A stretch of DNA of 64,000 nt from assembly GCA_938005545.1 (NCBI GenBank), contig CALKXV010000031.1, positions 62,001-126,000 of the forward strand. Reading direction: 5' to 3'. Shown one piece after another: positions 1 to 64,000 of the stretch. Position numbers and translations under genes: made by a program. The notes under the pieces are model-generated. The model saw nothing but the letters and a program-made list of their open reading frames with translations, ran no database searches and was not told the DNA's origin. Source of the DNA: an uncultured Paracoccaceae bacterium. GTDB taxonomy: Bacteria; Pseudomonadota; Alphaproteobacteria; Rhodobacterales; Rhodobacteraceae. The stretch's first letter is position 1. Each line of letters opens with the position of its first letter.

Positions 1-180
1 GTCCAGCGCATCGCGGTAAGCAAGTTCCTTTTTCTCGCGCTCTTTGAGGTCTTGTGCCTGAGCATGACCAACGCCAAACCGCGCCATGCGGCCCGTATCC
101 AATCCCGCAATCTCGTGGCCATGGTCTTGGAGTTCCTGCCGCTTGCGGATGGTTTCGGCAATGTCGGTCACATCATCCAT
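1..180 (-). CDS. Partial protein of the mobile element, function unknown
   Basis: A leftward reading frame starts with ATG at 180-178 and runs off the window at position 1. It encodes at least 60 residues, beginning MDDVTDIAETIRKRQEL. The stretch is highly charged and probably helical. A good Shine-Dalgarno sequence (GGAGG) lies six bases before the start, which is why I treat it as a gene. I do not recognise the family. The two inverted repeats at 200-248 lie just upstream and may control it. Its place in the element suggests a transfer, replication or maintenance role, but that is only a guess. Confidence 0.5.
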   Translation of the reverse strand, partial: MDDVTDIAETIRKRQELQDHGHEIAGLDTGRMARFGVGHAQAQDLKEREKKELAYRDALD

Positions 181-199
181 GCCAACCTCCGCGAAATTG

Positions 200-221
200 C
201 CGCTTATCTACCGATAAGCGG
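200..221. repeat. Perfect inverted repeat, 9-bp arms
   Basis: CCGCTTATC (200-208), spacer TACC, then GATAAGCGG (213-221), with no mismatch. It lies 20 bases upstream of the leftward gene and one base from the palindrome at 223-248. It could be an operator, part of a transfer origin, or a cruciform site. Confidence 0.8.
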
Positions 222-222
222 G

Positions 223-248
223 TGCGCCTGTTGATATCAACAGGCGCA
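223..248. repeat. Perfect 26-bp palindrome
   Basis: The sequence from 223 to 248 is fully self-complementary, centred on GAT|ATC, with arms that begin TGCGCCTG. Such a long perfect palindrome between divergent genes (leftward gene from 180, rightward brnT from 442) is unlikely by chance. There is no T-tract beside it, so a terminator is less likely than an operator or a processing site. Confidence 0.85.
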
Positions 249-389
249 GTATTTAAAATCGCACACCCCAATGATACCCGTCCACCTCGAAATTCGCCAT
301 TCTTGCAATATATTGTATTCATTGGTGAAAATTATACGCTATGATGGTTAAGACATTCTTAACCTTCGTAAACCGGATTGGGTGGAAAC

Positions 390-425
390 TTGACTTTCAG
401 TCCAAAATGATTTACATTTGTAAAT
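390..425 (+). promoter_or_regulatory. brnTA promoter with overlapping palindromic operator
   Basis: A sigma70-like -35 box TTGACT (390-395) is followed after 17 bases by TACATT (413-418). An inverted repeat, ATTTAC (410-415) / GTAAAT (420-425), covers the -10 box. Known BrnT-BrnA pairs repress their own promoter through a palindrome, so this is the likely autoregulatory operator. A second inverted repeat, GGTTAAG (346-352) / CTTAACC (358-364), lies just upstream. Confidence 0.45.
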
Positions 426-441
426 ACAATATAGGAGCCGC

Positions 442-735
442 ATGACCGACCAGTTTGAATGGGATGAGGACAAGAACGCCAGTAACCTTGAGAAACACGG
501 GATTAGCTTCGAAGAAGCCTCCGAGATTTTTAAGGGGCCAGTGTTCACAAACACGGATGACCGATTTGACTACGGAGAGGCCCGTGAGAACAGCATCGGC
601 ATTCTTGGAGAACTGGTTGTGATCAGCGTCGTGCACACAGATCGCAGTGGCAAGACGCGGATGATCTCGGCTCGTAAGGCAACGAAGAAAGAAAGGCGGT
701 TGTTCTATGACTATCTCGAAAAAGCGATTGGCTGA
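442..735 (+). CDS. brnT: BrnT family toxin (RelE-fold ribonuclease)
   Basis: This 97-residue protein has the typical BrnT (DUF497) opening, FEWDEDKNASNLEKHGISF, and the later ISARKATKKERR segment that carries basic residues. BrnT toxins are small RelE-like ribonucleases that block translation until bound by BrnA. The start ATG follows AGGAG (433-437) and a promoter with a palindromic operator. The 3' end overlaps brnA by 29 bases, so the two are translated together. It probably stabilises the integrated element. Length and order (toxin first) match the family. Confidence 0.88.
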   Translation: MTDQFEWDEDKNASNLEKHGISFEEASEIFKGPVFTNTDDRFDYGEARENSIGILGELVVISVVHTDRSGKTRMISARKATKKERRLFYDYLEKAIG

Positions 736-973
736 ATTAGACGCCATCCGGGACGAAGACATTGATACATCCGATATACCCGAGTTGGATGCCTCGTTCT
801 TTGAAACCGCCAAGCTCGTCATTCCCGCTGGACTGACGAAAAAGACGGTGACAATGCGTATGGATGAAGATGTGCTGTCTTGGTTCAAGTCAGGCGGCAA
901 GGGTCATCTGACGCGGATGAATGCCGTTCTGCGTGCCTATATGGTCTCTCAGCAAGATGCGGCTCAAGACTAG
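707..973 (+). CDS. brnA: BrnA family antitoxin
   Basis: This 88-residue partner overlaps the end of brnT. The C-terminal half (TVTMRMDEDVLSWFKSGGKG, then LTRMNAVLRAYM) is a ribbon-helix-helix DNA-binding domain of the BrnA type; the N-terminal half would wrap the toxin. BrnA with BrnT represses the shared promoter, and the palindrome at 410-425 is the likely site. A short imperfect hairpin (CGCAG/CTGCG, about 992-1005) follows the gene and may end transcription, though it has no clear T-tract. Confidence 0.85.
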   Translation: MTISKKRLAELDAIRDEDIDTSDIPELDASFFETAKLVIPAGLTKKTVTMRMDEDVLSWFKSGGKGHLTRMNAVLRAYMVSQQDAAQD

Positions 974-1182
974 TAGTTTTATTCAGGAAAACGCAGAAAA
1001 CTGCGGTTTGCATGGTTCACAGTGACCCGTTTTTCTGATACACAATCCTCACAGCTTAAATCATTGCTCCATCTCGGATTCTGACCACATACCTGTGGCC
1101 CGAGCGGGGTTACTTTGCTGTCACGCCCACAAGGCGCGGCACCCATTGTCGCGTCCAATTTAAAATGAATGAGGAGTTCAAC

Positions 1183-1518
1183 ATGACATCAACGCCACCT
1201 GCGGACACACTACGCGATGGCAATGTGAAAGCGACGATCTGGAAAAATGAGGGGGACAAAGGTGCGTATTACAGCACGACATTCTCTCGAACCTACAAAG
1301 ACGACAAAGGCGAGTATCGAGAAACACAGTCTTTTTCATCAAACGATCTGCTGCGTATTTCAGAACTGGCTCGTGAAGCCCATCATCACACCAAAGAATT
1401 GCGTCAACGGGATTATGCGGAACGACGCGATCCGAGCCAAGACGCGGATGGCGTGGAGCAACGGTTGCGGAATAATCGCGCCTCGCGTTCTCAATCTCGC
1501 GAAGGGCGAGAACGGTAA
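1183..1518 (+). CDS. Small conserved element protein, unknown function
   Basis: 111 residues. The N-terminal half, including NVKATIWKNEGDKGAYYSTTF and TQSFSSNDLLRISELA, looks like a compact beta-rich domain. The C-terminal third is highly charged and probably disordered (QRLRNNRASRSQSREGRER). I chose ATG 1183 because GAGGAG (1171-1176) lies six bases before it; an in-frame ATG at 1165 has no such site. From memory, proteins with this opening occur in proteobacterial integrative elements and plasmids, often near recombinases, but I know of no assigned function. Confidence 0.7.
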   Translation: MTSTPPADTLRDGNVKATIWKNEGDKGAYYSTTFSRTYKDDKGEYRETQSFSSNDLLRISELAREAHHHTKELRQRDYAERRDPSQDADGVEQRLRNNRASRSQSREGRER

Positions 1519-1640
1519 TTTCGTAAATTAGATTGCCCTTGACGAGATCCAAAACTTAAGAGATGTTCTTTATTTGTTCTCATTGGGGGCAATTTGAAAT
1601 GGAGAGATGAAATATGAACGACTGATAGAAAGAAAATTTT

Positions 1641-1943
1641 GTGACGAAGAAGAAAGACGTATTAGAGACGACCGCAGACACCATCGAAAACCATCTTGCG
1701 GAATTTCAGCCGCTTTTGGATGATATCAACATACCCGAAGATCAAAGACGCGAATTTGTGGAAATGCTTTGGTCGATCATGGTACAATTCGTGGCACTTG
1801 GATTTGGTGCAGATACCGCCAGCCAAGCCATCGCGACACATATCGCAAACACATTGAATGATGAGCCATCGGCTCTCTCGGATGTCTTTGCCGTGTCGCA
1901 AAAACGTATTTCAGAAACCGACATTGAGACGAGGCCCTTATGA
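1641..1943 (+). CDS. Small protein coupled to the recombinase, unknown function
   Basis: A 100-residue, mostly helical acidic protein starting with GTG (MTKKKDVLETTADTIENHLAEF). Its stop codon overlaps the recombinase start in an ATGA arrangement (1940-1943), so the two are probably translationally coupled. I recognise no domain. The tight coupling suggests a helper of the recombinase or simply a shared operon. The start has only a weak purine-rich site before it, so its exact position is less sure. Confidence 0.65.
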   Translation: MTKKKDVLETTADTIENHLAEFQPLLDDINIPEDQRREFVEMLWSIMVQFVALGFGADTASQAIATHIANTLNDEPSALSDVFAVSQKRISETDIETRPL

Positions 1944-3586
1944 GTACCGATATTGCAAAGCACCCCAAGCTGACCGAGGCCGTCATTTACTGCCGCGTGT
2001 CATCCAAAAGACAGGTCAAAGAAGGCCATGGCCTCGACAGTCAAGAGACGCGCTGTCGAGAACATGCGCGGCGGCTTGGCTATGAGGTGCTAGAAGTATT
2101 TCCCGACAAGGCCGTCTCCGGTGGCAAATTACATCGTCCGTCGTTCAATCGCCTTTTGACATATGTCGAAGGACAAGAGCATGCCGTTGCCGTGATTATT
2201 GATGATATCAGCCGCTTCTCTCGTGACATTGAAAGCCATTGGGCCTTGCGCCGTGCGCTTAAAGCAGTCGGTGGAAAGCTGGAAAGCCCATCGGTGCAGT
2301 TTGGAGAAGATGCCCATTCTATCCTCATCGAAAACTTGCTCGCCTCAGTTAGCCAACATCAACGCCAACACAATGGCGAGCAAACCCGCAACCGCATGGA
2401 GGCCCGCGCTAAGAGTGGATTTTGGTGCTTTCCACCGCCGCCGGGTTTCCGGTTCGAGAAACGCCCCGGAGACGGCAAAGTGCTTGCTCGCAAAGAACCT
2501 ATGGCGACGATCATTCAAACCGCACTTGAAGGGTTTGCCCGTGGGACGTTCGAAACCCAAGCTGAGGTCAAACGCTACCTCGAAAGCGAACCGGACTTTC
2601 CCAAAAACAAGAGGGGAGAGGTGCGTTATGAAGAGGTCATCCGGCTGATCACGCGCCCCATCTATGCCGGATACATCGATATTCCCAATTGGGGCTTGCG
2701 CATGATCAAAGGAAAGCACGACGGATTGGTGAGCTTGCGGACCTACCAACGCGTGCAAGACCGGATCAAAGAGGGCGCACGGGTGCCAGCCCGCAAGAAT
2801 ATCGACACAGACTTCCCGTTGCGTGGGTTCGTGACCTGTGGAGATTGCGACAAGCCTCTGACGTCCTGCTGGTCCAAGAGTAAGACAGGCAAGAAGCACC
2901 CATATTACATGTGCTTCAACAAGGGATGCGAGAGCTACCGCAAATCGATCCGCCGGGATGAACTCGAAGGACGCTTTGACGACTTACTCAAGACAATCTC
3001 GCCCGCACCAAAACTTGCCACACTTGCCCGCGCCATGTTCAAGAAGGCTTGGGACCTACAACTTGGCAAAGCGAAACGGGCGCAAACGAGCCTTAGGTGC
3101 GAGTTGTCGAAGTTGGAAACGCAGATTGACCAGAAACTGGATCAGATTGTCGAATGTACTTCGACAACGGTGCAGCGAGCCTTTGAGCGAAAAGTTGAGA
3201 AGCTCGAGCGCGACAAGCTCATAATTGAGGAAAAACTGTCCCAAAAGCTCGGCCCAAAACGCAGCTTCGATGAAATGTTCGAACTCGCGATGCAGTTTTT
3301 AGCAAACCCTTGGAAATTATGGGCTTCTGACCGGATCGAAGACAAGCGCACAGTGCTAAAACTGGCCTTTTCCGAACGTCTTGCGTATTGCCGGAATTCA
3401 GGGTTTCGAACCCCAAAAACCGCCATGCCATTCAATACCTTAGGAGGAAATCAAATGCAGTTGTGTGAAATGGCGGAGAGACAGGGATTCGAACCCTGGG
3501 TCCCCCAGAGAGGGACAACGGATTTCGAATCCGCCCCGTTCGACCACTCCGGCACCTCTCCGCGGGGGTCTGGATGTGCCGGATAG
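1940..3586 (+). CDS. Large serine recombinase (integrase) of the mobile element
   Basis: 548 codons. Domains in order: resolvase catalytic domain (about 12-160) with YCRVSS motif and likely nucleophile Ser21; recombinase domain (about 165-285); zinc ribbon (about 296-335) with CGDC and later MC...GC cysteines; coiled coil (about 370-440); conserved tail with YCRNSGFRTP. Such enzymes integrate and excise elements by serine-linked strand exchange. Family-like sequence ends near residue 502. The last 45 or so residues, from MAERQGFEPW on, are only the antisense translation of the adjacent tRNA-Ser gene and its flank, so the C-terminus depends on the integrated junction. The mature element protein in circular form probably has a different tail. 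Confidence 0.93.
   Translation: MSTDIAKHPKLTEAVIYCRVSSKRQVKEGHGLDSQETRCREHARRLGYEVLEVFPDKAVSGGKLHRPSFNRLLTYVEGQEHAVAVIIDDISRFSRDIESHWALRRALKAVGGKLESPSVQFGEDAHSILIENLLASVSQHQRQHNGEQTRNRMEARAKSGFWCFPPPPGFRFEKRPGDGKVLARKEPMATIIQTALEGFARGTFETQAEVKRYLESEPDFPKNKRGEVRYEEVIRLITRPIYAGYIDIPNWGLRMIKGKHDGLVSLRTYQRVQDRIKEGARVPARKNIDTDFPLRGFVTCGDCDKPLTSCWSKSKTGKKHPYYMCFNKGCESYRKSIRRDELEGRFDDLLKTISPAPKLATLARAMFKKAWDLQLGKAKRAQTSLRCELSKLETQIDQKLDQIVECTSTTVQRAFERKVEKLERDKLIIEEKLSQKLGPKRSFDEMFELAMQFLANPWKLWASDRIEDKRTVLKLAFSERLAYCRNSGFRTPKTAMPFNTLGGNQMQLCEMAERQGFEPWVPQRGTTDFESAPFDHSGTSPRGSGCAG
3471..3561 (-). tRNA. tRNA-Ser (anticodon CGA)
   Basis: On the minus strand the sequence folds as a class II tRNA: acceptor GGAGAGG pairing with TCTCTCC, an anticodon loop TTCGAAA (anticodon CGA, reading UCG), a long variable arm as expected for serine, a T-arm GGGTTCGAATCCC, and an encoded CCA (3473-3471). 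The gene is intact. Its 3' end faces the mobile element, which fits integration into the tRNA 3' half with restoration of the gene. Confidence 0.95.
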
Positions 3587-3674
3587 TGGATCATAAGTCA
3601 CCACGCAAGGCTTTTCGAGCCCAAGACTTGGGTTAAACCTTTGAATACGGAACCGCTTGGCCTACCTAAAGGAA

Positions 3675-4508
3675 ATGAAACTTTTTTACATCCCCTCCCT
3701 TGGCGCCGCCCTTCTGGGTTTCTTTTTGTCTGCCAATACGTTGAACGCAGCCAGCAAGGCCGAACTCGATCAGTTGTTCGTCGCAATGCGGACCGAAGAA
3801 CTGTTGAAGATCATGTCTGACGAAGGCATCGCCGAGGGGGACGAATTGCGCGAAGAAATGTTCGGCGGAGACAGGGACATTGGCTGGGGCGGCGCCTTGA
3901 TGACCATTTATGGCCACAACCGCATGATCGCCGAATTCCGCGAGGTTTTTGACCGCGAACTGGCCGACGCGAATGTGACGCCTTTGATCGACTATTACAC
4001 CTCGACCATTGGCCAGCAGGTTGCACGTTATGAAATCGAAGGCCGTCGCGCGATATCGGATAAAGCTGTTGAAGCGGCTGCCAAGCTTGCCCATGCCAGC
4101 CTGAAAGAGAGCAAACCAGAACGTCTGGAACTGCTGAACGCCTTTATCGCTCAGAATGATCTGATCGAACACAATGTGGCCGGGGCGATGACGTCCAATC
4201 TGGCGTTCTTCCAAGGTATGGCGACGGGCGGTGCGCTTGAAATGGACGAAAACGAAATGTTGGCAACCATTTGGGACCGCGAAGAGGCAATTCGCACCGA
4301 CACCGAGGAATGGGTCGGCGCTTACCTTACATTCACATACGACCGGGTAAGTGACGAAGATATGAACGATTATATATTGCTGTCCGAATCCAAAGCGGGT
4401 CGCGATCTGAACAGGGCATTGTTTACAGGGTTTTACGAAGTCTTTCGCAGAATATCCTTTGACCTTGGTGCAGCAACAGCCCGGTTCAGCAACAGCAACG
4501 AACTTTAG
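3675..4508 (+). CDS. DUF2059-type exported protein
   Basis: 277 residues from ATG 3675, with an N-terminal signal peptide (MKLFYIPSLGAALLGFFLSA, probable cleavage near NAA). The rest is helical and contains a segment like the DUF2059 domain (LIDYYTSTIGQQVARYEIEGRR). No enzymatic motif is visible; the family's function is unknown. An in-frame TTG at 3657 is an alternative start. AAAGGA just before the ATG is closer than ideal, so the start is uncertain. It stands alone, between the tRNA and a convergent gene. Confidence 0.75.
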   Translation: MKLFYIPSLGAALLGFFLSANTLNAASKAELDQLFVAMRTEELLKIMSDEGIAEGDELREEMFGGDRDIGWGGALMTIYGHNRMIAEFREVFDRELADANVTPLIDYYTSTIGQQVARYEIEGRRAISDKAVEAAAKLAHASLKESKPERLELLNAFIAQNDLIEHNVAGAMTSNLAFFQGMATGGALEMDENEMLATIWDREEAIRTDTEEWVGAYLTFTYDRVSDEDMNDYILLSESKAGRDLNRALFTGFYEVFRRISFDLGAATARFSNSNEL

Positions 4509-4542
4509 TTTCGCTGCTTAATGCCGCGCCATGGGGCTGGCT

Positions 4543-5631
4543 CTATACTTCGTGCGTCGCAAAGTGCTGGAGCAGGGCGGTTTCAGACCGTTGAAGCGCT
4601 TCGATTTCGCCAAAAACGCCTAAATTTGCGGTTGTGAACATCGAAACGATGCTAAGGATCGAGATTTCTTCCTCGCTCCATTTGCGCGACTTTGGCGTAT
4701 CATTGAAAAACTCGATCATTCCGAAAAGGGCACCGCCAAAGATCAGGGGTGCGCCCAAATAACTGCCCTGACGTTTTGGCGTTGTGCGGAACTGATCAAG
4801 GATGTTCGGTTCCCCAAGGTTTTTTACGTGCAAGGAACGACATTCGGTCGCGATAGTTCGGGCCAGCAATTCGCGTATTTCGGAGTCTATTTCCTTCAGA
4901 TCGCTGCATTTGCCGTGTTCAAACATTGTCTTGTTTCGACCAAATTCAGTGCGCACAATGCGGGCAGATGTCATGCCAAAGGCCTGGCAACCGGCGGTAA
5001 GCATAGCTTTAAACCGGTCTTGGATCGACAATTCCGGGACCATGAACGCCGCTGCAATGGATTCCCGCATTTCGTTATATCGCTGAATATTTCGCTGCTC
5101 TCGTTGGTTTTCAAGCAATGTGGCCCGCAACAGGATTTCGTCATTCACACAGTTCGCAAGGTCGTTGAGCGCTTCTGTGTCCTCGGCTGTCCAAACGCGT
5201 GGCGCGGTATCGATCACACACAAAGCCCCAATCGGGTCACCGTTTGGAAGCGTGATGGGAACGCCAAGATAGGCGATAACGTTCAGATCGCGGATCGCCA
5301 AATTACCTTTCAGAACAGGATGTTCGCGCGCATCTGATACCGCCAAAGGTTCCCCGGCACGCTTCACATGTTGGCAGAAGGAATGCGACAAAGGTGTTTG
5401 TCGCGCGCTTAACCACGGCTCGGTCAGGCCCTGTTGGCTCAGAAAAAACTGACGATCCAGGTCTTCTTGGACGATTGAGATCAACGCGACGGGCACGTCA
5501 AACATCCGGCGTGCAATGGCGGTGATCGAGTTAAATGTCGGTGGTGTTTCGGCATCAACAAGGCCGAGCGCGACCACCGGATCGTCAGCACACACGAATG
5601 TCGACGTAATCTGTGTTCCTAAATGGTCCAT
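4543..5631 (-). CDS. Tandem GAF-domain protein without output domain
   Basis: 362 residues with two GAF domains. The first (about 30-170) has the HSFCQHV and YLGVPITLPNG motifs; the second (about 200-340) has SYLGAPLIFGGALFGMIEFF. A short helical linker separates them, and a short helix ends the protein. No kinase, cyclase or transcription-factor domain follows, so it is either a partner of a separate signalling protein or a stand-alone ligand sensor. ATG at 5631 is preceded by GGAGAG at good spacing. The ligand cannot be read from the sequence. Confidence 0.82.
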   Translation of the reverse strand: MDHLGTQITSTFVCADDPVVALGLVDAETPPTFNSITAIARRMFDVPVALISIVQEDLDRQFFLSQQGLTEPWLSARQTPLSHSFCQHVKRAGEPLAVSDAREHPVLKGNLAIRDLNVIAYLGVPITLPNGDPIGALCVIDTAPRVWTAEDTEALNDLANCVNDEILLRATLLENQREQRNIQRYNEMRESIAAAFMVPELSIQDRFKAMLTAGCQAFGMTSARIVRTEFGRNKTMFEHGKCSDLKEIDSEIRELLARTIATECRSLHVKNLGEPNILDQFRTTPKRQGSYLGAPLIFGGALFGMIEFFNDTPKSRKWSEEEISILSIVSMFTTANLGVFGEIEALQRSETALLQHFATHEV

Positions 5632-5769
5632 GAAATCTCTCCATGGTAAATGAAAGTCTAATGGGGATGCCGAAAATAGGTTACCAATTCGTTAATCTGA
5701 GAGCTGACGGCTCAAAGTCGCGCGTTACATGATCAGGACCGGGATGACCTGACTTGTAGCGCTTGGGGC

Positions 5770-5798
5770 TTGACTTGACGGTGTCATCTGACGATAAC
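5770..5798 (+). promoter_or_regulatory. rplU-rpmA promoter and leader
   Basis: TTGACT (5770-5775), 17-base spacer, GATAAC (5793-5798) is a good sigma70-type promoter. It implies a leader of about 130 bases before rplU. The leader includes a GC-rich hairpin, CCGGG (5887-5891) / CCCGG (5896-5900), about 35 bases before the start, a possible site for feedback control. The rest of 5632-5934 shows no gene. Confidence 0.55.
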
Positions 5799-5934
5799 CC
5801 GGGCTCTGGTGGGGCAGCCCACTATTTCAATTTTGACGACCGCTCCGAATGGGGCGCGCAGTTCGAGGCGGCAAGGCGCTGAAACGCCGGGTGATCCCGG
5901 GGCCAAAGAACGCGGAAACACGAAGGAAAGACAC

Positions 5935-6651
5935 ATGTTTGCGGTTCTAAAGACCGGCGGAAAGCAATACCGGGTTCAGGCGGGCGATACGCTTCGCGTT
6001 GAGAAACTCGCGGCTGACGCTGGCGACACAGTCCAATTCAATGACGTTTTGATGGTCGGGGCCACGATTGGCACACCGATGGTTGAAGGTGCGGCCGTTC
6101 AGGCCGAGGTCGTTGATCAGATCAAGGGCGAAAAAGTTATCCACTTTGTGAAGCGCCGGCGAAAGCATTCGTCGAAGCGCACCAAAGGTCACCGTCAGCA
6201 ACTTACACTTTTGAAGATCACCGATATCCTTGAAAAAGGCAGCGACAAGTCGGGTGTAAAAGCTGCAATCGGCGCGGGTTCCGTTGCAGGTGTGGCGGTT
6301 GCCGCCGCTGCGGCTGCGAAACCCGCTAAAAAGGCCGCACCGAAGAAAGACGAAGCGCCCAAGGCTGAAAAGAAAGCTGCGGCACCTAAGGCCGAGAAAG
6401 AGACTGAAGCACCAAAGAAAGCGGCGCCTAAGGCTGCTGCGGGCGGTGCTGACGATCTTAAGCGCATTTCGGGTGTTGGCCCGGCGCTTGAGAAAAAGCT
6501 GCACGGGTTCGGGATCACCACATTCGCACAGATCGCGGCCTGGTCGCCCGAGGATATCACCGAATTCGACGACAAACTGTCTTTTAAGGGTCGCATTGAA
6601 CGGGACGAATGGCTGAAGCAAGCCGCCCAGTTCGAAGCTGAAAAGGAGTAA
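5935..6651 (+). CDS. rplU: 50S ribosomal protein L21 with C-terminal HhH extension
   Basis: 238 residues, more than twice the usual L21 length of about 103. Residues 1-103 are normal L21 ([38 protein letters not shown]). A lysine- and alanine-rich linker (about 120-170) follows, then a module of about 66 residues (173-238) with [14 protein letters not shown], a helix-hairpin-helix signature. The same module ends NuoE and the membrane protein at 40989-41855. L21 binds 23S rRNA in the large subunit; the tail presumably projects from it and may contact nucleic acid or another protein. ATG 5935 follows AAGGAAAG. rpmA follows five bases later. Confidence 0.96.
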
Positions 6652-6656
6652 GCGAG

Positions 6657-6926
6657 ATGGCACACAAAAAAGCAGGTGGTTCCAGCCGAAATGGCCGTGA
6701 TTCTGCCGGTCGTCGTCTTGGCGTCAAGAAGTATGGTGGCGAAAACGTCATTCCTGGTAATATTATAGCGCGCCAGCGCGGCACCAAATGGTGGCCGGGC
6801 GCAGGCGTCGGTATGGGCAAGGATCACACGATTTTCGCCGTCACCGAGGGCCATGTAACCTTTCATAAAGGCTTGAAAGGTCGCACATTTATTTCGGTGC
6901 TTCCGGAAGCGAAAGCCGCAGAATAA
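6657..6926 (+). CDS. rpmA: 50S ribosomal protein L27
   Basis: 89 residues with the classic start [20 protein letters not shown]. The N-terminal arm reaches towards the peptidyl transferase centre and helps place tRNAs. Length and motifs ([28 protein letters not shown]) are normal. It is cotranscribed with rplU, and a strong terminator follows at 6952. Confidence 0.98.
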
Positions 6927-6951
6927 CCGACCGTTTACGTTAAGTTTTCAG

Positions 6952-6983
6952 AGGGTCGGTTGAAAAACCGGCCCTTTCACTTT
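6952..6983 (+). terminator. Intrinsic terminator after rplU-rpmA
   Basis: AGGGTCGGTT (6952-6961), GAAA loop, AACCGGCCCT (6966-6975) form a 10-bp stem with one T-G pair. A T-rich run with a TTTTTT stretch follows. Confidence 0.85.
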
Positions 6984-7076
6984 TTTGCGCAACGGTTGTG
7001 CCACATCGTCGCCACACACACTTTTTAAGGGTCGCCAAGAATTTTGAGACCCGCGCGAGGCAAGGAGGATCGCCCC

Positions 7077-7619
7077 GTGATGCACGAAACAATAGTTGAC
7101 CAAGAGGTCGTCACAACAGAACGCCTGACACTTCGGCCCCTTCGGCGGTCGGACAAAGGCCTGCTGGAAATGTACGGCGCTGATGAAAGGGTCGCGCGGA
7201 TGACGCGTTCGATCCCGCATCCATTGCCGCCCGGTGCCGCCGAGGCTCTTATTCAGACCGCTCAAAGTGACAAGCGGACAGAAGATCTCTGGGCCATCGA
7301 TGGTTCGTCACATGGCTTGGGCGAGCTTTTGGGCCTGATCGGGCTTGAACAGATGGACCGCGAGCAATCCGAGGTCGGATACTGGATCGCGCCTGCGCTC
7401 TGGAACACCGGGCTCGCGTCGGAAGCGGTCAGCGGTTTGATCAATGCAAACCCGCACAATGACCAAACCATGTTTGCCAGCGTCTTTCAGGACAACCCGG
7501 CCTCGGGTCGTGTTCTGACGAACAACGGTTTCAAATACTTGGGCGACGCCGAAACCTATTCGGTTGCGCGCGCAGGCAATGTCCCGACCTGGACCTATCT
7601 AAAGCGCCTCGGAGACTGA
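7077..7619 (+). CDS. GNAT family N-acetyltransferase (RimJ/RimL type)
   Basis: 180 residues from GTG 7077, which lies eight bases after the strong Shine-Dalgarno AAGGAGG; ATG 7080 is also possible. The opening TERLTLRPLRRSD and the acetyl-CoA region around EVGYWIAPALWNTGLASEAV, plus DNPASGRVLTNNGF, are typical of GNAT enzymes that acetylate protein N-termini or small amines. The substrate is unknown. It lies four bases before a double-GNAT gene in an apparent operon with obgE-proB-proA. Confidence 0.85.
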   Translation: MMHETIVDQEVVTTERLTLRPLRRSDKGLLEMYGADERVARMTRSIPHPLPPGAAEALIQTAQSDKRTEDLWAIDGSSHGLGELLGLIGLEQMDREQSEVGYWIAPALWNTGLASEAVSGLINANPHNDQTMFASVFQDNPASGRVLTNNGFKYLGDAETYSVARAGNVPTWTYLKRLGD

Positions 7620-7623
7620 TCAA

Positions 7624-8655
7624 ATGTCATACGCGGCGCTCCCCATTTTGAGGACGCCGCGCCTGACGCTCCGTCCTCTTGAAGACACAGATGCTGATGC
7701 CATCGCGGACGGCGTGGGTAACTACGACGTTTCGCGTTGGTTGGGCAGCGTGCCTTACCCTTACAGTGTTGAAGACGCGCGCATCTATATCAGAGATGTG
7801 CACGAGGAAGGTCAGCCTGTCTGGGGCATTGAAAGCGCCGACGGATTGATCGGTACAATCTCAAGCCACGACCGGCTGGGATATTGGCTTGCGCGTCAAG
7901 GTTGGCGGAAAGGCTTTGGATTTGAAGCGTCGCGTGCCGTGGCCGATCATTGGTTTTCGCATTCAAACGCCGTCGATATGGAAGCCGGGTATTTTCAGGG
8001 CAATGTGCGTTCTGCTGAAGTTCTGCGCGCACTTGGGTTTCAGTTTCTTCGCAATGCAACGACTTACGCCAGGTCTCTGGCTCAGGACGTGCCAGCAACG
8101 GATGTCATTCTGACCCGCAAGCGTTGGAACGCACGCAAGGACTTCACGCTTTATACGCCGCGTTTGACGTTGCGCCCGATGGAAGAACGCGATGCTGCCG
8201 GGGTGGCGGCATTAACAGTTCCCGAGGTGACGCGGATGCTAAGTCGCTTGAAAACAGGTATGTCGGAAGCCGAAATGCGCGCCGACCTTCCGCGTCGAAC
8301 CTGGCGTGGGTATTTGGGATTTACGCTGGTCATCGAACATATGGGCCGCGTTGCCGGCACCGTCGGCATTGGTGCTGGCCCTTCAGCAATTGGGTATTTC
8401 CTTGATCCAAAGCTTTGGGGGCAGGGCTTGATGACCGAAGCTTTGTCAGCCTACCTGCCAGAGATTTTTGACCGGTTCCCGATCTCGAAAATCGAGGCGG
8501 ATCACTTTGACGACAATCCCGCATCGGGCGCGGTCTTGAAGAAACTCGGCTTTGAAGTCACCGGCTCTGCCATGGGAACGTCGAAGGCAAGGGTTGAGCC
8601 TGAGCCCGTGATCACATACGCCCTCAGACGGGATAACCTAAAGGCGTCGACATGA
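7624..8655 (+). CDS. Double-domain GNAT acetyltransferase
   Basis: 343 residues holding two GNAT domains. Domain 1 (about 1-165) starts [18 protein letters not shown], and domain 2 (about 175-335) restarts with [15 protein letters not shown]. Each has the N-[RP]-[SA]-[GA]-x-[VK]-L motif ([13 protein letters not shown] and [13 protein letters not shown]). Domain 2 keeps a good acetyl-CoA loop ([11 protein letters not shown]); in domain 1 the loop is [14 protein letters not shown]. With the gene before, three GNAT domains stand in a row, probably from duplication. The stop overlaps the obgE start (ATGA at 8652). Substrate unknown. Confidence 0.85.
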
Positions 8656-9686
8656 AATTTCTTGACCTTGCACGGGTTCAGATTCGAAGCGGATCGGGCG
8701 GGGGCGGCTGCATCAGCTTCCTGCGCCAAAAGTATGTCGAATATGGCGGCCCCGATGGCGGCGACGGTGGACGCGGCGGCGATGTCTGGGTGGAAGCGGT
8801 CGATGGTCTCAACACGCTGATCGACTTTCGCTATCAACAGCACTTCTTTGCCAAAAACGGGGTTCCCGGAATGGGACGTCAACGCACCGGCAAAGACGGC
8901 GAAGACGTGGTGTTGCGCGTGCCTGTGGGCACCGAAATCCTCGACGAAGATCAGGAAACGGTTCTGTTTGACATTACGGCCATCGGCGAACGGGTGCTTT
9001 TGGCCCAAGGCGGCAATGGCGGATTTGGGAACCTCCATTTCAAATCCTCGACCAACCAGGCACCCCGCCGCGCAAATCCGGGCCAACCCGGTGTTGAACG
9101 CGAAATCTGGCTGCGTCTGAAACTGATCGCCGATGTCGGGCTTTTGGGGCTGCCAAACGCGGGCAAGTCGACGTTTCTGGCCGCCACATCGAACGCGCGC
9201 CCAAAGATCGCGGATTATCCCTTCACCACATTGCACCCCAATCTGGGTGTCGTCGGTGTGGACGAAACCGAATTTGTGGTCGCGGACATTCCGGGTTTGA
9301 TCGAAGGCGCTCACGAAGGTCGCGGCATCGGGGATCGGTTCTTGGGGCACGTCGAACGCTGTTCGGTTCTATTGCATCTGGTGGATGGAACTTCTGATGA
9401 TGTCGCCGCCGACTGGACCACGATTATTGGTGAGTTGAATGCATATGGCGGCGCGCTGGCCGACAAGCCGCGCATCACGGCATTAAACAAAGTCGATGCG
9501 TTGAGTGACGAGGAACGCGCCGAAAAGCAAGCCGAGCTGGAAACGGTTGCGGGCCATGTGATGCTGATGTCGGGGGTCAGCAGCGAAGGCGTGATGGATG
9601 CGCTCCGCGCGCTTCGCCGCCAAATCGATAGTGCCAAACGCGCCGAACGGGACGCAGTCGAGGAGCCCGGACCGTGGCGTCCTTAA
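8652..9686 (+). CDS. obgE: GTPase Obg/CgtA
   Basis: 344 residues. The glycine-rich Obg domain (about 1-158) is followed by a GTPase domain with GLPNAGKST (about 166-174), a TTLHPNLG switch, DIPG (about 212) and NKVD (about 278). The variable C-terminal domain is very short, ending in EEPGPWRP. Obg is an essential GTPase that helps assemble the 50S subunit and links growth to nutrient state. Placement next to rplU-rpmA is widely conserved. The end overlaps proB by 13 bases. Confidence 0.97.
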
Positions 9687-10774
9687 TCGAAGCCAAGCGC
9701 ATTGTCGTCAAAATCGGCTCGGCCCTTTTGGTCGACGGTGCGAACCTGCGTGCGGAATGGTTGCACTCCCTCGCCGAAGACGTGGCGTGGTTGCGCGAGG
9801 CGGGCAAGGATGTGATTCTGGTCTCATCCGGCTCGATTGCGCTTGGCCGCGCGGCCTTGGGCCTTCCAAATGGCACGCTGGCCTTGGAACAGTCGCAAGC
9901 CGCCGCCGCGGTCGGCCAAATCCGACTTGCGCGCGCCTATGAGGAAGTCTTGGCCCCATTTGGGATCACGACGGCACAGGTCTTGGTCACTTTGGAAGAT
10001 AGCGCCAATCGTCGCCGCTATCTGAACAGCCGCGCGACACTGGGCCAGCTTTTGTCGCTGGGCGTGGTGCCAATCGTGAACGAAAATGACACCGTGGCAA
10101 CCGACGAAATTCGCTTTGGCGACAACGACAGGCTGGCAGCCCAGATCGCCGTGACCATCGGCGCGGATGTCTTGGTGCTATTGTCGGATGTCGATGGGTT
10201 TTACAACGGTAACCCGAAAACCGACGAACAGGCCACCCGTTTTGATGTGATCGATCAGATTACACCCGAAATCGAGGCAATGGCGGGCGATGCCGGTACG
10301 GGGCTTTCAAAGGGTGGGATGAAAACCAAAGTGCTTGCGGCAAAAACCGCAGCCGCTGGTGGGGCGTCGATGGCGATCACATTGGGATCACCCCTTAACC
10401 CGCTGAAACTGTTAAATAATGGCGGAAACGCCACTTGGTTTGTGCCGGAAACCGATCCGCAAGTTGCGCGCAAACGCTGGATTGCCGCCATGAAACCCAA
10501 AGGCGACATTCAGATAGATGCCGGAGCGGTAACCGCACTTTCCGCCGGAAAATCGCTTTTGCCCGCCGGGATCACAGCGGTCAGCGGCAATTTTGGCCGT
10601 GGTGATCCAGTTGCTATTCTTGGCCCCAATGGCCGACGGCTTGGTATCGGTTTAACGCGATATACCGCCGAAGAAGCCACCCGGATCAAAGGCGAACGAT
10701 CCGGGCAGATTGAAGCGATCCTCGGATACCCCGGGCGTGCCGCTCTGGTACACCGGGACGATATGGCGATATGA
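9674..10774 (+). CDS. proB: Glutamate 5-kinase
   Basis: 366 residues. The amino-acid kinase domain (about 1-255) shows [26 protein letters not shown] and LLSDVDGFY; a PUA domain follows (about 275-360, ending near RVDDMAI-like sequence). It phosphorylates glutamate in the first step of proline synthesis and is normally inhibited by proline. Start GTG 9674 has AGGAG (9661-9665) at eight bases. proA follows directly. Confidence 0.97.
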
Positions 10775-10821
10775 TTTGGGGCGATGTCTTAAAGAAAGAT
10801 CGCGACAGAAAGGCTAGGACG

Positions 10822-12087
10822 ATGAAAGACGCGAACGACATCCAAACCGTCATGCAAGACATCGGCGAACGCGCGCGCGCTGCCGCCGCCGAACTGGCTT
10901 TTGCACCGTCTGACGCCAAGGTCAAAGCACTGATGGTGGCTGCGGATGTAGTTTGGAACCGTCGCGCGGACATCATTGCCGCCAACGTCGACGACATGGC
11001 GTTCGGGCGTGACAAAGGCCTGTCAGGGCCAATGTTGGATCGCTTGATGCTGGACGAAGAACGCATCCAAGCCATGTGCGACGGTCTGCGTGCTGTGGCG
11101 GCTCAGGCCGATCCTGTCGGCCAGGTGACAGAAGAGTGGGATCGCCCATCGGGCCTTCATATTCAACGTGTCCGCACACCTTTGGGCGTCGTCGGGGTGA
11201 TCTACGAAAGCCGTCCCAATGTCACGGCCGATGCCGGTGCCCTTTGTCTGAAGGCCGGGAACGCGGTGATCCTGCGCGGTGGTTCCGAAAGCTTCCATTC
11301 GGCGACGGCCATTCATGCCTGCCTTGTCGAAGGGCTTGAGGCGGCTGGCTTGCCCAAAGACGCGATCCAATGTGTGCCCACAAGAGACCGCGCTGCGGTG
11401 GCCGAACTGCTGCGAATGACCGAATATGTCGACGTCATTGTGCCGCGCGGCGGCAAAGGGCTGGTTGGCCTTGTTCAAAAAGAAGCGCGCGTTCCGGTTT
11501 TCGCCCACCTTGAAGGTATCGTGCACATCTACATCGACGTGACGGCTGACGCTGAAAAGACCCGAAGCGTGGTGATGAACGCCAAGACGCGCCGCACCAG
11601 TATCTGCGGTGCGGCTGAATGTCTGCTGATCCACAGGGATTTGGTCGAAACCCAGGGTCGTGCAGTGATCGAAGATCTTTTGGCAGCGAGGGTCGAGGTG
11701 CGCGGTGGACCGGGCGTAAACCATATCGCCGGTGTCACACCCGCAAAGGATGATGACTGGGGGCAAGAATACCTTGATATGATTATCGCCGCGCGGGTCG
11801 TCGATGATGTTGATGCTGCAATCCAACACATCCGCCAGCATGGGTCTGATCACACCGACTGTATCCTAACCGAAGATGACGCCACGGCCGCGCGCTTTTT
11901 CCAAAGGCTGGATAGCGCGATCCTGATGCGCAACGCGTCCACCCAATTTGCCGATGGCGCTGAATTTGGCATGGGGGCCGAAATTGGCATTGCCACGGGT
12001 AAAATGCATGCACGCGGCCCCGTTGGAGCAATGCAATTGACCAGTTTCAAATATCTGGTCACCGGTGACGGTACGATCAGAAGCTGA
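10822..12087 (+). CDS. proA: Gamma-glutamyl phosphate reductase
   Basis: 421 residues from ATG 10822 ([19 protein letters not shown]), the normal family start and length. An in-frame ATG at 10771 overlaps the proB stop but would add 17 unlikely residues. Aldehyde dehydrogenase fold; the catalytic cysteine is near residue 262 in [13 protein letters not shown]. It reduces gamma-glutamyl phosphate to glutamate semialdehyde with NADPH. It overlaps the convergent chpT gene by 11 bases at the 3' end. Confidence 0.97.
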
Positions 12088-12670
12088 TCGACAAAGAGGC
12101 ATCCGTGATGTTCGTTGTGACCCTGCGACCGACCTGTTGGGCGGCGGGTTGGATCAATGCGAAATGTACGTTGGATGCAGTGACATCGACTTGTTTGCCA
12201 TCATCAATCAACAGTTCCCAAAAGGGTTCGTCGATTTTCATTCGGTCAGCTTTGCCGAAAATGTTCCATGTCTCGCCCGAGCGTGTTACCTGCAATTTGC
12301 CACCCCAAGGAAAGGCACTTTCCATGCACTGTAGCAACAGGAAGGCCAGCTTTGCCTCGGTGCGGGGCACGTCTTCGCCAATGCGCCAGTCGATGATAAG
12401 GCGGTTGCCGCGATACAGGTCGCTCAACACGCTTTTCAGTTCCGCATTGCCGATCATCGAATCCGATTTGGCGGCGCCATACGCCACCCTGAAAAACCGG
12501 ATGCGCGCGTTGGCGCTGTCGACGGACTCGGTGATCAAACTCATTTCCGGTGCGGCCCCGACACCAGACATCGACAAAAGCTCTACACCATTTCCGATAG
12601 CGCCAAGCGGCGAAATCAGATCATGGCAAATCCTCGAGCCCACAAGTGAATTCAGTTCCAATTCGTTCAT
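12077..12670 (-). CDS. chpT: Histidine phosphotransferase ChpT
   Basis: 197 residues. The phosphate-accepting histidine is in [21 protein letters not shown] (His16), followed by a degenerate kinase-like domain with no ATP-binding boxes, as in ChpT. In alphaproteobacteria ChpT passes phosphate from CckA to CtrA, which in Rhodobacterales controls motility and gene transfer agents. ATG 12670 has a GGGGGA run at short spacing; a GTG four codons upstream is possible. It converges on proA, and DUF3553 diverges from it. Confidence 0.85.
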
Positions 12671-12709
12671 ATCGTCCCCCACACAAGGTGCTCAGAAGGC
12701 CAGCCAGAT

Positions 12710-12895
12710 ATGAGCGAACTAACGTCGCATTTAACACCCGGGTTGCTGGTGCAAAATCCGGCGCACCCAGAGTGGGGCACAGGACAAGTACAATCCAACA
12801 TCAACGGACGGATCACCGTAAATTTTCCGGAAATAGGAAAGGTTGTTATCGACGGTAAAAAAATCGAACTGGTTCCAGTGTTTGAGCAAAAGTAG
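12710..12895 (+). CDS. DUF3553 family protein
   Basis: 61 residues with the DUF3553 signature: LVQNPAHPEWGTGQVQS, then GRITVNFPEIGKVVIDGKKIELVPV. The short barrel-like domain resembles the Tudor-like tail found on some UvrD/PcrA helicases, so a role in binding nucleic acid or RNA polymerase is possible, though unproven. It sits 39 bases from the divergent chpT start. Confidence 0.85.
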   Translation: MSELTSHLTPGLLVQNPAHPEWGTGQVQSNINGRITVNFPEIGKVVIDGKKIELVPVFEQK

Positions 12896-13016
12896 ATAGA
12901 AACCTCGCTATCACAACCTAAGCGAGTAAACAATCAAATTGATTCTACCCGGACATTGTGTTGCCAAGAATTCCTGTCTCGCCTAGAACCATCCGTCCCT
13001 CAAACGTCGAGCTGAA

Positions 13017-13784
13017 ATGGACCTGAACGCTGACCATCTGACCTTACGGCTTGCCGAAACCGAAGAAGACCGCCTTGGCGCGGCTCGGTTGCGTTATGAG
13101 GTGTTTGTCGAAGAATTGGGCGGCGACGGGGCAATGGTGGATCACGTCAACCGGTTCGAAAAAGACCGTTTTGATCCGGTTTATGACCATCTTGTCCTGA
13201 TCGACACACTCAGGGACCGCGACGCACTTGATCATGTTGTGGGTGTCTATCGGCTGATGCCGGGGGATCGGGGGCATCGGTTTTACTCTGAAGACGAATA
13301 TGACCTGACGCTTTTGACGGACAGCGGGCGTCGGCTTTTGGAATTGGGTCGGTCCTGCGTGCGCGACGGTTACCGAAACGGCGTTGCCTTGCACATGCTT
13401 TGGACCGGTCTTGCCGAATACACGCGGGCGCGCGAATTGGATGTGCTTTTCGGTGTGGCCAGCCTGCACGGAACGAACGTTGATGCGCTTGCCGCCCCTT
13501 TGTCGCTGTTGCACCACCGCCATTTGGCACCACCCGAACTCCGGGTTCGCGCTCAAGAAAGCGCCTTCCAAGCCATGGATTTGACGGCCGAGGTTCAGAT
13601 TGACCGCGTCGCTGCTATGAAAGCGGTGCCCGCGCTGATCAAATCCTACCTGAAAATCGGCGGTTTCGTGGGCGAGGGGGCCTTTGTCGATCGTGCCTTC
13701 AACACGACCGACGTGTGTGTTGTCATCGACATTGATCGAATGCCGCCCACGGTACGCGCGCGCTATACCGGGCCAAAAAATTGA
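13017..13784 (+). CDS. olsB: L-ornithine N(alpha)-acyltransferase (OlsB-like)
   Basis: 255 residues of the OlsB/hemolysin-like GNAT family: LRYEVFVEELGGDG near residue 28, LELGRSCV, then HMLWTGLAEYTRARELDVLFGVASLHG. OlsB transfers a 3-hydroxyacyl chain from ACP to ornithine, giving lyso-ornithine lipid. The acyltransferase OlsA gene follows with overlap, completing the two-step pathway for phosphorus-free membrane lipids often made under phosphate limitation. I see no clear Pho box upstream. Confidence 0.9.
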   Translation: MDLNADHLTLRLAETEEDRLGAARLRYEVFVEELGGDGAMVDHVNRFEKDRFDPVYDHLVLIDTLRDRDALDHVVGVYRLMPGDRGHRFYSEDEYDLTLLTDSGRRLLELGRSCVRDGYRNGVALHMLWTGLAEYTRARELDVLFGVASLHGTNVDALAAPLSLLHHRHLAPPELRVRAQESAFQAMDLTAEVQIDRVAAMKAVPALIKSYLKIGGFVGEGAFVDRAFNTTDVCVVIDIDRMPPTVRARYTGPKN

Positions 13785-14620
13785 CCAGTCCCACTTGGAC
13801 ATCTGACGATATGCCCAAGCCCGTTCCGCTTGGGTCGAAAGCCAGGTTCTTGGTGGCATTGCGCGCATTTGGACTTTTGGCCGTGACATTTATTGGATTT
13901 GCGGCCTTGCTTTTCGTTCGGCTAATCGAATGGCCACTCTTTGGAAAGGCGCGGGTCTGGTCGCCTCATCTTGCGGTCACGTTCTTCCGTGTCCTGTTGC
14001 GGATCGTCGGTTTGCCGGTTGTACATAAAGGTGTGCCGATGGCCGAGCCGGGTGTGATCGTCGCCAATCACAGTTCCTGGTTGGACATATTCGCTTTGAA
14101 CACCGGGGGGCCGTTGTTTTTTGTATCAAAGTCCGAAGTCTCGCGCTGGCCCATCATCGGTCGCTTGGCCCGTGCCTCGGGCACCGTTTTCATCAGCCGC
14201 GACCGCCGCGAAGCGCAAAGCCAAAAAACCATATTCGAAGATCGGCTTCGCGCGGGCCACAAGTTGCTGTTTTTTCCCGAAGGAACATCCAGCGATGGGC
14301 AACGGATTTTACCGTTCAAACCAACACTATTCGCCGCGTTGTTTTCGCCCGAATTGCCGGGGCTTTCCGTGCAACCGGTTACGGTGACGTATCACGCGCC
14401 AAAGGGCCAAGACCCGCGCCACTATGGCTGGTGGGGCGACATGGCGTTTGGGCCCCATATTTCGCAAACCTTGGGCACGTTAAAGCACGGAAAAATTGAG
14501 ATTGTTTGGCACGCACCGCTTAGCGTCGCTGATTTTTCCGATCGAAAACAATTGTCGGCGACTGCCGAAAATCTTGTGCGCGCGGGCCATCCAAAAGGTC
14601 TAGTCCAAAGCGGCGAGTAG
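13781..14620 (+). CDS. olsA: Lyso-ornithine lipid O-acyltransferase (PlsC-like, OlsA)
   Basis: Up to 279 residues. An N-terminal membrane helix (about 28-50) precedes a PlsC acyltransferase domain with NHSSWLD (HX4D catalytic motif) and FPEGTSSDG. Paired with olsB it would add the second acyl chain to lyso-ornithine lipid; some OlsA enzymes also make phosphatidic acid. The TTG at 13781 overlaps the olsB stop; ATG 13811 is an equally reasonable start, and neither has a clear ribosome site. The 3' end overlaps the convergent ThiE-like gene by 21 bases. Confidence 0.88.
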   Translation: MTSPTWTSDDMPKPVPLGSKARFLVALRAFGLLAVTFIGFAALLFVRLIEWPLFGKARVWSPHLAVTFFRVLLRIVGLPVVHKGVPMAEPGVIVANHSSWLDIFALNTGGPLFFVSKSEVSRWPIIGRLARASGTVFISRDRREAQSQKTIFEDRLRAGHKLLFFPEGTSSDGQRILPFKPTLFAALFSPELPGLSVQPVTVTYHAPKGQDPRHYGWWGDMAFGPHISQTLGTLKHGKIEIVWHAPLSVADFSDRKQLSATAENLVRAGHPKGLVQSGE

Positions 14621-15220
14621 CCGCGCCAATGCGGCGGCTGGATCGTCGTCGCGCCAGATTTCTTCGCCAATGCCAAAGAAATCCGTGACTGGTGCAAGGG
14701 TGGTCACCAAATCCGCATCCAACACGCCTTCGGCCACGACGGGCACTTCGATCATTTCGGACCACCAGGCGAACAAATCGGATGTGGCTTGCGTGCCGTC
14801 GCCAAGCGATGTTTCCCCGACCGGGCCAAAGACCACATAATCCGCACCCGCTTCGCCCGCCGTCATTCCGTCGTGCCGCGACGCACCGCAGAACGCACCA
14901 ATAATGGCATCTGTCCCAAGCGTTTTTCGAACTTTGCGCACAGACCGTGCACCATCCGTCAGATGGACCCCGTCAAGGCCCAATTTTTCCGTCAGACCAA
15001 CGTGACTGTCGATCACAAGAGCAACGTCGCGGGCATGAACGGTTTCGCGCAACACATCGGCCGCGCGAGACAGCCGATCTTCATCATTGGTTGCCATGGT
15101 GAGCCGCACGCAGGAAATGTCATGGGCGTCCACCACGCTGGCAAGATCTGCGGGAAAGGTCGACAGCTCAAATTCGGGAGGCGTCAGCAGATAGATCTGA
15201 GGTTTATCCAGTTCGGCCAT
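14600..15220 (-). CDS. Thiamine phosphate synthase-like protein (ThiE/TenI fold)
   Basis: 206 residues predicted to form a TIM barrel of the ThiE/TenI family (ALVIDSHVGLTEKLGLDGVHLTD, GAFCGASRHDGMTAGEAGADYVVFGPV). ThiE joins the thiazole and pyrimidine parts of thiamine. The usual GPIFPTxTK phosphate loop here reads GPVGETSLGDGT, so the activity may differ; TenI-like or an atypical ThiE. It stands alone, without other thiamine genes and without a visible TPP riboswitch. Confidence 0.7.
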   Translation of the reverse strand: MAELDKPQIYLLTPPEFELSTFPADLASVVDAHDISCVRLTMATNDEDRLSRAADVLRETVHARDVALVIDSHVGLTEKLGLDGVHLTDGARSVRKVRKTLGTDAIIGAFCGASRHDGMTAGEAGADYVVFGPVGETSLGDGTQATSDLFAWWSEMIEVPVVAEGVLDADLVTTLAPVTDFFGIGEEIWRDDDPAAALARLLAALD

Positions 15221-15262
15221 AGGCTTGGTCCTTGTTGTCGTGACCCGGCTATAACTGGTTGA

Positions 15263-15592
15263 TCAACGCGGGGGAAGAGAGCGGACGTTTTCTATGGCCA
15301 AAGCAATCAGATCGGCCCGTCGCGCGTCGTCGGACATTGCGTCGTCGGTGGCATCTACCATCCCGCCCATCTTGCGACCTGTGAACGCCAATTCGCTTAC
15401 CCCTTCGATCGCAAGGGCAGCGTCCTGTCGGGATTTGCCGACCCGAAACATACCACCATTCTTGTGAACGCCGCACAACATGTGGCCGTTCAGCATAAAG
15501 CAAAGCCCGCCGAACATGTGTTTTTCATCAAGCCCCGACAGATCCGCCAAATCCGAACGGATCATCTCCACCAAACCTGGGTCGAATGCCAT
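15263..15592 (-). CDS. TfoX N-terminal domain protein
   Basis: 109 residues matching only the TfoX N-terminal domain (LVEMIRSDLADLSGLDEKHMFGGLCFMLNGHMLCGV). Full TfoX/Sxy regulates competence in gammaproteobacteria, but short single-domain forms are common in alphaproteobacteria and have no clear role. I chose ATG 15592 because GGGAGG lies six bases upstream; a longer frame reaches 15625. Confidence 0.82.
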   Translation of the reverse strand: MAFDPGLVEMIRSDLADLSGLDEKHMFGGLCFMLNGHMLCGVHKNGGMFRVGKSRQDAALAIEGVSELAFTGRKMGGMVDATDDAMSDDARRADLIALAIENVRSLPPR

Positions 15593-15676
15593 TTTGCGCC
15601 TCCCGCCAACAAAGGTGTGTGGCACACCTCATACAGAAAACGGTCGTACGACTTAAGCAAAATCCTCGACTACAAG

Positions 15677-18157
15677 TTATTCCGCGGCGATTCTTGCCGG
15701 GGTATTGTCATTTTGAAAGACGGACACGGCGTTCGAAAGCTGTGTCTTCAGGCCCATCAGATCATCCGTCAATCCCGAATTCGTCGTCGCAAGGGCCAGG
15801 TTGGATCTTGCCGATGCATCCAACTCCGTCATCGCAGCACCAAGATCGCGCAGACCGTTCGCCTGATCTGCGCCCGCCTTCGTGATGTTGTCGATCATCG
15901 ACAGGACGTCGCTCATCGTTTTGCGGACGTCAGTCATGGCATCACCGGTTTGCCGAACGTTGCCTGCACCTGATTTAATTTGGGAAATACTTTCGTTGAT
16001 CAACTCGCCGATTTGCCGCGATGCATCCGCACATCGGCCGGACAGCGACCGCACTTCCGATGCAACCACTGCAAAGCCTTTGCCCGCCGAGCCTGCGCGC
16101 GCGGCTTCGACAGAGGCGTTCAGCGCCAGCAAGTTGGTCTGGAAGGCAATGTCTTCGATTGTTGCGACAATCTTGCTCATTTCTTCGGATGCCGTTTCCA
16201 TCTTTGAGATCGTTTCGACCGCTTTTTCTGTCACCACCTTGCTTTCACTGGTTTTTGTGTCGAGCTGATCAATGAGTTTTCGACATTCCGTCAGTTGTCG
16301 CGCGTTTTCGTCGATGGATGCACCCAGATCGTTCGTGGCCAGAAGCGATGTGTCGACGGCCCGGGCTTGGCCTTCGGACCGCGTTGTCAGGTCGGACGTT
16401 GCTTTGCTGACTTCGGTTGCGGTGCCTTCGATCGATGTAACGCTGGCTGAGATCTGTGAAAACGTGTCCTGGAGTCGGTCAAAGGACTGGTTTGCCGATG
16501 TTCGAATGTCGGCGAATGTACCTTCGTAAACCCCGGTCATCCGTTGGCTGATATTGCCATGGGCCATTCCGGTCAAAAGCTTTTCGACATCACCAAGCGC
16601 CAGTTCGCAGGTGGTTGCGATCTGATTGATCCCATTGCAAATCTCGGCCCATACGCCGGTTTGCCCGGCAACCTCAATTCGCTGCTGGAAATCACCAATC
16701 GAAAAGGCGGCGACGACTTGGTTTATGCTTGCCACCGTGCTTTCTTGTGCCGCTGTAGTTTGTTTTTGGTCTTCCAGAGCTTTTAGATCTCTGTCGCGCT
16801 GCTCGCTTACAACGCTTTCGGCAACGGTCATGATTTCGTTGAGGCCGGTACCAAGGATCCAACTTGGCCCTTCTAAATCACGCAGACGAAGCCGTTGGTC
16901 GAAAACACCCTGTTGCACATGTTGGACGATCCGTTCAATGCCCTTGGCTGAGCGTTTTTCAAGTTCGACCTGCAAGTCGGCTTGTTTCCGGCGATCCAGT
17001 TCAGCGGCCTGAAATTGTGCAAGCGCTGCTGTGATCTTACCTAGATCGGGTTGGGTTTCTTGCACGATTTCACCCGTAATGTCGCCATCGGCCAATTCGT
17101 TGACCCGCGTACTGACCCGGTTCAGCGCGCGGCTGCAAATCCGGACAAATCCACCAGAAATAACGCTGAGAAACAGAAATGCGGCGACAAAAAGCGCAAG
17201 TTCGGTCTTCAAAGTCGAGTTTGCCTCCTCAACGGCATCATTAAGGTGCGCGCGGAATTCATTAACACCCGCATCTTCCATGGCTTTGTACAATAACAAA
17301 AGCCCGGTGATTTCCTCGAACCACTTTTCCGGCGTGTGGGAGAGTACTTGATCGGTTTCGCCAGATTGAATTGCGGTACGGATGGCCGCGACTGATTTGG
17401 CTTCTGGAGTGCTAGTTGCTTGTGTGAGCATGGTTGCCAAAGTGGGCGAAGCGACACTTTGGTAAAGTCCAATAAGGGTCTCGCGTTCCGCGATCAGCAG
17501 TTGAAATCGCGTGAATATTGCGTCCGGAAACGCGGAATTTGCGGCATGCGCGCGCGCAAGACCCGTGGCACCGGTGGCCCTTTCAAGACCAACAACGTCT
17601 TTGCCTGTCATCAGGATTGCATGTCTCTGAACGGCGCGCGCCGCCGGGCTATTTTTGATAAGTTTTCCCAGTTCGGGCGCGAGTTTGATGGCGGCACGGT
17701 TAAGTTTGGTGATCTGGCCGACGGCGTCCAGAACAGGGACATCAAACGCATCGACCCGGTCGCGTAGCGCAGTCAAAGCCGAGATTTGCGCGTCGACCGA
17801 TTCCATTGCTTCGACAAGGGATGCGTCCAGGTCCTGTTGCGAAATTCTTGCCGCTGAAATGCGGAATGTCGCAATGACGCCATCGCTTTTTTCGCGTTGT
17901 TTCGGAAGCGCATCGGCAAAGTTGGCGCCCTGGCTTGCCAAATAGCCGGCACTTGCGCCGCGCTCTTTTTGCAACTCGTGGATCATGCCGCTGATCGCGC
18001 CAACGATTTCGGCAAAAGCAACATCTTGGGCCGACGCCTGAACTTTTCGGTACTCTTGTGTGATGCCAAAACTGGCGAACATGCAAACCGTGATCAATCC
18101 ACAGGCTGTGATTAGGGTCATGGCGTGCGCTATCGAAAGCCGACGCAAGATGTTCAT
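15677..18157 (-). CDS. Methyl-accepting chemotaxis protein with NIT sensor domain
   Basis: 826 residues. TM helix 1 (about 10-30); periplasmic NIT-type nitrate/nitrite-sensing domain (about 45-290) with the LQKERGASAGYLASQG signature; TM helix 2 (about 318-342); HAMP-like region; then a long helical signalling domain with the conserved tip EDIAFQTNLLALNASVEAAR and GKGFAVVASEVRSL. It would signal through CheW-CheA. No CheB/CheR docking pentapeptide is visible at the end (ARIAAE). GGAGAAG precedes the start. No other chemotaxis genes are nearby. Confidence 0.92.
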   Translation of the reverse strand: MNILRRLSIAHAMTLITACGLITVCMFASFGITQEYRKVQASAQDVAFAEIVGAISGMIHELQKERGASAGYLASQGANFADALPKQREKSDGVIATFRISAARISQQDLDASLVEAMESVDAQISALTALRDRVDAFDVPVLDAVGQITKLNRAAIKLAPELGKLIKNSPAARAVQRHAILMTGKDVVGLERATGATGLARAHAANSAFPDAIFTRFQLLIAERETLIGLYQSVASPTLATMLTQATSTPEAKSVAAIRTAIQSGETDQVLSHTPEKWFEEITGLLLLYKAMEDAGVNEFRAHLNDAVEEANSTLKTELALFVAAFLFLSVISGGFVRICSRALNRVSTRVNELADGDITGEIVQETQPDLGKITAALAQFQAAELDRRKQADLQVELEKRSAKGIERIVQHVQQGVFDQRLRLRDLEGPSWILGTGLNEIMTVAESVVSEQRDRDLKALEDQKQTTAAQESTVASINQVVAAFSIGDFQQRIEVAGQTGVWAEICNGINQIATTCELALGDVEKLLTGMAHGNISQRMTGVYEGTFADIRTSANQSFDRLQDTFSQISASVTSIEGTATEVSKATSDLTTRSEGQARAVDTSLLATNDLGASIDENARQLTECRKLIDQLDTKTSESKVVTEKAVETISKMETASEEMSKIVATIEDIAFQTNLLALNASVEAARAGSAGKGFAVVASEVRSLSGRCADASRQIGELINESISQIKSGAGNVRQTGDAMTDVRKTMSDVLSMIDNITKAGADQANGLRDLGAAMTELDASARSNLALATTNSGLTDDLMGLKTQLSNAVSVFQNDNTPARIAAE

Positions 18158-18267
18158 TAAATTCTTCTCCGACTCAAATTTTACGGCACACTAGGGACAA
18201 GAGATTAATCCCCGGTAATTTTCCCGCCGGGCTTGAGCATTTCCGGCGCGCTCCGTATTTGGGCGTT

Positions 18268-19002
18268 ATGACGCAACCTTCTTTCGTACTGGTACGCCCC
18301 CAGATGGGCGAAAACATTGGGGCCGCTGCGCGCGCAATGTGGAACTTTGGTTTGGATCGGATGGCGATCGTAGCACCGCGGGATGGATGGCCAAATCCCA
18401 ATGCTGTTGCGATGGCGTCGGGGGCGGGTCGGCTTTTGGACGAGGCGGGCGTTTATCAAACAACGTCCGAAGCGGTGGGCGAGGCGTCATATGTCTACGC
18501 AACAACCGCCCGGAGCCGCGATCTGACCAAGGAGATTTTCTCGCCCGAGGCCGCGATGGTGGATGCGGCTGCGCGGATCAACGCGGGGCAACAGGTTGCG
18601 GTTCTTTTTGGGCCAGAACGTTCGGGCCTTGAAAACAGCGATATCGCGCGCGCCAATGCAATTGTCTCGGTGCCGGTGAACCCGGACTTTGCATCGCTGA
18701 ACCTTGCGCAATGCGTGCTTTTGATGGGCTATGAGTGGCGTCGCGCAACCACGGATGCCATCCCACATGACATTGAATTCGCTGGCACAGAAGTGGCCCA
18801 ACAGATCGAAATCGAAAAGCTTGCCGATCATTACGAGGACCGGCTGACTGAAGCGGGTTTCTTCTATCCCGACACCAAAGCCGAAGGCATGAAGCAAACT
18901 TTGCGCAATTTATGGTCCCGGATGCCGATGACGCGGGCCGATGTGCAAATCCTGCATGGCATCCTGCGACAGATGGTTCGTTGGAAAGAACGCGGCGATT
19001 GA
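18268..19002 (+). CDS. TrmJ-type tRNA/rRNA methyltransferase (SpoU family)
   Basis: 244 residues. SpoU/TrmH knotted methyltransferase with N-terminal FVLVRPQMGENIGAAARAMWNFG, the AdoMet-binding loop VLFGPERSGLENSDI, and NPDFASLNLAQCVLLMGYEW. A C-terminal helical part (about 170-244) is typical of TrmJ, which 2'-O-methylates position 32 of certain tRNAs. ATG 18268 is the family-like start; TTG 18259 is less likely. It diverges from the chemoreceptor gene. Confidence 0.88.
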   Translation: MTQPSFVLVRPQMGENIGAAARAMWNFGLDRMAIVAPRDGWPNPNAVAMASGAGRLLDEAGVYQTTSEAVGEASYVYATTARSRDLTKEIFSPEAAMVDAAARINAGQQVAVLFGPERSGLENSDIARANAIVSVPVNPDFASLNLAQCVLLMGYEWRRATTDAIPHDIEFAGTEVAQQIEIEKLADHYEDRLTEAGFFYPDTKAEGMKQTLRNLWSRMPMTRADVQILHGILRQMVRWKERGD

Positions 19003-19056
19003 CTGGACGCCGCGCTTGGGCATGCCTACATATCGCTCAAGTTAAGGAGCGGGTGG

Positions 19057-20202
19057 ATGGCCGAAAAACGTAACATTTTCGAAGAGGTGAGCGAGCCTTC
19101 TGATGCGCGTGCCGTCCCAGTAACCGGTGTAATCGATGGCGCCAAACGTGGCACGCGTGGCCCGATCCGGGTTTGGCTTGGCATTTTATTCGCCTTGGTT
19201 GTCCTAATGATCGTCGTCGGAGGGCTCACGCGGCTAACCGACAGTGGATTATCCATCACCGAATGGAAGCCCGTGACAGGCGCGTTACCCCCGACAAGCG
19301 CCGAAGCCTGGAACGTTGAATTCGAAAAGTACAAAGCAATCCCTGAATACGAGTTGCAAAACGCGGGCATGACACTGGCCGAGTTCAAAACGATCTATTG
19401 GTGGGAATGGGGGCACCGTCAGTTGGGCCGCATTGTCGGGCTGACCTGGGCGATCGGGTTCCTCTATTTTCTTGCAACAAAGGCCATTCCAACCGGCTGG
19501 ACAGGGCGCTTGGTGATACCGGGTGCCTTGGGCGCAGTGCAGGGCGCAATCGGCTGGTGGATGGTGTCGTCTGGCCTGTCGGGCGACATGATCGACGTGG
19601 CTTCGTACCGTTTGGCCACCCATCTGGGCCTTGCCTTTGTTATCCTTGGTGTTCTTGCGTGGTATATCTTGCAGTTGGGCCGCTCAGAAGCCGATATGCT
19701 GCAAGCCCGACGTGGCCGCGAACCGTCGCTGCCAGGGACCGGCACTATTCTGCTTGGTCTGGCCTTCGTTCAGATTCTGTTGGGCGCGCTTGTGGCGGGG
19801 ATCGACGCTGGCCGCAGCTTCAACGACTGGCCCACCATGGGGGGGCAATTCATTCCGCCTGATCCGCTTTCTATCACGCCCATCTGGCGCAACTTCTTCG
19901 AAAACCCCGGAACCGTGCAATTCATGCACCGAATAACCGGCTACGTCCTGTTGGCCTATGGCGTTTGGGCTTATGTACGGGCAGGGCGCTCGGGCAACGG
20001 CGCAACACGCGCAGGCTTCACCATGGTTCTTGCCATGCTGGTCCTGCAAATGCTGCTGGGGATCATCACGGTCCTTTTCCAAGCTCCTTGGACCTGGGCG
20101 ATAACGCACCAACTTGGGGCGGTGATCTTGTTCTGTCTTATCCTGCGTGCACGGTTTCTGGCACTTTATCCACTGGCTCAATCCGTAAGGGATGCAACAT
20201 GA
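19057..20202 (+). CDS. ctaA: Heme A synthase
   Basis: 381 residues with eight predicted membrane helices and the conserved histidine contexts EWGHRQLGRIVG, ATHLGLAFVI, FMHRITGYVLL and THQLGAVI. It oxidises the C8 methyl of heme O to the formyl of heme A for aa3-type cytochrome oxidase in the inner membrane. It lacks the paired cysteines of the Bacillus type and fits the alphaproteobacterial group. Its stop overlaps the M32 peptidase start (ATGA, 20199). Confidence 0.96.
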   Translation: MAEKRNIFEEVSEPSDARAVPVTGVIDGAKRGTRGPIRVWLGILFALVVLMIVVGGLTRLTDSGLSITEWKPVTGALPPTSAEAWNVEFEKYKAIPEYELQNAGMTLAEFKTIYWWEWGHRQLGRIVGLTWAIGFLYFLATKAIPTGWTGRLVIPGALGAVQGAIGWWMVSSGLSGDMIDVASYRLATHLGLAFVILGVLAWYILQLGRSEADMLQARRGREPSLPGTGTILLGLAFVQILLGALVAGIDAGRSFNDWPTMGGQFIPPDPLSITPIWRNFFENPGTVQFMHRITGYVLLAYGVWAYVRAGRSGNGATRAGFTMVLAMLVLQMLLGIITVLFQAPWTWAITHQLGAVILFCLILRARFLALYPLAQSVRDAT

Positions 20203-21686
20203 CCTCAAATTCTGCTTCCGCCTATTCAGACTTGATGACATTTCAGCGCGAGACCGAAGCACTTGGCCAGATCATGGGGCGGCTTGGCTGGGATCAGGAA
20301 ACCATGATGCCGATGGGGGGGGCCGAACAAAGGGCCGAAGAAATGGCAGCACTTGATGGTGTCTTACACCGCCGTCGCACAGATCCACGCATTGGCGAAT
20401 GGATCGAAACCGCAACCCCCGAAACGCCTGCGGAAATTCGTCAGGTTGCCCTGATCCGTCATGGGTTTGAACGCACACAAAAGGTGCCCGAAGCCCTGTC
20501 CGCTGCACTGGCACGCACCACATCGCTAGCCCATCGCGTCTGGGCCGAAGCCCGAGAGACCGACGACGTCGCACTGTTCACCCCGAAGCTGACCGAAGTA
20601 CTTGACCTTGCCCGCGAAAAGGCAGCCGCACTGGCTGGCGGTGACAGCCTTTATGATGCGCTTCTGGACGGTTTCGAACCGGGCACCACCGAAGCCGAGC
20701 TGGAAGCCATGTTCGGTGCGCTCCGCCCCCGTTTGGTTGCTCTGCGGGATCGCATTATGGGTTCGTCGCGTGAAATTCCCGCGCTGAACCACGAATTCGC
20801 CGAAGCCGCTCAACTTGAACTGTCGACCAAACTTGCCAAGGCCTTCGGATACGACGAAGCCCACGGGCGGATTGACAAGGCCGTGCATCCGTTTTCCTCC
20901 GGGTCCGGGCTGGACGTTCGGATCACAACCCGCACCGCGCCTCGCGATCCGTTCAATTGCTTTTATTCAACCATCCATGAAGTCGGCCATGCCTGTTACG
21001 AACAAGGGATCTCGCGCGATTATCTGCTGACGCCTCTTGGCTGCGGTGTGTCGATGGGTGTGCACGAAAGCCAAAGCCGTATCTATGAAAACCAGATCGG
21101 TCGTAGCCGCGCTTTCACCACTTGGCTGTTTGGTGAAATGAAAGACGCGTTTGGTGACTTCGGCGTCGGGGATGCCGATACATTTTATGCCACGGTCAAT
21201 CGGTTTTCTTCGGGGTACATTCGTACCGAAGCCGACGAAGTGGATTACAACCTGCATGTACTGTTGCGTTTCGATCTGGAACGCGAATTGGTTGCTGGCC
21301 GTTTGGAAGTCGCCGATCTGGAAGACGCCTGGAACGACCGCTTTTTCAAGGACTTCGGCGTCAAAGTTGACAAGCCATCGAACGGTGTTCTGCAAGATGT
21401 GCACTGGTCCGAGGCGCTGTTCGGGTACTTTCCGACCTATACTTTGGGCAACGTCTATGCGGGGTGTTTGAATGATGCGCTTCGTGCAGATGTTCCAAAT
21501 TTGGACGCCGATCTGGCGGTCGGAAACACAAACGCAGCCACCACTTGGCTGGGCGATAAAATCCACCAACACGGCGGCTTGATGAAACCCAAAGACCTGA
21601 TCGAAACCGCAACAGGCAAAGCCCCGTCTGAGGCACCGCTGCTCAACTACCTCGACGCCAAATATGGCGATATTTATGGGGTTTGA
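20199..21686 (+). CDS. Carboxypeptidase M32 (Taq type)
   Basis: 495 residues from ATG 20199. Zinc metalloprotease motif HEVGH at about 260-264, followed by the family motifs GVHESQSRIYENQIGRS and the downstream region RTEADEVDYNLHVLLRF. M32 enzymes remove C-terminal residues from peptides in the cytoplasm. Length is normal for the family. It is translationally coupled to ctaA, though no functional link is known, and a thioesterase gene follows one base after its stop. Confidence 0.95.
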   Translation: MTSNSASAYSDLMTFQRETEALGQIMGRLGWDQETMMPMGGAEQRAEEMAALDGVLHRRRTDPRIGEWIETATPETPAEIRQVALIRHGFERTQKVPEALSAALARTTSLAHRVWAEARETDDVALFTPKLTEVLDLAREKAAALAGGDSLYDALLDGFEPGTTEAELEAMFGALRPRLVALRDRIMGSSREIPALNHEFAEAAQLELSTKLAKAFGYDEAHGRIDKAVHPFSSGSGLDVRITTRTAPRDPFNCFYSTIHEVGHACYEQGISRDYLLTPLGCGVSMGVHESQSRIYENQIGRSRAFTTWLFGEMKDAFGDFGVGDADTFYATVNRFSSGYIRTEADEVDYNLHVLLRFDLERELVAGRLEVADLEDAWNDRFFKDFGVKVDKPSNGVLQDVHWSEALFGYFPTYTLGNVYAGCLNDALRADVPNLDADLAVGNTNAATTWLGDKIHQHGGLMKPKDLIETATGKAPSEAPLLNYLDAKYGDIYGV

Positions 21687-21687
21687 G

Positions 21688-22104
21688 ATGGACCCGAAGC
21701 TTTCGGTTGCCGAAGTTCAGGCGTTCCTCAGCCGTGAATTTCCGCAGATGGCGGATGATTACCGGGTCGAGGCCGTTGGCCCAATGACCGCACAGATCAG
21801 GCTTAGCCCAGACACCAAACATCTTCGCCCCGGCGGCACCATTTCCGGGCCCACGATGTTCAGCCTTGCCGACTGCGCGGTCTATCTATGTGTGATTGCG
21901 ATGGTCGGGCCCGAAGCTTTGGCCGTGACCACCAACGCCAGCATCGACTTTATGCGTAAGCCTGAAGCGAACACCGACCTTCTGGCCGATGTAACCCTTT
22001 TAAAACTAGGGCGCGGCTTGGTTGTCGGTGATGTTCGTATCCGTTCAGACGGCAGCGACCAGTTGGTCGCCCGCGCAACACTGACTTATTCGCGCCCCAG
22101 ATAA
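21688..22104 (+). CDS. PaaI-type hotdog thioesterase
   Basis: 138 residues with the hotdog-fold signature GGTISGPTMFSLADCAVYLC and TNASIDFMRKPEANTDLLADV. Family members hydrolyse acyl-CoA thioesters; the substrate here is unknown. ATG 21688 begins directly after the peptidase stop; ATG 21676, inside the peptidase gene, is an alternative. It is probably cotranscribed with ctaA and the M32 gene. Confidence 0.85.
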   Translation: MDPKLSVAEVQAFLSREFPQMADDYRVEAVGPMTAQIRLSPDTKHLRPGGTISGPTMFSLADCAVYLCVIAMVGPEALAVTTNASIDFMRKPEANTDLLADVTLLKLGRGLVVGDVRIRSDGSDQLVARATLTYSRPR

Positions 22105-22296
22105 TTACCTGTGCGAATAGGCGCGACGCCACTGGCTTTCATCGCGGCCCGTGTCATAGGACACGCCCTTTTCGGGCTCTGTCTTATAGAAAAGCTCTTC
22201 CTCGCGCTTAACAGCACGAATGCGACGGAACGCCCGGAGCGCAATCACAGCGCACACAAGGATAACCAAGACAATTGTGATTTGGACTTCGGTCAT
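22105..22296 (-). CDS. Small single-helix membrane protein
   Basis: 63 residues: MTEVQ, one membrane helix (about 5-22, ITIVLVILVCAVIALRAF), then a basic and charged tail (RRIRAVKREEELFYKTEPEKG). GGAGG lies seven bases before ATG 22296. The start overlaps the stop of the upstream small gene in a TAATG arrangement, so the pair is coupled. I recognise no family; orientation of the basic patch suggests a cytoplasmic tail. Confidence 0.65.
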   Translation of the reverse strand: MTEVQITIVLVILVCAVIALRAFRRIRAVKREEELFYKTEPEKGVSYDTGRDESQWRRAYSHR

Positions 22297-22460
22297 TACG
22301 CAGCCTCCACACGGGGTGCGGTTGGCGTATTTCGGGCAGCACAACGGGCTTTACGAAGCTTGCGCAGTGATTCCATCATGATATCGAATTCTTGGCGAGC
22401 TTTGGCTTGAGGGTCAGTGATTTCGACGCGGACAGGTGGCCGCGAAAATACATTTCGCAT
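22296..22460 (-). CDS. Small basic protein, unknown function
   Basis: 54 residues (starts MRNVFSRPPVRVEITDPQAK, then EFDIMMESLRKLRKARCAA). It is basic and probably helical in the middle. ATG 22460 is preceded by a weak GTGAG. Its stop TAA overlaps the next gene's ATG by one base (TAATG at 22298-22294), strong support for a real coupled pair. Function unknown. The 213 bases upstream of it, to 22673, show no gene. Confidence 0.5.
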   Translation of the reverse strand: MRNVFSRPPVRVEITDPQAKARQEFDIMMESLRKLRKARCAARNTPTAPRVEAA

Positions 22461-22673
22461 CGTTTTACTCACTTTTTAACTTAACAACAATTTACCTTCA
22501 CAGAAAGCCTCAAAAATGTGGCGGCAATGTGTCCGGCGTCTCAAATGTCTGCGCAGTTTCTGCCACAATGTCACAACGTATTCTGCGAGATATAGCTGGT
22601 TTTAAAATATAAAAACAACAGGTTGCGTGCGATATCTAAAGCTTTCGACGAACTGTTTCCAAAGAGAAAACGC

Positions 22674-23060
22674 TTAGGTTCCAATTACCGGATAATGGGA
22701 TCGAAGGTCGTCCAATCCAGCTTGAATCAGATCATTTAGAGCGATTTCATCAATGATTTCAAGGGACTTGATGTACCAGCAGCTGCGGCCACGCCGGTGC
22801 GGACCAAGACGTTCCGCAATCTCAGGAAAGTCACAATATCCCGGCAGTATGTGCAGAGAAATGTCACGCGTTCGCAAGCCAAAACCTGTCGCCAGACTGT
22901 CGCCCTCGCGACCGCTGTCATAGCGATAGTGGTATGACCCATACCCGATTAGCTTGCCCCAAAGCTTGGGAGACCAGCCAGTTGCGTCCTGAAAAATCTG
23001 GTCCAGCCGCCGAGCGAGGGTGCGCTTTTCCGGTGCAATATGCGAAAAGAAATCCGGCAT
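22674..23060 (-). CDS. DUF1801 domain protein
   Basis: 128 residues from ATG 23060 with the DUF1801 (YdhG-like) core: WGKLIGYGSYHYRYDSGREGDS, ATGFGLRTRDISLHILPGY, and SCWYIKSLEIIDEIALNDLI. The family has an alpha-beta fold of unknown function. The frame extends to a TTG at 23126 just after a stop codon, so the start is uncertain; no strong ribosome site is seen before either. Confidence 0.75.
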   Translation of the reverse strand: MPDFFSHIAPEKRTLARRLDQIFQDATGWSPKLWGKLIGYGSYHYRYDSGREGDSLATGFGLRTRDISLHILPGYCDFPEIAERLGPHRRGRSCWYIKSLEIIDEIALNDLIQAGLDDLRSHYPVIGT

Positions 23061-23132
23061 CTTGATCGAAACACTATCAAGATGCGCCGAATTCTTAAAG
23101 CGGGGGCGCGAAACCGCGTCCCACAATGCGGT

Positions 23133-23390
23133 CTAGATCGCGCGGTTACAGCTAACGGTTCCGCGGAAATAGTTGCAGTCGTAAACTGTGCCGGCAACTC
23201 TGGCCTTGTAAGCCGTACCGAAGACGTTTTGTTCGAAGTTGCCGACTGCAACATTGCGCTGAGATGTGGCGAAATAGGTCGCTGTATCAAGCTTCAACTT
23301 GGCTGGTGTTGCGTCGGAATTAATGGCTTTCGTGGCGTCGGCACAGGCCGACAGACCAATGAGCGCGGCGAGAAACACAATTTTCTTCAT
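23133..23390 (-). CDS. Small predicted lipoprotein
   Basis: 85 residues with a lipoprotein signal (MKKIVFLAALIGLSAC, lipobox LSAC, lipidated Cys16). The mature part is about 70 residues with a C-terminal cysteine pair (YDCNYF, VSCNR) that may form a disulfide. AAGGTGA precedes ATG 23390. No family recognised. Confidence 0.7.
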   Translation of the reverse strand: MKKIVFLAALIGLSACADATKAINSDATPAKLKLDTATYFATSQRNVAVGNFEQNVFGTAYKARVAGTVYDCNYFRGTVSCNRAI

Positions 23391-23499
23391 GGATCACCTT
23401 TTGAATGGCAACGCCCCCTGGGGCCCACTCAAAGCAATCGACTTTGCCAACAAAAGGGTCATCTCTGGGCGAAACAGCGGCAGTCCGCGCCAATCCGGC

Positions 23500-24507
23500 T
23501 TATCCGCCTGTGTGGCTCATGTGTCGCGAGACCTGGCCATCGGCACGTTGACGTGAATAGTCAAAGTCATGGCCTTTGGGTTTGCGCCCAATGGCGGCAC
23601 GAATAGCGTCTTCCAGTGGAGCGTCGCTTTCTGAGGCCCGCAAGGGCGCACGTAGGTCGGCGTTATCTTCCTGACCCAGACACATATAAAGCTCGCCCGT
23701 ACAGGTCAGCCGCACGCGATTACAGCTTTCGCAGAAGTTATGGGTCAGCGGTGTGATAAAGCCGATCTGTTGGCCTGTTTCCTGAAGCTCCACATAACGC
23801 GCTGGCCCGCCCGTGCGGTGGTCGAGGTCTTTGAGCGTATATTCTTGTGCCAGTTGTTGGCGCAGATCTTTCAGGCTCCAGTATTGGCCAATCCGATCTT
23901 CATCACCAAGATCGCCCATGGGCATCACCTCAATGAAGGTCAGATCCATGTCACGCTCGGCGCACCACTTGGTCAATGTGAACAATTCGTCTTCGTTGAA
24001 ACCCTTCAAGGCAACAGCATTGATTTTCACACGCAAGCCAGCCTTTTGCGCGGCATCGATCCCCTTCAGCACTTGGGGCAATCGACCCCAACGGGTGACA
24101 CGCGCAAACTTGTCTTCGTCCAATGTATCAAGCGACACATTGATCCGGCGAATACCGGCAGCAACCAGATCGTTGGCAAACCGTGCCAACTGGCTTCCGT
24201 TGGTCGTCAGGGTCAATTCCTGCAAATCACCGCTTTCAAGATGGCGTCGCATACCGTGAAAGAACGTCATGATATCGCGCCGAACCAAAGGTTCGCCGCC
24301 GGTGATGCGTAGTTTTTCAACACCCATGCGGATAAATGCAGTGCACATCCGGTCCAGTTCTTCGAGCGTCAAAAGCTCTTTCTTTGGCAGGAACGTCATG
24401 TTTTCGGCCATGCAATAGACACAGCGGAAATCACATCGGTCCGTGACGGAAACGCGCAAATAGGAAATGGCGCGTGCGAATGGGTCTATCAATTGTGGTG
24501 TCGACAT
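23500..24507 (-). CDS. moaA: GTP 3',8-cyclase
   Basis: 335 residues. Radical SAM cluster cysteines at 25, 29 and 32 (CDFRCVYC), the GGEP motif, and a second C-terminal cluster with [18 protein letters not shown]. The protein ends in Gly-Gly, as active MoaA does. It converts GTP to 3',8-cyclo-GTP in the first step of molybdenum cofactor synthesis. No other moa genes are in the window and no Moco riboswitch is visible upstream. Confidence 0.97.
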
Positions 24508-24590
24508 CGCTAAAGCGTAGGCTGCGCAATGCTTCGCCGCAAGGGGGCTCGGGCGTTGTCGCCGCGCGTTTAGACGGTTAAACAGTGAAA

Positions 24591-25031
24591 ATGAAATATG
24601 CTCTCCCTATTGTGATGCTGTGCCTGTCTGGTTGTGCGGTCATGGAACAGATTGAACGCCCAAATCCCGCAGGAAGCGCGCCGGGTGCCGCCGAAGCTCA
24701 ATCGCCGCCCAGTTCCGCGCGTACGGTTGAGGATTTTGACACAACAACAGCCGCCGAGCGAACCGCAGCGGCCACGCCGTCTTCGGGGGGGCGCAAACTT
24801 GGCGAAACGATTGCGTCCCTGGGCGATCCGACTGTGCCGGGGTTCTGGGTCACGACGGATTTGGTCGATGTGGAAACGCCGGGCCGGGTGACGGATCTGT
24901 CGGGCAACAATTCGGTCGAAGTCACGCTATTGCCCGGAACCAACGGGTCGGCCCGCGTTTCGCTTGCCGCCCTCAGGCTTTTGAATGCGCCGCTCACGGA
25001 TTTGGTCGAACTTAACGTCTTCGCAAACTAA
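24591..25031 (+). CDS. Predicted lipoprotein, conserved in Rhodobacterales
   Basis: 146 residues with a lipoprotein signal ([16 protein letters not shown], lipobox LSGC), a low-complexity Pro/Ala/Ser/Thr stretch (about 20-65), and a C-terminal domain with [22 protein letters not shown] and [18 protein letters not shown]. Homologues in related bacteria are, as I recall, sometimes mislabelled galactarate dehydratase; nothing here supports an enzyme. A GTG two codons upstream is an alternative start. A strong terminator follows. Confidence 0.75.
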
Positions 25032-25059
25032 CGCGCTTCTTGGTTTTTAATCACATTGA

Positions 25060-25088
25060 GCGCCCGTTCCGGGCGCACGCGATTTTTT
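25060..25088 (+). terminator. Intrinsic terminator after the lipoprotein gene
   Basis: GCGCCCG (25060-25066), TTC loop, CGGGCGC (25070-25076), then a six-T run at 25083-25088. It separates this gene from convergent glmS. Confidence 0.7.
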
Positions 25089-25157
25089 GCCGCCAACGTC
25101 TGCCGGTCGCGTGGCTTTCCGGCTTTTTCAATTGTGCAATGGGCGTAAAACGTTGCC

Positions 25158-26972
25158 CTATTCAACCGTAACGGATTTTGCGAGGTTCCGGGGCTGATCC
25201 ACATCTGTGCCCTTTGCGACCGCTGTGTGATAGGCCAAAAGCTGGGCTGGGACAGCATAAAGGATCGGGGCCAGAAATTCGCTGGCATCCGGCATTTCGA
25301 TCACGGCCCATGTTCCGTCTGAGGCGGCTGCACGGCCTTTCCGGTCGGTGACCAACACAACCTGACCGCCGCGTGCCATGACTTCCTGCATATTTGAAAC
25401 CGTCTTTTCGAACATGCCTGTCATGGGTGCCATGACGATCACCGGAACGTTGGGATCGATCAAGGCGATGGGGCCGTGTTTTAACTCGCCAGATGCATAA
25501 CCTTCGGCGTGGATGTAGCTGATTTCTTTCAGCTTCAATGCGCCTTCCATGGCCAAAGGGTACATCGAGCCACGGCCCAGAAACAGGATGTCGCGCGCTT
25601 CAGCGAGTTTCGCAGCCGTTTCAGCGATTTGATCGGAGGAGGAGAGCGCATGGCTGATCAACCCCGGCAAGGTTGCGAGGGATGCCACATGTTCAGACAA
25701 CTGAGCGGCGTCAACAGACTTGCGATCCGCACCCGCACGCAGCGACAACGCGAGCAGAACCAGAAGCTGGCAGGTGAAGGCCTTCGTCGAGGCAACGCCA
25801 ATTTCGGCGCCAGCGTAGATCGGCAGGAACACGTCGCTTTCCCGTGCAATCGAGCTTTCGGGCACATTCACAACCGACAGGATTTGCGCCCGTGTTGCGA
25901 CATGTCTCAGGGCCGCAAGTGTGTCGGCGGTTTCACCGGATTGACTTACAAAGATTGCCAATGTGTTGGGGCCAATTGGGGCATCGCGATAGCGGAATTC
26001 GGAGGCGACATCGACTTCAACGGGGATGCCCGCCAGAGTTTCCATCCAGTATTTCGCTGTTTGGCAGGCATAAAACCCGGTTCCGCAGGCGACCATGATG
26101 ATGCGGTCGATCCCGGCGAAATCGGGTACACCGCCGGGCAAAACAAGCGCGCCGTCTTCCACGTAATGGCTCAGCGCATTGGCCAGAACGCTGGGTTGTT
26201 CCGCGATTTCCTTGGCCATGAAATGCTTGTGGCCATCTTTGTCCACCTGGGCGGTGTCGATCTGGATGGTACGGACTTCGCGGTTTGCGGCACGCCCCTC
26301 GGCATCCCAAATCTCGACACCTGCACGTGTCAGAAGCGCACGATCACCTTCTTCCAGATATGTGATCCGGTCGGTCAAATTGCCCAAGGCAATCGCATCC
26401 GAGCCCAGATACATTTCGCCATCGCCATAACCCACAGCCAATGGCGACCCCTTGCGTGCGGCAATGATCAGATCGTCATGGCCGTCAAAAATGAACGCTA
26501 GGGCAAAGGCTCCCTCGAGCCGGGCAATCGTCTGTTCCGCCGCATCCCGAGGTGCCAGACCTTGGGCCAGATAGCTTTGGGCCAACAAGGAAATGGTTTC
26601 CGTGTCGGTTTCGCTTTCCGCGGCATAGCCCGCTTGGGCAAGTTCGGTACGCAATTCCTTGAAGTTTTCGATAATTCCGTTGTGAACAACCGCCACTGGC
26701 CCCGATTTGTGGGGGTGTGCATTTTCGACCGAAGGTGCGCCATGGGTGGCCCATCTGGTGTGCCCGATACCGACTTTGCCCGCCAAAGGATTATGGGTCA
26801 GAAGATCAGACAGATTGACCAGTTTTCCAAGGGCACGGCGGCGATCCAGCGTTCCGTCGTTGATCGTGGCAATGCCCGCGCTGTCATAGCCGCGATATTC
26901 AAGCCGTTTTAAAGCCTCGACCAATGTTGGAGCTGCCTGATGTTGTCCAAGAATTCCAACAATTCCACACAT
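25158..26972 (-). CDS. glmS: Glutamine-fructose-6-phosphate aminotransferase
   Basis: 604 residues from ATG 26972 (MCGIVGILGQ); Cys2 becomes the N-terminal nucleophile of the glutaminase domain (1-235). Two SIS domains follow (about 280-600) with SQSGETADTLAALR and ending NLAKSVTVE. It makes glucosamine-6-phosphate for peptidoglycan and LPS. It starts four bases after glmU, so the two form an operon covering the UDP-GlcNAc pathway. No glmS ribozyme is seen, as expected in a Gram-negative. Confidence 0.98.
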   Translation of the reverse strand: MCGIVGILGQHQAAPTLVEALKRLEYRGYDSAGIATINDGTLDRRRALGKLVNLSDLLTHNPLAGKVGIGHTRWATHGAPSVENAHPHKSGPVAVVHNGIIENFKELRTELAQAGYAAESETDTETISLLAQSYLAQGLAPRDAAEQTIARLEGAFALAFIFDGHDDLIIAARKGSPLAVGYGDGEMYLGSDAIALGNLTDRITYLEEGDRALLTRAGVEIWDAEGRAANREVRTIQIDTAQVDKDGHKHFMAKEIAEQPSVLANALSHYVEDGALVLPGGVPDFAGIDRIIMVACGTGFYACQTAKYWMETLAGIPVEVDVASEFRYRDAPIGPNTLAIFVSQSGETADTLAALRHVATRAQILSVVNVPESSIARESDVFLPIYAGAEIGVASTKAFTCQLLVLLALSLRAGADRKSVDAAQLSEHVASLATLPGLISHALSSSDQIAETAAKLAEARDILFLGRGSMYPLAMEGALKLKEISYIHAEGYASGELKHGPIALIDPNVPVIVMAPMTGMFEKTVSNMQEVMARGGQVVLVTDRKGRAAASDGTWAVIEMPDASEFLAPILYAVPAQLLAYHTAVAKGTDVDQPRNLAKSVTVE

Positions 26973-26976
26973 CGGA

Positions 26977-28326
26977 TTACTCTCCTGATTTGGCGGCTTT
27001 GGCCGCACGGAGCTTTGAAAATAACTTTCGGGCCAAGCCCGGTTTGTTCTCTTGGCGCGCTCGGCCGACGGCCATGTCGCCTTCGGGAATATCTCGCGTG
27101 ACGACCGTGCCGGTTGCCGTCATCGCTTCGTGTCCGACGCTGACCGGGGCGACCAGCATTGTGTTCGATCCGATAAACACGCGCTCGCCAATTTCGGTTC
27201 GGTGCTTGAACACGCCGTCATAGTTGCACGTGATCGTACCGGCGCCAATGTTGGTTTTTGCACCAACCGAGGCGTCGCCAATATAGCTGAGGTGATTGAC
27301 CTTCGCGCCTTCGCCGACCTGAGTATTCTTGATTTCCACGAAGTTGCCGACGCGGGTGTCGTTGGAAAGCTCAGCACCGGGGCGCAGGCGCGCATAGGGG
27401 CCAACCACAGCACGTGCGCCCACATGGCAGCCTTCAAGATGACTGAATGCGCGAATGCGTGCGCCACTTTCTATGGTGACGCCCGGTCCGAAGACAACGT
27501 TGGGTTCGATCTCGGCATCGCGGCCAATCACAGTGTCTTTTGAGAAATAAACGGTTTCAGGGGCCTGCAAGGTTACGCCTGTGGCAAGTGCAGCGGCGCG
27601 GGCGCGCGACTGGAACACACGTTCTGCAAAGGCAAGATCGGCGCGCGAATTGACGCCAAGGGTTTCGGCTTCGTCGCAGGTGACAACCTCAACCCGCAGC
27701 CCTTCGCTTTGTGCCAAGGCGGCCACGTCGGTTAGGTAATATTCACCGGCGGCGTTGTCGTTGCCAAGCGCCTCGACCAAGCGCAAAAGCGTCTTCGTTC
27801 CGGCCAGAACAACGCCCGAATTGCAAAGACTGATTGCGCGTGTGGCGTCGTCGGCGTCTTTCCATTCGACAATTTTGAGCAGAACGGTGCCATCCGTGAC
27901 CATACGGCCATACCGCGCCGGATCAGCCGCCTCAAAACCCAAGAAAACGACATCGGCCCCCGCATCACGTGCGGTCTGCATCTTGCACAGGGTATCAGGC
28001 TGGATGAACGGCGTGTCACCATAAAGGATGACAGTATCGCCACTTGCGTCCGCCAGAACCGGGGCGGCCATGGCCACGGCGTGACCTGTGCCAAGCTGTT
28101 CGGTCTGTTCGACCACTTGAATGTTTTCGTCCAAGGCCAACGCGGCCGCGCGTACTTTATCACCGCCGTGGCCCACCACGATCACACGTTGACCGTCCAG
28201 ATCTTCAGCCGACGCCAATGCATGCGCAAATAGCGGAGCTGCTGCAATTTCGTGCAGCACTTTTGGTCGCTCAGATTGCATACGTGTCCCTTCGCCAGCG
28301 GCGAGAAGGATCAGGTGGGTGGACAT
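26977..28326 (-). CDS. glmU: Bifunctional UDP-GlcNAc pyrophosphorylase / GlcN-1-P acetyltransferase
   Basis: 449 residues from ATG 28326 (MSTHLILLAAGEGTRM). The uridyltransferase domain (about 1-230) has LLAAGEGTRM and GDTPFI; the left-handed beta-helix acetyltransferase domain (about 250-449) has repeated hexapeptides and NLSYIGD/NIGAGTITCNYDG-like sequence. It carries out the last two steps to UDP-N-acetylglucosamine. AAGGA lies eight bases upstream. A longer frame to 28599 is not needed. Confidence 0.97.
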   Translation of the reverse strand: MSTHLILLAAGEGTRMQSERPKVLHEIAAAPLFAHALASAEDLDGQRVIVVGHGGDKVRAAALALDENIQVVEQTEQLGTGHAVAMAAPVLADASGDTVILYGDTPFIQPDTLCKMQTARDAGADVVFLGFEAADPARYGRMVTDGTVLLKIVEWKDADDATRAISLCNSGVVLAGTKTLLRLVEALGNDNAAGEYYLTDVAALAQSEGLRVEVVTCDEAETLGVNSRADLAFAERVFQSRARAAALATGVTLQAPETVYFSKDTVIGRDAEIEPNVVFGPGVTIESGARIRAFSHLEGCHVGARAVVGPYARLRPGAELSNDTRVGNFVEIKNTQVGEGAKVNHLSYIGDASVGAKTNIGAGTITCNYDGVFKHRTEIGERVFIGSNTMLVAPVSVGHEAMTATGTVVTRDIPEGDMAVGRARQENKPGLARKLFSKLRAAKAAKSGE

Positions 28327-28458
28327 CTGCTCTTTCCTTTTTTGCTCGGACCTTTTAGCCGCGAGGGATCGGTTCTGAAAGTGGATCGTTATCAATTTGT
28401 ATTGCCGGAGGTTACACTTCGGGCGAGGAAATGCCGAGACGGGCCAAGGGGTAAGCAA

Positions 28459-29121
28459 ATGAAATGCGTGATTTTTGACCTCGATGGCACACTCGCGGAT
28501 ACCAGCGGGGATCTGATTGCCGCTGCAAACGCCTGTTTCCGTGAACGTGGCTTGGGCGAACTGCTTGATCCCAAGGCAGATATGCTGACGGCCTTTCACG
28601 GTGGACGCGCCATGCTGAAGCTTGGCTATTCGCGCATAGGTGAGGTGGATGAGGCACAGATCGACGCCGATTTCCCGAACTTATTAGCTCATTATCGTGA
28701 AACAATAGACGTTCACACCCGACTTTATCCCGGAACCGTGGACGCGCTCGATGCTTTGCGCGACGCCGGATACACGCTTGGAATTTGCACCAACAAGCCC
28801 GAAGCCCTGGCCGACCTTTTGTTGACCAAGCTGGGTATCCGGGACCGGTTCGCATCGCTTGTCGGCGCAGATACATTGCCCGTTCGCAAACCCGATCCGG
28901 TGCCCTTGGTGGCCGCGATTGAACGCGCAGGCGGTGATCTGGCAAAGACCGTTCTGGTGGGCGACACGGAAACCGATGTGAAAACAGGGGACGCGGTTGG
29001 CGTGCCCGTCATACTGGTGTCATTTGGGCCCGAAGGCACCGGCATCGCACGGCTGACGCCAGATGCGCTTTTGCCGGACTTCGGGCAATTGCGTAAGATC
29101 GTCGAGGTGTTGATCGGATGA
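28459..29121 (+). CDS. gph: Phosphoglycolate phosphatase-like HAD hydrolase
   Basis: 220 residues of the HAD superfamily: DLDGTLADT (nucleophile Asp7, Asp9), TNKPEALADLLL, KPDPVPL and VGDTETDVKTG. Family members dephosphorylate 2-phosphoglycolate, but HAD specificity is hard to read from sequence. It diverges from glmU, and its stop overlaps the following aminotransferase gene start (ATGA, 29118). Confidence 0.85.
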   Translation: MKCVIFDLDGTLADTSGDLIAAANACFRERGLGELLDPKADMLTAFHGGRAMLKLGYSRIGEVDEAQIDADFPNLLAHYRETIDVHTRLYPGTVDALDALRDAGYTLGICTNKPEALADLLLTKLGIRDRFASLVGADTLPVRKPDPVPLVAAIERAGGDLAKTVLVGDTETDVKTGDAVGVPVILVSFGPEGTGIARLTPDALLPDFGQLRKIVEVLIG

Positions 29122-30317
29122 CAGACAAAACCCGGTTTTCAGGGAGCTTTACCCAACAAGAACCCATTCCCGAAGCTGCAATTGAGGCCGCGACCAAGGT
29201 TCTGCGCCACGGACGATTGCACCGCTATAATCTGGCCGACGGCGAAGAAGGCGAAGTGGCGCTTTTGGAACGCGACTTTCAGGCCTTTACCGGGGCCAAA
29301 TACGCGTTGGCGGTTGCTTCGGGCGGCTATGCGCTCGCGACGGCCTTGCGGGCCCATGGAGTGAGCGTCGGTGACAATGTGTTGACGAATGCCTTTACTT
29401 TGTCCCCGGTTCCGGGTGCGATTGCAAGTCTGAATGCCAAGCCGGTCTTTGTGGAAACCACCGACGCCCTGACCATCGATCTGGATCATCTTGCCGAAAT
29501 GGCCGCCGGGACCGAGGCCAAAGTTCTGCTGTTAAGCTATATGCGGGGCCATCAACCAGACATGGACGCGTTGATGCGTGTGGCAAAGACCCATGGTCTA
29601 AGCGTGATCGAGGACTGCGCGCATACAATGGGCGGCACATGGGGCGGCGTGGTGTCAGGGCGGCATGGGGTAACAGCCTGTTATAGCGCGCAGACGTATA
29701 AACACATCAATTCGGGCGAAGGCGGGCTGTTGATCACCGATGATCCACAGGTGGCGGCACGCGCAACACTGCTGTCTGGCAGCTACATGCTTTATGATCG
29801 CCACGGGGCAGGGCCCGAACCTGAGATATTCGAACACTACCGGGATGTTATGCCCAATATTTCGGGCCGAATGGACAACCTGCGGGCCGCGATCCTGCGC
29901 CCGCAACTGGCCGATCTTGACGTCCAAGTTGCCCGGTGGAATGTCCTGCACGAAACGATGGAAGGTGAGCTGGGCGATCATAACCGCTGGCGTTTGATCC
30001 ATCGTGATCCGGGGTTAAAACGGGTGGGGTCATCGTTTCAGTTTCAGGTCCCGGACAAAGGGCCAGATAAGATCAGAGACTTTGTAGATCGCTGTGCCGG
30101 GCGCGGCGTCGAGTTGAAGTGGTTCGGGGCGCCACGGGCCGTCGGGTTCACATCCACCTATCGAAACTGGGGCTATGCTAATCCACCGGTTTTGCCGCAG
30201 ACAGACCGGGTTGTCGCAGGACTGCTGGATATGCGGTTGCCGCTGACGTTTTCGATTGAAGATTGTACCTTGATTGCCGGTATCTTGCGCGACGAACTTG
30301 CGGCGGGCAATCCATAA
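29118..30317 (+). CDS. DegT/DnrJ/EryC1/StrS family PLP aminotransferase
   Basis: 399 residues. PLP-binding lysine is about Lys195 in YKHINSGEGG; VIEDCAHTMGG carries the acidic residue that binds the pyridine nitrogen. The family mostly aminates nucleotide sugars, though some members only bind PLP. There are no other sugar-nucleotide genes here, so its substrate is open. It is coupled to the HAD gene by a four-base overlap, suggesting the two act on a related metabolite. Confidence 0.85.
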   Translation: MTDKTRFSGSFTQQEPIPEAAIEAATKVLRHGRLHRYNLADGEEGEVALLERDFQAFTGAKYALAVASGGYALATALRAHGVSVGDNVLTNAFTLSPVPGAIASLNAKPVFVETTDALTIDLDHLAEMAAGTEAKVLLLSYMRGHQPDMDALMRVAKTHGLSVIEDCAHTMGGTWGGVVSGRHGVTACYSAQTYKHINSGEGGLLITDDPQVAARATLLSGSYMLYDRHGAGPEPEIFEHYRDVMPNISGRMDNLRAAILRPQLADLDVQVARWNVLHETMEGELGDHNRWRLIHRDPGLKRVGSSFQFQVPDKGPDKIRDFVDRCAGRGVELKWFGAPRAVGFTSTYRNWGYANPPVLPQTDRVVAGLLDMRLPLTFSIEDCTLIAGILRDELAAGNP

Positions 30318-30384
30318 TCCTGCACCCGCACCCAGAAACGTTATTTTGCACTTTCCTGAGTGACGTCGCTCGGATAGATTTAAG

Positions 30385-30398
30385 TGAACGATTGTTCA
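30385..30398. promoter_or_regulatory. Possible operator upstream of ivd
   Basis: TGAAC-GATT-GTTCA, a short inverted repeat 18 bases before the ivd start, where a repressor would block transcription. TetR-type regulators of branched-chain amino acid or fatty acid breakdown often use similar sites. The arms are only 5 bp, so this is tentative. Confidence 0.35.
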
Positions 30399-30415
30399 AT
30401 TAATGGAGAGCTGTC

Positions 30416-31579
30416 ATGTTTAACGCTTCAATGCGGTTCGATCTTGGCGAAGACGTGGATGCGCTCCGCAATATAGTACATCGCTGGGCACAGGAACGCG
30501 TGCGCCCGATGGCCGGTGATATCGACACATCGAACACCTTTCCGTCGGACCTTTGGACCGAGATGGGCGAGCTTGGGTTTTTGGGCGTGACGGTCAGCGA
30601 AGACTACGGTGGCGCTGGCATGGGCTATCTGGCCCACGCGGTTGTGGTCGAAGAACTGGCCCGGGCCTCGGCTTCGGTTTCATTGTCTTATGGCGCGCAT
30701 TCGAACCTGTGCGTCAACCAGATCCATTTGAACGGAACGCCAGAGCAGAAAGCGCGGTACCTGCCGCGTCTGGTGTCTGGTGAACACGTGGGCGCGCTAG
30801 CGATGAGCGAAGCGGGGGCGGGATCGGACGTGGTTTCCATGAGCCTTCGCGCCGAAAAGCGCAACGATCACTTCCGTCTGAACGGCACCAAATACTGGAT
30901 CACCAACGGGCCTGACGCAGATACCTTGGTTGTGTATGCCAAAACCGATCCGGACGCGGGTTCAAAGGGTTTAACGGCCTTCCTGATTGAAAAGGAAATG
31001 GCCGGCTTTTCGGCCAGCCCCCATTTCGACAAGCTGGGTATGCGGGGGTCAAACACTGCGGAACTGATTTTTGAAGACGTCAAAGTTCCCTTCGAAAACA
31101 TCCTCGGCGAAGAGGGGCGCGGTGTTGCGGTTTTGATGTCGGGTCTGGACTATGAACGTGTGGTTCTGGCGGCGATTGGCCCCGGTATCATTGCGGCCTG
31201 TCTGGATGAGATCATGCCCTATATGGCCGAACGTAAGCAATTCGGGCAGCCTATTGGCTCGTTCCAGCTGATGCAGGGCAAAATGGCCGACATGTATGCG
31301 GCGATGAACTCGGCGCGAGCCTATGTTTATGAAGTTGCCAAGGCGTGTGACCGCGGGGACGTGACCCGTCAGGATGCGGCAGCGTGCTGTTTGTATGCAT
31401 CCGAGGTCGCGATGACCCAAGCCCATCAGGCGGTTCAGGCCATGGGGGGTGCGGGGTTCATGAACGATCATCCTGTGTCGCGGCTTTTCCGGGATGCCAA
31501 GCTGATGGAAATTGGCGCCGGAACCTCCGAAATCCGACGCATGTTAATCGGGCGCGAAATGATGGGGCAAATGTCCTGA
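30416..31579 (+). CDS. ivd: Isovaleryl-CoA dehydrogenase (acyl-CoA dehydrogenase family)
   Basis: 387 residues of a FAD acyl-CoA dehydrogenase. The likely catalytic base is Glu247 in LDYERVVLA, the position used by isovaleryl-CoA dehydrogenase, while the site used by medium-chain enzymes reads IGAGTSEIRR (Gly instead of Glu). This makes leucine breakdown (isovaleryl-CoA to 3-methylcrotonyl-CoA) the best assignment. GGAGAG precedes ATG. The usual liu/mcc partners are not adjacent. A terminator follows. Confidence 0.9.
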   Translation: MFNASMRFDLGEDVDALRNIVHRWAQERVRPMAGDIDTSNTFPSDLWTEMGELGFLGVTVSEDYGGAGMGYLAHAVVVEELARASASVSLSYGAHSNLCVNQIHLNGTPEQKARYLPRLVSGEHVGALAMSEAGAGSDVVSMSLRAEKRNDHFRLNGTKYWITNGPDADTLVVYAKTDPDAGSKGLTAFLIEKEMAGFSASPHFDKLGMRGSNTAELIFEDVKVPFENILGEEGRGVAVLMSGLDYERVVLAAIGPGIIAACLDEIMPYMAERKQFGQPIGSFQLMQGKMADMYAAMNSARAYVYEVAKACDRGDVTRQDAAACCLYASEVAMTQAHQAVQAMGGAGFMNDHPVSRLFRDAKLMEIGAGTSEIRRMLIGREMMGQMS

Positions 31580-31595
31580 ATTCTAATCAAATTGA

Positions 31596-31617
31596 GCGCC
31601 TTTGGCGCATTCTTTTT
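31596..31617 (+). terminator. Intrinsic terminator after ivd
   Basis: GCGCC (31596-31600), TTT loop, GGCGC (31604-31608), then ATTCTTTTT. The 17 bases ending with the first arm match the terminator region at 25048-25064 with one difference. The remaining bases to the next gene at 31851 show no gene. Confidence 0.65.
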
Positions 31618-31850
31618 GATTGCCGCCCTACGCATCGGTTCGTCCAGATTTGTCGGGTTTTATAGCCCAAGGGGTGAAAATCACGGCTTTCGTAACTATT
31701 TATGTCTGATAGCCCGGTGCAATCGACGTTCCGGCGGGGTTTCCACGCTTTGGCCTGTGCCAGTTGCAGGCCGGCTTGATGCGCAACATTAAAGTTGCGT
31801 GTGGCAGCCGAAGGCAAGTTTGAAATTCACGGAAAAGGGGACAGTTTCGG

Positions 31851-32639
31851 ATGAGTGATGGCGTGATGTTACCCTATGTGACCAAGGTTCTGGATGAACA
31901 GGACGCATACCGAAAAGCCACACCTTCCGTTTTGCCACGTGCGCTTCGCTCAGTGACAGCGCCTCTCAGTGCCATGGCGAGCGGCTTGATCCCGGCCGAG
32001 GTTGTCGAGGCGGCTATCAAGGGCGCAGACTGGGTGGCGGCGGCTTCGGTACGCTCAAAGGTTTTGTCCCATGATTTCGAGGTGTTGGCAGAATGTGATC
32101 AAGCGGCGGGCGAGGTGCGAAATTGGGCGCTTGGCCTGGCAGTGAGTAGTGGGGGTGCCGCAGGTGCGTTTGGGGCTGCGGGATTGGCCTTTGATATTCC
32201 AGCAACCATGACACTTGCGCTTCGAACCGTGCGACTGACGGGTCTGGCTTATGGTTTTGGCGCTGAAGGTGCCCAGGAACAGGTCTATATCCTTGATATC
32301 CTGCAACTTGCCGGGGCCAATTCGGAGGATGAACGCACCGAAGCGCTGCGCAGACTTTCTGAAGGTCGCGCGCGGCTTGCGCAGGAAGACTGGAAAAAGA
32401 TCGTGGAAATGACCGGGCAGAGCGCTGGTGCGGCGGCAGCCACGCAACGGGTTGCTGCGACTTTGGGTGTGCACCTGTCGGCCCGGAAACTGGCGCAGGT
32501 TGCGCCGGTCTTGGGGGCGGCGATCGGCGCCAGCGTCAACGGTGCCTTCCAATCGGACGTCTCAAAAGCGGCTCAGTTCGGTTTTCGAGCGCGCTGGCTG
32601 GAGCTTAATGAGCGCTTGATTGAAGGCGAGATCCTGTGA
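31851..32639 (+). CDS. EcsC family protein
   Basis: 262 residues matching the EcsC family: an alanine- and glycine-rich amphipathic core (GGAAGAFGAAGLAFDIPATMTLALR), TGLAYGFGAEGAQEQVYILDIL, and a second hydrophobic segment near the C-terminus (VAPVLGAAIGASVNGAFQSDV). In Bacillus, EcsC is encoded with an ABC transporter, but most members are stand-alone and uncharacterised. Probably membrane-associated. The next gene encodes an Aer-like PAS protein. Confidence 0.8.
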   Translation: MSDGVMLPYVTKVLDEQDAYRKATPSVLPRALRSVTAPLSAMASGLIPAEVVEAAIKGADWVAAASVRSKVLSHDFEVLAECDQAAGEVRNWALGLAVSSGGAAGAFGAAGLAFDIPATMTLALRTVRLTGLAYGFGAEGAQEQVYILDILQLAGANSEDERTEALRRLSEGRARLAQEDWKKIVEMTGQSAGAAAATQRVAATLGVHLSARKLAQVAPVLGAAIGASVNGAFQSDVSKAAQFGFRARWLELNERLIEGEIL

Positions 32640-32708
32640 ATGGCACGCGCGGGTTAAAACTTCGGAGGTGTTAAGGTCTTGCGAGGAGTTTTTGGATAGG
32701 CCGGTGCC

Positions 32709-34010
32709 ATGTTGGACAGCCCCAAAACCAGACACTCCGCAAAAATACCCCAAGCGCAAAAGGCAATGCCCGGACGCAACGCAAATGAGCGACCCAGTAC
32801 GGGCGAAGCGCCCTTTGCTGCGGACGAAGTTTTTTATTCGCGAACGGACAATCGTGGCGTTATTCTTGCGGGGAACTATTTCTTTCAGCGCACCGCCCAT
32901 TTTGAGTGGAGCGAGCTTATTGGCGCACCGCACAAGCTGATCCGGCACCCGGACATGCCCAAGGGCATATACTGGCTGTTCTGGGACGCGTTGAAATCGG
33001 GCAAACCCATAGGCGCTTATGTGAAAAATAAAGCCAAGGATGGATTGTACTACTGGGTTTTCGCCTGTGTCATCCCAAATGGCGATGAGTTCTTGTCGGC
33101 GCGCATCAAACCGACCAGTGACCTGTTCGCCAAGGTAAAGGATGAATACGCGACCCTGCTTGAAGGCGAAAACGCCGAAGGACTGACGCCGGAAAAAAGC
33201 GGCAAACAGTTTCTGGCACGGCTCAACGAACTTGGCTATGCAGATTACGGACAGTTTGAATCGGCAGCTTTGGCAGAAGAATTGCTATCCAGAAACCGGG
33301 TCTTGGACATCCCGCCGGACGAACGGATTTTGAACTATCGGTCGATGCTGGAATTGTCACAAAAGTTGAAATTGGCCACGGAATCTTTGGTAAGCGAATT
33401 TGAATCGGTTCAAATCATTCCGAACAATATGCGGGTAATGGCCTCACGGCTGGAACCGACCGGCGGGCCGCTGACAACGCTTTCGACGAATTATGGCGCG
33501 ATGTCGACCGAGATTTCGGATTGGTTCGAAAGAAATGTGGTTGGCGAACACAGCACATTCTCTACCATTGCCGACAGTGTGAATGGTTCAATGTTCAACG
33601 AAGCCCTCGTTGGTATTCTTCGACAGTGTGACAAACAGCTGAACGTTGAGAGCAGCAAGACTGGCAATATTGATATCGAGGGGGAAAATGCCATTTTGCG
33701 TCGGATTGTGCGGGAATACGGTGAGACCTCGAGATCCAATACAGACCTGATTATCGATGAAGCAGGCCGTATCCAATATGCCTGCAAAACGATGGCGCGC
33801 CACGTGCTTGGGCTAAGTACGACGCGCGTTATGTGTAAGATCGAAAGCGCGCGCATGGGGCTGTCGGGCGAAGGGCTTTCGGACATTATTGTGCAATTGG
33901 GTCGGTTTCAGGAAAAGATTGGTGATCAGCTGGATGCGATTGCCAAGATGGGTGAGGAAATACAGACGTTCGCTCACAAAATGCTGAACGTGCCAGATGC
34001 GAAACCGTAG
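32709..34010 (+). CDS. Aer-like PAS domain protein lacking a chemoreceptor output domain
   Basis: Up to 433 residues. The PAS domain (about 45-140) closely resembles that of the aerotaxis receptor Aer: HKLIRHPDMPKGIYWLFWDALKSG and KNKAKDGLYYWVFACVIP. In Aer this PAS binds FAD and reads the redox state of the electron transport chain. The rest is helical (coiled coil about 200-260 and 330-425), but there is no HAMP domain, no membrane helix and no conserved MCP tip. It may be a soluble redox sensor that signals by protein contact. It lies just upstream of nuoA. ATG 32766 is an alternative start. Confidence 0.8.
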   Translation: MLDSPKTRHSAKIPQAQKAMPGRNANERPSTGEAPFAADEVFYSRTDNRGVILAGNYFFQRTAHFEWSELIGAPHKLIRHPDMPKGIYWLFWDALKSGKPIGAYVKNKAKDGLYYWVFACVIPNGDEFLSARIKPTSDLFAKVKDEYATLLEGENAEGLTPEKSGKQFLARLNELGYADYGQFESAALAEELLSRNRVLDIPPDERILNYRSMLELSQKLKLATESLVSEFESVQIIPNNMRVMASRLEPTGGPLTTLSTNYGAMSTEISDWFERNVVGEHSTFSTIADSVNGSMFNEALVGILRQCDKQLNVESSKTGNIDIEGENAILRRIVREYGETSRSNTDLIIDEAGRIQYACKTMARHVLGLSTTRVMCKIESARMGLSGEGLSDIIVQLGRFQEKIGDQLDAIAKMGEEIQTFAHKMLNVPDAKP

Positions 34011-34168
34011 GAATATGAGGCAGTTCGCCAGTCAATTTGTGCACGACTTTTTGAGGCGGCAAGGCGCGAACATCCAAGAAGCGTTGACCCGACTTCGAGC
34101 AGGCACTAGGAGTGTGCGCAGGTTTGGAATGAACGCATTATTTGCGTCTTTTTGGTGGAGCGTGCTTC

Positions 34169-34534
34169 GTGGATGATCTTCTAAGGGAATATCTGCCCAT
34201 CCTCGTCTTTCTGGGCATTGCCACAGGCTTGGGGCTTGTGTTGATCCTAGCCGCCCTCATCGTGGCCCCCAATGACGCAGACCCCGAAAAGCTCAGCGCC
34301 TATGAGTGTGGTTTCAATGCTTTTGACGACGCCCGGATGAAGTTCGACGTTCGCTTCTATCTGGTTTCGATCCTTTTCATCATTTTTGACCTTGAGATTG
34401 CCTTCCTGTTCCCATGGGCCGTCGCGTTTGGCGATCTGTCAGATGTTGCGTTCTGGTCCATGATGGCCTTTCTCGCGGTTTTGACGGCTGGTTTTGCCTA
34501 TGAGTGGAAAAAAGGCGCAATGGATTGGGAGTGA
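34169..34534 (+). CDS. nuoA: NADH-quinone oxidoreductase subunit A
   Basis: 121 residues from GTG 34169 (GGAG eight bases upstream). Three membrane helices; motifs [27 protein letters not shown] and [19 protein letters not shown] are diagnostic. NuoA lies at the junction of the membrane arm and the quinone site of complex I. Unusually, a terminator and two leftward genes separate it from nuoB by 1.9 kb. Confidence 0.97.
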
Positions 34535-34563
34535 GGTTCGCCTGACTTTATCCAAGACATAAA

Positions 34564-34586
34564 AGGCCGCCAACGAATGGCGGCCT
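34564..34586. terminator. Terminator after nuoA, probably bidirectional
   Basis: AGGCCGCC (34564-34571), loop AACGAAT, GGCGGCCT (34579-34586), an 8-bp GC-rich perfect stem. CCTTTG follows on the plus strand and TTTTA on the minus strand, so it can serve both nuoA and the convergent VPLPA-CTERM gene. Confidence 0.75.
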
Positions 34587-34610
34587 CCTTTGTTTCACGA
34601 ATTCGGGATT

Positions 34611-35369
34611 CTAGGCACGTCGGCGCATCCATCCCAAAATGCCAAGACCCGCCAGCAAAAGGGGAGCACCCGCCGGCAATGGGACGGGCGAGATTTGAGG
34701 GTCATCGCCGCCGGGCCCAGTTGGATCACCCATCCCGCCGCCGCCATTCGTTCCGCCGTCGTCTGTGAGGAAAAAGGAGGTTAGTTCGATCGGCGCGAAC
34801 CCGGGTAAAGACACCCCAGCGTCTTCCTGGAAAAATGCGATTTGTTCGATCGTGTCCGCTTCTACAATTCCGGCCTGAATGGCTTCACTTAGATCGGACG
34901 ATGACAAAATGGAACTGTCGAACGAAGCCGCATAGCCGATCGCCGACATGGTACCGTTGACGTCTACAAGCGCAGAGGCAAGCAGCAGGTCGAAGACATC
35001 TCCGCCAGTGGATAGATTGTCGACAACAATGAATTCGCCCGGCGCATCCGTTACGCTGGTTGGCGTGCCGGCGATCGAGAATGACAAAAGGATATCGTCG
35101 TATGCTGACGCGCTTCCAATTCCGAAGGTCCCTTGGATTAAGGGAAAAAATTGGTTCGAGTCGGAGGCTTCTAGTTCTGTCGCAATCAGGGTTTGGCCGG
35201 TTTGGTCTGTTGATCCCGTGATTGCAAATGTGACGTTTTGATCGTCGACAGTGCCGTCGTCGTTGGCCAGACCGCCTTGGAAAATGGCCGTGGCCGTCGC
35301 GGCAGATGCCGTTTGGCCGAATAAGGCCACTGCAAGCGCTAGACTTGCAGACATAATAATCGTTTTCAT
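34611..35369 (-). CDS. VPLPA-CTERM sorting domain protein
   Basis: 252 residues. Signal peptide (MKTIIMSASLALAVALFGQTASA), a Ser/Thr/Asp-rich mature region, a Gly/Asp-rich linker (about 215-230), then the sorting tail PVPLPAGAPLLLAGLGILGW plus RRR. VPLPA-CTERM proteins are exported and processed by an exosortase, then often glycosylated and placed at the cell surface. No exosortase gene is in the window. GGGGGAAG precedes ATG 35369. It lies between nuoA and nuoB on the opposite strand, probably a later insertion. Confidence 0.85.
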   Translation of the reverse strand: MKTIIMSASLALAVALFGQTASAATATAIFQGGLANDDGTVDDQNVTFAITGSTDQTGQTLIATELEASDSNQFFPLIQGTFGIGSASAYDDILLSFSIAGTPTSVTDAPGEFIVVDNLSTGGDVFDLLLASALVDVNGTMSAIGYAASFDSSILSSSDLSEAIQAGIVEADTIEQIAFFQEDAGVSLPGFAPIELTSFFLTDDGGTNGGGGMGDPTGPGGDDPQISPVPLPAGAPLLLAGLGILGWMRRRA

Positions 35370-35570
35370 GTAGTCTTCCCCCATAAGTTAACTCATTAAT
35401 CACGCGAAAATCCGCGCAAGGGCATGTTTTTTCAAACTAATTTGTTTGTCAAACGCGACCGCTTCAGGTTTTCGGAACGCAAAGACACAAGCACAGTTGA
35501 AAGGTCTCAGAACAGGGAAAACCGCAAGAAACGGAATGAGATTTTTTCGTTTTGCAAAACACGAAATTTC

Positions 35571-36194
35571 TTAGTCGGCGGGTTTCCATGTGGTTTCGCA
35601 GACAGCCTGGGCTGGATTTCGCTTGTACGATTCGATCAGTCGATCAATGGCGTTGCGGGTGATGTGTTTGTGATCCTCGCTCAATCCAAGAGATGCGACC
35701 ATCTTCCAGTGCCCATACATCAAGCTGACAAATACAAAGGATATCTGTTCGCAAACGGGAAGCGGAATGTTCTGATATTGCTGGCGAAGTTCGTGGCTTA
35801 CGACATGGCCCAGCAGGGTATACTGTTGACGCAGGTTGACTTTTATCCGGTCCGAACGCGCCGCCAATGACATAAGTGCATCATAGACTTGATCATCGCG
35901 CGGCTTGCGCGGTGCGTCCAAAAGATCGAAATAGAAATCCAGAAAGAGGCCAATGCGGTCTTCGTTTTCGCGCGAGGCCATGCCTTGGATCAAGGCCTCG
36001 CGATAGACCGTCGCGACCTTGTCGCAAAGCGCAAGCATCAAATCATCGGGGTTTGGAAAGTAGTAACGCACCAATTGCCTTTTTACGCCTGCGGCCTCGG
36101 CGACACTGCTATACGACACATGCGGTAAGCCCTCAGCCATCAATAATTTGAAGGCGCCTTCAACAATCTCTGCCGCCCGATCCTCTGATTTCAT
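35571..36194 (-). CDS. TetR family transcriptional regulator
   Basis: 207 residues from ATG 36194 (GGGGA eight bases upstream). The HTH (about 5-50) has AEIVEGAFKLLMAEGLPHVSYSSVAEAAGVKRQLVRYYF; the rest is a helical ligand domain. In-frame ATGs at 36209 and 36239 are possible. The palindrome GAAACACGTTTC (36220-36231) falls upstream of the chosen start and could be its own operator, which favours a downstream start. It diverges from nuoB but a link to complex I is only positional. Confidence 0.8.
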   Translation of the reverse strand: MKSEDRAAEIVEGAFKLLMAEGLPHVSYSSVAEAAGVKRQLVRYYFPNPDDLMLALCDKVATVYREALIQGMASRENEDRIGLFLDFYFDLLDAPRKPRDDQVYDALMSLAARSDRIKVNLRQQYTLLGHVVSHELRQQYQNIPLPVCEQISFVFVSLMYGHWKMVASLGLSEDHKHITRNAIDRLIESYKRNPAQAVCETTWKPAD

Positions 36195-36263
36195 TTTGCG
36201 TTTCCCCATTTTCACAAAAGAAACACGTTTCCTGGCCATCTAAGCAAGGATCATGGTGGTGTT

Positions 36264-36286
36264 TTTGCAAAGCGCAAATTTTTTTT
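36264..36286 (+). terminator. Possible terminator or attenuator upstream of nuoB
   Basis: TTTGC (36264-36268), loop AAAGC, GCAAA (36274-36278), followed by eight Ts. It has terminator form on the plus strand, yet no plus-strand gene lies just before it. It could block read-through towards nuoB. Confidence 0.35.
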
Positions 36287-36421
36287 CGCCTCAATCAGTC
36301 GCAATTTTGGTTGTTCAGCATTTCTTTAAGATTCTGGCAGATTGCTCTGTCAATATAGGGCTCTCGCGCGTTGACCCCCTTGGTCTGACGGGCTAAACCC
36401 CAGCCAACAAGAGGTGAGCCA

Positions 36422-36955
36422 ATGAGCGTTGCAACAACAGCGAACACAGCCGGTCCTGATCGCGAGGTCGCAACCCATGCGATCAACAACGAATTGCAGG
36501 ACAAAGGCTTTCTGGTCACCTCGACGGATGACATCATCAATTGGGCACGGACGGGCTCGCTGCACTGGATGACCTTTGGCTTGGCCTGTTGCGCAGTTGA
36601 AATGATGCACACCGCTATGCCGCGCTACGATATGGAACGTTTCGGCACCGCACCGCGTGCCAGCCCGCGCCAGTCTGATCTGATGATCGTGGCCGGTACG
36701 CTGACCAACAAAATGGCCCCGGCGCTTCGTAAGGTTTACGACCAGATGCCCGAGCCGCGCTATGTGATCTCGATGGGTTCTTGTGCAAACGGCGGTGGTT
36801 ATTACCATTATAGCTATTCCGTTGTACGGGGATGTGACCGGGTTGTGCCGGTCGATATCTATGTTCCGGGCTGCCCACCGACGGCCGAGGCTCTTTTGTA
36901 CGGTATTCTTCAGCTCCAGCGGAAAATTCGCCGCACGGGCACGATCACGCGATAG
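36422..36955 (+). CDS. nuoB: NADH-quinone oxidoreductase subunit B
   Basis: 177 residues. Cluster N2 ligands: paired cysteines in [20 protein letters not shown] and [15 protein letters not shown]2 passes electrons to quinone. AGAGGTGA precedes ATG. A possible promoter, TTGACC (36371-36376), 17 bases, TAAACC (36394-36399), lies close upstream, which fits nuoB starting its own transcript given the break after nuoA. nuoC follows after 11 bases. Confidence 0.98.
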
Positions 36956-36966
36956 GAGACGATTTC

Positions 36967-37581
36967 ATGTCTGTAGAGCTGGAAGAACTCGCCGCCCACA
37001 TTACAGCCAAACGCCCGGATTGCGTGCTTGGTCACGACATCGCATTTGGCGAGTTGAACATGACCGTGGCGCTGTCCTCGCTGGTCAACCTGGTGGATTT
37101 CCTGAAGACCGACAAGAACAGCCTGTTTTCTTCGCTGGTCGACATCACCGCCGTCGATTATCCCGAGCGCGACGTGCGTTTCGAAGTCGTCTATCACTTT
37201 CTGTCGATGTACCAAAACCACCGTATCCGCCTGAAAGTCGCGGTGCGCGAAGACGACATCATGCCGTCTTTGAACGAAATCCACCCGTCTGCCGGTTGGT
37301 TCGAACGCGAAGTCTTCGATATGTTTGGGATATTGTTCTCGGGCCATCCGGATTTGCGTCGCATCCTGACCGACTATGGGTTCCGTGGGTATCCGTTAAG
37401 GAAAGATTTCCCAACAACGGGCTACACCGAAGTGCGTTATGACGAAGCGCAAAAACGCGTGGTTTATGAGCCTGTGAATTTGGTTCAGGAATACCGCCAG
37501 TTCGATTTTATGTCGCCATGGGAAGGGGCTGAATACATCCTGCCGGGCGACGACAAGGCAGAAGCCGAGGCAAAGGCCTGA
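36967..37581 (+). CDS. nuoC: NADH-quinone oxidoreductase subunit C
   Basis: 204 residues of the 30-kDa subunit with [22 protein letters not shown] and [13 protein letters not shown]. It belongs to the peripheral arm, bridging NuoB and NuoD, and is separate from NuoD here (fused in enterobacteria). A sulfotransferase gene starts three bases after its stop. Confidence 0.98.
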
Positions 37582-37583
37582 CA

Positions 37584-38444
37584 GTGAACGTGGTGTTCTT
37601 TTGCATAGGGGCCGCAAAGGCCGGGACGGACTGGTTGCACCGGCAATTGGTTCAGCATCCCGATTGTCACCTGCGTTCGATCAAGGAGCTCCACTATTTC
37701 GATGCCATCGACGGCAATCACCTGAACCGCGAATTGCAAAAGCATCGTGGGATTCAAAAGGATCTGTTAACCAAGCTTGCCAAAGACGGCCAAGTGCCGG
37801 ATGCGGGGCAGGGGCGGCGTCTTGCTGATCGTGCCTCTTGGTTGGATGTGCTTGAAACCGGCCACGAAGATACGTCTGCCTATCTTGACTATTTGCGCGA
37901 TGGCGCGAAACCGGGGCAAGTGGTCGCCGATATCACGCCTGCTTATGCGCTTTTGCCAGAAACTCGTCTTAAGGCGATGGCCAACATGACTGACGATGTC
38001 CGGTTTTTGTACCTGTTGCGCGACCCGGTTGAACGGCTTTGGAGCCATGTGCGGATGATCGCGGCGCGACGCGACGACAAGGGCCAACTCAAGCGCCAAA
38101 GGGCCGCAAATATTTTGGACCGGGTGATCACTGGCAAAGAGACGCAGATTGCGGATCGAAGCGATTATGCGGGAACATTGATGCGCCTGAAATCTGCGGT
38201 TCCCAGCAAACAGTTGTTGGTCGACGCGATTGAAGACATGGTTTCGGGCGATGGGATCAAGCGGCTTTGCGGTTTTCTGGGCATTGCGCCGATGACGGGT
38301 GATCTTAGCCCGGTTCATGCAGGCCAGCCGTTGGATATGACGCGCGATCAGCGACACGCGGCGGCCAAATGGCTGGCCCCTCAGTATGATGCGGCGGAAG
38401 CGGCGCTTGGGTCTTTGCCCAAGACGTGGTCCCGGGAAGGATAG
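37584..38444 (+). CDS. Sulfotransferase family protein inside the nuo operon
   Basis: 286 residues from GTG 37584. The PAPS-binding 5' loop is near the N-terminus (FFCIGAAKAGTDWLHRQL) and the 3'-phosphate-binding part is in LYLLRDPVERLWSHVRM (about 135-152). It would transfer sulfate from PAPS to a carbohydrate, lipid or other hydroxyl. It begins three bases after nuoC and ends immediately before nuoD, so it is surely cotranscribed with complex I. No reason for this pairing is known to me. It may be a captured gene. Confidence 0.83.
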   Translation: MNVVFFCIGAAKAGTDWLHRQLVQHPDCHLRSIKELHYFDAIDGNHLNRELQKHRGIQKDLLTKLAKDGQVPDAGQGRRLADRASWLDVLETGHEDTSAYLDYLRDGAKPGQVVADITPAYALLPETRLKAMANMTDDVRFLYLLRDPVERLWSHVRMIAARRDDKGQLKRQRAANILDRVITGKETQIADRSDYAGTLMRLKSAVPSKQLLVDAIEDMVSGDGIKRLCGFLGIAPMTGDLSPVHAGQPLDMTRDQRHAAAKWLAPQYDAAEAALGSLPKTWSREG

Positions 38445-39656
38445 ATGATGGACGGAAAATTCGACGACGCGATGACCGGCGAACAGAAGATCCGGAACTT
38501 CAACATCAACTTCGGGCCACAACACCCTGCCGCCCACGGTGTTTTGCGCCTTGTGCTTGAGCTGGACGGCGAGATCGTGGATCGCTGCGATCCGCACATT
38601 GGCCTGTTGCACCGTGGCACAGAAAAGCTGATGGAAAGCCGGACGTACCTGCAAAACCTGCCGTATTTCGACCGGCTGGATTATGTGGCTCCGATGAACC
38701 AGGAACATGCCTGGTGTCTGGCGATTGAGAAACTGACAGGCACCGAAGTGCCTCGTCGTGCCTCGCTGATCCGGGTTCTTTATTCAGAAATCGGTCGTGT
38801 TCTCAACCATTTGCTGAACGTTACAACCCAAGCCATGGATGTTGGTGCATTGACACCGCCGCTTTGGGGGTTTGAAGAACGCGAGAAACTGATGGTGTTC
38901 TATGAGCGGGCTTGTGGCGCGCGCCTTCACGCCGCTTATTTTCGCCCCGGTGGTGTTCACCAAGATTTGCCGCCCGAGCTGATTGATGATATCGACACAT
39001 GGGCTGACGAATTTCCCGCTGCTTTGGACGACATCGACGGGTTGCTGACGGAAAACCGGATTTTCAAACAGCGCAACGTCGATATTTGCGTGGTGTCGCA
39101 GCAAGAAGCGCTCGATTGGGGCTTTTCAGGCGTCATGGTTCGTGGATCTGGGATGGCTTGGGATTTGCGCCGGGCGCAGCCTTACGAATGCTATGACGAA
39201 TTCGACTTCCAGGTCCCTGTTGGCAAGAATGGCGACTGCTATGACCGGTATCTGTGCCGGATGCAGGAAATGCGCGAAAGCGTGAAAATTATCAAACAGG
39301 CGTGCGAGAAATTGCGCAACGAACCGGGCGAAGTCCTGTCGCGCGGCAAAATCACGCCGCCGTCGCGTGGCGATATGAAAACCTCGATGGAAGCGTTGAT
39401 CCACCACTTCAAGCTTTACACCGAAGGCTTCCATGTGCCCGCAGGCGAAATTTACACCGCCGTCGAAGCGCCAAAGGGCGAGTTCGGCGTGTATCTCGTG
39501 GCCGATGGGTCAAACAAACCTTACCGCGTTAAAATCCGCGCACCGGGGTTCCTGCATTTGCAAGCCATCGATCACGTCTCCAAAGGCCACATGCTGGCCG
39601 ACGTCGCCGCGATCATCGGCACCATGGATATCGTGTTCGGCGAGGTGGATCGGTGA
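38445..39656 (+). CDS. nuoD: NADH-quinone oxidoreductase subunit D
   Basis: 403 residues of the 49-kDa subunit: [39 protein letters not shown] (quinone-site His and Tyr regions), and RIKAPGF-like [10 protein letters not shown] near the end. With NuoB it forms the quinone-binding pocket. ATGATG at 38445 offers two starts. Its TGA stop overlaps an ATG of a 33-codon frame. Confidence 0.98.
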
Positions 39657-39757
39657 TGGGCCATGCGGTTTTTGAACCAATGGCGCGAATCCTATCGGCA
39701 CCGACGCAATACCGACGTAATACCGACGTGATACCGACGTCGAAAAAGAGGCTCTGA
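39656..39757 (+). CDS. Possible 33-residue ORF between nuoD and nuoE
   Basis: ATG 39656 overlaps the nuoD stop by one base (TGATG) and the frame runs 33 codons ([20 protein letters not shown]... ending SKKRL), stopping seven bases before nuoE. The coupling suggests translation, but it contains an 11-bp tandem repeat out of codon phase, so it may be a non-functional spacer kept open to let ribosomes reach nuoE. Confidence 0.3.
39699..39742. repeat. Tandem 11-bp repeats, four copies
   Basis: Four copies of about TACCGACGTAA: an imperfect first copy (39699-39709), then units at 39710, 39721 and 39732 that share TACCGACGT. They lie in the nuoD-nuoE gap. Copy number could vary between strains and alter spacing or reading frame before nuoE. 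Confidence 0.8.
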
Positions 39758-39764
39758 AACCGCC

Positions 39765-40898
39765 ATGCTCCGCCGTCTTCACAAAGAACAACCTGACGCT
39801 TTTGCCTTCACTCCCGCCAATCAGGCCTGGGCCGAAGGACAAATCTCGAAGTATCCCGAAGGCCGTCAGGCAAGTGCCGTGATCCCGCTTTTGTGGCGCG
39901 CTCAGGAACAAGAAGGCTGGCTGACACGACCCGCAATTGAACAGATCGCCGCGATGCTTGATCTGGCCTATATCCGGGTGCTTGAAGTCGCGACGTTCTA
40001 TTTCATGTTTCAGCTTCAACCTGTTGGAAGTGTTGCCAATATTCAGATTTGCGGCACCACGTCCTGCATGATTTGCGGGGCTGAAGACTTGGTTGCGGTC
40101 TGTAAAGAAAAGATCGCACCAAAGGCGCATAGCTTGTCCGCAGACGGTAAGTTTTCGTGGGAAGAAGTCGAATGTTTGGGCGCGTGCGCAAATGCACCGA
40201 TGGCTCAGATCGGCAAGGATTACTATGAAGACCTGACGGCCAAACGTCTGGGCGACATCATCGATGAACTGGCCGCAGGCAAAGTTCCAACGCCGGGCCC
40301 ACAGAACGGACGCTATGCCGCCGAACCCTTGGGCGGCTTGACCAGTCTCACGGATTTCGACACCGGCAAAACCCAATACAATGCCAGCGTGCAATTGGCT
40401 GTAAATTTGGGTGATACGGTTAAGCGGATTGACGGGACAGAAGTGCCGTTGACCACACCTTGGTTGGGCGGCGGAGCAACAACAATTGCTGAACCCGCGC
40501 CTGCTCCAACACCCATAAAACCGGCACCCGCACCCCAACCGGCACCTGTACCACCTGCACCGAAACCCGCTCCCGCACCCGAGCCAGCACCGACGGTCGC
40601 AAAAGCAGCACCGTCCCGCCCTTCGGGACTTAGCGAAGCGCGCGCAGACGGAGCGGATGATTTGAAACGGATCAAAGGTGTTGGCCCAAAACTTGAAGTG
40701 CTTTTGAACACTCTCGGCTTCTATCACTTCGACCAAATTGCAGCCTGGGGCGCGGACGAAGTGGCTTGGGTTGATGAGAATCTGAAAGGCTTCAAAGGCC
40801 GGGTCAGCCGCGACAATTGGGTGTCTCAGGCTGGCAAATTGGCCAGCGGTGAAGAGACTGAATTTTCAAAACGGGTCGATGACGGTGACGTCTATTGA
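39765..40898 (+). CDS. nuoE: NADH-quinone oxidoreductase subunit E with C-terminal HhH extension
   Basis: 377 residues. Residues 1-170 are a normal 24-kDa subunit with the [2Fe-2S] N1a cysteines in [14 protein letters not shown] and [11 protein letters not shown] Pro/Ala-rich linker (about 245-285, many PAPAP repeats) follows, then an 80-residue module (298-377) with [17 protein letters not shown] and [10 protein letters not shown]. Typical NuoE ends near 170. The same module is in L21 and in the next gene's product. As I recall, Rhodobacter NuoE is similarly long, so the extension is likely old in the group. It may anchor the subunit or bind a partner. Confidence 0.96.
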
Positions 40899-40988
40899 GC
40901 AAAAAAGGCTCGAAGTTCATTTTTTTCCCCTGAGACTCTCGCTAAAATATCGTTAATGAGAAGAAATCGGATGTCCGGAGGAATTTAA

Positions 40989-41855
40989 ATGTCTGACACT
41001 AGAACCGGCGGCACAAAGCTCGCTTTGGTACTTGGCGCGATCATATTCGTCGTCTCATTCATCATGCTGCTGTGGATCGGGGATTATCGTTTTCTGGCCG
41101 CTTTCTTTCTAGCGTTGTTGCTCGCCTTCTTGTCGGCAATTGTATTTTACCTTGCCTTTGGAACCGGGGACGGTTGGTCGGGGAACTTGGACTCCGGCGC
41201 CTCATCGACAGATACTTCAGCGAGCGCGGCCAAAGGCGCCGAAACTGGAACAGGTGCATCATCCGCAGCCGCAGACGACAAGGCCGCCGAAACAGCCAGG
41301 CGTGAGGCCGATGCTCAGGCTGCTGCTCAGGCTGCAGAGGAAGCCGCAGCGCGCGATGCCGAAGCCGCGCGGAAAGCCGCAGAGGCCCGGGACGCTGAAG
41401 TCGCAGCGGCCCGCGACGCTGAAGCCGAAGCTGCGCGCAAGGCCGCGGAAGCTGAGAAAGCCGAAGCCTCTGTTGCAAGTGCCGCAGCTGCGCCTGTTGC
41501 ACCCTCTGGTGCGACTGACAAGGGTGAAGACTATGACGGCGACGGCATCCACGAAGGTGTGAACGAAGGCACGCGGCCTGCGGGTCTGGATGGCCCAAGA
41601 GGCGGCGTTGCGGATGATCTGAAAATGATCAAAGGCGTTGGTCCAAAGATGGAGCAACTCGTCAACTCGCTCGGGTTTTGGCATTTTGACCAATTGGCGG
41701 CCTGGACCGCAGACGAAGTGGCTTGGGTTGATGCCAATTTGAAAGGGTTCAAAGGCCGTGTCAGTCGTGACCAATGGGTTGAGCAAGCCGGTGTATTGGC
41801 CGCAGGTGGCGAGACCGAGTTTTCGAAACGCGTCGAAGGTGGCGACGTTTACTAA
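40989..41855 (+). CDS. Membrane protein with Ala/Glu-rich coil and HhH module
   Basis: 288 residues. Two membrane helices (about 10-30 and 36-58), an Ala/Glu/Asp/Arg-rich region likely to form a long helix or coiled coil (about 95-160), then an 80-residue module (209-288) almost the same as that of Nuo[40 protein letters not shown], ending EFSKRVEGGDVY (NuoE ends [12 protein letters not shown]). GGAGG precedes ATG. The near-identity and adjacency point to a recent duplication of the module or a shared partner. It may tether NuoE or complex I to something in the membrane. A strong terminator follows. Confidence 0.85.
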   Translation: MSDTRTGGTKLALVLGAIIFVVSFIMLLWIGDYRFLAAFFLALLLAFLSAIVFYLAFGTGDGWSGNLDSGASSTDTSASAAKGAETGTGASSAAADDKAAETARREADAQAAAQAAEEAAARDAEAARKAAEARDAEVAAARDAEAEAARKAAEAEKAEASVASAAAAPVAPSGATDKGEDYDGDGIHEGVNEGTRPAGLDGPRGGVADDLKMIKGVGPKMEQLVNSLGFWHFDQLAAWTADEVAWVDANLKGFKGRVSRDQWVEQAGVLAAGGETEFSKRVEGGDVY

Positions 41856-41890
41856 CGATTTGCGTCAAATTAAGAGCTAATTTACCAATT

Positions 41891-41922
41891 CGGGCGAGAT
41901 AACTGCATCTCGCCCGTTTTTT
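41891..41922 (+). terminator. Strong intrinsic terminator inside the nuo cluster
   Basis: CGGGCGAGAT (41891-41900), loop AACTGC, ATCTCGCCCG (41907-41916): a perfect 10-bp stem followed by six Ts. It should stop most transcription from nuoB-nuoE before nuoF, so a promoter for the rest must lie in the 64 bases before 41987. Confidence 0.9.
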
Positions 41923-41986
41923 GCAAAGTTCGTTGCGCTGGCGGCCCATTCACCGGTATACTTGCCGAAATACATTTGGACTGCAT

Positions 41987-42214
41987 ATGACCCATCGAAC
42001 TGACATCGACCAGGCTCTCGGGCGTCAGGCGCGCCTTGTATCCATCGTGATTGCTGCGACCATGATCCTGTGGATGGCGGCACAGTGGATGGGTGGCAAA
42101 CTTGGGTTACCAGAACATTACGTTTTTCTGTTCGATCTTTTCGCACTTGCGGGTTTCCTCTGGGCGCTAATCGTGACATTCCAAATCTGGCGAAAGCGGC
42201 GCACGATCGACTAG
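41987..42214 (+). CDS. DUF5337 small membrane protein
   Basis: 75 residues with two membrane helices (about 17-35 and 46-64) and a basic C-terminus (IWRKRRTID). Matches my memory of DUF5337, a family seen in Rhodobacteraceae next to nuoF. It may be an accessory or assembly factor of complex I, based on position only. ATG 41987 is the family-like start, though its ribosome site is weak. nuoF starts 38 bases later. Confidence 0.75.
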
Positions 42215-42252
42215 GTGCACGCTCCTTTCAAGATGACGAATGGGACAGGCTG

Positions 42253-43551
42253 ATGCTTGACGACAAGGATCGCATTTTTACAAATCTTTATGGAATGCAC
42301 GACCGTTCATTGGCGGGCGCAAAAGCGCGTGGTCATTGGGACGGTACGGCCGGTTTGATCCAGAAGGGCCGCGATTGGGTTGTGGAACAGGCCAAGGCCA
42401 GCGGATTGCGCGGGCGCGGCGGGGCAGGGTTCCCGACGGGGCTGAAGTGGAGCTTTATGCCAAAGGAATCGGATGGCCGTCCGTCCTATCTGGTTGTGAA
42501 CGCCGACGAATCCGAGCCCGGCACGTGCAAAGACCGTGAGATCATGCGCCACGATCCACACACGCTGATCGAAGGCTGTTTGATCGCGTCTTTCGCCATG
42601 GATGCGCACGCCTGCTATATTTATATTCGCGGTGAATACATCCGCGAACGCGAAGTGCTGCAAGCCGCCATCGACGAATGTTATGACGCCGGTCTTTTGG
42701 GTCGGAACGCAGCTGGGTCGGGCTGGGACTTTGATCTTTATCTGCACCACGGCGCGGGCGCTTACATTTGCGGTGAAGAAACCGCATTGCTGGAAAGCCT
42801 TGAAGGCCGCAAAGGCATGCCGCGCATGAAACCACCGTTTCCGGCGGGCGCTGGCCTTTATGGTTGTCCGACGACTGTGAACAACGTGGAATCGATTGCT
42901 GTTGTTCCAACCATCTTGCGCCGCGGCCCTGAGTGGTTTGCGGGTTTCGGCCGGCCCAATAACACCGGCACCAAGCTTTTTGCGATCAGCGGACATGTCG
43001 AGCACCCTTGCGTGGTCGAAGAGGCCATGTCGATTTCATTTGAAGAGCTGATCGAACGCCACTGCGGCGGTATTCGCGGCGGCTGGGACAACCTGAAAGC
43101 CGTGATCCCCGGTGGATCTTCCGTACCCTGTTTGCCCGGTAAGATCATGAAAGAAGACGCCATTATGGATTTCGACTGGCTGCGCGAGCAGCGATCGGGT
43201 CTGGGCACGGCGGCTGTGATCGTGATGGACAATTCCACCGACATCATCAAAGCCATCTGGCGTTTGTCCGCCTTTTATAAGCACGAGAGCTGTGGCCAAT
43301 GTACGCCGTGCCGCGAAGGCACTGGTTGGATGATGCGTGTCATGGACCGATTGGTGAAAGGCGAAGCCGAAGTCGAAGAAATCGACATGCTTTTGGACGT
43401 TACCAAGCAAGTCGAAGGCCACACAATCTGCGCCTTGGGCGATGCCGCCGCTTGGCCCATCCAAGGCTTGATCCGCCACTTCCGCGACGAGATCGAAGAC
43501 AGGATCAAAGCCAAGCGGACAGGTAAGTTGAGCGCCGTCGCGGCGGAGTAG
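42253..43551 (+). CDS. nuoF: NADH-quinone oxidoreductase subunit F
   Basis: 432 residues from ATG 42253 ([20 protein letters not shown]). NADH and FMN sites: [18 protein letters not shown] and [17 protein letters not shown]. Cluster N3 ligands: [12 protein letters not shown] plus the distal cysteine in EGHTICALG. It takes electrons from NADH at the tip of the peripheral arm. A longer frame back to 42070 overlaps DUF5337 and is not real. Confidence 0.98.
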
Positions 43552-43555
43552 TACG

Positions 43556-43726
43556 TTGGCTGCAACTCTTGCTGCGCTCATGGGATTGGCCGCTTTTTTC
43601 TTTGGGCCAAAGCGGTTACCGTTTTCGATGACACGATATGCAGAGTTGTTAGGTTTCGGAACTGCATATTTGGGCCAAGCGATGCTTGTATTGTGGCTCA
43701 CATTTCGGATTGAAAGGCGACGCTGA
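43556..43726 (+). CDS. Small two-helix membrane protein after nuoF
   Basis: 56 residues from TTG 43556, with GGAG in GGCGGAG (43542-43548) upstream at usable spacing. Two hydrophobic segments (AATLAALMGLAAFFFG and LLGFGTAYLGQAMLVLWLTF) and a basic end (RIERRR). Its TGA stop overlaps the ATG of the DUF3291 gene (TGATG), so translation is coupled. It starts four bases after the nuoF stop. I recognise no family. Confidence 0.6.
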   Translation: MAATLAALMGLAAFFFGPKRLPFSMTRYAELLGFGTAYLGQAMLVLWLTFRIERRR

Positions 43727-44196
43727 TGCAACTCGCTGAACTCAACATCGGTCGCCTAGTTGCCCCAACGGATGACCCACGGGTCGCCGAATTCATGGAC
43801 AACCTGGATCGGATCAACGGTCTGGGCAAGCGGATGCCGGGGTTTGTCTGGATGATGGAAGGCTCGGGCGAACCGGGAACGGGGAATACAGAGGCCAAGA
43901 TTGACGGTAATCCTCAGTTTGTGTCGAACCTGACAGTTTGGGAAAGCGTTGAAACCCTTGAAAACTTTGTGTGGAACACGGTGCACAAGCAATTCTATGA
44001 CAAGCGCAAGGAGTGGTTTGAGGTCATGGGCGACATGCATTTTGTCATGTGGTGGGTCGAAGACGGTCATCGCCCGACATTGGATGAAGCGCTGACGCGG
44101 CTTGAGCACCTGAAAACCCATGGTAACAGCGCCGAGGCGTTTGGCTGGGACGGCATCAAAGAAGCGCATCATTGGAAAGACAAGGCCTGCGCATGA
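43726..44196 (+). CDS. DUF3291 family protein
   Basis: 156 residues with the DUF3291 features: MQLAELNIGRLVAPTDDPRVAEF, LTVWESVETLENFVWNTVHKQFY, and MHFVMWWVEDGHRPTLDEAL. The fold is related to antibiotic-synthesis monooxygenases and dimeric alpha-beta barrels, but the function is unknown. It overlaps neighbours on both sides (TGATG and ATGA), so it is part of the nuo transcript. Confidence 0.85.
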   Translation: MQLAELNIGRLVAPTDDPRVAEFMDNLDRINGLGKRMPGFVWMMEGSGEPGTGNTEAKIDGNPQFVSNLTVWESVETLENFVWNTVHKQFYDKRKEWFEVMGDMHFVMWWVEDGHRPTLDEALTRLEHLKTHGNSAEAFGWDGIKEAHHWKDKACA

Positions 44197-44420
44197 TCAG
44201 GCTTTGGGACGGGTTCCTTAGCGGGGTGTGCGCATTGATCACAATCGGGATTATCGGCGTGCCGCTTTGGGGGGCTTACCATTCTGTCAGGGGTGGCCTC
44301 ATCCCGGCCTGGACTTGGGGGCCGATTGTTCTGCTTGGGCTGGTTGGATTGATCATGGTATTTGCCTTTGCGCGAAAGGCGGGGCGGGGCGTGCATCCTT
44401 TGCGGGATCGTCGCAGGTAA
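44193..44420 (+). CDS. Small two-helix membrane protein
   Basis: 75 residues from ATG 44193 (overlapping the DUF3291 stop). Two membrane helices (about 8-29 and 40-62) and a basic tail (ARKAGRGVHPLRDRRR) suggest both ends in the cytoplasm. No family recognised. It resembles the other tiny membrane proteins of this operon in design but not in sequence. Confidence 0.65.
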   Translation: MIRLWDGFLSGVCALITIGIIGVPLWGAYHSVRGGLIPAWTWGPIVLLGLVGLIMVFAFARKAGRGVHPLRDRRR

Positions 44421-44509
44421 AGGCCCGCAGAGGTAGAACCACCATTGCACCCCTTCAATCGGACGTACGCTTGTCGTATGGATGGCGCAATAGGTTTGAG
44501 GGCGGGGCA

Positions 44510-44896
44510 ATGCGCGCGACAAAAGTAGTGGTTTTCGGAGTTTTGATCCTGTCTCTGGCGGGCTGTGCCACATTGGGCCGCATCGGTGGCGGCGGCGGTG
44601 GATTCCTTGGGATCGGCCGAGTTTTCGGCGATGGCGGTGCATCCGAACAAGGGCTTCCGTTCCGCGCGTCTTTGAACCGGGGCCAAGACAGACGCGATTT
44701 CACCGTCAAGGTGCGTGCCGGTGGTGTCGGTGTACCGCAGGCCCGCGAATCTGCGCGGTTTCCGGCAACACGCTATTGTCTGGAAACCTATGGCGGTTCG
44801 GAGATTGACTGGACGATAAATCCCGCAACGGGTGATTGGGCTTTTTCCCGCGATGGTCAATCGATGATATTTCAGGGCCGGTGCATCGCGCGTTAG
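44510..44896 (+). CDS. Predicted lipoprotein in the nuo cluster
   Basis: 128 residues with a lipoprotein signal (MRATKVVVFGVLILSLAGCA, lipobox LAGC), a glycine-rich stretch (GRIGGGGGGFLGIG), and a small domain with RDFTVKVRAGGVGVPQARE, a conserved-looking CLETYGGSEIDW and a C-terminal RCIAR; the two cysteines could pair. GGCGGGG precedes ATG 44510. It is presumably anchored to the outer membrane or periplasmic face. Function unknown. Confidence 0.7.
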   Translation: MRATKVVVFGVLILSLAGCATLGRIGGGGGGFLGIGRVFGDGGASEQGLPFRASLNRGQDRRDFTVKVRAGGVGVPQARESARFPATRYCLETYGGSEIDWTINPATGDWAFSRDGQSMIFQGRCIAR

Positions 44897-45065
44897 GTCT
44901 GGCATCGGCTTCTCTTTGTGGACGAGACGCGGCCCCCGGATACGAATTGTAAGAAACTCGTAACACTCTTCACGGGCCAAAAGGTCACAATCCATAGGAT
45001 TTACTGAGGTTTGACGCCTGTAATGGGCGACGTCATGCGAATACTTGCCATGTCGCTCACTCTTT

Positions 45066-45095
45066 TTGCCAAAACGTTGTGCGAACGCTTATATC
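45066..45095 (+). promoter_or_regulatory. Possible promoter for DUF5333-nuoG
   Basis: TTGCCA (45066-45071), 18-base spacer, TATATC (45090-45095), in the 249-base gap before the DUF5333 gene. A gap this long within the operon, with this pattern, suggests an internal start. Confidence 0.4.
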
Positions 45096-45145
45096 CCTTC
45101 TGTCGGGCAGCGAGCGGGATCTGCGCCGGCAACAAGGACGTCGTC

Positions 45146-45544
45146 ATGATGAAACCAATTGCAGCAGCGATTTTTACCTTGGTCGCAGCCCCTGCGGTGG
45201 CTCTGTCCCCTCTGCACGAAGAGCCGACAGTTGTTAACAATTTTTATAGTATCGGGCTCGCAGATGAAGTGCGAAAGAACTGTGATCAGATCGAACCGCG
45301 TCTCATTCGAGCATATAGATATATAAAATCTATCGAAAGCTATGCACGTAAAGTGGGATATTCCAACGCCGAAATCGACGAATTTGTTGATAATAAAGCA
45401 GAAAAAGAGAAGTTGCGCTCCCGGATCAGGGCCGATTTGGCCAAGCGCGGGGCCAGTGCAAAAACACCGGAAGGCTATTGCACTGTGGGCCGTGAAGAAA
45501 TAGCCAAGGGCAGCGCCGCAGGACGCCTTCTGCGGGCCAAGTAG
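45146..45544 (+). CDS. DUF5333 exported protein
   Basis: 132 residues from ATG 45146 (AAGGA seven bases upstream). Signal peptide (MMKPIAAAIFTLVAAPAVALS), then a helical domain with NNFYSIGLADEVRKNCDQI, a central IEPRLIRAYRYIKSIESYAR, and a C-terminal EGYCTVGREEI; two cysteines may form a disulfide. Matches my memory of DUF5333, found before nuoG in Rhodobacteraceae. Role unknown, probably periplasmic. Confidence 0.75.
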   Translation: MMKPIAAAIFTLVAAPAVALSPLHEEPTVVNNFYSIGLADEVRKNCDQIEPRLIRAYRYIKSIESYARKVGYSNAEIDEFVDNKAEKEKLRSRIRADLAKRGASAKTPEGYCTVGREEIAKGSAAGRLLRAK

Positions 45545-45587
45545 CGCCGCCTAAAAAGGGTGGCGGAACCTTGAGGAACCGGTGCCC

Positions 45588-47621
45588 ATGTCCGAGCTCA
45601 AAAAACTCATCATCGATGATGTGGAAGTCGAGGTCGATCCGGCCCTGACCCTTATTCAGGCCTGTGAGCAGGCTGGCGTGGAAATTCCGCGTTTTTGCTA
45701 TCACGAACGGCTGTCGATTGCCGGGAACTGCCGGATGTGTCTGGTCGAAGTCGTGGGTGGGCCGCCGAAGCCGGCGGCGTCCTGCGCGATGCAGGTCAAA
45801 GATTTGCGCCCGGGCCCCGAAGGCCTGCCGCCTGTCGTCAAGACGAACTCGCCCATGGTCAAAAAGGCCCGCGAAGGCGTCATGGAGTTTCTGCTGATCA
45901 ACCACCCGCTGGATTGCCCGATTTGTGATCAGGGCGGCGAGTGTGATCTACAGGATCAGGCGATGGCTTATGGCGTCGACTTTAGCCGCTTTCGTGAACC
46001 AAAGCGCGCGGCTGACACGCTGGATCTTGGCCCCTTGGTTGGAACCGCGATGACGCGTTGTATATCTTGCACGCGCTGTGTCCGTTTCATCACCGAAGTT
46101 GCGGGCATGCCTGAGCTTGGTCAAACAGGTCGCGGCGAAGATTCCGAGATTACATCCTATCTCGGCCAGACGCTTGATAGCGAAATGCAGGGCAATATCG
46201 TCGATCTTTGCCCTGTGGGCGCGCTGACATCGAAGCCTTACGCCTTTACCGCACGACCTTGGGAGCTGACGAAGACGGAAACCATCGACGTGATGGACGC
46301 GCTTGGAAGCAATATTCGTGTGGATACGAAGGGGCGCGAAGTCATGCGTATCCTGCCGCGCAACCATGACGGGGTGAATGAAGAATGGCTGTCGGACAAA
46401 TCCCGCAATGCCTGGGATGGGTTGCGTCGTCAGCGGTTGGACAAACCTTACATCCGTGAGAACGGCAAACTACGTGCGGCCAGTTGGGACGAAGCCCTTG
46501 GTAAGGCGGCAGAGGCTATGAAAAGCGGCAAGGTGGCTGGTCTTGTCGGCGATTTGGCCCCTGTCGAAGCGGTCTTTGCGTTGAAAGAACTGATCGAAGG
46601 CATTGGCGGCGTTGTAGAATGCCGCAACGATGGCGCGAAACTGCCCGCTGGCAACCGTTCGGCCTATGTCGGGACCGCCACGATCGAGGATATCGAGAAC
46701 GCGGGTGCTATCATGTTGATTGGCACCAACCCGCGCACGGAAGCGCCGGTTCTGAATGCCCGCATCCGCAAAGCCTGGTCGCGAGGGGCCAAAGTTGGTC
46801 TGGTCGGTGCACCCGTCGATCTGACCTATGATTATTTTCACCTTGGAACGGGCCGTGATGGTGTCAGAAAGCTGCTTGAAGGCAGCCACGAAGATGCATT
46901 GTCGCGCGAAACGATTGTTATTGTCGGCATGGGCGCATTGACGACGTCGGGCGGCAAAGGGGCTTTGGCCGATGCCATGGCCTTTGCTGAAGCCACGGAA
47001 TCCAAGTTCATGGTTCTGCACACGGCGGCGTCGCGTGTTGGCGCATTGGACGTGGGCGCGGTGAACGCAGGCGGCATCGAAGGCGCTTTGGATGGTGCGA
47101 CAGCGGTTTATAATCTTGGCGCGGATGAAGTCGACATCGCCGAAGGCCCAACCGTGATCTACCAGGGAAGCCATGGGGATCGCGGTGCGCACCGCGCTGA
47201 TATTATCCTGCCTGCGGCGGCCTGGACCGAAGAAAACGGAGTATTTGTGAACACCGAAGGACGCCCGCAACTGGCGATGCGCGCAGGTTTTCCACCCGGC
47301 GACGCCAAGGAAAACTGGGCGATCCTGCGGGCATTGTCGGCCGAAATGGACGCCACGCTTGAATACGATAGTCTTGCACAACTTCGCGCAAAATTAATCG
47401 AAGCTGTGCCACACCTGAAAAACATCGACGATGTACCGGAAAATGACTGGCAGCCCGTCGAAGCGGGCGGCGAAGGCTCGGGCGAATTCGGAGAGGCTGT
47501 CACGGCCCATTTCCTGACGAACCCGGTTTTGCGTGCATCCCCGTTGATGGGCGAATTGCAAAGGAATGCGCGCGACAGAAAAGCGGGCAAGCTGGCGGCG
47601 GAATTGCTGGCAGTAAAATAG
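45588..47621 (+). CDS. nuoG: NADH-quinone oxidoreductase subunit G
   Basis: 677 residues from ATG 45588 (GAGGAA nine bases upstream; GTG 45582 is too close to it). N-terminal [2Fe-2S] ligands in [19 protein letters not shown] and C in PAASCAMQV; then [18 protein letters not shown] and [10 protein letters not shown] clusters; then a molybdopterin-oxidoreductase-like domain without cofactor. The size fits the alphaproteobacterial form. It carries most of the iron-sulfur clusters between FMN and N2. Confidence 0.98.
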
Positions 47622-47716
47622 GTTAATATGGCTGCTTGGGGCTTTCACTTGCAGTCACATAAGGTTTAGAAGGGGCTCGAAAAATCGCGCCCCGGATATG
47701 AGGAACAGACGAGCGC

Positions 47717-48754
47717 ATGGCTGATTTTCTTACGACACCGCTGGGCATCCTTGTCATCGTGATCGCGCAGGTGCTGCTGGTTGTGGCCTTTGTGATGATC
47801 AGTCTGCTTTTCCTGGTTTATGGCGACCGAAAAATCTGGGCTGCGGTTCAGATGCGGCGGGGGCCAAACGTTGTGGGGCCTTGGGGGCTTTTGCAAACCG
47901 TCGCTGACGCGTTGAAATACGTGGTCAAGGAAATCGTTATTCCATCGGGTGCGGATCGGGCCGTTTTTATCATGGCGCCTTTGGTGTCTTTTGTTCTGGC
48001 GATGGTCACGTGGTCGGTGATCCCGTTCAACGAAACCTGGGTTTTGTCCGATCTAAACGTAGCAATCTTGTTCGTGTTCGCGATTTCCTCGCTTGAGGTG
48101 TACGGCGTGATCATGGGCGGTTGGGCCTCGAACTCAAAATACCCGTTCCTTGGAAGCTTGCGGTCGGCCGCGCAGATGATTTCTTACGAAGTGTCGATCG
48201 GTTTGATCATCATCGGTGTGATCCTGTCGTCCGGTTCGATGAACTTTGGTGGTATCGTTGCGGCGCAGGATGGCAATTACGGGCTGTTCAGCTGGTATTG
48301 GTTGCCGCACTTTCCCATGGTATTCTTGTTCTTCATCAGTGCTTTGGCCGAAACCAACCGTCCGCCTTTCGATTTGCCCGAAGCGGAATCGGAATTGGTG
48401 GCGGGCTATCAGGTTGAATATTCCTCGACGCCGTTTTTGTTGTTCATGGCTGGCGAATATATCGCCATCTTCCTGATGTGTGCCCTGACCACGCTGTTGT
48501 TCTTCGGCGGATGGCTGTCACCGATCCCATTCATCCCCGACAGCCCGTTGTGGATGGTTGCCAAGATGGCATTCTTCTTCTTCATGTTCGCCATGGTGAA
48601 AGCCATCGTACCCCGCTTCCGCTATGACCAACTGATGCGCATCGGCTGGAAAGTCTTCCTGCCTCTGTCGTTGTTCTGGGTGGTCTGGGTCGCCTTCGCG
48701 GCACGTTATGAATTCTTCGGCGGGGCCTATGCCCGCTGGACCGTAGGAGGCTGA
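47717..48754 (+). CDS. nuoH: NADH-quinone oxidoreductase subunit H
   Basis: 345 residues with eight predicted membrane helices; the loop [21 protein letters not shown] and [16 protein letters not shown] are diagnostic. It forms much of the quinone channel and the start of the proton path. nuoI starts two bases after its stop. Confidence 0.98.
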
Positions 48755-48756
48755 CC

Positions 48757-49251
48757 ATGACCCAAATCGACTGGAACCGCGCAGGTAAATATTTCCTTTT
48801 GATGGACTTCATCAAAGGGTTTGGTCTTGGCTTTAAGTACTTCTTTGCGCCCAAGGCCACGCTGAATTATCCGCATGAGAAAGGGCCGCTTAGCCCACGC
48901 TTTCGCGGTGAACATGCGCTGCGCCGGTATCCGAACGGTGAAGAACGTTGCATTGCCTGTAAGCTGTGCGAGGCGATTTGCCCGGCTCAAGCCATCACCA
49001 TTGACGCCGAGCCTCGTGATGATGGTTCGCGCCGTACGACGCGCTATGACATCGACATGACCAAATGCATTTATTGTGGGTTCTGTCAGGAGGCGTGCCC
49101 CGTGGATGCGATTGTCGAGGGGCCAAATTTTGAGTTCTCGGCGGAAACTCGGGAAGAGTTGTTCTATGACAAGGACAAACTTCTGGAGAACGGTGAACGT
49201 TGGGAAGCCGAAATCGCGCGAAACCTTGAAATGGATGCACCATACCGCTGA
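48757..49251 (+). CDS. nuoI: NADH-quinone oxidoreductase subunit I
   Basis: 164 residues with two [4Fe-4S] motifs, [12 protein letters not shown] and [16 protein letters not shown] (clusters N6a and N6b), after an N-terminal helix that lies on the membrane. Its TGA stop overlaps the ATG of the DUF4259 gene by one base. Confidence 0.98.
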
Positions 49252-49838
49252 TGGGAACCTGGGGCGTACATAGTTTCGACAACGACGACGCCAAGGAATG
49301 GGCGGCGGCCTATCGTGAAATGGGCCTTGCGGTTGCGAAAAGCACGATTGATGTGGCTTTGGGCGATCTCAGAAATGGCGGATTGCCGGCGGATTTGGCC
49401 AGCCGGGCGATTGCGGCGGCAGAAGCGGTGGCATACGCGCTTGGTCGTGGATCGCCTGCGGGGATCGAAGCATTCGCCGGTGCACCTGTTGCAGATGTGG
49501 GCGCGGCACAAGATTTGATCGAAAACGCGGATGCCGCAGTTACCGCCATTTCCGAAGCGTCAGAATTGAAGGTGCTTTGGACCGAGGCCAATCAGTTCGA
49601 AGACTGGCTGGCAGTCATGGAAGACCTGCAACAGCGCTTGATCGGCGACGCGATCAACAACGTGCAGGACGTGCGCGAAGCCCCCGTAGGAACGGCGCCG
49701 CCTGCGGCTGAAACGTCGCAGAACGATGATGTTCTCGCTGCGATTTCGAAACTGTCTGCGGATGTCCAGCTTTTGCGTCAGGAAACGGCGGAAAACATCC
49801 TTCGATTGGCCGAGTTGATAGAGGCGCGCGATCAATGA
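49251..49838 (+). CDS. DUF4259 domain protein
   Basis: 195 residues. The opening [19 protein letters not shown] is the DUF4259 signature; the middle is alanine-rich and helical (about 40-140), and the C-terminus has a probable coiled coil (ISKLSADVQLLRQETAENIL). Function unknown. It overlaps nuoI at the start and the next gene at the end (ATGA), so it is made together with complex I. Confidence 0.82.
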   Translation: MGTWGVHSFDNDDAKEWAAAYREMGLAVAKSTIDVALGDLRNGGLPADLASRAIAAAEAVAYALGRGSPAGIEAFAGAPVADVGAAQDLIENADAAVTAISEASELKVLWTEANQFEDWLAVMEDLQQRLIGDAINNVQDVREAPVGTAPPAAETSQNDDVLAAISKLSADVQLLRQETAENILRLAELIEARDQ

Positions 49839-50242
49839 CGGATGCAAACAATCCTTTTGCGGCGATGATGGCCATGAGCCAGGAAATGGCGAAAGCCATG
49901 AACCCGGCGCTGACCACATTTACACCCGATGGGTTTGAAACACTTTGGCCAACAATGCCGAAAGACATGATGGAAACCATCATGGGCAAGGGGATGAACC
50001 CCGATGGGCTGGACGCGAAAACCAAACTTTTGCTGACTTTGGGCGCGCTTACGATGTTGGGTGCACAGGCCGAGGCTCAGATCAGAATGACCGTGCGCCA
50101 TTCAATCGAAGCAGGTGCATCACGCCAGGAAATTGCCGAAGCCATTGCAATGATGGGCGTTTTCGGCGGCGTGCCCGCCATGACCAAGGCGATGGAACTT
50201 GCCAGTTCGGTTATGGAAACCGGTAAAGAGGAACAGACATGA
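49835..50242 (+). CDS. Carboxymuconolactone decarboxylase-like protein, cysteine-free
   Basis: 135 residues. The C-terminal two thirds match the CMD/AhpD helical fold: [26 protein letters not shown], then [28 protein letters not shown]. The protein has no cysteine, so AhpD-type disulfide peroxidase chemistry is excluded, and the N-terminus is methionine-rich. It may be a structural or ligand-binding member. It overlaps DUF4259 and nuoJ by four bases each. Confidence 0.8.
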
Positions 50243-50853
50243 GCGCTCAAATCTTTGCATTTTACCTCTTTGCAGTGTCCTGCGTCGCGGGTGGCCTGTT
50301 CACTGTCATCGCCCGAAACCCGGTGCATTCGGTGCTGTGGTTGATTTTATCTTTCTTATCGGCAGCCGGTCTGTTCGTGCTTTTGGGCGCCGAATTTGTC
50401 GCGATGTTGTTGATCATTGTCTACGTCGGCGCAGTGGCTGTGCTGTTCTTGTTCGTGGTCATGATGCTGGACGTCGATTTCGCCGAGTTAAAGGCTGAAA
50501 TGGCGCGTTATCTGCCACTGGCCTTGCTGATCGGCGTGGTGATCTTAATGCAATTGGCCATGGCCTTTGGTGTCTGGGAAACGGCCGAAGGCGTGACCTT
50601 GGCGGACCGGCCCGACGCGATTGCAGGTGGCGGTGATCACAACACCGATGCTTTAGGCCGCATTCTGTACGACAAATATTTCCTGTTGTTCCAATTGTCT
50701 GGCCTGATCTTGTTGGTGGCCATGGTTGGCGCGATTGTTCTGACGCTTCGCCATCGTGATTACGTCAAACGCCAGGACGTTCTGGCACAGATGTACCGCG
50801 ACCCTGCCGAAGCGATGGAATTGAAAGACATCAAACCGGGGCAGGGCTTGTGA
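50239..50853 (+). CDS. nuoJ: NADH-quinone oxidoreductase subunit J
   Basis: 204 residues with five membrane helices; [31 protein letters not shown]-type sequence of the flexible third helix is clear (residues about 50-80). NuoJ couples quinone chemistry to the antiporter subunits. Its stop overlaps a GTG-started 47-codon frame. Confidence 0.97.
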
Positions 50854-50993
50854 GAGTTTCAGTCTTCATATCGCATTTGATGGCAACTTCGGCGCAGGCC
50901 GCCGTGCCGGGCTTAAACGCTATGGCTACGCGAAATGACTGGCCCTTTGGCACCTGCGGTTGCGACTATCTGAAGGAAGAGAAGAACAGATGA
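50850..50993 (+). CDS. Possible 47-residue ORF bridging nuoJ and nuoK
   Basis: GTG 50850 overlaps the nuoJ stop (GTGA), and the TGA at 50991-50993 overlaps the nuoK start (ATGA at 50990). The frame thus exactly fills the nuoJ-nuoK gap with four-base overlaps on both sides. The product ([21 protein letters not shown]..., ending [12 protein letters not shown]) has a hydrophobic start, a mid-protein Ala-rich part and a CGC motif. It may be a real small protein or a coupling device to carry ribosomes to nuoK. Confidence 0.4.
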
Positions 50994-51295
50994 TCGGTCT
51001 TGAGCACTATCTCATCGTCGCGGCGACACTGTTCGTCATTGGGATTTTCGGGATTTTCCTGAACCGGAAGAACATCATCATCCTTTTGATGTCGATTGAA
51101 CTGATGCTTCTTGCGGTGAACATCAACCTGGTCGCGTTTTCGGCCTATCTGGGCGATCTGACAGGCCAGGTCTTCACGCTGTTCGTTTTAACGGTTGCGG
51201 CAGCTGAGGCCGCGATTGGTCTTGCGATCCTTGTCTGTTTCTTCCGCAACCGCGGCACAATCGATGTCGAAGACGTCAATGTGATGAAGGGCTGA
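50990..51295 (+). CDS. nuoK: NADH-quinone oxidoreductase subunit K
   Basis: 101 residues from ATG 50990 with three membrane helices. The key glutamates are present: [17 protein letters not shown] and [20 protein letters not shown]. It forms part of the proton path next to NuoJ and NuoN. AAGGAAG is upstream. nuoL starts four bases after its stop. Confidence 0.97.
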
Positions 51296-51299
51296 TCTG

Positions 51300-53402
51300 A
51301 TGGAAACCATTATCCTCTTTGCCCCCCTGCTTGGCGCACTTTTGTGCGGATTTGGCTGGAAGATCATGGGCGAATATGCGGCCCAGTGGGTGGCAACGTT
51401 CTTTCTGTTCATTGCCTGTATTCTCAGCTGGATCATCTTTCTGACGTTCGACCCCTTTGCCCACCAAGGCGGAAGCTACTCGGTGCAGGTTTTGACGTGG
51501 ATCGAAAGCGGGACACTGGTCACGGATTGGGCTGTGCGGATGGACCGGTTGACGGCGATCATGCTGGTGGTGATCACGACGGTCAGTGCCTTGGTGCATT
51601 TGTACAGCTTCGGCTATATGGCCCATGACGAAAATTTCGACGACGAAAAAGAAAGCTATCGCCCGCGTTTCTTTGCGTATTTGTCATTCTTTACCTTTGC
51701 GATGTTAATGCTGGTGACGGCGGATAACCTGATCCAGATGTTCTTTGGTTGGGAGGGGGTTGGCCTCGCATCCTATCTTTTGATCGGGTTCTACTTCCGC
51801 AAACCAAGCGCCAATGCGGCTGCGATCAAGGCCTTCGTGGTGAACCGGGTCGGTGACTTTGGCTTCGCCCTGGGAATTTTCGCGATCTATATGGTGTTCG
51901 ATACCGTGAATTTCGGGGAAATTTTCGCCGCGGTGCCGGACAAAGCAGATGAAACCATCAGCTTCCTTTGGGCCGAATGGAACGCGATTGAGGTGATTTG
52001 CTTCCTTTTGTTCATCGGTGCCATGGGCAAATCCGCCCAGTTCATCCTTCACACATGGTTGCCCGACGCGATGGAAGGCCCGACACCAGTATCGGCGCTG
52101 ATCCATGCCGCGACGATGGTGACGGCTGGTGTTTTCCTGGTCTGTCGCATGTCGCCCTTGATGGAATTTGCAGACAGCACGCAGAATTTCATTGTCTATG
52201 TGGGCGCTTTGACCGCCTTTTTCGCCGCTACCGTCGGCTTGGTGCAAAACGATATCAAGCGCGTGATTGCCTATTCGACCTGCTCGCAGCTCGGGTACAT
52301 GTTCGTGGCAGCAGGCGTGGGCGTCTATTCTGTCGCGATGTTCCATCTGTTCACCCACGCCTTCTTCAAGGCCATGTTGTTCTTGGGTGCCGGCTCGGTC
52401 ATCCACGGGATGCACCACGAACAAGATATGCGGAACTATGGTGGGTTGCGGCACAAGATGCCAAAAACCTTCTGGGCCATGATGATTGGCACTTTGGCGA
52501 TTACTGGCGTTGGCATCCCGCTGACGCACTTTGGTTTTGCCGGTTTCCTGTCGAAAGATGCGGTGATCGAAAGCGCCTATGCGGGCGGTACGGATGCTTC
52601 GGCGCTCGCTTTCTGGGCGTTGGTGATCGCGGCTTTGTTCACCAGTTTCTATAGCTGGCGGTTGATCTTTATGACCTTCTTTGGCGAACCACGTGGTGAC
52701 AAACACACCCATGATCACGCCCATGAAAGCCCGATGGTTATGGTGGCGCCACTTGGTGTTTTGGCGCTGGGTGCAATTTTTGCCGGAATGATCTGGTACA
52801 AGCCGTTCTTTGGAGATGAGGCCAAAGTCGATGACTGGTTCGGCATGGCCGAATACCACGGCGAAGAACATGCAACGCTTCCGGGCGCGGCTCATGCGGC
52901 CGAAGGCGACGCCAAAGATGATCACGGCGAAAAGGCTGAAGCCGCACCTCCCGGGCAGGGCGCGATCTATCGTGAAGACAAAAACCACGTGTTGCACGAT
53001 GCGCATTACGTGCCCACATGGGTCCGCCTAAGTCCATTCATTGCTATGCTTCTGGGCTTCCTGACGGCGTTTCAATTCTATATCCGCCGCCCCGATTTGC
53101 CGGGCAAACTGGCCGAAAACCAAGCCATTCTGCATCAGTTTTTGCTGAACAAATGGTATGTGGATGAGATCTACGACTTCCTGTTTGTGAACCCGGCCAA
53201 GTGGCTTGGGCGTTTCCTTTGGAAAAAGGGCGACGGCGCGGTCATTGACGGTTTCCTGAACGGAATTGCCATGGGTGTGGTGCCGTTCTTCACAAAACTG
53301 GCCGGACGCGCGCAGTCGGGTTACATTTTCACCTACGCCTTTGCGATGGTGCTGGGCATTCTGGTCTTCGTGACCTGGATGACCCTTTCGGGAGGGCAGT
53401 AG
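51300..53402 (+). CDS. nuoL: NADH-quinone oxidoreductase subunit L
   Basis: 700 residues, an antiporter-like subunit with about 16 membrane helices and a long lateral helix at the end. Motifs [16 protein letters not shown] and [12 protein letters not shown] are present. A His/Asp/Glu-rich hydrophilic loop (about 463-475 and 520-560: [28 protein letters not shown]) is unusually charged. It is the distal proton pump of complex I. Confidence 0.98.
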
Positions 53403-53405
53403 GCC

Positions 53406-54962
53406 ATGTTGCTCGATAATCTGATCTCGATCGTCACGTTCATTCCGCTGATTGGGGCAGCTATTTTGGCCCTGTTCTTGCGGGGCGATGACGAAGCGGC
53501 ACAAAATAACGCCAAGTGGGTGGCCTTGGCGGCGACAACCGCGTCTTTTCTTGCCTCACTCTTTTTACTGGCGGGTTTTGATGCATCCAACACAGGCTTT
53601 CAATTCGTCGAAGAAGGCACCTGGATCCTTGGCTTAAGCTATAAAATGGGCGTCGACGGTATTTCCGTTCTGTTCGTCATGCTCACCACCTTCCTGATGC
53701 CGATCACCATTCTGGCGTGTTGGGATGTGAAACACCGCGTAAAGGAATACATGATCGCATTTTTGGTGCTGGAAACCTTGATGCTAGGCGTCTTTTGCGC
53801 TTTGGATTTGGTCCTTTTCTATCTGTTCTTCGAAGCAGGCCTGATCCCGATGTTCCTGATCATCGGTATCTGGGGCGGCAAGGAACGCATCTATGCGTCG
53901 TTCAAGTTCTTTCTGTACACCTTCTTCGGCTCGGTCCTGATGCTTGTGGCTATGGTGGCGATGTATGTGGACGCGCAGACAACGGATATCACTGCCTTGC
54001 TGAACCACAACTTTGGCTCCGACACGGTCACTGTCATGGGTGTCCAAATCCTTGGAGGCATGCAAACGCTGTTGTGGCTGGCATTTTTCGCAAGTTTCGC
54101 GGTGAAGATGCCTATGTGGCCGGTGCACACTTGGTTGCCCGATGCCCACGTTCAAGCCCCGACGGCAGGGTCGGTTGTTCTGGCGGCGATCCTGTTGAAA
54201 ATGGGCGGCTATGGTTTCCTGCGGTTCAGCTTGCCGATGTTCCCTGTTGCATCTGACATCATGGCGAACTTTGTCCTGTGGCTCAGCGCGATTGCCATCG
54301 TTTACACCTCGCTTGTAGCGCTGATGCAGGAAGACATGAAAAAACTGATCGCCTATTCCTCGGTCGCGCATATGGGCTTTGTCACAGCGGGCATTTTCGC
54401 GGCCAATCAACAAGGTGTGGACGGCGCGATCTTTCAGATGATCAGTCACGGATTTATCTCGGGCGCATTGTTCCTGTGTGTCGGTGTGATCTATGATCGG
54501 ATGCACACCCGAGAGATTGACGCCTATGGCGGGTTGGTGAACCGAATGCCTGCCTATGCAGCGGTGTTTATGTTGTTCACCATGGCCAATGTCGGATTGC
54601 CGGGCACATCCGGGTTCGTTGGCGAATTTCTGACATTGGTTGGCATGTTCCAGGCCAACACTTGGGTTGCGGCGGTCGCGGCCACGGGCGTGATCCTGTC
54701 GGCGGCGTATGCGCTTTGGCTCTATCGTCGCGTGGTAATGGGGGATCTGATCAAGGAAAGCCTGAAATCGATCACCGACATGACAGCCCGCGAGCGGAGC
54801 ATTTTTGCGCCCCTCATCGTTATGACGATATTGCTGGGCGTATATCCCAGCCTTGTTACAGACATCATCAGCCCTTCGGTCTCTGCCTTGCTTGGCGGTT
54901 ATGACACGGCGGTGGCTGAATTTGCGACCCAGAACGCGGTCGCTGAGAACGGAGGCCACTGA
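53406..54962 (+). CDS. nuoM: NADH-quinone oxidoreductase subunit M
   Basis: 518 residues, antiporter-like, about 14 membrane helices. Motifs [37 protein letters not shown] and [11 protein letters not shown] are diagnostic. It is the middle proton pump. Its stop overlaps the nuoN start by one base (TGATG). Confidence 0.98.
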
Positions 54963-56398
54963 TGCAATCGGGAGATCTTTCGATCGCGCTGCCGGAAATT
55001 ATCCTGTCGCTGTTTGCCATGGGCGGATTGCTGGTCGGGGCATACGGCGGAAAAGACAAATTGGCGTCGCTCATGCTTTGGGTGACGGCGGCTGTTTTGG
55101 TTGCTCTGGCCGCTTGGATCGGGTTCCAAGGTGCAGGAACCGCAACGGTTTTCAACGGAATGTTCACCGATGACGCCTTTGCGCGCTTTGCCAAAGTGAC
55201 GGTGCTTTTGTCGGCGGCTGCGGTGTTGTTGATGAGCGAAAGCTATATGATCAAGCGCGACCTTTTGCGGTTCGAATATCCGCTTTTGATCGCGCTGGCA
55301 TCGGTTGGCATGATGGTCATGGTCTCGGCCAGCGATTTGATCGCGCTTTATATGGGGTTGGAGCTTCAATCCCTGGCGCTTTACGTGGTTGCTTCTTTGC
55401 GCCGCGACAGCGTGAAATCCACCGAAGCGGGCCTGAAATACTTCGTGCTTGGCGCTTTGTCGTCCGGGCTTTTGCTGTACGGCGCGTCGTTGGTTTACGG
55501 CTTTTCCGGCACCACCGAATTTGCAGGCATTATCCAGGCGGCCCAAGGCGAAACGCCTGTGGGGATGCTGATCGGATTGTCGTTTGTCATTGCCGGTTTG
55601 GCGTTCAAAGTCTCGGCGGCACCTTTTCACATGTGGACGCCTGACGTCTACGAAGGTGCGCCGACACCGATCACCGCGTTCTTCGCAACCGCGCCGAAAA
55701 TGGCAGCCATGGGGCTTTTCGCCCGTGTGGTGCACGATGCGTTTGGCGGCGTCATTGGTGATTGGCAGCAGATTGTCGCGGCCCTTGCCGTGGCCTCAAT
55801 GTTCCTTGGAGCCGTGGCCGCGATTGGACAGCGCAACATTAAACGTCTGATGGCATATTCGTCGATTGCGCATATGGGATTTGCTTTGATGGGCTTGGCA
55901 TCCGGTACGGCGCAAGGTGTGGAAAGCATGCTGATCTACATGGCGATTTATGTGACCATGAACATCGGAACATTCGCGTTCATTCTTTCGATGGAAAAGG
56001 ATGGGTCGCCCGTTTTGACGATTGACGCATTGTCGCTTTACTCGAAACGTGATCCTGCAAAGGCGTTGGCGGTGCTTGTCTTGATGTTCAGCCTTGCGGG
56101 TGTGCCGCCAATGGTTGGTTTCTTTGGCAAATACTCTGTGCTTTTGGCGGCTGTCGATGGTGGTTTGGCATGGTTGGCAATCCTGGGTGTCACCGCGTCT
56201 GTCATCGGTGCGTTCTACTACTTGCGGATCGTCTTCATCATGTACTTTGGTGCGGATGAAAGCGAATTGGACAAGGGCGGATCGGGTATCCTTTGGGGGT
56301 TCTTGATGGCGTCTGCGGCCGCGATGGTGTTCGGCGTCTTCAATCTATTTGGCATCGAAGGTCCGGCGGCGGCAGCGGCGGCGGCACTTGCGGGTTAA
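54962..56398 (+). CDS. nuoN: NADH-quinone oxidoreductase subunit N
   Basis: 478 residues, antiporter-like, about 14 membrane helices, with [36 protein letters not shown] and [14 protein letters not shown]. The third antiporter-like subunit; it closes the complex I operon. birA starts 18 bases later and is probably on the same transcript. Confidence 0.98.
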
Positions 56399-56416
56399 GC
56401 GACGGGTTATCGGGCC

Positions 56417-57154
56417 ATGGTGACTTGGCCCGACGGCGTCGATCTTATCACGCTTGAAGAAGTGTCCAGCACGATGGTTGAAGCGGCCAATCGGGCACCG
56501 TCACTAACAAAGCCCACGTGGATCATGGCACGCCGCCAAACTGCCGCGCGTGGTCGGCGTGGACGAACCTGGCAAAACCCCGAAGGCAATCTGGCCGCGA
56601 CGCTGGTTTTTAAGCCCGACGCCTCACCGCAAGAGGCCGCGCTGCGGGCGTTCACGGCATCGCTTGCGTTGTATTCGGCGTTGGCCGAACGTGTCTCGGC
56701 TGAAGAGCTTGCGTTGAAATGGCCGAACGATGTGCTTTTGTCAGGTCGAAAAATTGCTGGTATCTTGTTGGAAAGTGCCGGGACAACAGGGCGCATCGAC
56801 TGGTTGGCCATCGGGATCGGCGTCAATGTCACAACCTGCCCCGAAGCTGACGCAGATGCGTCTTTCGCGCCAGTCAGCCTAGCCGATATCGGTTGCCATG
56901 ACAGCGCAGATGCGCTTTTGACCCGGCTCGCGCACCACATGGAGCTTTGGGAAACCACGTTGGTAACGCAAGGGTTCGCCCCGGTCCGGGCGGCTTGGTT
57001 GGCGCGCGCGGCCAAAATTGGCGAGGCGATCACAGCGCGAACCACCCATGACGAATTCAGTGGAATCTTCGAGAAAATCGACGAAACCGGTCAACTTGTG
57101 CTTTCCACCCCAAAAGGGCAAGTTGTCGTACCAGCGGGCGACGTCTTTTTCTAA
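56417..57154 (+). CDS. birA: Biotin-[acetyl-CoA-carboxylase] ligase, no HTH domain
   Basis: 245 residues: GRRGRTWQNPEGNLAATLVF (biotinyl-AMP loop), ALKWPNDVLLSGRKIAGILLE, and a C-terminal SH3-like part. The N-terminal DNA-binding domain of E. coli BirA is absent, so it only attaches biotin to carboxylases and does not regulate bio genes. It follows nuoN and precedes coaX, an order I associate with alphaproteobacteria. Confidence 0.94.
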   Translation: MVTWPDGVDLITLEEVSSTMVEAANRAPSLTKPTWIMARRQTAARGRRGRTWQNPEGNLAATLVFKPDASPQEAALRAFTASLALYSALAERVSAEELALKWPNDVLLSGRKIAGILLESAGTTGRIDWLAIGIGVNVTTCPEADADASFAPVSLADIGCHDSADALLTRLAHHMELWETTLVTQGFAPVRAAWLARAAKIGEAITARTTHDEFSGIFEKIDETGQLVLSTPKGQVVVPAGDVFF

Positions 57155-57163
57155 AGGGAATCC

Positions 57164-57940
57164 ATGCTTCTCTGTATCGATACCGGCAACACAAACACGG
57201 TCTTCTCGATCTGGGACGGCACGACGTTTATCGGCACGTGGCGCACGTCCACCGAACATCAACGAACAGCGGATCAATACTATGTTTGGCTGTCGACCCT
57301 GATAGCGGCTGATGGGTTGGGCGAGGTTGGCATCGATGAAGTCGTTATTTCATCCACCGTACCGCGCGTGGTTTTCAACTTACGTATTCTGTGTGACAGG
57401 TACTTCGATTGTCGACCTTTGGTTGTCGGAAAACCCGAATGCAAACTGCCGGCTGCACCCCGCGTTGAAGAAGGTGTTCGCCCCGGACCTGACCGTTTGG
57501 CCAACGCGGCCGGAGCCTTCGTGCGCTTTGGCGGAAATACAGTCGTCGTCGATTTTGGTACCGCAACCAATTTCGACGTTGTGGCCGAAGACGGTGCCTA
57601 TGTTGGCGGCGTCATCTCACCGGGCGTGAACCTTAGTCTGGAGGCTTTGGCCCAAGGGGCCGCCGCTTTGCCCCATGTCGATATTTCGCGACCCGAAAAA
57701 GTCATTGGTACCAATACGGTTGCCTGCATTCAGTCCGGCGTTTTCTGGGGTTATAGCGGGTTGATCGAAGGCATTGTGGCCCGCATCAAAGCAGAGTACG
57801 GACGCGACATGAAAGTCATCGGCACCGGCGGATTGGCCCCGTTGTTCGCCCAAGGCGATATCAATTTCGACGCGATCGACGCCGATCTGACGATCTTCGG
57901 ACTGACCGTGATCCAAGCGATCAACAAGGAAAATACATGA
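57164..57940 (+). CDS. coaX: Type III pantothenate kinase
   Basis: 258 residues of the ASKHA fold: CIDTGNTNTVFSIWDG, PRVEEGVRPGPDRLANAAGA, VVDFGTATNFDVV, and TGGLAPLF. It makes 4'-phosphopantothenate, the first step of coenzyme A synthesis, and unlike type I enzymes is usually not inhibited by CoA. The stop overlaps the rnj start (ATGA, 57937). Confidence 0.96.
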   Translation: MLLCIDTGNTNTVFSIWDGTTFIGTWRTSTEHQRTADQYYVWLSTLIAADGLGEVGIDEVVISSTVPRVVFNLRILCDRYFDCRPLVVGKPECKLPAAPRVEEGVRPGPDRLANAAGAFVRFGGNTVVVDFGTATNFDVVAEDGAYVGGVISPGVNLSLEALAQGAAALPHVDISRPEKVIGTNTVACIQSGVFWGYSGLIEGIVARIKAEYGRDMKVIGTGGLAPLFAQGDINFDAIDADLTIFGLTVIQAINKENT

Positions 57941-59601
57941 GTGAAGCGCGACTGATTTACCTCCCCCTTGGAGGCGCTGGTGAAATTGGCATGAACGCTT
58001 ATGTTTACGGATGGGGCGCGCCGGGCGAGGAACGGCTGATCGTTGCAGATCTTGGTGTTACGTTTCCCGAAATGGAAGGTTCGCCGGGCGTCGATCTGAT
58101 CTTTGCCGACATCGAATGGCTGGAAGCCCGCGCCGATCGGATCGAAGGCATCTTTATAACCCATGCGCACGAGGATCACGTCGGTGCAATTGGTCATCTT
58201 TGGACACGGCTGCGCGCACCTGTCTATGCGCGGGCTTTCACCGGGCATCATGCGCGGCGTAAGATGGAAGAACAGGGTAATGACCCTGAAAACATTAACA
58301 TCGTGCCTGCCTGGCCCGAAACGATCGAAGCGGGGCCGTTTAAAGTTGGGTTTGCACCGATCAGCCATTCGATCCCTGAAAGCTCGACCCTGATCATCGA
58401 CACGCCAGCGGGGCGTTTGTTGCACACCGGCGATTTCAAAACTGATGCGACGCCCCTGGTTGGCGAACCCTTTGACGAACAGTTCTGGAGCAAGTTGGGC
58501 GACGAAGGCATCCATACGCTGATCTGTGATTCCACAAACGTCTTTTCACCAAAACCGGGCCGCTCGGAAGCAACCGTCGGGCCTGAAATAACCAATCTTG
58601 TGCGCGATGCGCCGGGCATGTTTGTTGCTACGACTTTCGCCTCGAATGTTGCCCGTGTCAAAACGCTTGCGAATGCTGGCATTGAAGCGGGGCGGTCGGT
58701 TTGTCTTATGGGTCGCGCAATGCGTCGGATGGTCGAAGCTTCTGTTTTGACTGGCGTTTTGGACGATTTCCCGACGACGGTGTCGCCGGAAGATGCCCAA
58801 CAGATGCCGCGCCAAAACGTAATGTTGTTGGTTACGGGAAGCCAGGGCGAGCGGCGCGCGGCTTCGGCTGGATTGGCGCGTGGAAAGTATCTTGGGTTGG
58901 AATTGGCCGAAGGCGATACGTTTCTCTTTTCGTCAAAAACCATTCCGGGCAACGAACGGGGCGTGATCCGCATTATCAACGCCTTGGCCGAGCAGGGCGT
59001 GGATGTGATCGACGACAGTTCGGGTGACTATCACGTTTCTGGCCATGCGAACCGACCGGATTTGAAACGTATGCACGAATTGACGCGGCCAAAGATTGTG
59101 GTTCCGATGCACGGCGAGTTCCGGCATTTGCGTGCGCACGCGCGGTTGGCTCAATCCAGCGGTGCGGCTTCTGTGATTGCGCCCAATGGGACGATGGTTG
59201 ATCTGACGGGTGACACACCAAAGGTGGTCGATCATATCGAAGCCGGGCGCACCTATCTTGATGGCAAGGTTCAGATTGGCGCGATGGACGGTGTGGTGCG
59301 TGATCGCATTCGAATGGCGTTGAACGGCCATGTGCTTATCTCGCTGATATTGGAAGAAAACGATCCGTTGGGCGACCCTTGGGTTGAACTTTCGGGCCTA
59401 CCTGAAACAGGTGCTTCGAAAGCAGGGCTTGCTGATGTGCTGGAAGAAGACCTGAGCCAATTGATCGGTCGGGCGAAGCGCAAAACGCTGTCTGACGATG
59501 GTAAGTTGGAAGAAGAACTACGTCGCGCAGTGCGCAAGACGTGCGAAGATGAAATTGGCAAGAAACCCGAGGTCACCGTGATCATCAGCCGACTTAGCTA
59601 A
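57937..59601 (+). CDS. rnj: Ribonuclease J
   Basis: 554 residues. Metallo-beta-lactamase domain with HAHEDH (His76-x-His78-x-Asp-His81), the beta-CASP domain (about 215-370, SQGERRAASAGLARGKYLGL), DYHVSGHANRPDLKRMHEL, and a C-terminal domain. RNase J has 5'-3' exo- and endonuclease activity in RNA decay and rRNA maturation. A 17-bp hairpin covers its stop codon. Confidence 0.95.
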   Translation: MSEARLIYLPLGGAGEIGMNAYVYGWGAPGEERLIVADLGVTFPEMEGSPGVDLIFADIEWLEARADRIEGIFITHAHEDHVGAIGHLWTRLRAPVYARAFTGHHARRKMEEQGNDPENINIVPAWPETIEAGPFKVGFAPISHSIPESSTLIIDTPAGRLLHTGDFKTDATPLVGEPFDEQFWSKLGDEGIHTLICDSTNVFSPKPGRSEATVGPEITNLVRDAPGMFVATTFASNVARVKTLANAGIEAGRSVCLMGRAMRRMVEASVLTGVLDDFPTTVSPEDAQQMPRQNVMLLVTGSQGERRAASAGLARGKYLGLELAEGDTFLFSSKTIPGNERGVIRIINALAEQGVDVIDDSSGDYHVSGHANRPDLKRMHELTRPKIVVPMHGEFRHLRAHARLAQSSGAASVIAPNGTMVDLTGDTPKVVDHIEAGRTYLDGKVQIGAMDGVVRDRIRMALNGHVLISLILEENDPLGDPWVELSGLPETGASKAGLADVLEEDLSQLIGRAKRKTLSDDGKLEEELRRAVRKTCEDEIGKKPEVTVIISRLS

Positions 59602-59619
59602 AAGCTAAGCCGGCTGATG
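59583..59619. repeat. Long hairpin covering the rnj stop codon
   Basis: Arms 59583-59599 and 59603-59619 pair over 17 bp with a single A-C mismatch around a three-base AAA loop. The TAA stop (59599-59601) sits at the loop. No T-tract follows on either strand, so it is not a standard terminator; it may protect or mark the 3' end of the rnj mRNA. Confidence 0.8.
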
Positions 59620-59643
59620 GCCGCTGGGAGGCGGGTCGGCGGG

Positions 59644-60090
59644 TTAAAAGTTTAGGCGAAAGCCCAAGTTTACAGACAGATCATCATCGTCGTCGCTGGC
59701 AAGCCCCGACGTCGTGGTGCGATTGCCATAGCGGCTTTGAAATGCGCTGACGCTAGTATCGCGACGACCATCCAGTGATGGGGCGGAGCTGTTCGAAATA
59801 TCGTACCCGACGCCAAGGCGAAATCCTGCGCGACGGTTACCGGTTTCGACCAGAGACACTTCGGGACCAAAAGCAGCATTCTGATCCACAAAGGACAGGC
59901 CCAAAGCTTCCCCTTCGAAAGCCTTACCCATTTTGCTTGGTGTGAAATCGTAGAGTGACGTTGACGCATATCCGTTACTTCTATTTGCTTCTTGGCTCAC
60001 ATCGAACGGGGACATGACGGTCTCAAAGGCCGATGCGTTTGTCGCGGCGACAAGTGACGCGGCTAGTGTGACAAGTGAAAGACGTTTCAT
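59644..60090 (-). CDS. Small exported protein, outer-membrane-like C-terminus
   Basis: 148 residues with a signal peptide (MKRLSLVTLAASLVAATNASA). The mature part has alternating polar/hydrophobic stretches (GFRLGVGYDISN) and a run of five aspartates before the final strand LSVNLGFRLNF. A terminal Phe after such a strand is the typical recognition signal of outer-membrane beta-barrel proteins, but the length is short for a barrel. No family recognised. The 267 bases between it and the helicase gene show no gene. Confidence 0.65.
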   Translation of the reverse strand: MKRLSLVTLAASLVAATNASAFETVMSPFDVSQEANRSNGYASTSLYDFTPSKMGKAFEGEALGLSFVDQNAAFGPEVSLVETGNRRAGFRLGVGYDISNSSAPSLDGRRDTSVSAFQSRYGNRTTTSGLASDDDDDLSVNLGFRLNF

Positions 60091-60357
60091 GTTTCGCGCT
60101 CCAGGTGCTGAATGGGCCGCCAGTTCGGCTCTTTCATCCTTTTTTCACGTCTTTTTGGCTTTGTCGCATCAACTGAATTGGAAAAGTTGTGCCAATTGTT
60201 TCAATCTAATTCGCTGATTTATCGCGAAAAAATTGAAAATGATCGGAAAAGGGTGATGGGCTTCATAACCGGCAGTAACGTGCGCGTAACAAACGTAACA
60301 CTTCAGAGCGCCGGTTTGACGTGCATCCAGATGGTTCGGATTCGTTTAGATCGCGTG

Positions 60358-61788
60358 TTAGCTGGCTTTACGTTCTTCAAAGCTTTTCGCGATGAAGCTT
60401 GGCATGTGATCTCCCATGCCAACAACCTTGTTGCCGCCATCCCGACGCCCGCGTCCACCGCGATTGCGTTGCTGCGGCTCTTGCTCTGGAGCTGGCGTGG
60501 CTTCGGCGACGGGTGTTTCGGTGTTTGTGGCCTCAATTTCGGCCTTAGGAGCGTCCGGTTTGGGTTTGCGGCTGCGCGAACGTCGTGGTTTTGGTGTCTC
60601 GGTGGTTTCTGCCGACGAAGGCGCATCGACCGAGGTGCTTTGGACTGGATTCTCCGTGCGCGGAATTTCCTTGGCAATCAGCCGTTCGATCGCGTCAAGG
60701 TTTTTGCCGTCGGCGGGTGCGGATATCATGATCGCCTTGCCTTCGCGACCTGCGCGTCCAGTGCGACCAATGCGATGCACATAGTCTTCCGAATGGGTCG
60801 GCACATCGTAGTTAAACACATGGCTCACGGCCGGAACGTCAAGACCGCGCGCGGCAACATCCGACGCAACAAGGAAACGCAAACTGCCATCGCGGAAAGC
60901 ATCCAGGGTTTTCGTCCGCTGAGATTGTTCTAAGTCACCATGGATCGGAGCGGCATCCAGCCCGTGTTTTTTCAAGGATTTGGACACGATGTCGACGTCT
61001 GACTTACGGTTGCAGAACACAATGGCGTTGGTGCAACCTTCAGCTTCGCGTTCAATGATCGCGCGCAAAACATCCCGTTTTTCTTTGGCGGCCCGATCCC
61101 TGCGGGACGGTTTGATCATGACAACTTCTTGAGTGATCGTTTCCGACGCCGTTGCTTGCCGTGCAACCTCGATCCGTTCGGGATTCGACAAGAAGGTATT
61201 GGTGATCCGCTCGATTTCCGGGGCCATGGTCGCGGAGAAGAACAACGTCTGACGTGTGAAAGGCGTCAGCGAGAAGATGCGTTCGATATCGGGGATGAAG
61301 CCCATGTCGAGCATCCGGTCGGCTTCGTCGACAACCATGATCTCAATACCAGTCAAAAGCAGTTTACCACGTTCGAAATGATCCAGCAGACGTCCCGGCG
61401 TGGCGATCAACACGTCAACGCCGCGATCAATAAGCAGGTCTTGTTCCTTGAACGACACGCCACCGATCAGCAAAGCCTTGGTCAGCTTTACGTTCTGTGC
61501 ATAAGTGTCAAAATTTTCGGCCACTTGAGCGGCCAATTCACGGGTCGGGCACAATACCAATGACCGTGGCATCCGAGCGCGCGCACGCCCCCGTGCCAGC
61601 ATGTGGATCATCGGCAACGTAAAACTGGCGGTTTTACCCGTGCCCGTCTGTGCAATTCCCAAAACGTCGCGGCCTAGCAGCGCGGCAGGGATGGCACCTT
61701 CTTGAATGGGGGTGGGCGTTTCGTAACCAGCCGCTTCGACGGCCTTCAATACTTTTGGCGAAAGAGCCAGATCGGAAAACTTCGTCAT
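60358..61788 (-). CDS. rhlE: DEAD-box RNA helicase, RhlE-like
   Basis: 476 residues from ATG 61788 (MTKFSDLALSPKVLKAVEAAG). Q motif PTPIQ, AQTGTGKT, PTRELAAQ, VDEADRMLDMGF, SAT, and HRIGRTGRAGR are all present. The C-terminal 105 residues are disordered and rich in Lys/Arg and Pro/Ala/Glu, with RNRGGRGRRDGG near the end, probably for RNA binding. Likely role: ribosome assembly or mRNA turnover, perhaps growth in the cold. GGATC lies five bases before the start. Confidence 0.9.
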   Translation of the reverse strand: MTKFSDLALSPKVLKAVEAAGYETPTPIQEGAIPAALLGRDVLGIAQTGTGKTASFTLPMIHMLARGRARARMPRSLVLCPTRELAAQVAENFDTYAQNVKLTKALLIGGVSFKEQDLLIDRGVDVLIATPGRLLDHFERGKLLLTGIEIMVVDEADRMLDMGFIPDIERIFSLTPFTRQTLFFSATMAPEIERITNTFLSNPERIEVARQATASETITQEVVMIKPSRRDRAAKEKRDVLRAIIEREAEGCTNAIVFCNRKSDVDIVSKSLKKHGLDAAPIHGDLEQSQRTKTLDAFRDGSLRFLVASDVAARGLDVPAVSHVFNYDVPTHSEDYVHRIGRTGRAGREGKAIMISAPADGKNLDAIERLIAKEIPRTENPVQSTSVDAPSSAETTETPKPRRSRSRKPKPDAPKAEIEATNTETPVAEATPAPEQEPQQRNRGGRGRRDGGNKVVGMGDHMPSFIAKSFEERKAS

Positions 61789-61857
61789 ATTGATCCATAT
61801 GTTACGGACCAATTTTAGGCCCGTCGGAAAGCGGCGCGGGTCCGGATGACCACAGGC

Positions 61858-61866
61858 TTATCCACA
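61858..61866. promoter_or_regulatory. Perfect DnaA box
   Basis: TTATCCACA at 61858-61866 matches the DnaA consensus exactly and lies within a short inverted repeat (GGCTT/AAGCC, 61855-61870), 70 bases upstream of the helicase start. No other box is clustered nearby, so it is not an origin. Confidence 0.35.
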
Positions 61867-62048
61867 AGCCGCCGCAACTGGCGGCAGTGGTAATCCATCG
61901 GGCTTGGGGCGTCAATGACGGCTGGCAAATCGTTAACAATCAAGCGAAAAACAGCAAAACTGTTTCTGTTTCGCATCGGTTGCGCAAATCACATGACATT
62001 TTGCAACCTATGGCGCGTTAACTTATGCACATATGGTCAATTCGTTCG

Positions 62049-63659
62049 TTACTCGACCTGCATTTCCTTGGTCGCGCTTAGTGTCAGGTCAGGATAATCC
62101 CGTTCGATGCGGTCGATATCCCACTGAAGGCGGGTCAGATATACAACATCGCCATCATTGTCGTGGGCGATGTGGCCTTTGTTGGCGTCGGCGAATTTTT
62201 CCACCGCGTCTTTAGGTCCGTGGACCCAGCGGGCCGAGGTGAATTGCGATGTTTCGAACCTGACGGGCAGGTCGTATTCCAGCTCGATCCGGCTGGCGAG
62301 CACTTCGAATTGCAATTGACCGACCACACCCACCACAAAACCCGAGCCGATCGAGGGTTTGAAGACTTTGGCGGCGCCTTCTTCGGCGAATTGCATCAAG
62401 GCCTTATCCAGATGTTTCGCCTTCATCGGATCACCCGCCCGCACACCTTGCAGCAGTTCCGGCGCAAACGATGGTATGCCCGTCACGCGGATCGCTTCCC
62501 CTTCGGTCAGCGTATCGCCGATGCGTAGTTGGCCGTGGTTCGGGATGCCGATGATGTCACCGGCCCAAGCTTCTTCCGCCAATTCGCGATCTGACGCCAA
62601 AAACAATACCGGATTGGAGATCGCCATCGGCTTTTTCGTGCGAACATGGTGCAATTTCATGCCCCGCTTAAAGTGCCCTGACGCCATACGCACAAAGGCG
62701 ACGCGGTCACGGTGCTTGGGATCCATGTTGGCCTGAACTTTGAAAACAAAGCCGGCCACGGTTTTTTCTTCGGGCGAAACCTGACGTGGTTCGGCGGATT
62801 GTGGTTGGGGTTTCGGGCCGAAGTCACCAATGCCGTCCATCAGGTCTTTTACCCCGAAGGAGTTGATCGCCGAACCGAACCAAATTGGCGTCATTGTGCC
62901 GTCTAGGAATGCCTGTTGGTCAAACGCGGGCAGCAACTCGCGGGCCATCTCGACTTCTTCGCGCAGCTGAGCCAACAGGTTTTCGGGCACATGTTCGGCC
63001 AGTTTGGGGTCGCCCAGCCCATCGATTTTGATCGTTTCGGCCACCTTGTTGCGGTCGGCGCGTTCCATCAGTTCTAGACGGTCATTCAGCATATCGTATG
63101 AGCCGATAAAGTCGCGCCCCACGCCAATGGGCCAAGAGGCTGGGGTCACGTCAATCGCGAGGTTTTCTTGGATTTCGTCAATAATTTCGAAGGTTTCGCG
63201 GCTTTCTCGGTCCATTTTGTTGCAAAATGTCAAAATGGGTAGGTCGCGCATTCGGCAGACCTCGAAGAGTTTCTGAGTCTGGCTTTCAACACCTTTGGCC
63301 CCGTCGATCACCATAACGGCGGCATCCACGGCCGTGAGTGTGCGATAGGTATCTTCCGAAAAGTCCGAGTGGCCGGGTGTATCGACCAGATTGAAACGGA
63401 AGTCGCGAAAATCGAATGACATGGCAGAAGCCGAAACCGAAATGCCGCGATCTTTTTCCATGGCCATAAAGTCCGACCGGGTTCGGCGCGCTTCGCCTTT
63501 GGCGCGCACCTGGCCTGCCATTTGGATCGCGCCGCCGAAAAGTAGGAACTTCTCGGTCAGCGTCGTTTTGCCCGCATCGGGATGCGAGATGATGGCAAAG
63601 GTTCGCCGCCTCGCGATTTCGGGCGGCAGGTCGGGTGAGTTTGAGGCACGGTCTAACAT
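62049..63659 (-). CDS. prfC: Peptide chain release factor 3
   Basis: 536 residues from ATG 63659 (MLDRASNSPDLPPEIARRRTF), the family-like start; ATG 63665 is also possible and a longer frame reaches 63713. GTPase motifs AIISHPDAGKTT, DTPGHSDFSEDTYR and FCNKMDRE are clear, and the C-terminal domain has GSGFVVGVVGQLQFEVL. RF3 recycles RF1/RF2 after termination. No neighbours of related function. Confidence 0.96.
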   Translation of the reverse strand: MLDRASNSPDLPPEIARRRTFAIISHPDAGKTTLTEKFLLFGGAIQMAGQVRAKGEARRTRSDFMAMEKDRGISVSASAMSFDFRDFRFNLVDTPGHSDFSEDTYRTLTAVDAAVMVIDGAKGVESQTQKLFEVCRMRDLPILTFCNKMDRESRETFEIIDEIQENLAIDVTPASWPIGVGRDFIGSYDMLNDRLELMERADRNKVAETIKIDGLGDPKLAEHVPENLLAQLREEVEMARELLPAFDQQAFLDGTMTPIWFGSAINSFGVKDLMDGIGDFGPKPQPQSAEPRQVSPEEKTVAGFVFKVQANMDPKHRDRVAFVRMASGHFKRGMKLHHVRTKKPMAISNPVLFLASDRELAEEAWAGDIIGIPNHGQLRIGDTLTEGEAIRVTGIPSFAPELLQGVRAGDPMKAKHLDKALMQFAEEGAAKVFKPSIGSGFVVGVVGQLQFEVLASRIELEYDLPVRFETSQFTSARWVHGPKDAVEKFADANKGHIAHDNDGDVVYLTRLQWDIDRIERDYPDLTLSATKEMQVE

Positions 63660-63879
63660 GCGCATGGTCTTAGCCGCCGTAAGACCAACACGCAATTGGG
63701 CGCATAGCAACATGCGAGAATTCGGGAGTGATTACCGTGATGTGAAGGGATGGCAGCCCCTGCATCTTGTCCAGAATGGTCGTTGAAGATGTCTAGGTGG
63801 GCTGTTTAGTTGAGACGGTCCTGACTATACATTCCCCAAGACGGGCGACGTGTGCCTTGCCAGCGTGAAGGAATTGAAT

Positions 63880-64000
63880 GTGTCGTTTCTTGGGATTGAT
63901 CTTGGAACCTCGGGTTTACGCGCCCTTTTGGTCGATGAAACAGGCGCGCCGATTGGATCGACAGAGCGGCATTATGATGTTTCGCATCCCCAATCCGGCT
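63880..64000 (+). CDS. xylB: FGGY carbohydrate kinase, probably xylulokinase (partial)
   Basis: The first 40 codons of a gene cut by the window edge. GTG 63880 has AAGGA seven bases upstream; GTG 63865 and TTG 63874 are in frame too. The product begins (M)SFLGIDLGTSGLRALLVDETG, the phosphate-1 ATP-binding loop of FGGY sugar kinases, closest by eye to xylulokinase. Substrate cannot be settled from this fragment. Confidence 0.7.
   Translation, partial: MSFLGIDLGTSGLRALLVDETGAPIGSTERHYDVSHPQSG

Follow-up and report, generated by a model that had tools for sequence, protein, structure and literature searches.

A putative cytosolic Aer-like receptor with a candidate single-chain MCP-like output, encoded beside nuoA in a Rhodobacteraceae genome

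Introduction

The question raised by this locus is what a PAS protein reports to when its sensor resembles that of Aer and its gene lies just before nuoA of complex I. The gene is carried on a 64,000-nucleotide stretch of DNA from an uncultured Paracoccaceae bacterium, called here the window. An original prediction, made from the letters alone, took the product for a soluble redox sensor that keeps the Aer hallmarks in its PAS domain, lacks a chemoreceptor output, carries an output of a new kind and is linked with the nuo genes. The gene, its predicted product, its relatives and their neighbourhoods were analysed computationally.

Results and Discussion

An Aer-type PAS domain with likely FAD binding

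The plus-strand frame 32709-34010 opens with ATG as the start codon, which is backed by N-termini that are alike in two relatives (MFDTPK, MLESQS). The span first assigned to the feature, 32709-34534, has the right start, but its end is that of nuoA, and the gene itself ends at 34010 (Table 1). The gene is present as a single copy in the source genome, and its closest relatives are found in Silicimonas-type genomes of the Rhodobacteraceae.

Table 1. Features of the PAS-bundle gene in the window
Feature	Position	Strand	Residues and remarks
Whole gene: PAS, helical linker and four-helix bundle	32709..34010	+	433 aa, predicted soluble
Aer-type PAS domain	32826..33113	+	40-135; H75, R79, W92, N107 and R132 are putative FAD-contact residues, also G50
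Linker helices replacing membrane/HAMP	33120..33302	+	138-157, 161-174, 180-198; predicted model
Hairpin A of C-terminal four-helix bundle	33321..33647	+	205-313; predicted model
Tip A	33438..33467	+	244-253, ASR247-x4-G252; aligned with MCP tip
Hairpin B of C-terminal four-helix bundle	33675..33986	+	323-426; predicted from model and profile
Tip B	33843..33872	+	379-388, ESAR382-x4-G387; E379 aligned with MCP tip Glu

Pfam recognised one domain over its cut-off in the protein, PAS_3 (E 1.5e-6), and NCBIfam listed NifL alone, below threshold, over the PAS region. The top PDB match by sequence was the PAS domain of E. coli Aer, 8dik (E 2.4e-19), which was also nearest by fold: the predicted PAS domain was superimposed on it with Z 15.6 over 122 residues at 1.4 A. 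Both of the expected Aer hallmarks are present, RHPDMP at residues 79-84 and KNKAKDGLYYWV beginning at residue 106. In the excerpted text of PMC9668731, the residues of Aer that touch FAD are H53, R57, W70, N85 and R115, with M69 as another contact, and the S28G substitution is stabilising. These positions were transferred to the window protein through its alignment with 8dik and counted over 125 non-redundant relatives. H53 corresponds to H75 (kept in 119 relatives), R57 to R79 (123), W70 to W92 (122), N85 to N107 (123) and R115 to R132 (114), while position 28 of Aer is natively a glycine, G50, in 124 of the 125. The M69 contact was not retained in this set, with F in 56, L in 35 and M in 21. 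Because the Aer contact residues are kept in the relatives, the PAS domain is likely to bind FAD. The peak 19-residue hydropathy of the protein is 0.85, so that no membrane helix is expected; together with the conserved residues this agrees with the description of a soluble redox sensor of the Aer type, with FAD binding probable.

A predicted four-helix bundle follows the PAS domain

That no membrane segment, HAMP domain or Pfam-significant MCP domain follows the PAS domain was borne out by hydropathy and Pfam scans alike. Neither HAMP nor MCPsignal was listed for the window protein (Pfam, E <= 10), HAMP was listed in none of 34 homologues scanned individually, and the membrane anchor plus HAMP of the Aer receptor proper were not found in the window protein. 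The impression that nothing at all follows the PAS domain was mistaken, as it missed a conserved helical domain at residues 205-426.

The AlphaFold2 model of the full protein had a pLDDT of 89.4 and a pTM of 0.85 (58 sequences), and that of the C-terminus alone 90.7 and 0.85. VIA-align matched residues 205-429 to single-chain four-helix bundles with Z 17.8 over 182 aligned residues at 2.2 A, and in a second match with Z 17.1 over 191 residues at 2.4 A. In the predicted model DSSP assigns 323-426 as one helix. Against this assignment, a tight turn at tip B appears probable, because 182-191 residues align to four-helix bundles and most three-helix BAR matches stop at about residues 383-386. The chain would then run up to tip A (249-253), down, through the loop 314-322, up to tip B (about 383-388) and down again, and the four-helix-bundle matches suggest that both tips lie at the same end of the bundle. 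The helix arms have about 40-60 residues in the model and appear too short to hold the methylation helices of a canonical MCP. Mean conservation is 3.04 bits in the two tips versus 1.81 in the rest of the bundle, and among 57 slid placements of the tip windows the true placement alone was as high as 3.04 bits, the tip borders having been chosen with the alignment already in view.

Other identities for the bundle were considered. Foldseek and VIA returned chiefly designed four-helix bundles, pore-forming proteins and BAR domains, which were judged to be general helical matches, and the soluble chemoreceptor 3g6b was a weak match (E 0.23). A kinase-type (DHp) output was rejected, there being no histidine conserved throughout the bundle in the family alignments.

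Comparison of the bundle with MCP signalling tips

Pfam MCPsignal (PF00015) was over its cut-off in none of 35 members, i.e. the window protein and 34 homologues. It was listed for one of them (L024), in the hairpin-B region at E 0.25 and 11.6 bits against a cut-off of 34.6, and for none of six additional relatives. A PDB-sequence profile search with the bundle gave no MCP at E <= 10, and a profile comparison with an earlier 7-sequence MCP alignment was uninformative.

A profile of hairpin B (residues 318-428) was searched against 4810 de-duplicated non-family frames, including 35 MCPs that had been fetched partly on purpose. MCPs took all of the top 15 places and 29 of the top 50, with 18.3 bits for the best MCP against 7.1 for the best non-MCP frame; before de-duplication (5544 frames) they took 15 of 15 and 35 of 50. 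The reversed profile placed four MCPs in its top 15, and reversed MCP sequences scored 6.2 bits or less with the hairpin-B profile. When the profile was shuffled in heptad blocks 150 times, on average 7.1 MCPs appeared in the top 15, so that MCPs are favoured by make-up alone. Two of these 150 shuffles reached 15 of 15 MCPs and three reached 18.3 bits, which makes the ranking unusual at about 1 to 2 in 100, and with duplicate MCP frames retained none of 60 shuffled profiles was as good. MCP frames were identified by a tip pattern which overlooks some MCPs: L158, the top hairpin-A match among the frames counted as non-MCP, sits at a PF00015 match.

The register of these alignments was also followed. 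Of 36 non-redundant MCPs, 28 aligned their tip glutamate with E379 (tip uncovered in 4, unreported in 4, elsewhere in none) and 15 with residue 244 (uncovered in 15, unreported in 6, elsewhere in none), counts that are not independent, as MCPs share descent. With the whole-bundle profile the tip glutamate was placed at 379 in 23 of 36, at 244 in two and at 335 in one. In a direct comparison hairpin A aligned with hairpin B at an offset of 135 (379 minus 244), the same register as the MCP tip. By HHalign, hairpin B matched MCPs with P 0.0016, which was equalled by 7 of 150 block shuffles, and the score of hairpin A with hairpin B was likewise equalled by 7 of 150; the score of hairpin A with MCPs did not stand out from shuffles, of which 43 of 150 were as high. 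Judged from these sequence comparisons, the C-terminal bundle is probably, though not provenly, a diverged homologue of the MCP signalling tip.

Distribution of the family

Sampling of 394 genomes from the bacterial family yielded a homologue at E <= 1e-10 in 93, and at least 80% of the query was covered in one place in 90 of these 93; the three exceptions are G159, where the match is in two pieces, G241 (residues 22-99) and G321 (225-419). The relatives on genome contigs came from an alignment search and are the best 80 of 357, and a single-protein search of genome contigs gave no relatives. In 337 genomes of the class the bundle profile found three genomes of the same bacterial family and one MCP, and with a class-wide sample so poor in matches the bundle family seems to be rare elsewhere. 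This sole match outside the family was a soluble MCP, aligned in register at E 8.6e-4 per genome, for which about 0.3 is expected by chance over 337 genomes. Across 196 genomes of the order no bundle match clearly beyond the bacterial family was significant, seven lying at E 0.006-0.09. A 385-aa soluble MCP from another family of the same class (L215, 856-2010, plus strand) has an N-terminal part that looks globin-like by eye.

Plasmid relatives with both hairpin regions were found in Rhodobacter capsulatus, Rhodobacter sp. CZR27, Neorhizobium and Rhizobium sp. BG6; two of the plasmid records are annotated 'PAS domain-containing protein' and one 'aerotaxis receptor'. Among the best 25 of 2229 plasmid records, matches from H13 down span residues 2-198 at most, and in a Vibrio plasmid record (H7) an MCP tip of the usual kind was identified by eye. 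A plasmid gene of Actinomyces oris (L222, 3103-4467), called 'chemotaxis protein', has a related PAS domain and no clear hairpin B; the genus Actinomyces is not known to be motile. In several genomes the homologue is repeated in tandem, with as many as three consecutive copies (L007/L036/L080, L077, L029, L030, L027).

Chemotaxis genes and a proposed mechanism

By tblastn, 9 of 140 loci have cheA or cheW flanking or surrounding the homologue, in a set where many contigs occur twice and some loci are short. Seven of the nine (G246, G113, G210, G111, G380, G062, G129) had been fetched because CheW was near, and the other two (G005, G257) belong to 11 fetched regardless of che genes. The che operons by the homologues comprise STAS, CheY, CheA, CheW and CheR, and some add an MCP, CheB or CheD. 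In L163 the homologue stands directly before STAS, CheY, CheA, CheW, CheR and CheY, and in L165, L172 and L176 it sits within the che cluster in the same orientation. Pfam confirmed STAS, receivers, CheA, CheW and CheR in L163, the MCP in L165, and CheB and CheD in L166; the labels in other loci were given by similarity to these genes. The nine che-linked homologues fall at three places in the tree, one of which is weakly supported (81/96). The tblastn search found no cheA or cheW in the 40 loci of highest identity or in 80 genome-contig loci, so the window gene's own branch is not che-linked, and no che genes lie beside the window gene. At the level of genomes, a CheW-like domain (CheW or CheA) was found in 88 of the 93 with a homologue versus 104 of 301 others (Fisher p 4e-27, uncorrected for shared ancestry). 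Four of the five homologue genomes without it have MCPs; the fifth, G241, has the partial PAS match alone and no MCP.

The view that a chemoreceptor output is missing is thus probably wrong, the bundle being a plausible diverged MCP-type tip and some relatives lying in che operons. The suggestion of a new kind of output survives in that Pfam does not recognise it; in type it is probably that of an MCP, and single-chain MCPs have precedents.

On balance we lean towards the window protein being a cytosolic Aer-like energy-taxis receptor with a single-chain MCP-like output, the neighbouring nuoA having no part in the mechanism. From the conserved residues, the PAS domain would bind FAD and read the cellular redox state. 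In the model, the change could be relayed through the three short linker helices. The output would consist of two short hairpins with tips pointing the same way in a single-chain four-helix bundle, as the fold, the profile ranking and the conservation suggest, and would amount to a covalent pseudo-dimer of the MCP protein-contact end that lacks the HAMP, membrane anchor and methylation helices. Going by gene context, the tips might dock on CheA/CheW, or insert into receptor arrays of mixed composition, and so bias swimming by redox state. More tentatively, the protein may be a miniature one-chain chemoreceptor built from two diverged MCP-tip hairpins, folded into this pseudo-dimer under an Aer FAD-PAS domain and lacking any membrane part as well as HAMP and a methylation region.

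A rather unlikely alternative is that the PAS protein is an input module docking on a separate signalling MCP, with the bundle as a non-MCP docking or dimerisation domain. CetB of Campylobacter and CetB2 of Magnetospirillum are likewise FAD-PAS proteins without a recognised MCP domain, and in the excerpted texts of PMC13401364 and PMC2628428 Campylobacter CetB is an isolated FAD-PAS protein acting through CetA, described without such a bundle. The window protein, by comparison, adds a conserved C-terminal bundle, and neither a CetA-like nor any other MCP gene adjoins its gene. Some relatives do have an MCP nearby: in L050 it is the next gene, in G096 it lies about 1.3 kb off, in L165 it belongs to the operon, and in L130 and L044/L135 (one contig) it is no more than about 8 kb distant. 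The E-values of the bundle profile to MCPs are not significant, and both observations would suit a docking module. Conservation is concentrated in the two tips of the bundle, the part in which the CheA/CheW contact site of MCPs lies, and this argues against it.

It is improbable that the bundle mimics an MCP tip and brakes signalling, by competing for CheW/CheA or by capping array edges in one FAD redox state. Such a brake would share the tip evidence (conservation, profile ranking and register) with the receptor reading, and it would suit arms that look far shorter than those of ordinary MCP classes and may not reach normal array geometry.

Two further MCP domains were noticed close by. An ordinary MCP signalling domain lies at about 15818-16255 (minus strand) of the window, inside an 837-aa frame. 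Just beyond the window end, a 730-aa frame (G000 C31:127884-129344) has two PAS matches to the window protein and an MCP domain, and by its layout may be an AerC-like soluble receptor.

Relation to known receptors

The energy-taxis receptor reading can be set beside several known systems. E. coli Aer (PDB 8dik, 31cj) is like the window protein in PAS sequence, fold and FAD-contact residues; the window protein differs in having no transmembrane anchor, HAMP or Pfam-significant MCP domain, and a predicted short single-chain bundle where Aer has a homodimeric long hairpin. AerC-type PAS_FAD2 receptors are cytosolic FAD-PAS energy-taxis receptors, as proposed here, with an ordinary MCP domain. AerC has two PAS domains in the excerpted text of PMC13401364. 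Soluble single-chain MCP signalling domains, in Rhodospirillum centenum and in the engineered Tsr~Tsr receptors, have two signalling hairpins per chain according to PMC4692393, which gives the roles of the natural relatives of Tsr~Tsr as unknown; the window protein would share this layout, but an Aer PAS domain drives its hairpins, which are short and have diverged beyond recognition by Pfam. Two signalling regions in one cytoplasmic polypeptide are also present in DosM of Vibrio cholerae, an extended rod that carries one of them at either end according to the excerpted text of PMC7534058, whereas the two tips of the window protein would lie at one end. The window protein fits none of these systems exactly, and no description of the family was found in titles and abstract beginnings (PMC). 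We hold with moderate confidence that it is a variant of Aer-type chemoreceptors whose output was previously overlooked.

If this is true, the family in those 93 sampled genomes and on the Rhizobium-type and Rhodobacter capsulatus plasmids would represent overlooked redox chemoreceptors, Pfam-based chemoreceptor counts would be too low in these bacteria, and the protein would show how little of an MCP suffices for output, as a natural single-chain counterpart of the engineered Tsr~Tsr receptors. Should the bundle control CheA, it would be a natural methylation-free receptor missed by Pfam and, to our knowledge, smaller in its output than any known MCP class.

The nuo neighbourhood

The nuoA frame 3' of the gene is listed from 34142 and ends at 34534; on inspection, GTG 34169 looks like a more probable start codon, which would leave a gap of about 158 bp. 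NuoA was found near the homologue in 5 of 140 loci, which amount to three distinct contigs besides the window (L033/L073, L034/L074, L078), all Silicimonas-type, and was not found in the other 135, some of them duplicate or short. The order EcsC, PAS-bundle gene, nuoA is common to the window and these contigs, and the distance from the homologue to the nuoA match varies (801, 630 and 139 bp, respectively). In the other loci that were read by eye the neighbours differ, for example ilvE together with MarR/response-regulator genes, or a KefB-like antiporter, as named by eye. With nuoA limited to Silicimonas-type genomes and other neighbours elsewhere, the nuo link appears to be local, and a conserved association did not hold across genomes. 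Redox regulation of complex I, of its expression or its activity, was suggested first by the location directly before nuoA, which the three contigs share with the window. This reading is very improbable and was rejected, given the neighbourhood that is not conserved, the variable spacing, the che linkage in other loci and the lack of any DNA-binding domain listed by Pfam or NCBIfam.

The nuo operon itself is split in the window (region 34142-38444). Between nuoA and nuoB are two minus-strand genes, 34611-35384 for a VPLPA-CTERM protein and 35571-36239 for a TetR-like regulator; nuoC and nuoD are separated by a sulfotransferase-like gene (37584-38444). A wide nuoA-nuoB gap and a sulfotransferase are also seen in L033, L034 and L078.
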